Source of the DNA: a bacterium
Lineage (GTDB): Bacteria > JACRDZ01 > JAJRWM01
NCBI GenBank assembly: GCA_024276815.1
Contig: JAJRWM010000100.1
Span: 1 to 39,591, forward strand
DNA length: 39,591 nucleotides
Reading direction: 5' to 3'
The position numbers and the translations under genes were made by a program. A model generated the notes under the pieces. The model did no database searches. It worked only from the letters and a program-made list of their open reading frames with translations, and was not told where the DNA came from. Below are positions 1-39,591 of this stretch, in pieces; positions within the stretch are counted from its first letter, which is position 1, and the number at the start of each line of letters is the position of its first letter.

Positions 1-12
1 GCGGTAAATACA

Positions 13-139
13 GGGATTATCAACTTTTAAAGTTTTTAGCGCTTGAACGACGCGCACGGCTCGCCTGGAAAGGAGCGCGGGGAAGAAACCTTTTCAGACA
101 AGAGGTTTGCCCCACAAAATTTCCGGGGGGAACTCCAAA
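13..139 (+). repeat. Dispersed intergenic repeat, copy 1 (long form with hairpin)
   Basis: This stretch matches the reverse complement of 12191-12317. The first 61 bases (13-73) are identical and the rest differ by a few substitutions and small gaps. It begins with a DnaA-box-like TTATCAACT and the palindrome AACTTTTAAAGTT. It then holds the core CGCTTGAACGACGCGCACGG and a hairpin in which GGGG (79-82) and AAACCT pair with AGGTTT and CCCC (110-113). Shorter relatives lie at 13466-13540 and 22952-23018. No coding frame is evident. It could be a REP/MITE-like element or a structured RNA. Confidence 0.85.
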
Positions 140-148
140 ATTTTGCCC

Positions 149-178
149 TTGATTTTTCTAATATTTAAATGCTAGTAT
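149..178 (+). promoter_or_regulatory. Possible dnaA promoter
   Basis: TTGATT (149-154) and TAGTAT (173-178) are separated by 18 bases, each matching 4 of 6 positions of the sigma70 consensus. It lies about 190 bases upstream of dnaA and just after repeat copy 1. Other AT-rich stretches between here and dnaA could also serve, so this is a weak call. Confidence 0.3.
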
Positions 179-314
179 GAACCAGTTGGAAAAAGTAGTC
201 GGAGGTGTTTCTGAAAGTCCAACTATTTCCTTTTGTTAATCTTATCGGGCATTTACGAAGATTTTTAAACTCTTTTAGATACCATATTAGACAAACTGAT
301 TCAACCGGCTGGCT

Positions 315-346
315 TTATCCACAACTGTGGATAAGTCTGTGGGTAA
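315..346 (+). promoter_or_regulatory. Cluster of three DnaA boxes upstream of dnaA
   Basis: A perfect TTATCCACA lies at 315-323. An inverted perfect box (TGTGGATAA) follows at 326-334 and a third inverted box with one change (TGTGGGTAA) at 338-346. The cluster ends 20 bases before the dnaA start. Such clusters serve both as an origin sub-region and as the site of dnaA autoregulation in many bacteria. The box sequences are seen directly; the role is inferred from the family. Confidence 0.85.
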
Positions 347-366
347 CTTGTTAAAGGATGTTTTGA

Positions 367-1698
367 ATGAACGACCAGATATGGACTTTGACCAAAGACA
401 AACTACGGGGACAAATCAACGAACATATTTATGAAACCTGGATTCAGCCTACCACCTTCTATTCTTATTCTGAAAGCAGTAAAACCTTGGTGGTTTCCGT
501 TCCCAATGAACGTTTTTCCCAATGGCTTACCGAGCGTTACTACGATCAAATTACCGACATAATAGAGAATATCTCCCAAAACAAGATAAAAATTGTTTTT
601 ACTCCCTTAAAGGATGTTGAGAAACCTGACGGTAAACAACTGGACTGGACGGCTAATTACGAATCAAAATCTGATGATTTCATGCTTTCGCCCCGGTATA
701 CCTTTGATCAGTTTGTGGTCGGCAGTTCCAACCGCTTCGCTCACGCTGCCGCCATGAGTGTCGCCGAATCGCCGGCCAACTCCTACAACCCCTTATTTAT
801 CTACGGCGGTGTGGGATTAGGCAAGACCCATCTTTTACAGGCAATCGGCAACAATATTCTCAAAAAACATAATAACTGCAAACTTTACTATCTTTCCATA
901 GAAAAATTCACGACTGATTTTATTAATTCAATACGCTACGCTGACGATCTTTCCTTTAAAAACAAATATCGCAACGTCGATGTGCTGTTAATAGACGATA
1001 TCCAGTTTCTGGCCGGCAAGGAAAGAACCCAGGAAGAATTTTTTCATACCTTCAACGCTTTATATAACGCGCAGCAACAGATTGTTATCTCATCTGACCG
1101 GCCACCAAAAGATATGGACAAGCTTGAGGAAAGGCTAAGATCGCGGTTTGAATGGGGATTGATAACCGATATTCAGGCTCCTGACCTGGAAACCAGAATC
1201 GCCATTCTTCACAAAAAATCAGAATTGGAAAAATTAAGCATTCCCGACGATGTTATTTATTTCATCGCCAACAACATAACGAGCAACATCAGGGAACTGG
1301 AGGGATCGTTAATCAGAATCGTCGCTTTCGCTTCCCTGACCAATCGCGAGGTAAGCGTCGCTCTGGCTAAAGAAATTCTCAAGGATGTCTTGCCGCGCAC
1401 CGAGCAAAAGCCGACCATCAACCTTATCCAGGAAAAAGTAAGTAAGTTTTTTAATCTCTCGGTTCGGGAAATGAAGACCAAAAAGAGAAACCAGTCTATC
1501 GCTTTTCCCAGGCAAATAGCCATGTATCTGGCCCGGCAGTTAACCGATATGTCTCTTCCAGAAATTGGCGAGAATTTCGGCGGTCGCGATCACAGCACTG
1601 TTTTACACGCCTGCGCCAAGATAAAGAAGAAACTGGAAAAAGAAGAGGATTTTATAAAAATTATCAATGACATAAAAAATAGTATCATGTTAAAATGA
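367..1698 (+). CDS. dnaA: Chromosomal replication initiator protein DnaA
   Basis: DnaA is an AAA+ ATPase that binds DnaA boxes, melts the origin and loads the helicase. At 443 residues it has the normal length. Domain I is at about 1-80 (starting MNDQIWT). The AAA+ core follows, with Walker A GGVGLGKT near residue 146 and Walker B LLIDDIQF near 205. The domain IV helix-turn-helix signature GGRDHSTVLHA is near 404. The linker (domain II) is short, about 20-30 residues. The ATG start has AAAGGA eight bases upstream. DnaA boxes lie on both sides of the gene (315-346 and 1758-1848), so the protein probably regulates its own transcription and acts at the downstream origin. dnaN and recF follow in the usual order. 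The identification is secure. Confidence 0.99.
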   Translation: MNDQIWTLTKDKLRGQINEHIYETWIQPTTFYSYSESSKTLVVSVPNERFSQWLTERYYDQITDIIENISQNKIKIVFTPLKDVEKPDGKQLDWTANYESKSDDFMLSPRYTFDQFVVGSSNRFAHAAAMSVAESPANSYNPLFIYGGVGLGKTHLLQAIGNNILKKHNNCKLYYLSIEKFTTDFINSIRYADDLSFKNKYRNVDVLLIDDIQFLAGKERTQEEFFHTFNALYNAQQQIVISSDRPPKDMDKLEERLRSRFEWGLITDIQAPDLETRIAILHKKSELEKLSIPDDVIYFIANNITSNIRELEGSLIRIVAFASLTNREVSVALAKEILKDVLPRTEQKPTINLIQEKVSKFFNLSVREMKTKKRNQSIAFPRQIAMYLARQLTDMSLPEIGENFGGRDHSTVLHACAKIKKKLEKEEDFIKIINDIKNSIMLK

Positions 1699-1921
1699 TG
1701 TTTAAAAGCTGGGGATAAAAACAGCGTTTTCCGGTTTTTATTTTTTTCCGGGGATAGTGTGGATAACCCAAACAAGTTATCCCAAGCTTTACCAACGTTA
1801 TTTTTTCAATTATGTTGCGTATTTAGATGGTTTATCCAGTTATCAACAGGCATAACTGTTACTGCTACTATCTAATTAACTTAAAATAAGTTTATTTTGT
1901 TATAGTTTGAGGAGAGCCTAG
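1699..1921 (+). other. oriC: Replication origin (oriC): DnaA boxes, DnaA-trios and AT-rich unwinding region
   Basis: The dnaA-dnaN gap holds an inverted box TGTGGATAA (1758-1766), a poor box TTATCCCAA (1777-1785), and two abutting boxes, TTATCCAGT (1832-1840) and TTATCAACA (1840-1848). Next come a short GGC element and then TACTGCTACTAT (1860-1871). The latter reads as four T-N-C/T triplets that fit the DnaA-trio motif described for Bacillus subtilis. A strongly AT-rich stretch (about 1871-1908) follows, and then the dnaN ribosome-binding site. The order box, GC element, trios, AT tract is that of the basal unwinding system. Unwinding is therefore predicted immediately before dnaN. Confidence 0.85.
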
Positions 1922-3025
1922 ATGAAAATTGTCTGCCAGAGATCGTTAATTCTCAAAGCTATCAATGATGTTTTGGGGGTAACCAATAAAGATACCCTGC
2001 CGATACTTTCCAATATTCTGCTGGATGGCCGGGCCAGTGGTCTGGAACTGGTTGGCACTGACTTGGAAGTCGGCATTAAAACAGTTTTGCCTGATGTGGT
2101 AAAAGAAATTGGCGCGATCACTGTTTCCGCCCGTAAACTCAGCGATATTATCAGGGAACTGCCGGAAGCGGAACTGCAAATAGTTCTGGATGATAACAAC
2201 AATGTTATTATCTCCTGCCAAAACGCCCAGTTTTGTTTGAATGGCATTAGAAAAGAGGAGTTCCCCCTGTTTCCGGAGTTTTCCGAGGCGGAGTCTTTTG
2301 AGATATCGTCGGAAATTTTAACTGACATTATAAAGAAAACCATCTTTGCCGTAAGTAAGGAAGAAAGCCGGTATACTCTTAACGGAGTTCTTCTTAACGC
2401 TACCGCCGGGAGTTTGACCTTAGTCGCTACCGATGGTCATCGTTTGGCCGTGGCCGGCACAACGTTGGAAAAAGTCTCCTCGGATGATATCAGTATTATC
2501 ATTCCCATCAAAGCCTTGAATGAACTGAGCAAAATTCTATCCGTCGAGGAAAAGTCTTCTGTTCGATTGATGGTTGAAGAAACCCAGGTTATTTTCAAGG
2601 TTGGTTCCACGATAATTGTTTCCAGGTTAATAGAAGGTCCTTTTCCTGATTACGATAGAGTTATTCCTAAAGAGGTCAACCAGAAAATAACTTTGTCTCG
2701 GGATGAACTGACTCATGTTATCCGGCGGGTATCTTTACTGGCGAACCAGAAAACCTGCTCGATAAAGTTTATTCTGAAGCATGATGAGATGGAGATTGTC
2801 GCTAAAAACCCTGAGGCTGGCGAAGCCAAGGAACTGCTGAAGATTAATTATCAGGGTGATTTTATTAAACTTGGTTATAATTACCGTTATCTCCTGGACG
2901 TCCTGAAATGTATCAAGAGCGAGAATATTATTTTTGAAATAACCCAGCCGCTTAATCCCGCGGTAGTCAGACCAGAAAGTGAAATTGAGAATTATCTGTA
3001 CGTGATCATGCCCATGAAAGTCTGA
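1922..3025 (+). CDS. dnaN: DNA polymerase III beta subunit (sliding clamp)
   Basis: The protein forms the ring-shaped clamp that tethers DNA polymerase III to DNA. At 367 residues it matches the family length for three repeated clamp domains. The start MKIVCQRSLILKAI, the segment YTLNGVLL, ATDGHRLAV near residue 170 and the C-terminal YLYVIMPMKV are typical of DnaN. The ATG is preceded by GAGGAG seven bases upstream. The gene sits directly after the predicted origin unwinding region, so its promoter probably overlaps oriC and may respond to DnaA. recF follows after a 129-base gap in which no terminator was seen. The identification is secure. Confidence 0.98.
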   Translation: MKIVCQRSLILKAINDVLGVTNKDTLPILSNILLDGRASGLELVGTDLEVGIKTVLPDVVKEIGAITVSARKLSDIIRELPEAELQIVLDDNNNVIISCQNAQFCLNGIRKEEFPLFPEFSEAESFEISSEILTDIIKKTIFAVSKEESRYTLNGVLLNATAGSLTLVATDGHRLAVAGTTLEKVSSDDISIIIPIKALNELSKILSVEEKSSVRLMVEETQVIFKVGSTIIVSRLIEGPFPDYDRVIPKEVNQKITLSRDELTHVIRRVSLLANQKTCSIKFILKHDEMEIVAKNPEAGEAKELLKINYQGDFIKLGYNYRYLLDVLKCIKSENIIFEITQPLNPAVVRPESEIENYLYVIMPMKV

Positions 3026-3154
3026 TCATACGAAGAAAACAGCGCTTTCACAACCCTTCTCATCCCGATTCTGATAAAATTTAAAAACTGAAATTAAAAC
3101 TGATAAGTTAAAATAGCAACGACCACCTTACCCGTCAGACCAGGGAAAATAATA

Positions 3155-4294
3155 TTGTCGATAAATAGTTTAACCCTTAATAAATTCAGGAACTTTGATA
3201 AAGAAACACTCTCCTTTGAAAGCCGCTATGTTTTTTTTCTGGGCCAAAACGCCCAGGGGAAAACCAACCTCCTGGAAGCTATTTATTATTTAACCTGCGC
3301 CAAGTCGTTCAGGACGTCCAGGATAAGCAATTTGGTTAATTTTAACAGCGATTATTTTTATCTGAAGGGAATTTCGCTAAAAAATAACCTGGCCGATGTT
3401 TTAGAGGTTTCATTTAAGAACGGTGAAGGAAGAAAACATAAATATAATGGCGTGCTTCTGAAAAAAGGCGAGTATCCCTGGGGCATAATTCCCACCATCA
3501 GCTACAGCAGAAAAGATTTGAAATTAAGCGAGGAAGAGGCTAGTTTGCGCCGCAAGTTTATCGACCAGGAATTGTCTTTTCTTTCTAAAACCTATTTTTA
3601 TCATCTTAAGAGATATAATCGCGCGCTGAAGCAACGGAACGCGGCTTTGAAAAATAAACATTCCGGAGAGTCGGAGGTCAGGCTCTGGGATGAGGAACTA
3701 GTTGTTCACGGCTTGTATATTATAAAAAAAAGAAGAGAATTTATTGATACGCTTAACATTCTCTCCCGGTTAGCCTATCGCCGGTTAACCGGGAGCTCTG
3801 AAGAACTTAAAATAGGGTTTCGCTGTCAGCTCAACGATCTTAAGGAAAAAGATCCTGAGTCCGCTTATCGCGCTCGTTTAACAAGTGTTTACCAGCGGGA
3901 AAGGAAACTCGGTTACACCCTGTTCGGGCCTCATAAAGATGATCTGGAAATTGTTATTAATGATAATGATATCAGGCAGTTTGGCTCAAGCGGTCAACAT
4001 AAAAGCGTTGTGCTCTCAATCAAGTTGGCCTTGATCGAGATTGTGAAAAAAGAGAGCGGCGTTTACCCGCTTTTGTTATTGGATGAGGTTTTTAGCGAAC
4101 TGGATGAAAAGCGCATCGTTTCGTTAGTACAGATAATCAAGCGGAAAAAGATACAGGTGTTTTTCAGCGGCGATCATCTGCCCGCCTGTTTGAGTAAATT
4201 TTTTACTGATAACACCACCTTTTTTCTTGTTTCCGATAATCAGGTTAAATTACAGGAACGACCGCTTGCGGTCAGACCTGACCTTGCTTCATGA
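3155..4294 (+). CDS. recF: DNA replication and repair protein RecF
   Basis: RecF is an SMC-like ATPase that helps load RecA at single-strand gaps and stalled forks. The 379-residue protein has Walker [14 protein letters not shown] near residue 30, an ABC-type signature region [16 protein letters not shown] near 277, and Walker [13 protein letters not shown] near 306. The start is TTG ([14 protein letters not shown]), chosen because AGGGA lies about nine bases upstream and the next residues are the conserved RecF N-terminus. gyrB, often next in this operon, is absent. Instead the gene converges on the copper ATPase, and the two reading frames overlap by six bases at 4289-4294, so no room is left for a separate terminator. 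Confidence 0.97.
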
Positions 4295-7171
4295 CCGCTT
4301 TTTTCCCGTTACCTCATAACGGGGCAGAATATTTATCCAGCGTAGCCGCAGTGAATTGGTTACTACATTTATCGAACTGAAAGCCATGGCTGCTTCAGCG
4401 ATTACCGGGTGAAGCAGCCCGATAATCGCCAGGGGTATCGCGACCACATTATAGAAAAAGGCCCAAAACAGGTTCTGGCGTATTTTGCCAAAGATGGCCC
4501 GGGAAAGTTTGATAGCGCTGATCACGCTGCCGATATTCCCTCGCACCAGTGTAATGTCAGCCGCTTCGATAGCGATATCAGTGCCACTACCGATTGCCAG
4601 CCCCACATCAGCCTGGGAAAGCGCCGGCGCGTCATTAATGCCGTCTCCCACCATCGCTACCCGGCCGCGTTTATCCTGCAATTTTTTTATTTCGTTAAGC
4701 TTTTGATCCGGCAACACCTCCGCGACCACCTGGTCGATTCCCAGTTGACCGGCGATCGCCTCGGCGGTGCGGATATTATCCCCGGTCAGCATGACGGAAT
4801 TAATGCCCATCTTTTTCAGCTCGGCGATGGCCGGAACGGAATCATCCTTCAAACGATCGGCAATTGCCAGGAAACCGGCGAGCCGGCCATTTTTCACCAC
4901 GGCAATAACTGTTTTCGCCGCCGATTCCAACTCGGCGACGCTGACCTGCCATTCCGCCAAATTCAACCCCAACTCCTTTACGGCTGAAATGGAGCCGACA
5001 AAAACACTTTCGTAGTTTATTTTTCCCTTAATACCTTTCCCCGGCAAAGCCTCAAAGCCTTGCGGTTGAACCAGGGTTAAATTATGCCGCAGGGCCTCGT
5101 CTTTAACCGCAGAACCCAAGGGATGCTCTGAGCCTTGTTCCAGGCTGGCGGCCCAGGTCAGCAACTCAAAAGCCGTTACGCCGGAAACCAGTTTCAGGTC
5201 AGTAACCACCGGTTTACCGATGGTTAAGGTGCCGGTTTTATCAAAAACAACAGTCGTGATGTCTTTCAGAATTTCAATGGCCTCGCCTCTCCTGATCAGC
5301 ACTCCGGCGGAAGCGCCTTTACCGCTTCCCACCATTAAAGCTGTTGGGGTCGCTAATCCTAAAGCGCAGGGACAGGCGATCACCAGCACGGCGACCGAAG
5401 CTAAAACAGCGGCGGAAATACCCTGCAAGTTGGGAGTTATCCAAGGCGCTAAGGAAGCGACGCCGGCCAGAAGTTCCTGCATGACTTGAGGCGCCCAGAT
5501 CCAGGCAAAAAAAGTCGCCAACGCGATCACCAGGATAACCGGCACAAAGTAGGCGACGACCCGATCAGCCAGATCCTGGATCGGCACCTTGGAACTCTGG
5601 CATTCTTCCACTAATTTCGCCACTTGCGACAAGAAAGTGTCCGGTCCGATTTTGGTCGCTTCTACTTTAAGAAGTCCCTGTTGATTGATGGTGGCGCCGA
5701 CGACCTGGTCGCCGGGCTTCTTCTTCACGAGTTGGGATTCACCGGTAACCATTGATTCATTGATAGAGCTTTCACCCTCCAGAATCAGGCCGTCGGTAGG
5801 TATTTTCTCTCCCGGGCGAACCACCATAACATCGTGTATTTTAACCGCTTCAATCGGCACTTCTTTTTCAACGCCATCAACCAGGACATGAGCTGTTTTA
5901 CTTCCCAACTCCATCAGTTTCCTGATCGCCTGGGAAGTTTTTCCGCGGGCCTGGTTTTCCAGATAGCGACCGGTTAAATAGATCGCCATAATCATGGCCG
6001 CGACGCCGCTGAAGTTGGCGATTCGGGTAAAGATCGAGAACAGCCCGGTAAAAAAGGCCGTCAGCGTACCCAGGGCCGTCAGCACTTCCATGTTGGCCGT
6101 ACCCAGGCTTACCGCTTTAACCGCTCCCTTCAAAGTTGCCCAGCCGCTGATGAAAATCACCGGAAAAGCCAAAACGACCATCCCGATATTAAACGCCTGA
6201 TGATTTGGCCAGGCAACGCCCCAGATCATTTCCGGCAGCATCCACAAAATTATCGGCACAGTGAACAGCCAGGCGTAGAACATCCTTTTTTTGCTGGCGC
6301 TGATGAATTTAGCTTCTTCTTCATCTTCGGCTTCTGAATCCTGGCCGGGCAGGGCGGCATGGTAGCCAACGCCAATAACCGCGTCAATTAATTTTTCGGG
6401 AGTCGTGTAATCAGCCGCGTAGGAAACATAGGCTTTTTCGTTGGCAAAATTAACCTTGGCCTCAAGAACTCCGGGAGTTTTCAATAAAGCTTTTTCAACC
6501 GTCTGAACACAGGAAGCGCAACTCATCTCATAAACATTCAAGGTGATCCTGGTAATTTTATCGCTGATGATCTTGGTGGGAGAGCTGAACTCCTTTTCCT
6601 GTTTGGGGTTGAGGTATTTCTCCGGATTGGCTTTGAACTTTTCCCGGCATTTGGGATTGCAGAAGTAATAGGTCAGACCTTGATAATCGTACTGACCGGC
6701 GGCGGTGTCAGGACTGACCACCATTAAACATACCGGATCGAAAATTTCCTGAGAGGAGGCAAACTTTTCCGTGTTTTCCTTTTTCAGGTATTTCTCCGGA
6801 TTGCTTTTAAACTTTTCCCGGCATTTGACATTACAGAAATAATAGGTATCACCTTTAAAGGAGTATTCGCCCGCGGCGGTCTTCGGGTCCACCTCCATGT
6901 GACAGACCGGGTCAACCGTCCTGGTTTCAGGCGTCCGCAAAAGCTTTTTAAGCGAAGCCCGGTTTTCAGAAAAGCCCAGAAAAACCTGATCGTTGATAAC
7001 AATGGTCGGAGTCGCCAGTCTTTGATATTTTTCAATAAGCTCTTGTTTGAAAACTTCATTTTCCACCGGTTTTTCCGTAAAATCAACCCTGTTATCAGTC
7101 AGGAATTTCTTGGCGGCCTGACAATCCGCGCAGGTGTTGGCCGTGTAGATTATAACCTTTTCTGAAAACAT
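4289..7171 (-). CDS. copA: Cu(I)-exporting P-type ATPase with glutaredoxin and two YHS domains
   Basis: This is a P1B-type ATPase that should export Cu(I) across the inner membrane. From the ATG at 7171 (960 residues) the order is: glutaredoxin-like domain (1-80, motif CADC), YHS domain (86-128), second YHS domain (145-187), HMA domain (about 205-272, MSCASC), then the ATPase. The ATPase shows TGES, CPC near residue 600, DKTGTLT near 642, EHPLG, GDGIND, and YN plus MAFSS in the last membrane helices, which mark the Cu(I) subgroup. A GTG three codons upstream is possible, but AAGGTGG sits five bases before the ATG. The gene lies 86 bases after a CpxP/ZraP-like protein, probably in one copper-responsive operon. 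The glutaredoxin plus double YHS front end is unusual and suggests reductive delivery of copper. Confidence 0.95.
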
Positions 7172-7257
7172 TAAGTCCACCTTCGTTCGCTGTTGTCATC
7201 AAGCGCTTTATCGGGTTGGGAAGCTCTACAGCAAGAGCCATCCCCGGCCAAACCGCC

Positions 7258-7488
7258 CTAGTTATCCCCCATCATCATGCCCCTTTTACCGGGCATCGTA
7301 TTGTTATTGCCGCTTTTCTTTTTTCTCATACCTTTAAAATACCCCATGAAAGGATGGTTTTGCTTTTCGTTCTGAACGCTGCACTGGCAATTTTCGTCAA
7401 CAATGTCGCTCTGCTCTTCGGTCAGCAAAGCCCTTACCGCGAGATTAGTCGTAACACAGTCCTGGTAGATATCCGTGACCGCGCCCAT
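7258..7488 (-). CDS. C-terminal part of CpxP/ZraP-like metal-binding protein (frameshifted)
   Basis: This frame continues the protein encoded at 7488-7907. It holds the family's conserved C-terminal helix RALLTEEQSDIVDE and then a tail rich in Cys, Met, His and Lys (CQCS, HPFMGYF, GMMMGDN) that looks suited to binding copper or another soft metal. Its first ATG (7488) overlaps the stop of the upstream frame as TAATG, so reinitiation is possible. However, the family alignment runs smoothly through a -1 shift at the A8 run (7512-7519), giving residues KKISNNIYEIMGAV. It is therefore best read as the second half of one gene. It ends 86 bases before copA. Confidence 0.65.
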   Translation of the reverse strand: MGAVTDIYQDCVTTNLAVRALLTEEQSDIVDENCQCSVQNEKQNHPFMGYFKGMRKKKSGNNNTMPGKRGMMMGDN

Positions 7489-7907
7489 TATCTCATAGAT
7501 ATTGTTGGAAATTTTTTTTGATCGGCGCCTGGATAAGCCAACAAGGTTTCCAGTTCAGCGGCGGCTTCCAGAGCCGCGGCGTTTTTACGGATTACCACTT
7601 TTTCATGATCCAGGTTCAGTTGAACTAATTTCCCTATTTGCTCATCACTAAAGTCCAATTTGGGCACAGCCTGCTCCAGTCCCAGCAAATCAATGATTTC
7701 CCTGTGTTTCTCATGAGCGTTGGCGGCCTTGTAAACCATGGTCCTTAAATATCTGACTGTCGCCATCAAGGTGTGCTGCCCGGCAAGATTTCTGGGCAGA
7801 CCGGCCCTGGAATCGTGCAAAGCCAACGGCGAGGCGCTAAAGCTTAGGGATGGAACAGCCAGCATTACCGCCAAAACGCTGGCAAACAAGATTTTGTACC
7901 GCTTCAT
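7488..7907 (-). CDS. CpxP/ZraP-like periplasmic heavy-metal resistance protein, N-terminal part
   Basis: Residues 1-25 are a clear Sec signal peptide (MKRYKILFASVLAVMLA...). The mature part is helical and resembles the Spy/CpxP/ZraP family of periplasmic chaperone or metal-sensing proteins. It includes the motif FSDEQIGKLVQLNLDHEK followed by a charged helix and AELETLLAYPGADQKK. The start has AGGAGGG seven bases upstream. As sequenced, translation leaves the family frame at an A8 tract and stops after PTISMR. A -1 slip on A-AAA-AAA restores the rest at 7258-7488. Partnership with the downstream copper ATPase suggests envelope copper defence. No operator was recognised upstream. Confidence 0.75.
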   Translation of the reverse strand: MKRYKILFASVLAVMLAVPSLSFSASPLALHDSRAGLPRNLAGQHTLMATVRYLRTMVYKAANAHEKHREIIDLLGLEQAVPKLDFSDEQIGKLVQLNLDHEKVVIRKNAAALEAAAELETLLAYPGADQKKFPTISMR

Positions 7908-8070
7908 TGAAAACCCTCCTTTTAAATTACATGTATCCCGCCCGAGTTTGGGTAAAACAGCTCTTTCCAGTGGAGTTTAATGGTTTGATATTAGGACAGG
8001 GAAAAGGATTCCGTCTTTGATTTTAATTTATCTTGAATGAGGGAAAAGTTTTTTTTAGTCCGCCAGGAAA

Positions 8071-9870
8071 TTAATCCGTTTTCAAAACCGCCATAAAAGC
8101 TTCCTGGGGGATGCGCACATTACCAACCTGTTTCATGTGTTTCTTGCCTTTCTTCTGCTTTTCCAGGAGTTTGCGTTTCCGGGTAATGTCACCGCCGTAG
8201 CATTTCGCGGTAACGTCTTTCCGAAGGGCGCTGATGCTTTCCCGGGCGATTATTTTACCCCCGATCGCGGCCTGGATAGCGATTTGAAACAACTGCCGGT
8301 TGATCGTCTTGCGCAATCTTGCCCCCAGGTTGCGGCCCCGGCTGGCGGCGCTTTCCTGGTGGCAGATAAAGCTCAGGGCGTCAATCCGTTCGCCGTTGAT
8401 TAAAATATCGACCTTGATCATCTTGTCCTCCCGGTAGCCGATATGTTCATAGTCCATACTGGCATAGCCCCGGCTGACCGATTTTAAACGGTCATAAAAG
8501 TCGAGAACAATTTCATTCAGCGGCATCTCAAAGGTCAACATGGCCTGGGTCTCATCCAAATACTCAATGCCTTTGTAGTCTCCCCGCCGATCCATGCCCA
8601 GCTTCATGACCGCGCCCACAAATTGGGCCGGCGTGATAACCGTCAGGCGGATCCGCGGTTCGGCGATGGTCAAAATTTCCGTTGTGGGCGGCAGGTTTGA
8701 GGGATTTTCAACGTAGAGAGTTTTGCCCTTGGTCGTTTTCACTTCATAAATTACGTTGGGAGCCGTGGTCACGAGGTCCAGGTTAAATTCCCGCTCCAGC
8801 CGTTCCTGGACAATTTCCATGTGAAGCAGGCCCAGGAAACCGCAACGGTAGCCAAAACCGAGAGCCGGCGAGTTCTCCGGTTCGTAGTGAAAAGACGCGT
8901 CGTTTAATTTAAGCTTGTCAAGAGCTTCCTGCAACAGTTCATACTCACTGCTCTCGGTCGGGTACAGACCGCAGAAAACCATGGGATGGATTTCCTTGTA
9001 ACCGGCCAAAGGCTTGGTACAGGGGTTGCCGGCCACGGTGATCGTGTCTCCCATCACCACGTCCCTGATGGTCTTGATATTGCCGACAAAATAGCCCACT
9101 TCACCCGGCCCCAGTGCGTCTGTCGAGTTCATGCGTCCCGGCGTAAAAACGCCCAGGTCGCGGACCTCGTAGTCAGACTGACGGCCCATCATGCGGACAA
9201 TCATTCCCTTTTTGATCTCGCCCTGCATCACCCGGAAATAAACGATGACTCCCCGATAGGTATCGTATACGGAGTCAAACACCAACGCCTGCAACTGGTT
9301 ATCGGTGTCGCCCGGGGGAGGGGGGATTCTGGTGATGATGTTTTCGACCAAATCCTTGATACCGGTCCCGTCCTTGGCGCTGCACAGCAAAATCTCCTCC
9401 GGCAAAACGCCCAGGATGTGTTCCAGTTGATGAGTAACTTTTGGAATATCGGCGTTGGGTAAATCTATTTTATTAATTACCGGGATAATCTCCAGATCAT
9501 GCTCCAAAGCCAGGTAAGTGTTGGCCAGCGTCTGGGCTTCAACCCCCTGGGCCGCGTCAATAATTAACAACACGCCTTCACAGGCGGTCAGGCTACGGGA
9601 GACTTCGTAGGAGAAATCGACATGTCCGGGAGTGTCAATCAGGTTGAAAACGTATTCTTCCCCATCTTCAGCCCGGTAGTCAATCCGCACGGCGGAGGCC
9701 TTGATGGTTATCCCCCGCTCCCGTTCCAGTTCCATGCTGTCCAGTATCTGGGCTTTCAGTTCCCGGGACGAGATAGCGCCGGTAAACTCCAGGATACGGT
9801 CAGCCAGAGTGGATTTACCGTGATCGATATGAGCGATAATGGAAAAATTTCTTATTTTTTGTTTATCCAT
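8071..9870 (-). CDS. lepA: Elongation factor 4 (LepA), translational GTPase
   Basis: LepA is a ribosome-associated GTPase related to EF-G that acts in initiation and elongation quality control. The 599-residue length is standard. GTPase motifs are AHIDHGKST near residue 12, the switch [19 protein letters not shown], and SAKDGTG. The LepA-specific C-terminal tail [20 protein letters not shown] is present. The ATG at 9870 was chosen because [20 protein letters not shown] is the conserved N-terminus; the open frame extends 25 codons further upstream without similarity. No Shine-Dalgarno is visible. A TATAAT lies 12 bases upstream, so the message may have a very short leader. The gene follows TPR genes on the same strand. 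Confidence 0.98.
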
Positions 9871-9882
9871 AATAATCGTTAT

Positions 9883-9888
9883 ATTATA
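9883..9888 (-). promoter_or_regulatory. Possible -10 element for lepA
   Basis: TATAAT on the minus strand ends 12 bases before the lepA ATG. A convincing -35 was not found; TATTAA lies 17 bases upstream. If used, the transcript would start only a few bases before the ATG, which agrees with the missing Shine-Dalgarno. Weak call. Confidence 0.3.
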
Positions 9889-9960
9889 GCGGAAATCCCG
9901 CGATTTTAATACCTGAAAAGGACCGAACCCCAGGGCAACAGGCAAACTCCAAATAGGACA

Positions 9961-10833
9961 TTAACAATCAAAAAACGAAAAACCCGTACGCCCGCCTTCT
10001 CGGGGAAAGCCCTGATTGGTCTCGTAGGCCGGGAATCCTCCAGATCCCGGCATACGCCGGTCACAGAGATACAAGACGTCAATAACCGCGCCCCTGTTTT
10101 TCCAGGCGCTTGAGCGCCCGCCGTAAATTCTGGTTGCCGGGGTCTTTTTCAGCTCTTCTTTAACTGATTTCAGCAGGCGTTCTTTCCGGAAACGCTTTTC
10201 ACCATAAACCCGGTTAATTTTCCTGGCCCTCAGGTATTGCCGGGCCGCTTTCAAATAGCGGCCCTGACGGTAATAGGCCACCGCCAGATTATAAGCCGCT
10301 TTAGCGTAACCGGGTTGTAACTTCAGGGCGGCCTGGTAATATTTCGCCGCTTGGGAAAAGTTTTTCCGCCGATGGAAAACCACTCCCAGGTTGTTATAGG
10401 AGACAGCGAAACTCTTGTCCGCCTCAATCGCTTTTAAATAATATTCTTCAGCCCGGGCAAAGTTCTTTTTTAAAAAGTAACAGTAGCCGAGGTTATTGTA
10501 AAGCTCGGCGTCGCTGGCTCCATCAGCTAGAGCCTTGAGGTATTCCGATAAAGCCAGGCTGACTTCCCGGGACTCCAGGTAGATATCGCCGAGCCGGGCA
10601 TGTTCATCCCCGGCGCTTAATTTTATGGTCGGAAAAAACATCAGAAGAAAAAGAAGTGCGAGCGGTAATCTGAAGCGAATTAAAACCTTGGGTGAGGCGA
10701 TGCGTGTGACCCTTTTTTTATGCCAAAAAAGAGTTTCCCCACGTCCCCTCTCCAAAAAATAAATTGGCCGATCGCGAAAACCTTGTATAAGCTTGAAATA
10801 CGCTCTAAAAAGCGAAGACCAGCGAGCAACCAT
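9961..10833 (-). CDS. Exported TPR-repeat protein
   Basis: The protein has a hydrophobic signal-like segment (FRLPLALLFLLMFFPTIKLSA) and then about four tetratricopeptide repeats, for example ELYNNLGYCYFLKKNFARAEEYYLKAI and the following SYNNLGVVFHRRKNFSQAAKYY. A basic C-terminal region of unknown role follows. TPRs mediate protein-protein contacts, so an envelope scaffold role is likely but unproven. The start is doubtful. The first ATG (10833) overlaps the upstream gene by 29 bases and would place about 50 residues before the signal segment, in DNA that belongs to a dispersed repeat. An ATT at 10680 with AAGG five bases upstream would give a perfect signal peptide (RFRLPLALLF). lepA lies downstream on the same strand. 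Confidence 0.75.
   Translation of the reverse strand: MVARWSSLFRAYFKLIQGFRDRPIYFLERGRGETLFWHKKRVTRIASPKVLIRFRLPLALLFLLMFFPTIKLSAGDEHARLGDIYLESREVSLALSEYLKALADGASDAELYNNLGYCYFLKKNFARAEEYYLKAIEADKSFAVSYNNLGVVFHRRKNFSQAAKYYQAALKLQPGYAKAAYNLAVAYYRQGRYLKAARQYLRARKINRVYGEKRFRKERLLKSVKEELKKTPATRIYGGRSSAWKNRGAVIDVLYLCDRRMPGSGGFPAYETNQGFPREGGRTGFSFFDC
10709..10814 (-). repeat. Dispersed repeat, copy 5 (degenerate)
   Basis: On the minus strand this stretch shares with the other copies the blocks CGCGATCGGC, GGAGAGGGGACGTGGGGAA and a run of T/A at the hairpin end, in the same order. It is less conserved than copies 1-4 and was called by eye. It overlaps the predicted 5' end of the TPR gene and the stop of its upstream neighbour. 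All other copies lie in non-coding DNA, so this argues that the true TPR start is further downstream. Confidence 0.45.
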
Positions 10834-11728
10834 AATTTTCCTGATCTTTCCAGGAGAAACGGGGAGTAAAATAATCCGTTACCCTTTTAATAAAGGTCTC
10901 TTCCTGTTTCTGATTGTAGTTCTCCGCCGCGTTAACCGCGCTGTAAATATTGCCCGAATACCAGCCGGACTCCATTAAAGCCATCAGGCCGCCCACAACG
11001 TATTTTTTTTCCTGGAATGAAACAACCGCCAAATAGGTGAACAGACCGTTAACGGTAAGGGAGGCGAAAGCGTCTCCCGGCCGGCCGCTGTAAAGCTGAC
11101 CCGCTCCGGGAAGCGCGGCTGATAACAAACCGGCGAAAAACGGCGAGCGGCGGGATATTTTCGAAGCCTTCTCCAGTTTGCCGGCCGCCTGACCCGCCGG
11201 CCGGCTCAACTCGCTGTTTTCCAGAGCCGCCAGCTCAGAGAAGACTTTTTGGGCGGCCGACCATTTTTTACTGTTCAGGTAACTAACGCCAATCATCCTG
11301 AGAAACTCCGGCTTCAACGGCTCATCCGGATGGGCGGCCAAAAAATATTCCAGTTCGCCCGCGCCCTCTTCGTACTTTTCCATTTCAAAGTAACTCTTGA
11401 CCATAATTAACAGAACTTCCCCGCGCTTCTGACTTTCAGGATAGCGGTCGAGATAAGTTTCACAAGCGTCAGCCGCCCTCGCGAACTGTTCTGCCTGAAA
11501 AAGGCTGTCAATTATTTCATAGAGTGCGGTCTGACTTCTGGGATCAGCCGGAAAGCGGAAGCGGAACCGCTCAAATTCCGTCACCGCCCGGTACAACTCG
11601 CCTTTTTGTTTTAAATGAAGGGCAAAGTCATAGACCTGATCCTGGTTTTCCGCTCTGATGGTCGCTGGTCGACCGAGGAGCAGCAACGCCAACAGAAAGG
11701 TCGTTGTCAGTAGTCGCGTTTTTAACAT
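10805..11728 (-). CDS. TPR protein with C-terminal membrane domain, YidD neighbour
   Basis: The ATG at 11728 gives 307 residues starting MLKTRLLTTTFLLALLLLG, a good signal peptide; the frame is open 28 codons further upstream, but that part overlaps yidD and shows no similarity. The mature part has about four TPR-like units resembling BamD/YbgF-type repeats (ELYRAVTEFERFRFRFPADP, FARAADACETYLDRYPESQ). A glycine-rich hydrophobic domain follows (LSAALPGAGQLYSGRPGDA, then FTYLAVVSF and GGLMALMESGWYSGNIYSAV). This looks like an envelope-assembly or docking protein. The specific function is unknown. The gene starts 30 bases after the YidD stop, and the pairing suggests joint work in membrane-protein insertion. 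The last residues (CSLVFAF) end in Phe. Confidence 0.8.
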   Translation of the reverse strand: MLKTRLLTTTFLLALLLLGRPATIRAENQDQVYDFALHLKQKGELYRAVTEFERFRFRFPADPRSQTALYEIIDSLFQAEQFARAADACETYLDRYPESQKRGEVLLIMVKSYFEMEKYEEGAGELEYFLAAHPDEPLKPEFLRMIGVSYLNSKKWSAAQKVFSELAALENSELSRPAGQAAGKLEKASKISRRSPFFAGLLSAALPGAGQLYSGRPGDAFASLTVNGLFTYLAVVSFQEKKYVVGGLMALMESGWYSGNIYSAVNAAENYNQKQEETFIKRVTDYFTPRFSWKDQENYGCSLVFAF

Positions 11729-11757
11729 GCAGCAGTTTTTCCTTTCGCTCAAACCTG

Positions 11758-12141
11758 TCAGGGCAAATCCACCAGTCTCCCGTTTTTCACCGGGTAATGC
11801 GAAGCCGCGCAATAATTACAGCGCAACAGCCGGCCAGCGGTCATGACGATTCCTTTTAACAAACCATAGCGGACCAGGCATTGCCGGGAATACTCGGAAC
11901 AGGTCGGATAGAAATTACAACGCGGGCCATCGATGTGGGATATCCTGGTCTGGAACAAGTGTAGCGCGTCCTGGAAAAAAAGCCGGAAGACATTGGTCTC
12001 TTTCATCTTTTTTACGGCGGTCGTTTTCTTGGCCGCGATATCCCAAGGGCGCCACTCCGCCCGGCCGGTATTACTTGAAACCAGCAACAGAAAAAGCAAG
12101 GCGAACCCCGCAATGCCCCTGATTAATAACTTTACGTTCAT
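11758..12141 (-). CDS. yidD: YidD-family membrane protein insertion efficiency factor with signal peptide
   Basis: The C-terminal 75 residues carry the YidD signature (DGPRCNFYPTCSEYS, then RYGLLKGIVMTAGRLLRCN). YidD assists YidC-dependent insertion of membrane proteins. Classical YidD is about 70-85 residues and lies beside rnpA and yidC. Here the gene is far from those genes and the protein (127 residues) has an extra N-terminus with a hydrophobic stretch (IRGIAGFALLFLLLVSSNTG), like a signal peptide. The ATG at 12141 was chosen for the basic n-region MNVKLLIRG. AGGAGG lies 19 bases upstream of it and only one base upstream of an alternative ATG at 12159, so the start is uncertain. The TPR gene follows within 30 bases. 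Confidence 0.9.
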   Translation of the reverse strand: MNVKLLIRGIAGFALLFLLLVSSNTGRAEWRPWDIAAKKTTAVKKMKETNVFRLFFQDALHLFQTRISHIDGPRCNFYPTCSEYSRQCLVRYGLLKGIVMTAGRLLRCNYCAASHYPVKNGRLVDLP

Positions 12142-12190
12142 TGCCAAGAAACCTAACATTCCTCCTGCCTGATGTCAACCCGTCACTCCG

Positions 12191-12317
12191 TTTGGAGTTT
12201 CCCCCGGAAATTTTGTGGGGCAAACCTTTTTTTCCAAAAAGGTTCTTCCCCACGCCCCTTTCCAGGCGAGCCGTGCGCGTCGTTCAAGCGCTAAAAACTT
12301 TAAAAGTTGATAATCCC
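12191..12317 (-). repeat. Dispersed intergenic repeat, copy 2 (long form with hairpin)
   Basis: This is the inverted partner of 13-139: 61 bases are identical (12257-12317) and most of the rest matches. GTGGGG (12215-12220) pairs with CCCCAC (12248-12253), and the A/T tracts between them (ACCTTTTT with AAAAAGGT) extend the stem. In copy 1 the same hairpin is kept although its inner sequence differs, which suggests that the fold matters. It lies between yidD and the outer-membrane barrel gene. The adjacent DNA up to 12405 holds no gene. Confidence 0.88.
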
Positions 12318-12405
12318 TCCTTGAAAAACCATGCTATTACAAATAGTTATAGCTAATTGATTGTTTTTTTGGGGGGCAGGGGGTTGTTTGGCATATTATC
12401 GACGA

Positions 12406-13410
12406 TCAGAAGGATTTTTTGTAATTGCCCGGAGTCAGGGTTATCCCGGCATAGACAAAGGACTTCACGTAATTAGCGTCCCGGTGATTAGAAATATTAT
12501 TCAAAGAGTCGTAGCCAAGGTTGAAGCTGAGGTAGTCGTTGACCTGGAAAGTAAAAGAATTATACACGCCCGTGAAATTATCAAGGCGCTTTTCATCCAG
12601 ATCAGCATCATCAGGGTCGATCGCGGCGTAATCCCGGTAAATACGCTGGCGCAGATGGCCGGTAACCTGCAAAAAAACGTGTTTGCCAAAACTTTGCCAG
12701 AGGTTGAGATAACCGTTATTATTTTGATAATCCCATTGGTCATCGTTCGAGTTGTTGACGCTGCTCTGATAGGTAATCCCGATACGGGTCGATTTGAATA
12801 TCCGCTGGTTAATGGAAACCTGTCCCCCGCTTTCCTGATCGTTCTGCAACACGGTATCCTCGGGGATTTCCTTGAGGGGATAAAGATATTGGTTGAACTG
12901 GTAAGCGCAGTTGAGCGAAGTGAACCTTGTCAGGTTATACCAGATTCCCGGCGAAACTCCGGAGTGAATAAAATAACCTGACTCATAGCTTGGAACCCCG
13001 CTCACTTCGTAAACCAGGGACAAGTCAGAGCTGAATTTGGGAGTAAAGAGATATTCCGTGAGCCAGGAAACGGTGGACGACTGGAAGGGCACAACGCTGT
13101 CCCGTTCCAGGCCGCGGTTCTCCGCTTCGTCCTCCAGCTTGCTCTGGGCCGGCTCAATATACTGAGATAAGGTGTAGCGGCCGGAAAGCGAAGTTCTCAA
13201 CTTCTTTCCGATGGTCGCGGTTAAGCGAACGCCGGGTAACAATTCATACGAGGTCGCTTTTTGCGGGTCATCCTTTTCGCTGAAAACATTTGAATCGGAA
13301 GTGTAGGTCGCTGACAGAATCGGAGCGAACGATAACTGAACCTCGCTCCAGAGACCGCTGGGTATACTCATCACGAGTACAATAAAACCAATAACCAGTT
13401 TCTTGTTCAA
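12406..13410 (-). CDS. Predicted outer-membrane beta-barrel protein
   Basis: The 334-residue protein starts with a signal peptide (MNKKLVIGFIVLVMSIPSGLWS). It then shows alternating polar and hydrophobic strands rich in Tyr, Ser and Thr, such as LSFAPILSATYTSDSNVF, RTSLSGRYTLSQYIEPA, GYLNLWQSFGKHVFLQVTG and DYLSFNLGYDSL. It ends in Phe, as many barrels do. The start is TTG, supported by GAGGAG seven bases upstream. It resembles the broad class of outer-membrane barrels seen next to surface or exopolysaccharide genes; a specific channel function cannot be assigned. It lies 151 bases downstream of the giant lipoprotein gene, with repeat copy 3 in the gap, so it may be read from the same promoter at 19993-20021. 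Confidence 0.75.
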   Translation of the reverse strand: MNKKLVIGFIVLVMSIPSGLWSEVQLSFAPILSATYTSDSNVFSEKDDPQKATSYELLPGVRLTATIGKKLRTSLSGRYTLSQYIEPAQSKLEDEAENRGLERDSVVPFQSSTVSWLTEYLFTPKFSSDLSLVYEVSGVPSYESGYFIHSGVSPGIWYNLTRFTSLNCAYQFNQYLYPLKEIPEDTVLQNDQESGGQVSINQRIFKSTRIGITYQSSVNNSNDDQWDYQNNNGYLNLWQSFGKHVFLQVTGHLRQRIYRDYAAIDPDDADLDEKRLDNFTGVYNSFTFQVNDYLSFNLGYDSLNNISNHRDANYVKSFVYAGITLTPGNYKKSF

Positions 13411-13465
13411 ACGAAATCTCCTCTAGAATCTGTCTGTAAGTCAAATAATTTTCAAGAAGAATCTC

Positions 13466-13540
13466 GGGGTCTCTTTTTGTAAAACACCACCCCCGATCCC
13501 CCACATATCTATCGTGCGAGTTGTTCAAGCTCTAAAACTT
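13466..13540 (-). repeat. Dispersed intergenic repeat, copy 3 (short form)
   Basis: On the plus strand GGGGTCTCTTTTT is followed by CATATCTATCGTGCGAG and GTTCAAGCTCTAAA. The same blocks in the same order occur at 22952-23018. The block GTTCAAGC-CTAAAAACTTT is also shared with copies 1 and 2. It occupies half of the gap between the giant lipoprotein and the barrel gene. It might reduce read-through between them, but no strong terminator stem was seen. Confidence 0.75.
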
Positions 13541-13561
13541 TCATTTGATCGTTAAAAGCTT

Positions 13562-16500
13562 TTAGTACAGATCAAATATGTGTAACCGCCCCAGGCCGCT
13601 GGCGCTGTCGCGTCGCAGGTATAACACCTTGTCCTGGTTGATCACCGGATTTATTTCATCAGCTTTCTGCCCGGTCAGAAGAAGTTTGCGGCCTTCAAAG
13701 AGGTCATAGAGATAAACGTCGCTGTCAACTCCGTTGTCCTCCTGCCAGACAGCCCGGTCGCCAAAAATTCGGGGGGCTAAATGATCAACCGTGGTATCAA
13801 AGGTCAAATCAACGGCCGTGGTATCGAAAACAACAATCTGGGTCTTCCCGGCCAGCCGGTCCTCTTCATAAATATATTTGTTTCCATAAACATCAGGTTT
13901 TCTCTGATTATAGGTTGTGTCCTGGACAATAGCGTAACTGACACCGCCCACAGCCAGGTCGAAGCCGTAAATATCCTCATCCCCGTTGCGGGTGTCTACC
14001 CAAACGACCCGGTTCCTGAAAATGCGGGGGTCGTATTCATCGGTGGTGGATATTCCGGGAATCAGCGTCTCCGTACTGTCAAAAAGATTGTAATAATAAA
14101 TATCGTACTGGGGGTTGTCGCGTCTGTCCTGCCAGACCACATATCTTCCATAGATGTCAGGATGCTCCTGAGCGCCGGTGGACACCGTATTCACCCGCTG
14201 ACCGCTGTCAACGGGATTGGCGAAATCATTCTTGTGAGCGTAATAAATATCCGCCGTGCCCTCCCGGTAATCTTCCCAGACAACGGTGTTTTCATAAATC
14301 GCGGGATTGAGCTGCGTGAAGCTGTTAATACAGACCGGAACCTCCGTTTTGGTTGTCAGATCAAAAAGGAAAATGTCCGGGTTGCCGTTTCGATCATCCG
14401 AGTAAACCAACTTATCCCCCCAGATATCCCAGCCATAAACATTATGAGGCGGTTGGGGTAAATCATGCTCGCCGGTCGGCTCCAGATCAAAGAGGTAAAT
14501 ATTCCAGTTGGGAGCCGCCGCGCCGTCATCCTGGGACCAGACTATTTTCTCCCCCCAGATATCGGGCTTGGCCTTATTCTTGGTGGCGGTAAAAGTGAGT
14601 CTCTTTTCCGAAGCGGTGGTATCCATCAAGTCTGTCATGTACAATTCGGCCTTGCTCGTAGCGTCCCGGTAATCCTCCCAGACGATCAGCGGCCCGAAAA
14701 TAACCGGGTTAAGCTGGCTTAAAGGCTCGTTTTGCAGCCGGGTATCTGTTGTGTTAAGGAGATCCCGGTACCAGATATCATAGTAACCGTCACGGTTGTC
14801 GCTCCAGACCAGAGAGTTCTCCCAGAGATCGGGACTGCTCTGGATGCCCGTCGAAGCGGCGACCGCCAGTTCGCCGGACAACGCGCTGATATCGGACATA
14901 AATAAATCCTGGTTAGTTGTGCCTCTCTCGTAAATCGCCGAAAGTTCCCAGAGAGTCGGATTATATGAACCAAGCATATCATTGGCCACTTCAACAGAGA
15001 CAAAAGGAGGCGCCGACAGGTCCATTTTATAGAGATAGTCGTAGGCGCTACTGTTTGAAACGTAAACCAGATTATTCTCGTATATTGCCGGCGTCATGTT
15101 GCTGAAACTACTATTTGCTGGTATCGCGAAGGTGCTGTCATAAAAGCCATCATACAGGTACAGGTCATAAAGGCCATCCATATTTTCGGAATAAACAACC
15201 TGGTCGCCCCAGATAGCCGGTTCAGCCTGATTCCAGGAAATGTCATTGCTCAGGTTCTGCTCTGTTTTGGTTGACAGGTTATACAGATAAACGTCGATAT
15301 CAAAACCGCTATTATTGCGATGATCTTCCCAGACCACCTTATCACCCCAGATCCGCGGGTTCTGCTGATCAAAAGCGGCGTTGGTAATTATTTTAATATC
15401 ACTGCGGGGAGCCGCGACCCGCTTTACCGGGTTGCCGTAAGTGTAATTACTGTCGATATCATAAGGATAGAGCTGGTAATAATAATACTCCTGGTTGATT
15501 AAGCCAAGGTCATTATAAGTGCTGTCCACGGAACCATAGTAAACCACATCGCCGTCGCCAAGGACGCTGCCCGCATTGTAGGAAATCCCGTTAACCGGGC
15601 CGGCGCCCGGGTAATCGCCCAGCTTGCGCAGGATAAGCACGCCGTCCCAGGCCGGATCAGTCAGGTTGTCCCAACACAGCTCAACGCTGGAGTCAAACCC
15701 CAAGGCCCAGAAAGGGTTGGGCTTGAGATCAATGTTCATGGAAGTCGGCGGGCTGACATTGCCCAGATCATCCCTGGCGAGCAGGGAAATACTGTTGGGG
15801 CCTTCATGGAGGGTGGTGTCAAAGGTCCAGGAACCGGAAAAAGGCGTGAAAGGAATCAGGGCGCCGTTGACAGAGATCGCTTCAACATCCGGTTCGCAGG
15901 TGCCGTCTATTGTCCAGGTCTGTTGGTGGGTTGAAAAATCAACGCCATTATAGGGTGTTACAATAATCGGCGCATTGACGGTTGTGTCGAAAATTATTTC
16001 GATAACATCGCGGGCGCTTTTCGTGCTGTCAGCGGCGACCCCGTAAACGCCAAGATAGTTGCCGCTGCCAGCCAGGTTGATGCTTTCAGTCCAGGTTGCG
16101 CTGTTAGGCGCATAAGCCGTTATCTGAAAGGTCGTATCCAGGGTAGCGTCCAGGAAGTATTTTTCAACAAAGATCGCTACGGTATTCGTGGAATCACAAC
16201 TGCCAGCCAGGGTTACCGGGGAAGCGGCGACCCGGACCGACAAACCACTGCCCGGAGAGGTGATTACCGGCGGCGCGATATAGGTTGAATCCAGAGTAAT
16301 CGCTATGTCTTCAAAAGCCCCGACATTGCTCGAGCTGTCATAACCGGCGAAATGAAAATAATTCACTCCGGTCTCCAGCGTGATGCCGGAATGTCCCCAG
16401 GAAGAATCATAGGCGGTAAAAGTATTAACCGGCATCGTGGTCTCCTGGCTGGCCGAGGTATGAGTAACTATAATAGCAACGGTATCGGAACTGCAATCCC

Positions 16501-18754
16501 CAAAGAAGTTGACAGTCGGGACCGGCGTGGTGAAATCATTGCCCAGGTTAGGTGCGTGCATTTGCAAATAACCGGTGCCCACTATTGCGCGCTGGATGAT
16601 GGTCGTATCAAAAGCCCCCCCAACTGAACTACTGTCATAGCCGGTAAAACGGTAGGAATTGTCCCCCAGCTCAAGCGAAGCCAGAAAAGACCAGGTTGTG
16701 TCCGTCGCGGTATAGTTGGGCAGGTTGAAAGATGTGTCGCTGGAAGAGGAGAGGTAATCCACGCCTATCGAATAGGTGTCGGGAGAACAAATACCCGTGA
16801 TTAGAAAAGTTGAGTCAAAGGTACCATAGACACCGGGAGCGGGCTTGGTGACCGCTAACATCTGCGTGCCGTAACTGATGATCGTAAAAGAATAGTTGAC
16901 GTTTACCTGGTTGCCGCTAAGATCGCTGGCTGTAATCGCTACCGGAACTGTCTGGGCGATAAGAAACAGCGTGTCTCTGAAGACCGTAACATTAAAGCCC
17001 CCGGCTCCGTCGCTAACTATTCCGCTTCCGCTGAAACCGGCCTGAACCACACCGTTCAGGATCGCCGCGGCGCTGTCAACCGTAACATTAATGGTCGTGG
17101 AATCCACTCCTGACAGGTTATCGTCGATTTCAAAATAAACGCTGGCGTTAACGGGAAGGTTGATCGCGCCGTCCGCCGGAATCAGGTTGGTAACGGTCGG
17201 CGGAGCGGTGTCGCCCACATCAACAGTGGTGAAGGAATAGGTTTCGGTCGGCATCGCGTTTGGGGTTGACGCGTAGTCCGAGACATCAACCTGCACGCTG
17301 ATCATTTGGTTGCCGCTGAATGGCGCTGGCGGAACAATGGTGACGTTGTAGCCGCCGGCGTCATCAGAAACCAGTTGACCACTGAAGCCGTTTTGGAAGA
17401 CTCCGTCGCTGATAGCCTGGAGACTGTTCGTCAGTGCGTTAAGCTTAAAGATTCCGTCGGTGGCGGCTTGAGCACTGTCCACCAGCACATTCAGCGTGTT
17501 CAGATTAACGCTGGAGCCAACGTCGTCAATTTCAAAATAAATACTGGTTGCCAGGGGAACGTTAACCGCGCCGGGCGCCGGGTTATGGTTGGTAATCACG
17601 GGGGCGGTTGCGTCGCCGGCCGGCGTGTAGGTAACATCCAGAGTCGCCGGCAACGCCAGGGTGCCCGACGGATGATAAGCATAGAATAAGAAGCTGTTCA
17701 ATCCCGAGGTCAGAGGGTGGGTTAGCGACCAGGTCGTGTCGGAAGCGACATAGCCGGGCAGCTCAAAGGTTGAGTCAAGACTACTGTCATAATCGGACAA
17801 ATAACTTACCACAAATATTCCGGTCGCCGGGTCGGTCGTGCCGCTGATCGTAATTGGCGAACCGGTCGTGACAAAGGGGGTGGTCGCGGGCGCGGTAATA
17901 GTCGGCGCCGGCAAGAGGGTTGAGGAGTCGAAATAAAGGGCTTGCTGGGCCGGCGGTACGTAAGTGCTGTCGGCGCCGATACCAAAAATATTAAACTGGT
18001 TAAAACCGGGAGCTAAATCGTAATCATAGCTCCAGGTGGTGTCCCCGGGTAAATAGGTTCCATTTGGAAACGAGGTTAGCGAGAAGGTCGTGTCCAGGCT
18101 GGGAACGTTGGTTGAGAAATAATTAACCCAGATATCGATCAGGGCCGGGTCGCAAGTGCCGGCGAAAGTGTGGCTTGGCTGACCGGTGAGAACACTGTTA
18201 CCGTTGAAAGGAGCCGTGATCACCGGTGAAGGCGGCCCACCGCCAACCTGGTAAACAAAGATGTTAACCGTGGAAAAATCACCGGTGGTTAAATCAGCGT
18301 AAGCGTTGCCGTAAAGGACGTTTTTATTGTTAAAACCAATTAAAAACACCTCGAAAAAACGATCCGAACCAACCGGGACATCCACCTCAAGCTCCGCGGC
18401 TGTTTGTCCGGGGGGAATATCGATTACCTTATTGATGTTATCAATATCGTCCGCGCTCACTGAAAGCCGGACCGCTTTGACCGGCGGCAAAGTCGCGACC
18501 AGCGTGGTGCCCCCGGCCGTCTTTTTGATTTGCCGCTTGATGTTGATGTTAACTGAAGCGTATCTGGTCGCCGAATGTCCGCCTGCCTGCTCGCTGTTTT
18601 TCGGCCCGCAACCATTAAGCGCGGAGAAGGAAAGAATCAACAAGATTACCAAGGATAAAAGCGGAATCGTTTTATTCCGCCACCGAAGTCGCCGATTATA
18701 TTCAGACGCTTCGTTCAGGTTGGCTGATTCGGGCTTTTTCTTATCAATCAACAT
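13562..18754 (-). CDS. Giant lipoprotein with Ig-like domains and two tandem beta-propellers
   Basis: The 1730-residue protein has a basic n-region, a hydrophobic segment (IPLLSLVILLILSFSALNGC) and a lipobox Cys near residue 50, so it should be anchored as a lipoprotein. The first half has about eight Ig-like units. Two resemble SbsA Ig-like domains (HNPAPGAVNVPLATSIYF and LIPADGAINLPVNASVYF); others share ITAP...GTCDP...DTTF...DTTWS. A fibronectin-like stretch (WALGFDSSVELCWDN) follows. The C-terminal half has 14 units of about 45 residues with the pattern P-x-I-W-G-x-x-V-V-W-x-D-x-R-x-x-x-x-D-I-Y-x-Y-D-L, which fits two seven-bladed propellers. The ATG at 18754 has GGGAGG upstream; a GTG lies two codons earlier. 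A surface role in adhesion or matrix binding is inferred. It follows the FecR gene by 22 bases. Confidence 0.85.
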   Translation of the reverse strand: MLIDKKKPESANLNEASEYNRRLRWRNKTIPLLSLVILLILSFSALNGCGPKNSEQAGGHSATRYASVNINIKRQIKKTAGGTTLVATLPPVKAVRLSVSADDIDNINKVIDIPPGQTAAELEVDVPVGSDRFFEVFLIGFNNKNVLYGNAYADLTTGDFSTVNIFVYQVGGGPPSPVITAPFNGNSVLTGQPSHTFAGTCDPALIDIWVNYFSTNVPSLDTTFSLTSFPNGTYLPGDTTWSYDYDLAPGFNQFNIFGIGADSTYVPPAQQALYFDSSTLLPAPTITAPATTPFVTTGSPITISGTTDPATGIFVVSYLSDYDSSLDSTFELPGYVASDTTWSLTHPLTSGLNSFLFYAYHPSGTLALPATLDVTYTPAGDATAPVITNHNPAPGAVNVPLATSIYFEIDDVGSSVNLNTLNVLVDSAQAATDGIFKLNALTNSLQAISDGVFQNGFSGQLVSDDAGGYNVTIVPPAPFSGNQMISVQVDVSDYASTPNAMPTETYSFTTVDVGDTAPPTVTNLIPADGAINLPVNASVYFEIDDNLSGVDSTTINVTVDSAAAILNGVVQAGFSGSGIVSDGAGGFNVTVFRDTLFLIAQTVPVAITASDLSGNQVNVNYSFTIISYGTQMLAVTKPAPGVYGTFDSTFLITGICSPDTYSIGVDYLSSSSDTSFNLPNYTATDTTWSFLASLELGDNSYRFTGYDSSSVGGAFDTTIIQRAIVGTGYLQMHAPNLGNDFTTPVPTVNFFGDCSSDTVAIIVTHTSASQETTMPVNTFTAYDSSWGHSGITLETGVNYFHFAGYDSSSNVGAFEDIAITLDSTYIAPPVITSPGSGLSVRVAASPVTLAGSCDSTNTVAIFVEKYFLDATLDTTFQITAYAPNSATWTESINLAGSGNYLGVYGVAADSTKSARDVIEIIFDTTVNAPIIVTPYNGVDFSTHQQTWTIDGTCEPDVEAISVNGALIPFTPFSGSWTFDTTLHEGPNSISLLARDDLGNVSPPTSMNIDLKPNPFWALGFDSSVELCWDNLTDPAWDGVLILRKLGDYPGAGPVNGISYNAGSVLGDGDVVYYGSVDSTYNDLGLINQEYYYYQLYPYDIDSNYTYGNPVKRVAAPRSDIKIITNAAFDQQNPRIWGDKVVWEDHRNNSGFDIDVYLYNLSTKTEQNLSNDISWNQAEPAIWGDQVVYSENMDGLYDLYLYDGFYDSTFAIPANSSFSNMTPAIYENNLVYVSNSSAYDYLYKMDLSAPPFVSVEVANDMLGSYNPTLWELSAIYERGTTNQDLFMSDISALSGELAVAASTGIQSSPDLWENSLVWSDNRDGYYDIWYRDLLNTTDTRLQNEPLSQLNPVIFGPLIVWEDYRDATSKAELYMTDLMDTTASEKRLTFTATKNKAKPDIWGEKIVWSQDDGAAAPNWNIYLFDLEPTGEHDLPQPPHNVYGWDIWGDKLVYSDDRNGNPDIFLFDLTTKTEVPVCINSFTQLNPAIYENTVVWEDYREGTADIYYAHKNDFANPVDSGQRVNTVSTGAQEHPDIYGRYVVWQDRRDNPQYDIYYYNLFDSTETLIPGISTTDEYDPRIFRNRVVWVDTRNGDEDIYGFDLAVGGVSYAIVQDTTYNQRKPDVYGNKYIYEEDRLAGKTQIVVFDTTAVDLTFDTTVDHLAPRIFGDRAVWQEDNGVDSDVYLYDLFEGRKLLLTGQKADEINPVINQDKVLYLRRDSASGLGRLHIFDLY

Positions 18755-18776
18755 GCTCACCTCCCGACCTCGACGA

Positions 18777-19895
18777 TTAGTTAAGGTCAGTCCAATCGAG
18801 ACGTATTTTTACCCTGATCTTCTTTCGTTCCGTAGCGCTGGGCGGCAGATCGCGCGGCGGCCCTACGGGCGACCAGGGGGTTGCCCCGAAGGCGTCATCA
18901 GGAAATCCGTCGGGTTTTATCTCCGGGCTTTTGGTGCCATCAGTATTGCCCGTGTCAGGCAGGGCGCCCCCTGAATTGTCTTCAGGGAATAATTCATCCT
19001 CAAAAATTTCCTCAAGCGGCGGCAAGTCTTCCGGGATCAGGTCTTCCAGTTTTTCCTTTTGGTCTTCCCCGGCTTCCTTTACCCCTTCTTCCGGTACGCC
19101 CTCTTCCTTCACCTCTTCACCTGATTCTTCTGTCTGCTCAGTTTTTTTACCTTCTTCAGGCAGTGGCGGACCAGGTTTTTCCTTTATTTCTTCTATCGTC
19201 TCAAGAAGTTTTTTCTGAAAATTTTCTGGGAGGGATTTTATCTCGACCTGGTCGCCCCTTTTGACTAAAAGGCCTAATTGCTTGCCGGCGAAGACAGCAT
19301 GGGAGCGTCCCGGAGCGTCTTTGAAGGAGACTCTCACTTCCCCGGAAGCGACCGAGAGGTCGCCTTTGCCCTGCGGGGTGGAGCGGGCGAGATAAGAGGT
19401 GCCGTAAACGCCCATGACGGCGGTCGGCGTTTCCAGGTTATGAATATCCTGGCGGCGCAGTTTGTTGACCTTGGCCATCACCCGGCCAAAAAAGAGCCTG
19501 AACTTGGAAACTTTTTTGGTTTGCTTCTTCCTGAAAAAGAAGAGGAACCGTTTGCTTTCCCGCGTTTCGGAAAGATCCTTGATCTGAAACAGGGTTGGTC
19601 CGTCAAGCCTCAGTCTTTCGCTGTGAAAGACGATATCCATCCGGGACCTTGCCGGGACGTGGAGAACATCGCCCTTTTTGAGGACATTGCGGACCCGAAG
19701 TTTTTTCCAGAGCCGGTATTTTCGCAGAGAATCCTTGAGGTAGTCGGGCGACTTGTTGTTGCCGGTATAGATATAGGCTCTGCCTCTGACCAGCGTTACC
19801 CGACCGGTGACTTCCCTGGCCAGAGCCGGCGAGTTAATCAGCAAAAGGAAAGCCAGGAACATTCCCCAGAGCCGAAGATTTCTCCTACTATTCAT
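18777..19895 (-). CDS. Secreted FecR-domain protein with acidic C-terminal tail
   Basis: A signal peptide (MNSRRNLRLWGMFLAFLLLINSPALA) leads into a FecR-type domain at about residues 60-190, with LKKGDVLHVPARSRMDIVF, LETPTAVMGVYGTSYLA and SGEVRVSF. FecR domains occur in anti-sigma regulators and in many periplasmic or surface proteins, and here there is no cytoplasmic or membrane anti-sigma part. A long tail rich in Glu and Pro (about 220-345) and a short basic end (RKKIRVKIRLDW) follow. A strong promoter lies about 98 bases upstream, and the giant lipoprotein starts 22 bases downstream, so the two are almost certainly co-transcribed. An export or surface-display partner role is inferred only from this context. 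Confidence 0.85.
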   Translation of the reverse strand: MNSRRNLRLWGMFLAFLLLINSPALAREVTGRVTLVRGRAYIYTGNNKSPDYLKDSLRKYRLWKKLRVRNVLKKGDVLHVPARSRMDIVFHSERLRLDGPTLFQIKDLSETRESKRFLFFFRKKQTKKVSKFRLFFGRVMAKVNKLRRQDIHNLETPTAVMGVYGTSYLARSTPQGKGDLSVASGEVRVSFKDAPGRSHAVFAGKQLGLLVKRGDQVEIKSLPENFQKKLLETIEEIKEKPGPPLPEEGKKTEQTEESGEEVKEEGVPEEGVKEAGEDQKEKLEDLIPEDLPPLEEIFEDELFPEDNSGGALPDTGNTDGTKSPEIKPDGFPDDAFGATPWSPVGPPRDLPPSATERKKIRVKIRLDWTDLN

Positions 19896-19992
19896 AAGCT
19901 AACTCCGCTCCCCGTATAGCAATTATTAATCCCTTTGTTGTTGAGAGCCGGGCGAACGCCTCTAGATTAAGACAAAGAACGCCCACTTGGTC

Positions 19993-20021
19993 AGTATAGA
20001 GCCAAAGGAGCAGGATGTCAA
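19993..20021 (-). promoter_or_regulatory. Near-consensus sigma70-type promoter for the FecR/giant lipoprotein operon
   Basis: On the minus strand a perfect TTGACA (20021-20016) and TATACT (19998-19993) are separated by exactly 17 bases. The predicted start of transcription is near 19986, leaving a leader of about 90 bases before the FecR-protein ATG. The leader contains GGAG ten bases before the start. It is the best promoter match in the window. Confidence 0.8.
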
Positions 20022-20083
20022 TTGGAAATTCCGTGTTGGTGGAAAAGGGAAGGAACATCGTACCCCCCTAAAAACTTTACACT

Positions 20084-20833
20084 CTAGCGGGGAAGAAACC
20101 AGAGCGGGTTTTTCGCTTTTCTTTTATACCTGACCTCGAAATGAAGATGGTTGCCGGTCGAATTCCCGGTTGAGCCGACATAGGCGATGGTCATCCCCTG
20201 TCTAACTTCCTGACCCACCGCCACCAGGTTCTTTTTATTATGGGCATAAACGGTCACATAATTGTTGGGATGCTGAATGATGATAAAATTGCCGTAACTA
20301 AGAGGTTGATAGTCCACGTATGATACCCGACCGCCGGCCGCGGCGACAACCGGAGTGCCGTTAGGCGCGGCGATGTCAATGCCAAAATGGGTGCCTCCAT
20401 GCGAAGCGTAGCGGGAGGTGATCTTGCCTTTTACCGGCCAGATAAAATCAATTTTGTCAGGTTTGCCAAGGCGTTGCAGCGGGGGAAGCGAGCTTAACAA
20501 GGAGGGCTTGCGAACTGTTTTTCGCCGTGAATTGGTTTTGCCGGGGACAGCTTTCAGTCGTTTCTGGCTGAAAGCTGGAGCAATCTGTCTAACCTTGGCG
20601 GCACCCGGGATAAACAACTTTTGACCAACCTTGATGTCGCTTTGATCGTCAAGACGGTTATAGCGGGCTATTTTATCGATATTTACCTGGTAGGCTTTCG
20701 CGATACGCCAAAGGGTCTGGCCTTTGCTCACGGTATGATAAACGCCGCCAACTCCTCCCGGCAACCGTAGCAGATAAACCGGCTGATTGCCGCTTCGAAG
20801 AGCGCAACCGCTGAGAAGCAGGCAACAAAGCAA
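20084..20833 (-). CDS. LysM-M23 peptidase lipoprotein (NlpD-like)
   Basis: The protein has a lipobox (LLLSGC), a LysM peptidoglycan-binding domain (YHTVSKGQTLWRIAKAYQVN...VGQKLFIPG) and a C-terminal M23 domain with HFGIDIAAPNGTPV and HLHFEV, the zinc-site motifs. It therefore belongs to the NlpD/EnvC group that cleaves peptidoglycan or activates amidases; because the metal-binding residues are present it may be an active endopeptidase. The start is uncertain: TTG at 20833 leaves no basic n-region, while an in-frame ATA at 20863 would give PNFSKRSLGLLCCLLLSGC, a classical lipoprotein signal, and would overlap the acylphosphatase gene by eight bases. It closes a three-gene minus-strand cluster. 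Confidence 0.9.
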   Translation of the reverse strand: MLCCLLLSGCALRSGNQPVYLLRLPGGVGGVYHTVSKGQTLWRIAKAYQVNIDKIARYNRLDDQSDIKVGQKLFIPGAAKVRQIAPAFSQKRLKAVPGKTNSRRKTVRKPSLLSSLPPLQRLGKPDKIDFIWPVKGKITSRYASHGGTHFGIDIAAPNGTPVVAAAGGRVSYVDYQPLSYGNFIIIQHPNNYVTVYAHNKKNLVAVGQEVRQGMTIAYVGSTGNSTGNHLHFEVRYKRKAKNPLWFLPR

Positions 20834-20855
20834 GCCCAGAGAGCGTTTGCTGAAA

Positions 20856-21152
20856 TTAGGTATAAGGCGAACCCCGATAAATAATTTTAAAATCTTCGAA
20901 CTCCCCGGTAGCCTGGCTCCAGCTTTCTATCACCTCGGTTACCCGAGCCATCGTCGGGCCGGTCTTAACCTGGCTCAGATAAGCAGTCAAACTTTTCTTA
21001 TCCCCTTCAGCGACTATTTCCACCTCGCCGGCCGGCATGTTTCTTACCCAGCCGGTCAGCCCCAGTTCCCGGGCGGCCGCTTCACCGAAGGCCCTGAAGC
21101 AGACACCCTGCACCCGTCCCTTCACGATCAAATGAATTCTTCCAAGCTCCAC
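20856..21152 (-). CDS. acyP: Acylphosphatase
   Basis: This small enzyme (98 residues) hydrolyses acyl phosphates such as 1,3-bisphosphoglycerate or carbamoyl phosphate. The active-site loop GRVQGVCFRAF with its catalytic Arg, the Asn in GWVRNMPAGEVEIVAEG, and the end (FEDFKIIYRGSP) fit the acylphosphatase fold; the usual ending is FxIRY. The start is GTG, with AAGGGG about ten bases upstream. It begins five bases after the stop of the SLOG-fold gene, so the two are probably translated together. Confidence 0.93.
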   Translation of the reverse strand: MELGRIHLIVKGRVQGVCFRAFGEAAARELGLTGWVRNMPAGEVEIVAEGDKKSLTAYLSQVKTGPTMARVTEVIESWSQATGEFEDFKIIYRGSPYT

Positions 21153-21157
21153 CGCGC

Positions 21158-21616
21158 TTACCCCTTACCGTCGGCCAGTTCCAGCGCCAACTCAACAGCG
21201 GCCGCCGGTTTGTCGACCTGGTGAACGCCGGGGATATCCCAGCTGTTGAGACTGATTACGGGAATCTCTGATTTCAGCGCGTAGGCAATTTCCGAGAGCG
21301 TGCCGGTTGAGCCGGCAACAGCGATAACGGCCTGGGCGGAACGGACGACAATGGAGTTTCTGGCATCGCCAATCCCGGTAACGATGGGGTAGTCCACATA
21401 TTGATTAGCGTCCTCCGCCCGCAGGCCGGGTAAAATCCCGATGGTTACTCCGCCTGAGCGCTTAGCGCCCCGACAAGCAGCTTCCATCACTCCTGTTAGG
21501 CCGCCGCACACCAACACCGCGCCGGCGAGAGCGAGCTTTTCCCCTACGGACTCAGCCACTTTAATTTCGGCCGGGCTGGCTTTATGACCGCCGATTACTC
21601 CAATTTGTAAAACCAT
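21158..21616 (-). CDS. SLOG-superfamily nucleotide-binding protein (TIGR00725-like)
   Basis: The 152-residue protein has a Rossmann-like fold with a nucleotide-binding start (IGVIGG), the motif CGGLTGVMEAACRGAKRSGG and GSTGTLSEIAYAL. These mark the LOG/DprA-like SLOG superfamily and most resemble the TIGR00725 family of uncharacterised proteins. LOG enzymes release cytokinin-like bases from nucleoside monophosphates, but the canonical PGGxGTxxE motif appears here as AGSTGTLSE, so that activity should not be assumed. The ATG has AAAGGAGAG eight bases upstream. It is the first gene of the cluster that continues to acylphosphatase and the M23 lipoprotein. Confidence 0.85.
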   Translation of the reverse strand: MVLQIGVIGGHKASPAEIKVAESVGEKLALAGAVLVCGGLTGVMEAACRGAKRSGGVTIGILPGLRAEDANQYVDYPIVTGIGDARNSIVVRSAQAVIAVAGSTGTLSEIAYALKSEIPVISLNSWDIPGVHQVDKPAAAVELALELADGKG

Positions 21617-22234
21617 GTGAAAGCTCTCCTTTAAAGCGCGGTCAAGTTATAAATTTTGTTAAAGCGTCTTTCAGGCTTACGTAAGGTTTTTGCCGCAGGT
21701 ATATTTTAACTTTAGGTGATTATAAACGATCTCCCACAAGTTTTGCCATGTATCCAGAAACAATATGGAATAGTTCCTTCTCCCGATTATTGTAACAAAA
21801 TTCCAAAAAAATCAGAAAGCGAAAAACCAGCGCGCGGGGCTTTTTCAGGCTTCGCTGAAAAACAGCTCGTCGACAAACAGGCAAAAACCGCCCCCTCGGC
21901 ACCCCCCAAAAAACTTCAAACGGCCTGATCGGTAAGTCCTTTCGTAAACCGGAAAACGCTATCAATTTTGATATTTCAATAGATTAATCAAAGAAGCGAA
22001 TAGCCCTGAGGCTCAGCTTAAAACATTATCATTTCGCTTAAAACATGGTAAAATCATCCAACCGCCAACGATTTTTAATTTAAACTTAAGAAACCGCCTT
22101 CTTTGAAGGTCGTCATAAACTTCGTTCAGGATTCAGGGAAAAAGGTTTTCCTTCGAAGGGGAAGGAGGAATTTCAGGATTAATTTGGTCGGGCTTTACTT
22201 ATAAAAAAATGTTTTTAGAACAGGAGAAACAAAA
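21617..22234. other. 618-base divergent intergenic region
   Basis: This gap separates the minus-strand SLOG gene from the plus-strand PEP-CTERM gene. Open frames at 21716-21928 (+) and 21720-21965 (-) lack start signals and recognisable content and were not accepted. Visible structure includes a hairpin CTTTTTCAG/CTGAAAAAC (21840-21863), a direct repeat at 22016-22046 and a palindrome CCTTCGAAGG (22150-22159). Promoters for both flanking genes must lie here, but no convincing -35/-10 pair was found. Confidence 0.6.
22016..22046 (+). promoter_or_regulatory. 11-base direct repeat upstream of PEP-CTERM gene
   Basis: GCTTAAAACAT occurs at 22016-22026 and again at 22036-22046, exactly 20 bases apart, about two helical turns. 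TAAAAT follows at 22049-22054. The arrangement fits a tandem binding site for a regulator, about 190 bases before the PEP-CTERM gene. Function is inferred. Confidence 0.35.
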
Positions 22235-22918
22235 ATGCTAAGAAATTTTCGCTTCCTTTTTATTGTCGCCTTATCTTCATGCTTGGCGTTGGCCTCGGTA
22301 AGCGCGGCTTCGTTTGTCACTTACAGCGACAGCTCAAGTTTCAACGCAGCGCTGGGCGGCACAGTTCTCAACACCCAGGATTTTAACAGTTATTCACATA
22401 TGGACAATTTGAATGGCGTCGAGTTGCTTCCCGGAGTGACGGTAACGTCCAACATGAGTAATATTGTCGCCTGGCAGGTATCGCAGCCCAATCCAATATT
22501 ATTCGCGTATGATAGCGTTATCCGCAACTCAACGACGGACGCTTACTATGATATTAACCTGGCCTCAGCGTATAATACAGTCCAGTTTACGATAGAAGCC
22601 TGGGACCCCGCCGCTCCCGGGCCGGGCACGATGGAAATTTTCTTTAGCGACGCGACCAGTTCTTCTTTGCAATTATTTCAAACCGGGGCTCATGAAAGCG
22701 ATCCAGTGTTTTTTGGCGTCATATCCGATGCCTCTATTGATAGGATTCGCTGGACTGAAGGTCCGGAAATATACGGTGGTGGCAACGAAGAAACGGGGCT
22801 GGATAATATTAGTGTGGGAAATGTAAACGCTATTCCTGAACCAGCCACGATTTTCTTGCTTGGCGGTGGTCTGTTGGGCATGTTTGGTCTTAAGAAAAAC
22901 AGCTCATCTGAGGCCTGA
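22235..22918 (+). CDS. PEP-CTERM sorting-domain protein
   Basis: A signal peptide (MLRNFRFLFIVALSSCLALASVSA) is followed by a beta-rich body rich in Ser, Thr and Asn, and then the C-terminal tripartite signal: IPEPATIFLLGGGLLGMFGLKKN, made of PEP, a hydrophobic helix and a basic tail. Such proteins are processed by an exosortase and move to the cell surface or the extracellular matrix. The body (FxSY...LDNISVGNV) is like the many exported PEP-CTERM proteins of unknown role. The ATG has AGGAG nine bases upstream. A strong terminator follows at 22931-22969, so it is a single-gene transcript. No exosortase gene is in the window, but polysaccharide genes commonly associated with exosortase lie downstream. 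Confidence 0.9.
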   Translation: MLRNFRFLFIVALSSCLALASVSAASFVTYSDSSSFNAALGGTVLNTQDFNSYSHMDNLNGVELLPGVTVTSNMSNIVAWQVSQPNPILFAYDSVIRNSTTDAYYDINLASAYNTVQFTIEAWDPAAPGPGTMEIFFSDATSSSLQLFQTGAHESDPVFFGVISDASIDRIRWTEGPEIYGGGNEETGLDNISVGNVNAIPEPATIFLLGGGLLGMFGLKKNSSSEA

Positions 22919-22930
22919 AGAACTTCTCGA

Positions 22931-22969
22931 AAAAAAGAGGCGTCCTGTTATGGGGCGCCTCTTTTTTTT
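22931..22969. terminator. Bidirectional Rho-independent terminator
   Basis: AAAAAAGAGGCG (22931-22942) pairs with CGCCTCTTTTTT (from 22956), with a run of T on the plus strand and a run of A in front of the stem. It can therefore terminate both the plus-strand PEP-CTERM gene and the minus-strand sugar cassette that converges on it. Its right arm overlaps repeat copy 4. Confidence 0.9.
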
Positions 22970-23018
22970 CTAACACGTCCCCTCCATATCCATCGCGCGA
23001 GCAGTTCAAGCATTAAAT
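22952..23018 (-). repeat. Dispersed intergenic repeat, copy 4 (short form)
   Basis: On the plus strand GGGGCGCCTCTTTTTTTT is followed by AACACGTCCCCTCCATATCC and ATCGCGCGAGCAGTTCAAGC, then ATTAAA. The order of blocks matches copy 3 (13466-13540), and the GTTCAAGC core also matches copies 1 and 2. It lies between convergent genes and includes one arm of a terminator. Confidence 0.75.
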
Positions 23019-23104
23019 TGCAATATTGGCCTGCGGCGAAAAAATCGTTGCCTGTGTTCGTAAAACGCTCTAAAAGGGGGAGGGTTCTTAATTATTGTCC
23101 TGCA

Positions 23105-23740
23105 TCAATATGGGTTGTCAATAAAGTTAAAGGGACAGCGCAACTCTTTGATCTCTTTAATGATTCTTGCCGGGACGCCGGCGGCGACGACATTCGCCGG
23201 CACGTCTTCCGTGACCACCGCTCCCGCGCCGATCAGGCTGTTTTCGCCTATCGTAATATGAGGCAGGAGTGTCGCGTTCGCGCCAATCTTGGCTCCCCGC
23301 TTGAGATGCGGCCCCTTAAGGCAACGTTTAACCTGCGGACATTGCGGATGAAAAGCGTTGGTGAAAGTGACGGCCGGGCCGATCCAGACATCCTCCTCCA
23401 AAACCGAATACTCCGGGATGAAGACATTGGAATGAATCCGCGCCCTGTTCCCTATTTTTACGTGGTGCTCAATCACCGAGTGAGAACCAATGCTGACCTG
23501 AGCGCCAATCGTGTTGAACTCTCGTATTAAAACGCCATGACCGGTCATAAAATGATCGCCGATTTTGTTGCCGTGATAAATTACCGTATGGGAACGCAGA
23601 ACGGCTTTGTCGCCAATCAGCGTTGAGGGGATTTTATCCCCGGCCTTGATGGAGTGTTCGCCGATGATGACATAGTCGCCGATAACGACATCCTTGCCCA
23701 GTACGACGTTAGGATGGATCCGATAATCTTTACCCGGCAT
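23105..23740 (-). CDS. Left-handed beta-helix (hexapeptide) acyltransferase for sugar modification
   Basis: The 211-residue protein is built of hexapeptide repeats (for example VVIGDYVIIGEHSI, VSIGSHSVIEHHVKIGNRARI, AKIGANATLLPHITIG, NSLIGAGAVV), which form a trimeric beta-helix. The ending VVAAGVPARIIKEI is usual for sugar O- or N-acetyltransferases such as WbpD/WlbB. Catalytic-type His residues occur within HSVIEHHVKIG. It probably acetylates a nucleotide-linked amino or keto sugar using acetyl-CoA. Its ATG overlaps the end of the oxidoreductase gene by 11 bases, which indicates translational coupling in a three-gene operon. Confidence 0.88.
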   Translation of the reverse strand: MPGKDYRIHPNVVLGKDVVIGDYVIIGEHSIKAGDKIPSTLIGDKAVLRSHTVIYHGNKIGDHFMTGHGVLIREFNTIGAQVSIGSHSVIEHHVKIGNRARIHSNVFIPEYSVLEEDVWIGPAVTFTNAFHPQCPQVKRCLKGPHLKRGAKIGANATLLPHITIGENSLIGAGAVVTEDVPANVVAAGVPARIIKEIKELRCPFNFIDNPY

Positions 23741-24752
23741 AAGGTTCGATTTCCACCACTTTATTGTTATTTCTCAAAGACTCTTCGACCGCTTCCAGGA
23801 TCCGGACCACGCGCCAGCCGCTCTTGCCGTCGCTACGGGGCGTCAGCCCGTTTTCAATACATTCGATGAAGTGCGAACACTCGCTTCTCAAAGGTTCCTT
23901 CATGTTAATCTTGGGGATATTGATATCCCCGGAGTGCAGCCGGTATTGGTATTCACCGTATAACTCTTCTTCCTCCGGAACAAATATTCCCTTGTCATAT
24001 AACTTGATTTTGCCCTCGTTGTCCACGTCATCGTAAATAACCATTTTACGGCTGCCGACAATAGTCATCTTTCTTACCTTGCTCGGATCAAGCCAGCTTG
24101 CCTGAACATAAGCGGTAACGTCATCAGGAAAAGAAAGTGACGCGAAAACGACATCCTCGTTGCCCTTTTTAATATAGCAGCCGCCGGTCGCCACGACCTT
24201 ATTGGGCATTTCACCCAATAAATGGAGTAAAATCGATATGTCGTGCGGGGCGATATTCCAGAAGGCGTTAATGTCGTCCCGGTAGCGTCCCAGGTTAACG
24301 CGGTTGGCATAGATATAAAAAACCTTGCCCAGCACGCCGTCATCAATGAGTTCTTTTATTTTCAAGACGGCTGAATTATATTCAAAAGTATGGCCAACCA
24401 TTAAACACAGGCCTTTTTCTTGAGCCAGTTGAGTAAGCTCATGGGCTTCGGCGCTGCTCAGGGTCAATGGTTTTTCCACCAGGATATGCTTGCCGGCCAG
24501 CAAGGCTTTTTTGCCCAGCTTATAGTGAAGGTTGGCCGGCGTGATGATCGCGACGGCTTCAATCCCGGGATCGCTCAGCAACCGGTCAATATCGGTTTCA
24601 GTACGCAAATCAGGATACATCGCCGCCTGTTGCTGAAGCCTGGTTTCGTCCGTGTCACAAATCGCGACCAACTCGGATTTTGGTATCTGGAAAAAATTGC
24701 GGATAATATTGGGGCCCCAATATCCGCATCCGACAACTGCGACTTTTACCAT
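23730..24752 (-). CDS. Gfo/Idh/MocA-family sugar oxidoreductase
   Basis: This 340-residue NAD(P)-dependent enzyme has an N-terminal Rossmann motif (VAVVGCGYWGPNIIRNF), the family motif EKPLTLSSAEA with its active-site Lys, and a C-terminal alpha/beta substrate domain with FWNIAPHDISILLHLLG. Relatives next to beta-helix acyltransferases (WlbA/WbpB type) oxidise the 3-position of UDP-sugars. The ATG has AGGAG about ten bases upstream. It starts 17 bases after the SDR gene and overlaps the acyltransferase gene. No 3-aminotransferase is present in the cluster, so the exact sugar is unknown. Confidence 0.93.
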   Translation of the reverse strand: MVKVAVVGCGYWGPNIIRNFFQIPKSELVAICDTDETRLQQQAAMYPDLRTETDIDRLLSDPGIEAVAIITPANLHYKLGKKALLAGKHILVEKPLTLSSAEAHELTQLAQEKGLCLMVGHTFEYNSAVLKIKELIDDGVLGKVFYIYANRVNLGRYRDDINAFWNIAPHDISILLHLLGEMPNKVVATGGCYIKKGNEDVVFASLSFPDDVTAYVQASWLDPSKVRKMTIVGSRKMVIYDDVDNEGKIKLYDKGIFVPEEEELYGEYQYRLHSGDINIPKINMKEPLRSECSHFIECIENGLTPRSDGKSGWRVVRILEAVEESLRNNNKVVEIEPYAG

Positions 24753-24769
24753 CTTGTTAAAACTCCTTT

Positions 24770-25729
24770 CTATGATTCTGAATATTCTATTATACGATGT
24801 AAAAGCTCATCGATATCGACTTGTGGTTGATAGCCAATCAAATTTTTTATTTTTGTCAAATCGGGGGTGCGTTCCGGCATATCCTCAAAACCCTGTTCGT
24901 AAGCTTCCTCATACGGGATGAATTCGATGGGCGAAGAAGAGTCGGTCATCTTTTTTATTTTTTCGGCCAACTGTAATATGGTGATGGACTGGTTGTTGCC
25001 CAGGTTGAAAATCTGGCCCACCGCCGCCGGCGTATCCATCAGCTTGGTGATCCCGGTCAGTACATCGCCAACGTAAGCGAAACAGCGGGATTGCTGACCG
25101 TCGCCATGAACGGTTATCGGGTGACCCAGCAAGGCCTGCTTGACAAATCTGGGAATCACCATTCCGTACTGACCGGTCTGCCGGGGGCCGCAGGTGTTAA
25201 AAAGCCGAACAATTATTACCGGCAGTTTTTTCTCGCGATGGTAGGCCAGCGCCCAGAATTCGTCCAGAGCTTTGGTGTTGGAATAACTCCAGCGCGAGAT
25301 ATGGGTCGAGCCCAGCAAGCGGTCGTCTTCCTCGCTAAAGGGAGATTCCGTTTTCTTGCCGTAGATTTCGGAAGTTGACGCCAGCAGTACCTTCTTTTTG
25401 TATTTAGCGCTCAGTCTGAGGACAATCTCGGAGCCCAGGACATTGGTCTGGATAGAGCGCAGCGGGTTATCAATGATCCACTTGACCCCCACCGCCGCGG
25501 CCAGGTGAAAAACCTGGTCCACCTGTTTAATCAGGTTCTCCATTATTGATTCATCGCGGATGGTGTCCAGGATAAAGTGGAGGTTCCCGTGTTTTTCGAT
25601 CCCGGCAATGTTTTCCAGGCTGCCCGTGGATAAATCATCAATTATGAAGACCTCGTGGCCGGCCGCCAGCTGTTTTTCAGCCAGATGAGAGCCAATAAAC
25701 CCCGCGCCGCCGGTAATCAGTGTTTTCAC
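24770..25729 (-). CDS. NAD-dependent nucleotide-sugar epimerase/dehydratase (extended SDR)
   Basis: The 319-residue enzyme has the extended-SDR NAD motif TGGAGFIGSHL at residues 7-17, the acidic residue pair IIDDLSTGS, a catalytic triad region with S-T-S-E-I-Y-G and YSNTKALDE (YxxxK), and RLFNTCGPRQ. This pattern is typical of UDP-glucose 4-epimerase, dTDP-glucose 4,6-dehydratase and UDP-glucuronate decarboxylase relatives; STSEIYG and VRLFNTCGPRQ recall the decarboxylase/dehydratase side, but the substrate is not certain. The start is GTG with CCGGAG nine bases upstream. It is the first gene of the sugar cassette, with an extended -10 about 40 bases upstream. Confidence 0.92.
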   Translation of the reverse strand: MKTLITGGAGFIGSHLAEKQLAAGHEVFIIDDLSTGSLENIAGIEKHGNLHFILDTIRDESIMENLIKQVDQVFHLAAAVGVKWIIDNPLRSIQTNVLGSEIVLRLSAKYKKKVLLASTSEIYGKKTESPFSEEDDRLLGSTHISRWSYSNTKALDEFWALAYHREKKLPVIIVRLFNTCGPRQTGQYGMVIPRFVKQALLGHPITVHGDGQQSRCFAYVGDVLTGITKLMDTPAAVGQIFNLGNNQSITILQLAEKIKKMTDSSSPIEFIPYEEAYEQGFEDMPERTPDLTKIKNLIGYQPQVDIDELLHRIIEYSES

Positions 25730-25768
25730 GTATCAAACTCCGGAAGAGAAAATTATTTAAAACGAATC

Positions 25769-25777
25769 ATTATATCA
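25769..25777 (-). promoter_or_regulatory. Extended -10 promoter element for the sugar cassette
   Basis: On the minus strand TGATATAAT (25777-25769) combines a perfect TATAAT with an upstream TG, an extended -10. No good -35 is present. Transcription would start about 32 bases before the SDR gene's GTG, leaving space for its ribosome-binding site. Confidence 0.45.
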
Positions 25778-25882
25778 TAAAAGATTAGGCGCCCGATTTG
25801 ATTTGAGCACGTTAACGGCGGGGCCAACGCGTTCTTGAAATAGGGGCAAAACGGCGTTTCCCCGGTAAACGTCCGGAAGGTC

Positions 25883-27139
25883 TTAACTGCGTCTCTCGGC
25901 TAGGGGGAGATATTTTTTGTTTTCCGGCCCGACATAAATCGAGGCCGGCCTGATTATCTTCTTCCCGCTGATTAGTTCCTCGATCCGATGCGCGGACCAG
26001 CCGGCGACTCTCGACATGGCGAACAGGGGGGTATAAATCTCTTTGGGGAAGCCCAGGTTGTCATAGACAAAGCCGGAGAAGAAATCAACGTTAGGCGCGA
26101 TGATCTTGTCAAGACCTTTAACTTTTCTGAAGACCTCAGGCGTTAACTCGGCGACCTTGTTGTAAAGATTAAATTCAGCGCTTCGGCCATTTACCGACGC
26201 CAATTCCCGGGCTTTTTCTTTTAATAATACCGCCCGGGGATCCGACTTGGTATAAACCGCGTGTCCCATGCCATAGATTAAGCCTGAGCCGTCGCCCCTT
26301 TCCTTACGGACGATTTTACTTAGATAGTCAATTACCTGGCCATCGTTTTCCCAGTCCCTGACGTTCTTTTTGATTTCATCCATCATGGCCATAACTTTCG
26401 CGTTGGCCCCGCCATGCTTAGGTCCTTTCAGCGCGCCAATCGCCGCCGCGAACGCGGAGTAGGTGTCGGTATCGGTGGAAGTGACGCAATGAGTCGTGAA
26501 AGTCGAATTGTTGCCGCCGCTGTGGTCCGCGTGGATAACCAACATCAGGTCCAGGATCTCCGCTTCCAGGGGAGTGTAGCTCCGATCTTCCCGAAGCATG
26601 TAAAGAAAAGTTTCCGCGGTGGTCAGCCCCTCCTTGGGTTCATGAATAAACAAACTTTTGCCATCCAGGTTATATCGCTTAGCCTGGTAAGCGCGGGCGA
26701 TTATGGTGGGGAACTTGGCGATCAGGCTGATGCACTGTTTAATAACATTACCCACTGAAATATCATCAGGGTTAGGGTCTTTTCGGTAAAGCACTGTTAC
26801 GTTGGATTGCAGCTTGTTCATAATATCGGCGCTGGGGAAAGGCAGGATGATGTGCTGGACAAAGCCGGAGGGGAGCCTCCTTTGTTCATACAAAGACTTG
26901 GAAAACATCTCTAACTCCTTGGAACAGGGAAGTTCTCCGAACATCAACAGGTATACGGTCTCTTCAAATCCATGCCGACCCTCTCTCTTGAAACCTTCGA
27001 CCAGGTCCTTGATTTCAATTCCCCGGTAGACCAGCCGGCCTTCAACGGGGATAACCCGGTGCCCTTCTTTGTGATAACCGACGACATCGGAGATTTCAGT
27101 CAGAATGGCCTTGACGCCGGTGCCATCATCATTTCTCAA
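25883..27139 (-). CDS. Citrate synthase (citrate/2-methylcitrate synthase family), N-terminus interrupted by a stop
   Basis: The enzyme condenses oxaloacetate with acetyl-CoA. All catalytic elements are present: HADHSGGNNSTF (first His), GALKGPKHGGANAKV, MGHAVYTKSDPRA and APNVDFFSGFVY (Asp). This frame gives 418 residues from a TTG. However, the same frame continues upstream past a TAA (27160-27158) into an ATG at 27232. That extra part (NNNIEDHWYK-stop-YDIKRGLRNDDGTGV) matches the usual N-terminus of this citrate synthase type, where KRGLRN follows without interruption. The start used by the cell is therefore unclear: reinitiation at the TTG, read-through, or an inactive allele. The gene stands alone between divergent and unrelated units. 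Confidence 0.9.
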   Translation of the reverse strand: MRNDDGTGVKAILTEISDVVGYHKEGHRVIPVEGRLVYRGIEIKDLVEGFKREGRHGFEETVYLLMFGELPCSKELEMFSKSLYEQRRLPSGFVQHIILPFPSADIMNKLQSNVTVLYRKDPNPDDISVGNVIKQCISLIAKFPTIIARAYQAKRYNLDGKSLFIHEPKEGLTTAETFLYMLREDRSYTPLEAEILDLMLVIHADHSGGNNSTFTTHCVTSTDTDTYSAFAAAIGALKGPKHGGANAKVMAMMDEIKKNVRDWENDGQVIDYLSKIVRKERGDGSGLIYGMGHAVYTKSDPRAVLLKEKARELASVNGRSAEFNLYNKVAELTPEVFRKVKGLDKIIAPNVDFFSGFVYDNLGFPKEIYTPLFAMSRVAGWSAHRIEELISGKKIIRPASIYVGPENKKYLPLAERRS

Positions 27140-27157
27140 GCCTCTCTTGATATCATA

Positions 27158-27232
27158 TTATTTGTACCAATGGTCCTCTATGTTATTATTACGCATTGCT
27201 TTTTCCACCAGTAATTTGCTTAAATCAGACAT
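27158..27232 (-). pseudogene. Detached 5' end of the citrate synthase gene
   Basis: ATG at 27232 begins MSDLSKLLVEKAMRNNNIED, then HWYK and TAA, in the same frame as the citrate synthase that continues at 27157. In this protein family such a 25-40 residue helix precedes KRGLRN. Two ribosome-binding candidates exist: AGGAGG about 17 bases upstream, and a weaker AGAG next to the ATG. The stop could arise from one base change in AAA or GAA. Confidence 0.6.
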
Positions 27233-27577
27233 GTTTCTCTTTTATCCTTCCTCCTGATACTAATAAAAAAATACGCCCCGCGAGAAATATCCATCCGTTA
27301 ACACTCCTCGTGATTAGACAGCCCAAGCGATTGTTGATATTTTTTCGCGATGATCCGTGGGAACCGGACAATGAAAGTATTTTACCATTTTAGACGGAAT
27401 TCGTCGAGTCGGATGTTGATTGAGTTGTGGTTGAGGTTGATTCGGGGGTAACCGGTCAGTATTTTGTCGCCCGGTCCCGGTTTGTCATTCCCCTGTCGGC
27501 CAGTCCCCGGATTCCTCCGCTTCACGGATTCCTTACATTCGGGTAAAGTTTAGTTGTTCTCTCAATTAAATACCTGT
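27233..27577. other. Divergent intergenic region between citrate synthase and the membrane glycosyltransferase
   Basis: No gene was recognised. The part next to 27240-27260 holds the AGGAGG of the citrate synthase leader. The stretch 27400-27540 is GC- and GT-rich, with CCCGGTCCCGG and similar runs, but no hairpin with a T-run was found. The promoter of the plus-strand gene begins at 27578. Confidence 0.5.
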
Positions 27578-27607
27578 TTGACCGCTAATTTGACAACTTG
27601 CTATAAT
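27578..27607 (+). promoter_or_regulatory. Sigma70-type promoter for the membrane glycosyltransferase
   Basis: TTGACC (27578-27583) and a perfect TATAAT (27602-27607) are separated by 18 bases. Transcription should begin near 27614, where in-frame GTG codons lie (27614 and 27617), so the message may be leaderless or nearly so. A TTGACA at 27589-27594 is too close to the -10 to serve as its -35. Confidence 0.65.
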
Positions 27608-27613
27608 CGTCAT

Positions 27614-29119
27614 GTGGTGATCCTCTTGAAAATTAAAAAACTGGCGGGTTCCAAATACTTCCCGCTTCTGTCCCTGGTTTTTCTGGCGTTTATCATCAAG
27701 CTGGCTTTTCTTCTGGAAATAAACCAGTACCCCTTTCTTGACGAACTCTCCTTGGACCCGGGTTTTTTTGACCGCTGGGGCATGAGGATCGCCGGGGGGA
27801 AACTCCTCGGCAAACGGGCGTTTTTCGCCGCCCCCTTATATCCCTATCTGCTTGGCGCTGTTTACGCGGTCTTCGGCCACAGCTTGTTTATCGTCCGCTT
27901 TTTTCAGATAGTGCTCAGCAGTATAAATGTAATCCTGATATTTTATCTTGGGAAAGGTTTTTTCAACCAACGGACGGCCTGCCTCGCTTCTCTGTTTTAT
28001 ATCTTCTGCGGCGTTTTCTATTTCTATGAAAGCCTCATATTAAAAACAAGTCTGGGGGTTTTCTTCAATCTGGTTTTCCTGGTGTCTTTAGCGAGTTTTC
28101 AGGAAAAACCAAGCGGGGGGAAAATCTTTTTCGCCGGTTTTACCTTGGGATTGGCCGCCGCGATTCGGGGCAATGTCTTGTTACTTCTTCCGTTTTTATA
28201 TTTTTACCTTTGTTGTTTGGGAGACAGAAAAAAAAGGCTGAGGAATTGTCTGATCTTTTCGGCTGGTTTCGCTTTGGTTCTCTCGCCAATTACTTTGCAT
28301 AATTTTGTGGTCAGCGAAGATCTGGTTCTGGTTAACTCCAACGCCGGGGTAAACTTTTATATCGGCAACAATCCAAGAGCGGATGGAACTTTTAAAAGTC
28401 CGCCAGGTATCAGGGCGAACATGGAATACGAGGAAGCGGACTATCTGAAATTAACCTCCGAATGGCTGGGACGGGAGCCAAAGCCATCAGAAGTTTCGCG
28501 CATCTGGTTTCAGAGAGGACTGGACTTTTTAGTGAAAAATCCCGGGCAAGCGGTTAAATTATATCTGCGCAAGGTTTTACTTTTCTGGAACCGGATGGAG
28601 CTTTCAGATAACCAGGATTACTATTTTTATCGCTCGCTGAGTAAAATATTAAAAATCATGCCGTCCGGGTTTGGGCTGGTCGCGCCGCTGGGTCTCGCCG
28701 GTATGTTAATTCACCTTAAGCGCTGGCGCTCTTTATTCCTGCTTTACTTGTTCGTGGTTGTTTATTTCCTCTCGACCATTCTCTTTTTCATTTTTGCCCG
28801 CTACCGATTAGGCATGTTGCCCTTTTTAATCATTTTCGCGGCGGCCTTTTCGGATATTCTCTGGCAAAATTTTTGTGAAAACCGGTTAAAACAACTGTTG
28901 CCGAAAGCCGGAGCGCTGGCAATGGCCGCGATGCTGGTTTTTTGGCCAATACCCGGAATGAAGAGCACCCACACTCTGGCACTTTCATATAATAAATATG
29001 GACATTCTTTTTATAAAGCTAAAAAATATCAACAGGCGATTAACTACTATAACAAGGCGTTGGAATATTTCCCGGGCTATGTTGATGTTTATAATCGATT
29101 GGGAATTGTGTATTTATAG
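27614..29119 (+). CDS. Integral membrane glycosyltransferase (GT39/ArnT-like) with TPR tail, ended early by TAG
   Basis: The protein has about ten hydrophobic segments and the PMT/ArnT-like arrangement: an acidic first loop (LDELSLDPGFFDRWG), PLYPYLLGAVYAVFG, and ARYRLGMLPFLIIF near the end. Enzymes of this class transfer sugars from polyprenyl-phosphate donors to proteins or glycolipids in the periplasm. After the last helix a TPR begins (YNKYGHSFYKAKKYQQAINYY, YVDVYNRLGIVYL), and the frame then hits TAG at 29117. The next codons continue the same TPR without a shift. Starts at 27614, 27617 (GTG) and 27626 (TTG) are all possible; the frame is open back to 27554. It faces a GT2-TPR gene. Confidence 0.85.
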   Translation: MVILLKIKKLAGSKYFPLLSLVFLAFIIKLAFLLEINQYPFLDELSLDPGFFDRWGMRIAGGKLLGKRAFFAAPLYPYLLGAVYAVFGHSLFIVRFFQIVLSSINVILIFYLGKGFFNQRTACLASLFYIFCGVFYFYESLILKTSLGVFFNLVFLVSLASFQEKPSGGKIFFAGFTLGLAAAIRGNVLLLLPFLYFYLCCLGDRKKRLRNCLIFSAGFALVLSPITLHNFVVSEDLVLVNSNAGVNFYIGNNPRADGTFKSPPGIRANMEYEEADYLKLTSEWLGREPKPSEVSRIWFQRGLDFLVKNPGQAVKLYLRKVLLFWNRMELSDNQDYYFYRSLSKILKIMPSGFGLVAPLGLAGMLIHLKRWRSLFLLYLFVVVYFLSTILFFIFARYRLGMLPFLIIFAAAFSDILWQNFCENRLKQLLPKAGALAMAAMLVFWPIPGMKSTHTLALSYNKYGHSFYKAKKYQQAINYYNKALEYFPGYVDVYNRLGIVYL

Positions 29120-29359
29120 ATGAATAATTATCCGGAAGCGGAGAAAAACTTCAAGAAAGCGCTGGCGGCGGACCCTGATTTTTTAGAAGCCTTGTCCAAC
29201 TACGCGCAATTAATGGAGAGAATCAGTACTTCCCAGGCGATTAAACTCTGGCAAACCTATCTAATGAAAGCTCAAAACAAGCCCAAGGAAAGCCAATATC
29301 TCTCCTTCGCCCGCAAGCATCTTCAAAAATTGCGAAAAAGATCAGGGGAGTCACCCTGA
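29120..29359 (+). CDS. TPR fragment continuing the glycosyltransferase frame after TAG
   Basis: The 79 residues complete the TPR begun upstream: GIVYL-stop-MNNYPEAEKNFKKALAADPDFLEALSNYAQLMER has the usual TPR spacing if the stop is replaced by one residue such as Gln (CAG to TAG is one change). The frame is the same as that of 27614-29119 and the ATG directly follows the stop. There is no ribosome-binding site at the expected distance. It is best read as the C-terminal part of one gene, separated by a nonsense codon, rather than as an independent gene. Confidence 0.7.
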   Translation: MNNYPEAEKNFKKALAADPDFLEALSNYAQLMERISTSQAIKLWQTYLMKAQNKPKESQYLSFARKHLQKLRKRSGESP

Positions 29360-29384
29360 ACTGTTCAGAAGAAACAGTCCTGTT

Positions 29385-30821
29385 TCAGGTAAAGTGTTTT
29401 TTCAGAAGCTGTTTCAGGTTTAAGAGCGTGTTTTTGCTCCTTTCTATTTTCTGCGTCAACTGACTGACAGCGGCGCTGTCCGCCTGTCCGAACTTCGCCA
29501 TATCGCGGTTCAGCCGCTCAATTAAGTAATTCGCTATTGTTACCAGATTGCTTTTTATCATCGGCAGGTCGGCGTCTATCCGAGCGGCCAGTTCATACTC
29601 TTTAAGCGCCAGATCAAACTCGCCCCGCTTGCAGTAAATACTGCCCAGATTACAGTGGGCGGCGGCGTTGTTAGGGTTAATCCCAAGCGATGAGCGATAA
29701 CTGTCTATGGCTTTTTCGAAGTCCCCGCTCAACTCATGTGAAACGCCCAACTGGAAGAAAAGCTCCCAGGAAACAAACCCCAGGCTGGTCGCCAGGTTAA
29801 AGTTCTCTATGGCCTTACGCTGGTTGCTCATGGCCGTTTCCAACAGGCCAATCTGATAATAAATCGGCTGGTAGCCAGGCTTTATGAGGCGAGCTTTTCT
29901 CAGGTGTTTTCTGGCCTGGTTGAAATTGTTGGCGGCTAAATAAGTGAGGCCGAGGTTGTAAACAGCGTCGAAGTAATCTTCTTTAATCTTAATCGCTTTT
30001 AAAAAGCATTCCTCCGCTTCGGTAAAACAGTTTTTCAACTGAAAAAGGTTACCCAGAGCGTTTAAAATGTAAGGGTTTTCCGGTTCAAGCCGGTTGGCGG
30101 TCCGCAGGCTTTTCAGGGCCTTGTCGGGTTGTTCCAATTCCTTTAAGACAACGCCCATTTCATAATGGGCAAGAGCGTTGTCAGGCTCGTTCTTTACCTT
30201 TTTCTCGCCTAATCTCAGCCTGGTTCTCATCTTTTCCCTTGTTTTTTCTTCGCTCACCAACTGCCCGTAGTGATGTATGGGCAGTTCCGTTGACTGCACC
30301 TGAAAGCCCAGGGCCTTGATGGATTTATCAACAGTCTCGTGGACAACGCCCTGAAACCGGACTAGGGGATGGTTTTTAAACAAACGGATTTTGTATGACG
30401 GAATCCAGCCGGGCGCTCCCCGGGCGTGAGTATTGTCGTTCTCCACCGGCTGGAAACCGGCGACTCCGGTTTTTAAACAATAATTGCGGGTGACAAAGTG
30501 GAATGCCTGCGCCGGCGATAGTTCCGGCAGCTTTTTCAGGCGGGCTGCGTCATCGGGAGCGATATGTTCGTCGGGGTCGAGTATCAGGATGTATTCCCGG
30601 GAAGCTTGCCGCAGGGAAAAGTTGCGGGCGGCGGCGAAATCGTCAGCCCATTGATAATCAAAAACTCGTGCGCCTTGCCGCAGAGATATTTCTCTGGAGT
30701 TGTCCTGCGAACCGGTATCGACGTAGATCAACTCATCGGCTACGAATTTAGCCATCGGCCAGAACTCAGGCAAACGCTCGGCTTCATTCTTACCAATGAC
30801 ACACAATGAAATCGTGGACAT
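29385..30821 (-). CDS. Family 2 glycosyltransferase with C-terminal TPR repeats
   Basis: Residues 1-200 are a GT-A fold family 2 glycosyltransferase: SLCVIGKNEAERLP at the start, YVDTGSQDNSREI, AAARNFSL, and the metal-site LDPDEHI. Residues from about 205 to 430 contain roughly six TPRs (AHYEMGVVLKELEQPDKALK, AVYNLGLTYLAANNFNQARK, FFQLGVSHELSGDFEKAIDS, AHCNLGSIYCKRGEFDLALK). This architecture resembles SunS-like and other peptide- or protein-modifying glycosyltransferases, although the acceptor is unknown. The ATG has AGGAG eight bases upstream. It converges on the TPR-bearing membrane glycosyltransferase with 25 bases between stops. Confidence 0.93.
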   Translation of the reverse strand: MSTISLCVIGKNEAERLPEFWPMAKFVADELIYVDTGSQDNSREISLRQGARVFDYQWADDFAAARNFSLRQASREYILILDPDEHIAPDDAARLKKLPELSPAQAFHFVTRNYCLKTGVAGFQPVENDNTHARGAPGWIPSYKIRLFKNHPLVRFQGVVHETVDKSIKALGFQVQSTELPIHHYGQLVSEEKTREKMRTRLRLGEKKVKNEPDNALAHYEMGVVLKELEQPDKALKSLRTANRLEPENPYILNALGNLFQLKNCFTEAEECFLKAIKIKEDYFDAVYNLGLTYLAANNFNQARKHLRKARLIKPGYQPIYYQIGLLETAMSNQRKAIENFNLATSLGFVSWELFFQLGVSHELSGDFEKAIDSYRSSLGINPNNAAAHCNLGSIYCKRGEFDLALKEYELAARIDADLPMIKSNLVTIANYLIERLNRDMAKFGQADSAAVSQLTQKIERSKNTLLNLKQLLKKHFT

Positions 30822-30939
30822 AAAAAAAGCTCCTGTTGATGATTATTTAAACATAAATTTAAAAAAACGACAAACCACCGTTACCCGCCTTGAGCCAAGA
30901 TTCAGCCGCAATTTTATTTTCAGGTTAAATATGATATGA

Positions 30940-30962
30940 TGTTAGAGTTGTTTGTGCTAACA
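30940..30962. promoter_or_regulatory. Palindromic operator-like site before the exopolysaccharide operon
   Basis: TGTTAG (30940-30945) and CTAACA (30957-30962) form a perfect interrupted palindrome with 11 bases between the arms. Two overlapping TATGAT elements (30930-30940) lie immediately upstream and could be -10 sites. The palindrome would then sit at the transcription start, a usual place for a repressor operator. No good -35 was seen. Confidence 0.4.
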
Positions 30963-31016
30963 TTTCATGGAACATGGTATTGTGGAAAGAAAAACAGGAT
31001 GAAAGGATAACAGGCT

Positions 31017-31874
31017 ATGAGCAAATTCGGACGTGTTTTTGTTCTTTGGGTTAATTCCATAAAAACGCTTTTTACCGCGCCCAAAATCTGGATACCGATA
31101 CTGGTTATGGGAGGAATCCACCTGACGCTTCTTGCCTGCCTGTACTTTTTCCCCCGACCGCCGCTGAGAATGGTCTTCGCGCCGATTATCAGACGTTTTT
31201 TTGGCGAGACCTACCTGCACTATCCCTATAATTTCGTGGTCTTGCCTTACCTGGCTAAAATATTGCGACAGAGCCTGGTGATCTTTATCGATATTTACTT
31301 CATCGCGGTTTTAGCGAAATTAACCAGCCAGTCGCTGCGCGACCGCGCTTTGAGCCTGAAATCAGCCTTCAAAGACGCTCTTTTTAAAATTTTCCCCTTG
31401 CTGGCCTATTCCTTGCTCCTGGTCCTCATCCTGTACGTCGTGCAGAAAGTTCCCCCGTATGTGTTTAAAACGATCTATAAAAGCCCGATGATCGCGGATA
31501 AACAAATGGCTGTTTACAAGAGCATTAACCAGGGAATGTTTTACGCCCTGAAGTTTGTCGGCGTGGTTATTCAGGTTTTCTTCGTATATACGATACCCGC
31601 ACTGGTAGTCGGTGAGTACAGCCTGCTGCATTCGGTTGACCGCAGTTTCAGAATCGCGGCCCGTAATTTTTTTTCGACCCTGTTTTTGGTCCTGATCCCG
31701 ACCGCAGTCGTCTTCGGCATAGAGCAGTACGTCAAAACGCCCAAACCTTTAATAGAAAATTATTATCCGGAAGTAATCTTCCACATTTTGCTGGTGAATA
31801 TATTGCTATACGTAATGTTGAGTTATTTAACCATCGCCCCGGTCACCGAAGTTTACCTTGAGAACAGCAAGTAG
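31017..31874 (+). CDS. Hypothetical multi-pass membrane protein
   Basis: The 285-residue protein has about six membrane segments: near residues 21-45 (IPILVMGGIHLTLLACLYFF), 82-104, 128-147 (FPLLAYSLLLVLILYVV), 180-203 (FVGVVIQVFFVYTIPALVV), 220-240 and 255-278. No catalytic motif was recognised. The segment YSLLHSVDRSFRIAARNF resembles regions of other uncharacterised membrane proteins with repeated helical hairpins. It is the first gene of the plus-strand polysaccharide operon, 15 bases before the Wzc-like kinase, so a role in export or regulation of the polysaccharide is plausible. The ATG has AAAGGATAAC upstream. Confidence 0.8.
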   Translation: MSKFGRVFVLWVNSIKTLFTAPKIWIPILVMGGIHLTLLACLYFFPRPPLRMVFAPIIRRFFGETYLHYPYNFVVLPYLAKILRQSLVIFIDIYFIAVLAKLTSQSLRDRALSLKSAFKDALFKIFPLLAYSLLLVLILYVVQKVPPYVFKTIYKSPMIADKQMAVYKSINQGMFYALKFVGVVIQVFFVYTIPALVVGEYSLLHSVDRSFRIAARNFFSTLFLVLIPTAVVFGIEQYVKTPKPLIENYYPEVIFHILLVNILLYVMLSYLTIAPVTEVYLENSK

Positions 31875-31889
31875 GACGCGAATATAAGT

Positions 31890-33986
31890 ATGCATAGAGA
31901 TTTCGTCGCCAAATCCGATTTAAGAAAATATATCAAGATTGTTATCCGTCGCAAGTTTATCCTGATCTTTTCCACCCTGGTTATCTTCTCACTGTCAGTG
32001 CTGGGTATTTTTCTCAGCAAGCCGGTGTATCAGGCGTCAACCAAGGTCTTGATTAAGACCCCGGAGGGGCTGGGGCTGATTTCTGACGATGTCAATATGG
32101 TTGATAAAAGCATCAGGCCTATCCGCAGCCGGATACTCAGTTATGTTTATCTGAAAAAGGTGGTTGAGCGGTTGAACATGGTGAAAAGCCTGCGGGAAAA
32201 ATTCGCTGTGGGTAAATTCGCTGAAGCTCCCAGGGAAATGATCGAACGACTGATTATCAATAATCTCCAGCAACGGCGGTTAAGAGTTATTCCCAAGGGC
32301 AAATTCCTGTTTGAAATCCGGGCGCAACATGAGGACCCCAAGCTCGCCATGGACCTGGCCAATAATGTCGCCCAGGTGTTTATTGAGGAAAGTTTTCGGG
32401 ATGAACAGGCCGGGTTGAACGCTTTGTTCTCTTTTATCAGCGAGCAGTTGGAAAAATATAAAAACCGTCTGCTGGACGCTGAAGACAAGCTGACAGAATA
32501 TAAAATGAAAAACATTGTGCCCAAGGAAATTTCCCGCTCCAATAAAAAAATCAACGAATACGAGTCTCAAAAAGCCAAGCTGGAAATTAACCTGAGAGCG
32601 CTTAATATTGAGTTGGATAACCTGCGGAAAGTAATTCTTGAAAGCGACTCCAGAATCCTGGACTATTATGTCAACAACGTCCAGAGCTTTAAGGGGTTAC
32701 GCGTTCCAGATATAGAGACAAAGATCGAGGAGCTTAAATTTACCCTCGAAAACCTGCTCACCAAATACACCAGGAGCTACCCGGCGGTTATCGAGGTTCA
32801 AAGAAGAATCAACGGTCTTCAGGAGAAACTGCTGAACGAGGTCAAGCTGGGTATTCAGAAAAAGATAAACAGTTACCAGAAAGAGCTTGAGCGTTCAAAA
32901 CTGATAATGAAGGATCTGGATGCCAAAATCGAGGAATACAACAAACAGCTTATGTCGCTGCCGGCGCAAGAGGTTGAGTATGTGCGTTTGTTGAGATACA
33001 AGGAAACCAGTGAAAATATTTATAAACTGTTCATGAAGAAAATGGAAGATACGGAGATCGCCAAAGCGTCTGACCAGAAGAAAATCCGCATACCATACAA
33101 GATAATTGATCCGGCCCTGTTGCCCTTGGTACCGGTTAAACCCAACAAGAAAAAAATCCTGATTATGGGTCTTTTCCTGGGGTTTGGAGTAGGCTTCGCC
33201 TGGATTTTCCTGCTGGAGTTTTTTGATTCCTCCCTGAAAGATGTTGAGGATATCGCTCACATGGTTAAGGCGCCTAACCTGGGCGTGATACCATTAATTG
33301 GCTTGGGGAAAGGGCAGGCGCCGGAGATTGATAATTTATACGACCGGGAGTCGAACTACCTGACGGAATTTATTCGTCTTTATAAAAACATTGAAGTCCT
33401 GGGAACTCCCCAGGTGATACTGTTTACCAGTAGCTTGAAAAGCGAAGGGAAGAGCTTGTTAATCAGCAGCCTGGCCTTGACGGCGATACGTATGCAGCAA
33501 GAGCCGGTATTGCTGATCGATAGCGATTTAAGGGGCGGGCGGCTGCACCGGATTTTTAAAACGCCGAACGAGGTTGGTCTCTCGGATATTCTGACGGGTC
33601 AGGCGAAGCTGGACGAGGCGGTCAAGGAAACGAAATATCCCAACCTGAAACTGATAACCGTGGGGACCAGGAACAAGAACCCCGGTGAATTTGTCGAATC
33701 GCCGGCTTATGCCAAACTTATCAGGGAATTACGAACCAAGTACCGCTATATTTTAATTGACGCGCCGCCGGTTTTGCCGGTCAACGACGCTATCTCGATC
33801 AGTCGCCACGCGGACGGCGTTATCTATATCGTTTTGGCCGGCGAAACTCCTCTTGAGGTAATCAAGCGGGGGCTGGGTATCCTCGAACAAGCGCAGACCA
33901 AGGTTTTCGGCACGGTAGTTAATAACAAGAAAGAAGTTTTAAACGACGCCGGCTATGGCTATGATTACGCTTATCCCTATGAATAG
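31890..33986 (+). CDS. Polysaccharide co-polymerase/BY-kinase (Wzc-like)
   Basis: The 698-residue protein has a Wzz domain with a first membrane helix near residues 25-45, a long coiled-coil periplasmic part (about 170-410), a second helix (KILIMGLFLGFGVGFAWIFL) near 425-445, and a cytoplasmic tyrosine-kinase domain. Kinase motifs are Walker A SSLKSEGKSLL near 513, Walker A' VLLIDSDLR and Walker B YILIDAPPVL. The tail YGYDYAYPYE is a tyrosine cluster, the usual autophosphorylation site. Such proteins set chain length and control polymerisation of exopolysaccharide. The wzz and kinase parts are in one chain, as in Gram-negative Wzc. No strong Shine-Dalgarno was seen. A glycosyltransferase follows after 27 bases. 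Confidence 0.95.
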   Translation: MHRDFVAKSDLRKYIKIVIRRKFILIFSTLVIFSLSVLGIFLSKPVYQASTKVLIKTPEGLGLISDDVNMVDKSIRPIRSRILSYVYLKKVVERLNMVKSLREKFAVGKFAEAPREMIERLIINNLQQRRLRVIPKGKFLFEIRAQHEDPKLAMDLANNVAQVFIEESFRDEQAGLNALFSFISEQLEKYKNRLLDAEDKLTEYKMKNIVPKEISRSNKKINEYESQKAKLEINLRALNIELDNLRKVILESDSRILDYYVNNVQSFKGLRVPDIETKIEELKFTLENLLTKYTRSYPAVIEVQRRINGLQEKLLNEVKLGIQKKINSYQKELERSKLIMKDLDAKIEEYNKQLMSLPAQEVEYVRLLRYKETSENIYKLFMKKMEDTEIAKASDQKKIRIPYKIIDPALLPLVPVKPNKKKILIMGLFLGFGVGFAWIFLLEFFDSSLKDVEDIAHMVKAPNLGVIPLIGLGKGQAPEIDNLYDRESNYLTEFIRLYKNIEVLGTPQVILFTSSLKSEGKSLLISSLALTAIRMQQEPVLLIDSDLRGGRLHRIFKTPNEVGLSDILTGQAKLDEAVKETKYPNLKLITVGTRNKNPGEFVESPAYAKLIRELRTKYRYILIDAPPVLPVNDAISISRHADGVIYIVLAGETPLEVIKRGLGILEQAQTKVFGTVVNNKKEVLNDAGYGYDYAYPYE

Positions 33987-34013
33987 CCGGTTATCCCGGC
34001 CGCCTCGCAAGGA

Positions 34014-35147
34014 ATGATGTTTAAACGACTGCTAGTTTTGAATACCAGCGTTTCAGGAATGAATAAATTTCTTTTCCGCTCTTTGGCAAAAGAAGGCTGG
34101 AAGCTGGAAATTATCGATATTCCTTTGCCTCGTTCCGACATCCTTCGAGCCTACGCTGAGACCTTTAATCTTAATGTTAAATTGTGGAAAAAACAGGCGA
34201 CCGCGAAAATAGAAAGTTACCAGATCTCGCCTCGGATTTTTCGTAAACGTTCGCTTTACTGTGAAAAACTACTAAAGAAAGAATGGCGGCCCGGCGACTT
34301 GATCCTGCAGATAGCCGGCCTTTTCGCGCCGGTGGTCAGCCTGGAACATCTGCCCGGGCCTTACGCCGTGTTTCTAAGTTTTACCGCCAGGCTTTCCGCG
34401 CGTGAATACCCACCCTGGGTACCGTTTGAATCTGATAAAGATCGGGAGGGCTGGTTTAGATCAGAAGCCTTTCTTTATCAAAGCGCTTCCCTGATTCTTT
34501 CAACCAACGCTCATGCTAAAAAATCACTGGTTCAGGACTATCGGGTTGACGGACAAAAGGTAACGGTGATCGGTTACGGTATTAACCTGGAAAAGCTGGT
34601 CCGAGAAGAAAAAGATTATTCCGGGAAGAAAATTTTGTTTATCGGGTATGATTTTGTGCGCAAAGGCGGACCGACAATTCTGTCCGCTTTTGCCCAGGTC
34701 CGGCAAAGTCTGCCCGACGCGGAACTGATTATCATCGGGCCGCCAGTTCCCGATACCGTGCCGCAGGGCGTTAACTGGATTGGCCCGGTTCAGGATCGAA
34801 GCGTTGTTGCCGGGGCATTGCGGGAAGCGGTTGTTTTTGTCATGCCGTCAATCTGCGAACCCTTTGGCCTGGTGTTTTTGGAAGCGATGGCTAATGGTCT
34901 GCCTTGCATTGGCAGCTACCGCGACGCGATGCCCGAAATAATTCAAGAAAACGAAACGGGTTTTTTAATTGAGCCGGGCGATGCGGAAGACTTGGCGGCG
35001 AAGATGAAGAAGCTGTTAACTGACCGGGAGTTATGTCAAAGCATGGGGCAGGCCGCCGCGGTCAGGGTCGATCAGAATTTCACCTGGGAACTGGTCGGCA
35101 AAAGGGTAACCGAAGCAATCAATAAAACTGGCCGTCTTGTCGACTGA
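34014..35147 (+). CDS. Family 4 glycosyltransferase (GT-B)
   Basis: The 377-residue enzyme has a GT-B fold. The C-terminal donor domain shows KILFIGYDFVRKGGPTILSAF, DAELIIIGPP and the E-x7-E motif ICEPFGLVFLEAMANGLP near residue 280, typical of GT4 enzymes that use nucleotide-sugar donors. The N-terminal acceptor domain is poorly conserved (ILQIAGLFAPVVSLEHLPGP), as is common. It should add one sugar to a lipid-linked polysaccharide precursor at the inner face of the membrane. AAGGA lies just before the ATG at 34014; a second ATG follows immediately. It is part of the same operon as the Wzc-like protein and the ligase/polymerase, with a 13-base gap to the latter. Confidence 0.92.
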   Translation: MMFKRLLVLNTSVSGMNKFLFRSLAKEGWKLEIIDIPLPRSDILRAYAETFNLNVKLWKKQATAKIESYQISPRIFRKRSLYCEKLLKKEWRPGDLILQIAGLFAPVVSLEHLPGPYAVFLSFTARLSAREYPPWVPFESDKDREGWFRSEAFLYQSASLILSTNAHAKKSLVQDYRVDGQKVTVIGYGINLEKLVREEKDYSGKKILFIGYDFVRKGGPTILSAFAQVRQSLPDAELIIIGPPVPDTVPQGVNWIGPVQDRSVVAGALREAVVFVMPSICEPFGLVFLEAMANGLPCIGSYRDAMPEIIQENETGFLIEPGDAEDLAAKMKKLLTDRELCQSMGQAAAVRVDQNFTWELVGKRVTEAINKTGRLVD

Positions 35148-35160
35148 TTGAGGGAAAATT

Positions 35161-36570
35161 TTGGAGAGTTACATCACGGAAGACCGGCTGGTAATTTTCA
35201 CGCCGCGGAACATCTTCAATTTTCTGGCTGGCTGTTTTTGTTTTTATCTTGGCTGGCTACATATTATGTATCCTTGGTATTACAGCCTGGGAGTCCTCTT
35301 TGGCGCCCTGTCGCTTTTCTTCGTTTTCAGTTATCCGCTGGTGGGGCTGTATCTTTTTCTGGCGATTGTCTACATCCGGCCCCAGGATTACTACCCGGTG
35401 CTGGGCGTCCTGAATTTAACGAGATCGGTAGCCATTTTAATGCTGGTGGTTTTCGCGGTCAAAACAGTGATCAGCCGCAAGCCTTTTGTCGTTTCCAAAC
35501 AGAATAAATACTTGCTTCTGATTACCTTGTTGATGGCCGCTTCCTCGTTGTTAAGCGGTTGGCCGGCGGAATCAATGGGGAAATGGTTTGATTACACGAA
35601 GAAGGTTTTGACCTTTTTCGTAATCATAAATCTGGTGGACACCAAGAAGAAATTTGTCTTTCTGATCTGGTTTTACGTTTTGCTGAACTTCGCCATCTCC
35701 GGGCAGTATATCTGGCAGTATATAACCGGCTACGGCTACCAGTACGGCCGGTTATTCGGTTTGACGACCGGGTTTTTGGGGAACGCCGACGAGATCGCCA
35801 TTACCTTTATCGTCAGTTTGCCCCTCGCGGTGGCTCTTTATTTTGAGCAGGAGAACTATTTCCTGAAAAGTTTTTTTGCCCTGGGAGCGTTTTCGCTCTT
35901 TTTCTCGACGATTCTCACCATGTCAAGAGGCGCATTGTTAAGCGTTATCGCCGTAATTTTCCTGCTGTTTTATATGTATCGCTCCAGCTTGAAAAAGATA
36001 CAGCTTTACCAGGTAATTCTGTTCTTGCTGGCCGCCGCCGCGGTTCTTTTCCGCTTGCGGGGAACGATTCTGGGGTTGCTCGAACGGTCGAATGATTTTG
36101 ACGACCCGGCGGTTACCGGTCGGTTTGACGCCTGGAAAACCGCCTGGAAGATAATCAAGGCTTATCCCCTGTTCGGCGTTGGGCGGGGTAATTTTGTTAC
36201 CTATTGGACGGATAACTTCGCCGCCGGCAGTTGGGGGCAAAGACAGGTCGCCCATAATATATTGTTGCAGGTGGCCGCTGAAACCGGGTTGATAAACTTG
36301 ATCTTCTATTTAAAATTTATCTTTCAGTCGCTGTTTGACTGGAACCGCTTTTTGTTCGCTGTTGAACCCAGGACGCGGGATGACCGCTTTATTCTTACGA
36401 CCATGCGTTGCCTGGTGGTCAGCATCCTCGGATTTTTGTCGGGCGGTATGTTTATCACGGTGGGCTTTACCTGGCACATTTTCCTGCTGGTGGCGTTTTT
36501 TGTCGCCGCGGAGAAAAACCTGCTCAATACTTATAAAATAAACGAATGGCAGGAAGATTCCCAACCATGA
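35161..36570 (+). CDS. O-antigen ligase/Wzy-type polymerase family membrane protein
   Basis: The 469-residue protein has about ten to twelve membrane helices and the family signature in its large late loop: GRFDAWKTAWKIIKAYPLFG followed by VGRGNF and the conserved His in AHNILLQVAAETGLINL. This is the Wzy_C/O-antigen ligase pattern. It either polymerises repeat units or attaches glycan to an acceptor in the periplasm; the two cannot be separated by sequence alone, and exosortase loci often carry such a protein. The start is TTG, with GAGGG seven bases upstream. Its TGA overlaps the ATG of the next gene (ATGA). Confidence 0.92.
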   Translation: MESYITEDRLVIFTPRNIFNFLAGCFCFYLGWLHIMYPWYYSLGVLFGALSLFFVFSYPLVGLYLFLAIVYIRPQDYYPVLGVLNLTRSVAILMLVVFAVKTVISRKPFVVSKQNKYLLLITLLMAASSLLSGWPAESMGKWFDYTKKVLTFFVIINLVDTKKKFVFLIWFYVLLNFAISGQYIWQYITGYGYQYGRLFGLTTGFLGNADEIAITFIVSLPLAVALYFEQENYFLKSFFALGAFSLFFSTILTMSRGALLSVIAVIFLLFYMYRSSLKKIQLYQVILFLLAAAAVLFRLRGTILGLLERSNDFDDPAVTGRFDAWKTAWKIIKAYPLFGVGRGNFVTYWTDNFAAGSWGQRQVAHNILLQVAAETGLINLIFYLKFIFQSLFDWNRFLFAVEPRTRDDRFILTTMRCLVVSILGFLSGGMFITVGFTWHIFLLVAFFVAAEKNLLNTYKINEWQEDSQP

Positions 36571-38747
36571 TCAGAGTAATGCACGTGGTTATCGATATGG
36601 ACAAGGGCGGCTTGCAGAATGTCGTGCTTAATCTCTGCCGGCAGATTAAACACCCGGAAATCGAACAGTTGGTCTGTTGCCTGGAAGCCGAAGGGGAATT
36701 AGTCCCGGTTTTAAAAGAGCTGGGGATACCGGTTTTTTTTATGGCCAAGGAACCGGGCCTGGACTTTCTTTTACCATTCAAATTAGCCCACTTGTTTAGG
36801 AAAAATAGAATAACCGTGGTCCATTCCCATGATACCGGGGCCAACTTTTACGGCGCTCTGGGCGGCTTGATCGCCGCCGTAAAATGCCTGCTTAAAACCG
36901 AACACGGCGGGATCAACCTCGCCACCCGGCGAATTATGAAGTTTGAGGGCTGGCTGATAAAAAAGATGAATAAAATGATTACCGTTTCCGGCTATTTGAA
37001 AGAACGGGTAATTTCCCGGCAGGGGGTTGAAAGCGACCGGATCATGGTTATCCATAACGGTATTGACGCTGACCAGTATTTATCGTCCGTTGATTTGGCG
37101 GCGAAAAGAAAGGAACTGGGCTTCTCGCCGGAAGATAAAATCATCTTTACGGTCGGACGGGTGGTCGCTTTAAAAAACATCCGGTTGTTGATCAAGGCGG
37201 CTTCCCGGCTAAGAGCTGAGTTTCCCGCAATTAAAATCGCCATAATCGGCAGCGGGCCGGAGGAGGAGAAGCTCAAAAAATTAACCGCTGAGAAAAATAT
37301 GGCGGACACCGTGAAGTTCCTGGGGCACCGCGCGGATATCTCCGAAATCATTCCCGCTCTGGATATTTTTGTGCTTTGTTCCCGGTTTGAGGGGCTGGGG
37401 CTGGTGCTTCTCGAAGCCATGGCGGCTAAAAAACCGGTGGCCGCGAGTAACGTCGGCGGTATCCCGGAAATAGTCAGGGATAAACAGAACGGCTTGCTGT
37501 TTGCTTCCGACAGCGAAGACGAGTTGGCCGAGGCGCTGAAAAAACTGCTGACGGAGCCGGAACTGGTTAATAAGCTGACCCGGGCGGGTTATCAAACGGC
37601 CTGTGAGGATTTCAGCGTACGGGAAATGGCCGAGGCCTATAGCGACGTTTACCGCTATCATACTTACAGCGCAACCGCCGGCCAGCGTCTTTACCAAAGC
37701 CTGGTAACCGGGTTGCGCCGTCTTATCAAAGCCACGGTCTATAATTTATGGTATTTCAGCGGCTTGGCTTTTCTCCTCCCGGCTAAAAACAGGCTGCGAG
37801 TTGTCACCTATCACCGGGTCGTTGACCGGGATGATCTTAACTCATCGCCGGTTGGCCTGGCGGTTACCAGAGAAACCTTTGAAAAGCATTTAATCCATTA
37901 TAAAAAATATTGCCATATTATTGATGAAGCAACGTTGCTAAATCATCGGGACAACCTTTCCTCGCTGCCCAGAAACGCTTTGTTGATTACCTTTGACGAC
38001 GGCTATATCGATAATTACGAGATCGCTCTCGGGATTATGAAAAAGCACGAAATCCCGGGGATTATTTTCGTCGCCGCTAATTATATCGGCAGGACCAGGC
38101 TGTTCTGGTCGGATATTGTCGCCTTTATTTTAAAAGTGGTCGCCGATGGCGAACTGGACGCTGAAAGGATCGCCGGCCGGCTTTCTCCAAAGCTGATTAA
38201 TCTTTTTTCCCGGGTCCTTGATTGCGGGCGTCCCCTCGCTCCCAAGCCGTATAATGATTTTATGAGCCGTTTAAAAGAACTGGCGGAGCGTGAGGAAATA
38301 ATAGGGACAATGGTTCGGGGCGCGGCTCTGGAGGCGGAGGGGATCGGGGAGCAAAAGCGATATAGCGTTCTCTCCTGGGAGCAGCTCCGGGAAATGGCGA
38401 AGGCCGGTATTGTCTGCGGCGCCCACACCCTGAATCATCCGGATGTTACGAAAATCTCTTCGGAAGAACTGCGAACGGAATTGGTCGAGGCGAAGAAAAT
38501 TATCGAGCAAAAGATGGGGCGGAGCGTTGACAGCTTCGCCTATCCCTACGGTTTTTATGATGACAGTTCCGCCGCCGAAGTTGAAAAGGCCGGTTACAAA
38601 GTCGCTTTTTCGCTGGAGGGGGGCGACAATAAATCTCTCTATCGTTTGCGCCGTCTTAATGTCTGGGAAGATTCCTTTAAGGGGGCTGGCGGAAAAATTT
38701 CCCCGGCGCTTTTAAAAATGGAACTCAGGGTGCTTTCCCGTGGTTAG
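36567..38747 (+). CDS. Fusion of GT4 glycosyltransferase and polysaccharide deacetylase
   Basis: The 726-residue protein joins two enzymes. Residues 1-370 are a GT4 glycosyltransferase (HVVIDMDKGGLQNVVLNL at the start, IFTVGRVVALKN, and E-x7-E in SRFEGLGLVLLEAMAA). A linker at about 370-405 contains VYNLWYFSGLAFLLPA. Residues 405-726 are a polysaccharide deacetylase (CE4/NodB-like): VVTYHRVVD, the metal-binding TFDDGYIDNY, GAHTLNHPDVT (H-x4-H type), and SFAYPYGFYDD. A single chain could add and then deacetylate a residue, or deacetylate the exported polymer. The ATG at 36567 overlaps the upstream stop; ATG at 36546 is also in frame. AGGAAG lies about ten bases before the chosen start. The membrane-topology problem (donor side versus periplasmic deacetylase) is open. 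Confidence 0.93.
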   Translation: MIRVMHVVIDMDKGGLQNVVLNLCRQIKHPEIEQLVCCLEAEGELVPVLKELGIPVFFMAKEPGLDFLLPFKLAHLFRKNRITVVHSHDTGANFYGALGGLIAAVKCLLKTEHGGINLATRRIMKFEGWLIKKMNKMITVSGYLKERVISRQGVESDRIMVIHNGIDADQYLSSVDLAAKRKELGFSPEDKIIFTVGRVVALKNIRLLIKAASRLRAEFPAIKIAIIGSGPEEEKLKKLTAEKNMADTVKFLGHRADISEIIPALDIFVLCSRFEGLGLVLLEAMAAKKPVAASNVGGIPEIVRDKQNGLLFASDSEDELAEALKKLLTEPELVNKLTRAGYQTACEDFSVREMAEAYSDVYRYHTYSATAGQRLYQSLVTGLRRLIKATVYNLWYFSGLAFLLPAKNRLRVVTYHRVVDRDDLNSSPVGLAVTRETFEKHLIHYKKYCHIIDEATLLNHRDNLSSLPRNALLITFDDGYIDNYEIALGIMKKHEIPGIIFVAANYIGRTRLFWSDIVAFILKVVADGELDAERIAGRLSPKLINLFSRVLDCGRPLAPKPYNDFMSRLKELAEREEIIGTMVRGAALEAEGIGEQKRYSVLSWEQLREMAKAGIVCGAHTLNHPDVTKISSEELRTELVEAKKIIEQKMGRSVDSFAYPYGFYDDSSAAEVEKAGYKVAFSLEGGDNKSLYRLRRLNVWEDSFKGAGGKISPALLKMELRVLSRG

Positions 38748-38757
38748 GGGGCAGGAG

Positions 38758-39591
38758 ATGTTGAGGGTTATGTTTTTGTCAAGCAATACCGGGCTTTTCG
38801 GCGCGGAAGGCGTGATTTTGAATTTAATGAAAAAACTGCCATCTTCGGTTCAGTTGTACCTGGGAAATTTTATTAACCGGCAAAATCCCCACGAGGAGCT
38901 GGCGGTCGCCGCCGCCAACCTGGGGGTTGTCGTCAAAAACCTTGACTGCTCCGGGCCGCTTGATGTTAAGACGATAAAAAAGCTGGTAAAAATCATCAAG
39001 GCGGAAAAAATTGATATAATACACAGCCACGGCTATAAATCGGACTTTTATGGACTGACCGCCGCCAGGCTGACCGGGCGGCCGATTGTCAGCACCTTGC
39101 ACAGTTTAAACTGGGCAGAAAAGAAGGTTGGCTTTTACGTTAAAATCCAAAAATTCCTTTTTCGCTATTTCAACGCGGTGGTCTGCGTTTCCGAAAAACT
39201 GCTTCAGGAAATGAAAGAAACCGCGGTCGCCAAAGAGAAGCTGAGAGTTATTGATAATGGAATTGACGTTGAAAGTTATCAACACGATAGAAGCGACCGG
39301 CTGAAAATGACGGGAAAATACCGGTTGACGGAAAAAACTGAATTTATCGGAACGGCGGGGCGGCTCAGCCAGGAAAAGGGGCAGGATGTTTTTATTAAAG
39401 CGGCGGCCAGGCTGGCCGGTGAATTCCCTGACGCCTGCTTTTTAATCGCCGGGAGCGGGCCGCGGGAAGCCGGTCTCAAGCGGTTGGTTGAGGAATTGAG
39501 GCTGGGAGAGCGGCTGAAATTTCTCGGTTTGATTGACGACATGATAAGTTATTATAACGCCTTGGATGTTTTTGTGCTGCCTTCCTTAACC
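38758..39591 (+). CDS. Family 4 glycosyltransferase, cut by the window edge
   Basis: The open frame from the ATG at 38758 (MLRVMFLSSNTGLFGAEGVI) runs 278 codons to the end of the window without a stop. It shows the GT4 acceptor-domain start, IIHSHGYKSDFYGL, VVCVSEKLLQEM, VIDNGIDVESY, GTAGRLSQEKGQDVFIKAAARL, and FLIAGSGPREAGLKRLV, and it breaks off just before the expected E-x7-E motif (VFVLPSLT). GGGGG lies six bases before the ATG; an in-frame ATG at 38770 is an alternative. It starts ten bases after the fusion gene and continues the polysaccharide operon. Confidence 0.92.
   Translation, partial: MLRVMFLSSNTGLFGAEGVILNLMKKLPSSVQLYLGNFINRQNPHEELAVAAANLGVVVKNLDCSGPLDVKTIKKLVKIIKAEKIDIIHSHGYKSDFYGLTAARLTGRPIVSTLHSLNWAEKKVGFYVKIQKFLFRYFNAVVCVSEKLLQEMKETAVAKEKLRVIDNGIDVESYQHDRSDRLKMTGKYRLTEKTEFIGTAGRLSQEKGQDVFIKAAARLAGEFPDACFLIAGSGPREAGLKRLVEELRLGERLKFLGLIDDMISYYNALDVFVLPSLT

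Follow-up and report, generated by a model that had tools for sequence, protein, structure and literature searches.

The window analyzed here, a stretch of 39,591 nucleotides, is the entire contig C21 of a fragmented 2.39-Mb MAG that comprises 246 contigs, is 91% complete and belongs to an isolated lineage. The contig breaks off at base 1 within a repeat, which occupies positions 1-138 of the forward strand and is followed by dnaA (367-1698, identified with Pfam). Positions 1-400, with the dnaA start at 367 and TTATCCACA at about 316-324, represent a possible replication-origin region. A second copy of the repeat lies on the reverse strand (12192-12383) next to yidD (11758-12141, Pfam PF01809). 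Aligned as positions 12-139 and 12191-12318, the two copies were 92% identical over 128 bases (E about 1e-50). A sequence-only reading of the window had counted 61 shared bases; the sharing is real, and the figure becomes 62 identical bases from position 12. Both copies contain the palindrome AACTTTTAAAGTT and, as that reading had described, a hairpin whose inner sequence differs (AAACCTTTTCAGACAAGAGGTTT versus GAACCTTTTTGGAAAAAAAGGTTT) while its pairing is retained. The hairpin is formed by GGGG..AAACCTTTT and AAGAGGTTT..CCCC in copy 1 (79-113, forward strand) and by GTGGGG..GAACCTTTTT and AAAAAGGTTT..CCCCAC in copy 2 (12215-12253, reverse strand). All of the copies listed in the sequence-only reading are located between genes and, again in agreement with it, no transposase gene adjoins them.

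The repeat is dispersed throughout the genome, as had been suspected from the window. A whole-genome blastn search with positions 1-150 retrieved 41 matches at E<=10, about eight of them distinct and near full length, and the core TTAAAGTTTTT occurred 61 times genome-wide as opposed to twice for a reversed-letter control, so that the copies of the window are accompanied by many others. Approximately 460 kb of the genome, including the window, were also pooled from sampled stretches in which genes were called by a codon-usage script; contigs with copies are overrepresented in this sample, and a repeat common to another intergenic region was present in 91 of its 244 intergenic regions. Copies found at both C40 and C194, and at both C36 and C40, were counted as one each because the contig ends are identical, and the duplications on C40 and C194 match, as expected of a single element. 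None of the 40 other genomes searched yielded a match, none of three other genomes of the phylum carries the repeat, and phage, plasmid, and viral collections gave no match.

Three kinds of inverted ends were distinguished in the genome, referred to here as the GGAG, CAGGG, and TARAGC types. The GGAG type has the terminal inverted repeats TTGGAGTTCCCCC...GGGGGAACTCCAA, as seen in two complete copies: one of 190 bp on C197, with the 9-bp target duplication AAGATAAAA on either side, and one of 302 bp across the C194/C40 junction, with the 8-bp target duplication TTTTGGTG. Copy 1 of the window is the right part of such an element cut by the contig start, with the right end GGGGGAACTCCAA at 126-138. 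Copy 2 is nearly whole (about 192 bp), with the right end GGGGGAAACTCCAA at 12192-12205 and a degenerate left end (12319-12383), its left part matching the left end of the C194 and C197 elements. Neither of these two window copies is flanked by a target duplication. The stretch of 127 bases that had been put forward as the repeat is a genuine repeat but not a unit, being the right part of this longer element. On the other hand, the suggestion that it might be a miniature inverted-repeat transposable element (MITE) agrees well with the inverted ends, the 8-9 bp duplications around two complete copies, the many copies, and the lack of coding sequence. At the end of C200 and the start of C27, two loci with different flanks (L205 and L206) have one and the same GGAG-type left end, 141 bases long; the assembly lost what lay beyond it, be it a MITE or an autonomous element.

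The CAGGG type carries CAGGGTCATTCAATT at both ends, a sequence with 30 matches genome-wide versus one for the control. In one copy, of 209 bp and with the 10-bp duplication GCGATTGTCA on either side, the same hairpin is found internally; the other complete CAGGG copies have no target duplication, and duplications were found in three copies only, two of the GGAG and one of the CAGGG type. Elements of the TARAGC type, most of them 114-214 bp long, have ends of about 25 bp that read TARAGC...GCTYTA, with TA alone at the ends as a possible duplication, and a genome search for an IS630-type DDE_3 transposase, as would be expected for IS630-linked MITEs of the TA type such as Correia and RUP, found none. 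Across all families, the complete elements measure 114-302 bp, occur in many copies, and contain no transposase gene.

The remaining window copies noted near 10709 (with hesitation), 13466, and 22952 have TARAGC ends, so that the single family proposed for all copies holds for copies 1 and 2 and not for these. The first is a complete 137-bp MITE (10671-10807, reverse strand), both ends of which score as inverted repeats of about 25 bp. The second is a damaged element (13466-13563, reverse strand, left end at 13563) with a TTTTAGAGCTTGAAC module and a G-rich hairpin, and the third, also damaged (22937-23072, reverse strand, left end at 23072), has on its 3' side a GGGGCGCCTCTTTTTTTT hairpin located where the convergent gene at 22400-22918 (forward strand) ends. 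The half-site at 22937-22961, on the 3' side of this third copy, corresponds to the terminator half that the sequence-only reading had attributed to it. The core and arm kept by the shorter copies likewise exist as a shared module, though not as a sign of membership in the same element family. The repeats have a mosaic build, with AAAGTTTTT as the joint at which several different left modules are combined with several different hairpin modules, and the TARAGC family presumably acquired its AAAGTTTTT-hairpin module by mosaic recombination. BOX elements of pneumococcus are similarly built of modular, exchangeable pieces, and are not known to be placed at a set distance from promoters. Some TARAGC-ended elements (L062, L063, L065, L083) contain a REP-like GTCATTCCCG...CGGGAATCCA (or GTCATACCCGCG..) sequence. 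A separate palindromic repeat, GGGGG..GGGGG..CCCCC with AAAGTT at both ends (L040, L049, L055, and L057 on C22, C51, C153, and C198), resembles the intrastrand-triplex (PIT) repeats of E. coli.

The enzyme responsible for this spread was sought in the same genome. Mobilization of a REP-like element by a RAYT (TnpA-REP) transposase, of the HUH type, had been among the first proposals, and REP and REPIN sequences are likewise multi-copy intergenic palindromes. No intact RAYT (TnpA-REP, Y1) was found in this 91% complete MAG, and its sole Y1_Tnp match, which might be taken to favor the proposal, is a solitary fragment covering 54 of 121 positions with an internal stop. Moreover, the elements described here have terminal inverted repeats and target duplications, which are foreign to the anatomy of REP sequences and which HUH transposition is not known to produce, and we give this explanation almost no credence. 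A search of the genome with an ISLre2 model, run without a positive control, gave no match. The single DDE_Tnp_1 transposase found belongs to a frameshifted copy of the ISAs1 family (NCBIfam) on C184 (L132, about 470-1655), the ends of which start with CAGGG like those of the CAGGG MITEs but otherwise differ from them (CAGGGGTAATCGCAAACTC versus CAGGGTCATTCAATT). Located 21 nt past the right end of this copy is a TTGACG-17-TATACT sequence, and it may thus also adjoin a promoter. Apart from this copy with its partly similar ends, no autonomous relative was seen in the MAG; multi-copy insertion sequences are often missing from assemblies of this kind. The C36/C40 end was considered as a candidate autonomous insertion sequence and rejected, since its open reading frame looks by eye like a host radical-SAM-type protein and not a transposase.

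A fixed placement next to promoters is a feature of these elements that the sequence-only reading overlooked. It was first noticed in the list of GGAG-type right ends, where a TTGACA/TATAAT pair stood at a nearly constant distance. In the window, 10 nt separate the junction of copy 1 (138) from the -35 of a predicted sigma70 promoter of dnaA (TTGATT-18-TAGTAT, 149-178, forward strand), and the predicted sigma70 promoter of yidD (TTGACA-17-TAGGTT, 12150-12178, reverse strand) is 13 nt from the junction of copy 2. A third promoter-facing repeat end, GGGGGGTACGATGTTCCTTCCCTTTTCCA (20040-20068, reverse strand), is separated by 18 nt from a TTGACA-17-TATACT sequence downstream (19993-20021). Three other copies of GGGGGGTACGATGTTCCTTCCCTTTTCCA occur in the sampled stretches, one with the same spacing (L086) and two diverged (L063 and L062). 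A reading of GGAACTC as the -35 of an ECF-sigma promoter was ruled out by the clear TTGACA/TATAAT pairs downstream, while attC (integron) and tRNA-like readings of GTTCAAGC were dropped after inspection by eye.

Genome-wide, a right-end model built from sequence only identified 16 distinct sites at E<0.01, to which a weaker one on C207 was added. Promoters are consensus predictions, scored against a sigma70-like consensus of our own writing. In 13 of these 17 GGAG-type sites, a promoter scoring above 12 had its -35 at 13-16 nt from GAACTC, equivalent to 10-13 nt from the element junction. At this offset the best promoter score averaged 12.4, compared with 5.1 (s.d. 1.6) in other windows, where at most two of the 17 sites exceeded 12. 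Since both C207 and the offset window had been picked after the pattern was seen, the count was repeated with regular expressions, which placed 10 of 15 sites in the best window (elsewhere mean 0.46, maximum 3). The CAGGG ends provided an independent test, as this family had not been used in forming the idea: by regular expressions, 14 of the 30 had a -35 at 16-19 nt (elsewhere mean 0.58, maximum 2). The TARAGC ends (n=51), scored in the same way, showed no peak of promoter distance, which makes them a control both for the scoring and for placement between genes in general. Orientation also differed between types: the GGAG elements, with unlike ends, have the right end toward the promoter, and the CAGGG elements have either. 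Genes downstream of GGAG-type elements include dnaA, rnpB for the RNase P RNA (Rfam RF00010), yidD, ppa, a purL-type gene, cinA, and a gene for an RluD-like pseudouridine synthase.

Changes that preserve pairing were evident among the hairpins. The arms align badly, and when mixed copies were aligned with MAFFT, the RNAalifold consensus was a meaningless structure of six pairs; for this reason an alignment-free test was adopted in which arms are swapped between copies. In 27 copies, pairing energy was -19.9 kcal/mol with the own arm and -14.1 kcal/mol with a foreign arm (0 of 5000 permutations as good), and in the closest subfamily (n=15) the values were -20.5 and -17.7 kcal/mol (0 of 10,000), figures that are not strict probabilities as the copies are related. 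The arms thus co-vary. Template-switch correction can also keep the arms of DNA palindromes complementary, and because of this and the kinship of the copies, conserved pairing does not amount to proof of a functional RNA. The proposal of a structured RNA family was not borne out, the window having no Rfam match (Rfam 15, gathering score). The retained pairing could also be read as that of hairpin terminators or mRNA 3' ends that insulate the next promoter and were spread by gene conversion or duplication; all copies are intergenic, often 3' of a co-directional gene, and in some related repeats the hairpin is followed by a T-rich stretch. However, the hairpins of copies 1 and 2 are followed by ACAAAATTTCC, with no T run, the target duplications around two copies are evidence of transposition, and a role as terminator would give no reason for a constant spacing to the next -35. 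We consider the terminator explanation very improbable.

Promoter-directed insertion is known from larger mobile elements. According to Guerillot et al. (2014), the insertion sites of TnGBS, ISLre2, and some ISKra4 elements lie on the upstream side of sigmaA promoters, about 15-17 bp from the -35, and insertion creates direct repeats of 8-9 bp; elements with differing ends have the right one facing the promoter, whereas those with nearly similar ends are found in both orientations (PMC3942029). The MITEs described here resemble these Mutator-like DDE elements, that is, the TnGBS ICEs, ISLre2 (p-MULT 3), and the ISKra4 group (p-MULT 4), in each respect: a fixed distance upstream of a predicted -35, target duplications, which measure 8 and 9 bp around two copies of the GGAG type and 10 bp around one of the CAGGG type, and one orientation for unlike ends but both for similar ones. 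They differ in that the known elements are 1.1-52 kb long and encode a transposase, whereas these are gene-less and about 0.15-0.3 kb, and no transposase of that kind was found in this genome, in which ISLre2 was the model searched; in addition, the distance is 10-13 nt in the GGAG type, somewhat shorter than the published one, and 16-19 nt in the CAGGG type. In build they recall the Correia (NEMIS), RUP, and ERIC MITEs, which are also short, intergenic, multi-copy elements with inverted ends and hairpins and without a transposase. Correia copies, in the account given of them in a 2024 review of prokaryotic MITEs (PMC10969869), lie mostly upstream of genes. Nevertheless, Correia elements carry their own promoter, while here the promoter is outside the element, its sequence is unconserved, and its distance is constant. 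The passages of that review on promoters and target sites do not include promoter targeting and leave TnGBS, ISLre2, and ISKra4 unnamed (PMC10969869). Promoter-directed insertion being established for TnGBS ICEs, ISLre2, and ISKra4 (PMC3942029), what appears to be new is the same placement in MITEs, as far as it can be judged from sequence.

The same spacing might have a different origin, with the right end AAAATTTNNGGGGGAACTCC acting as an upstream activator or UP-type site that the element merely spread and that selection kept at a working distance. About five right-end-like sites with little or no other element sequence (ppa, purL, cinA, EF-G, and C36) have retained the spacing, many of the targets are housekeeping genes, and the gap between the observed spacings, which fall at either 13-16 or 22-23, could reflect helical phasing. 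However, the unrelated CAGGG end has a fixed spacing of its own, which indicates that position and not sequence is what the families have in common. Three loci have a CAGGG end directly next to ACTCCAA, the final seven bases of the GGAG end, and in two of them the -35 is 18 nt from the CAGGG end; we interpret these loci as promoters hit by two insertions in succession, with either element keeping the distance typical of its family. At two promoters, the CAGGG insertion removed all of the right-end motif except ACTCCAA, and an operator role of the GGGGGAACTC motif is disfavored because this second insertion took away most of it. Furthermore, in relatives from the phylum the right-end motif is no more frequent than chance. 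We regard an activator origin as unlikely, although selection for a regulatory role after insertion may have acted, since some sites hold little beyond the right end.

The explanation that we favor, and consider probable, is that of gene-less MITEs moved in trans that target promoters and insert upstream of the -35 with a fixed spacing. A non-autonomous DNA transposon of 190-302 bp with a strong internal hairpin, most likely moved by a DDE transposase acting in trans, would have the 127-base repeats as its right part. This transposase would probably pick its targets by recognizing promoters occupied by RNA polymerase, and the GGAG right end would thereby land 10-13 nt, and the CAGGG type 16-19 nt, upstream of the -35. 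With regard to mechanism, we consider most likely the contact between transposase and RNA polymerase initiation complex proposed by Guerillot et al. (PMC3942029), and by analogy the enzyme may resemble those of TnGBS, ISLre2, or ISKra4. We infer that the predicted promoters are active and that the spacing arose at insertion and not by later selection. A broader version, for and against which we see the balance as even, holds that two or three unrelated MITE families follow a promoter-measuring rule with ruler lengths of their own (about 11, 18, and perhaps 18 nt), by which they have colonized the promoters of housekeeping genes (dnaA, rnpB, ppa, purL) in their -50 region and become nested there.

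If this is true, it would imply that RNA polymerase bound to a promoter is the docking site of the transposases, which may belong to lineages other than the known Mutator-like ones. Confirmation would provide many natural insertions for measuring the ruler and testing whether the transposase reads RNA polymerase, and would allow one to ask how gene-less elements enter essential promoters without killing the host. It would also call for caution, as conservation of a motif and a constant spacing to the promoter can mark the end of a transposon and not an operator. In this uncultured lineage, the MITEs would then mark active sigma70 promoters.
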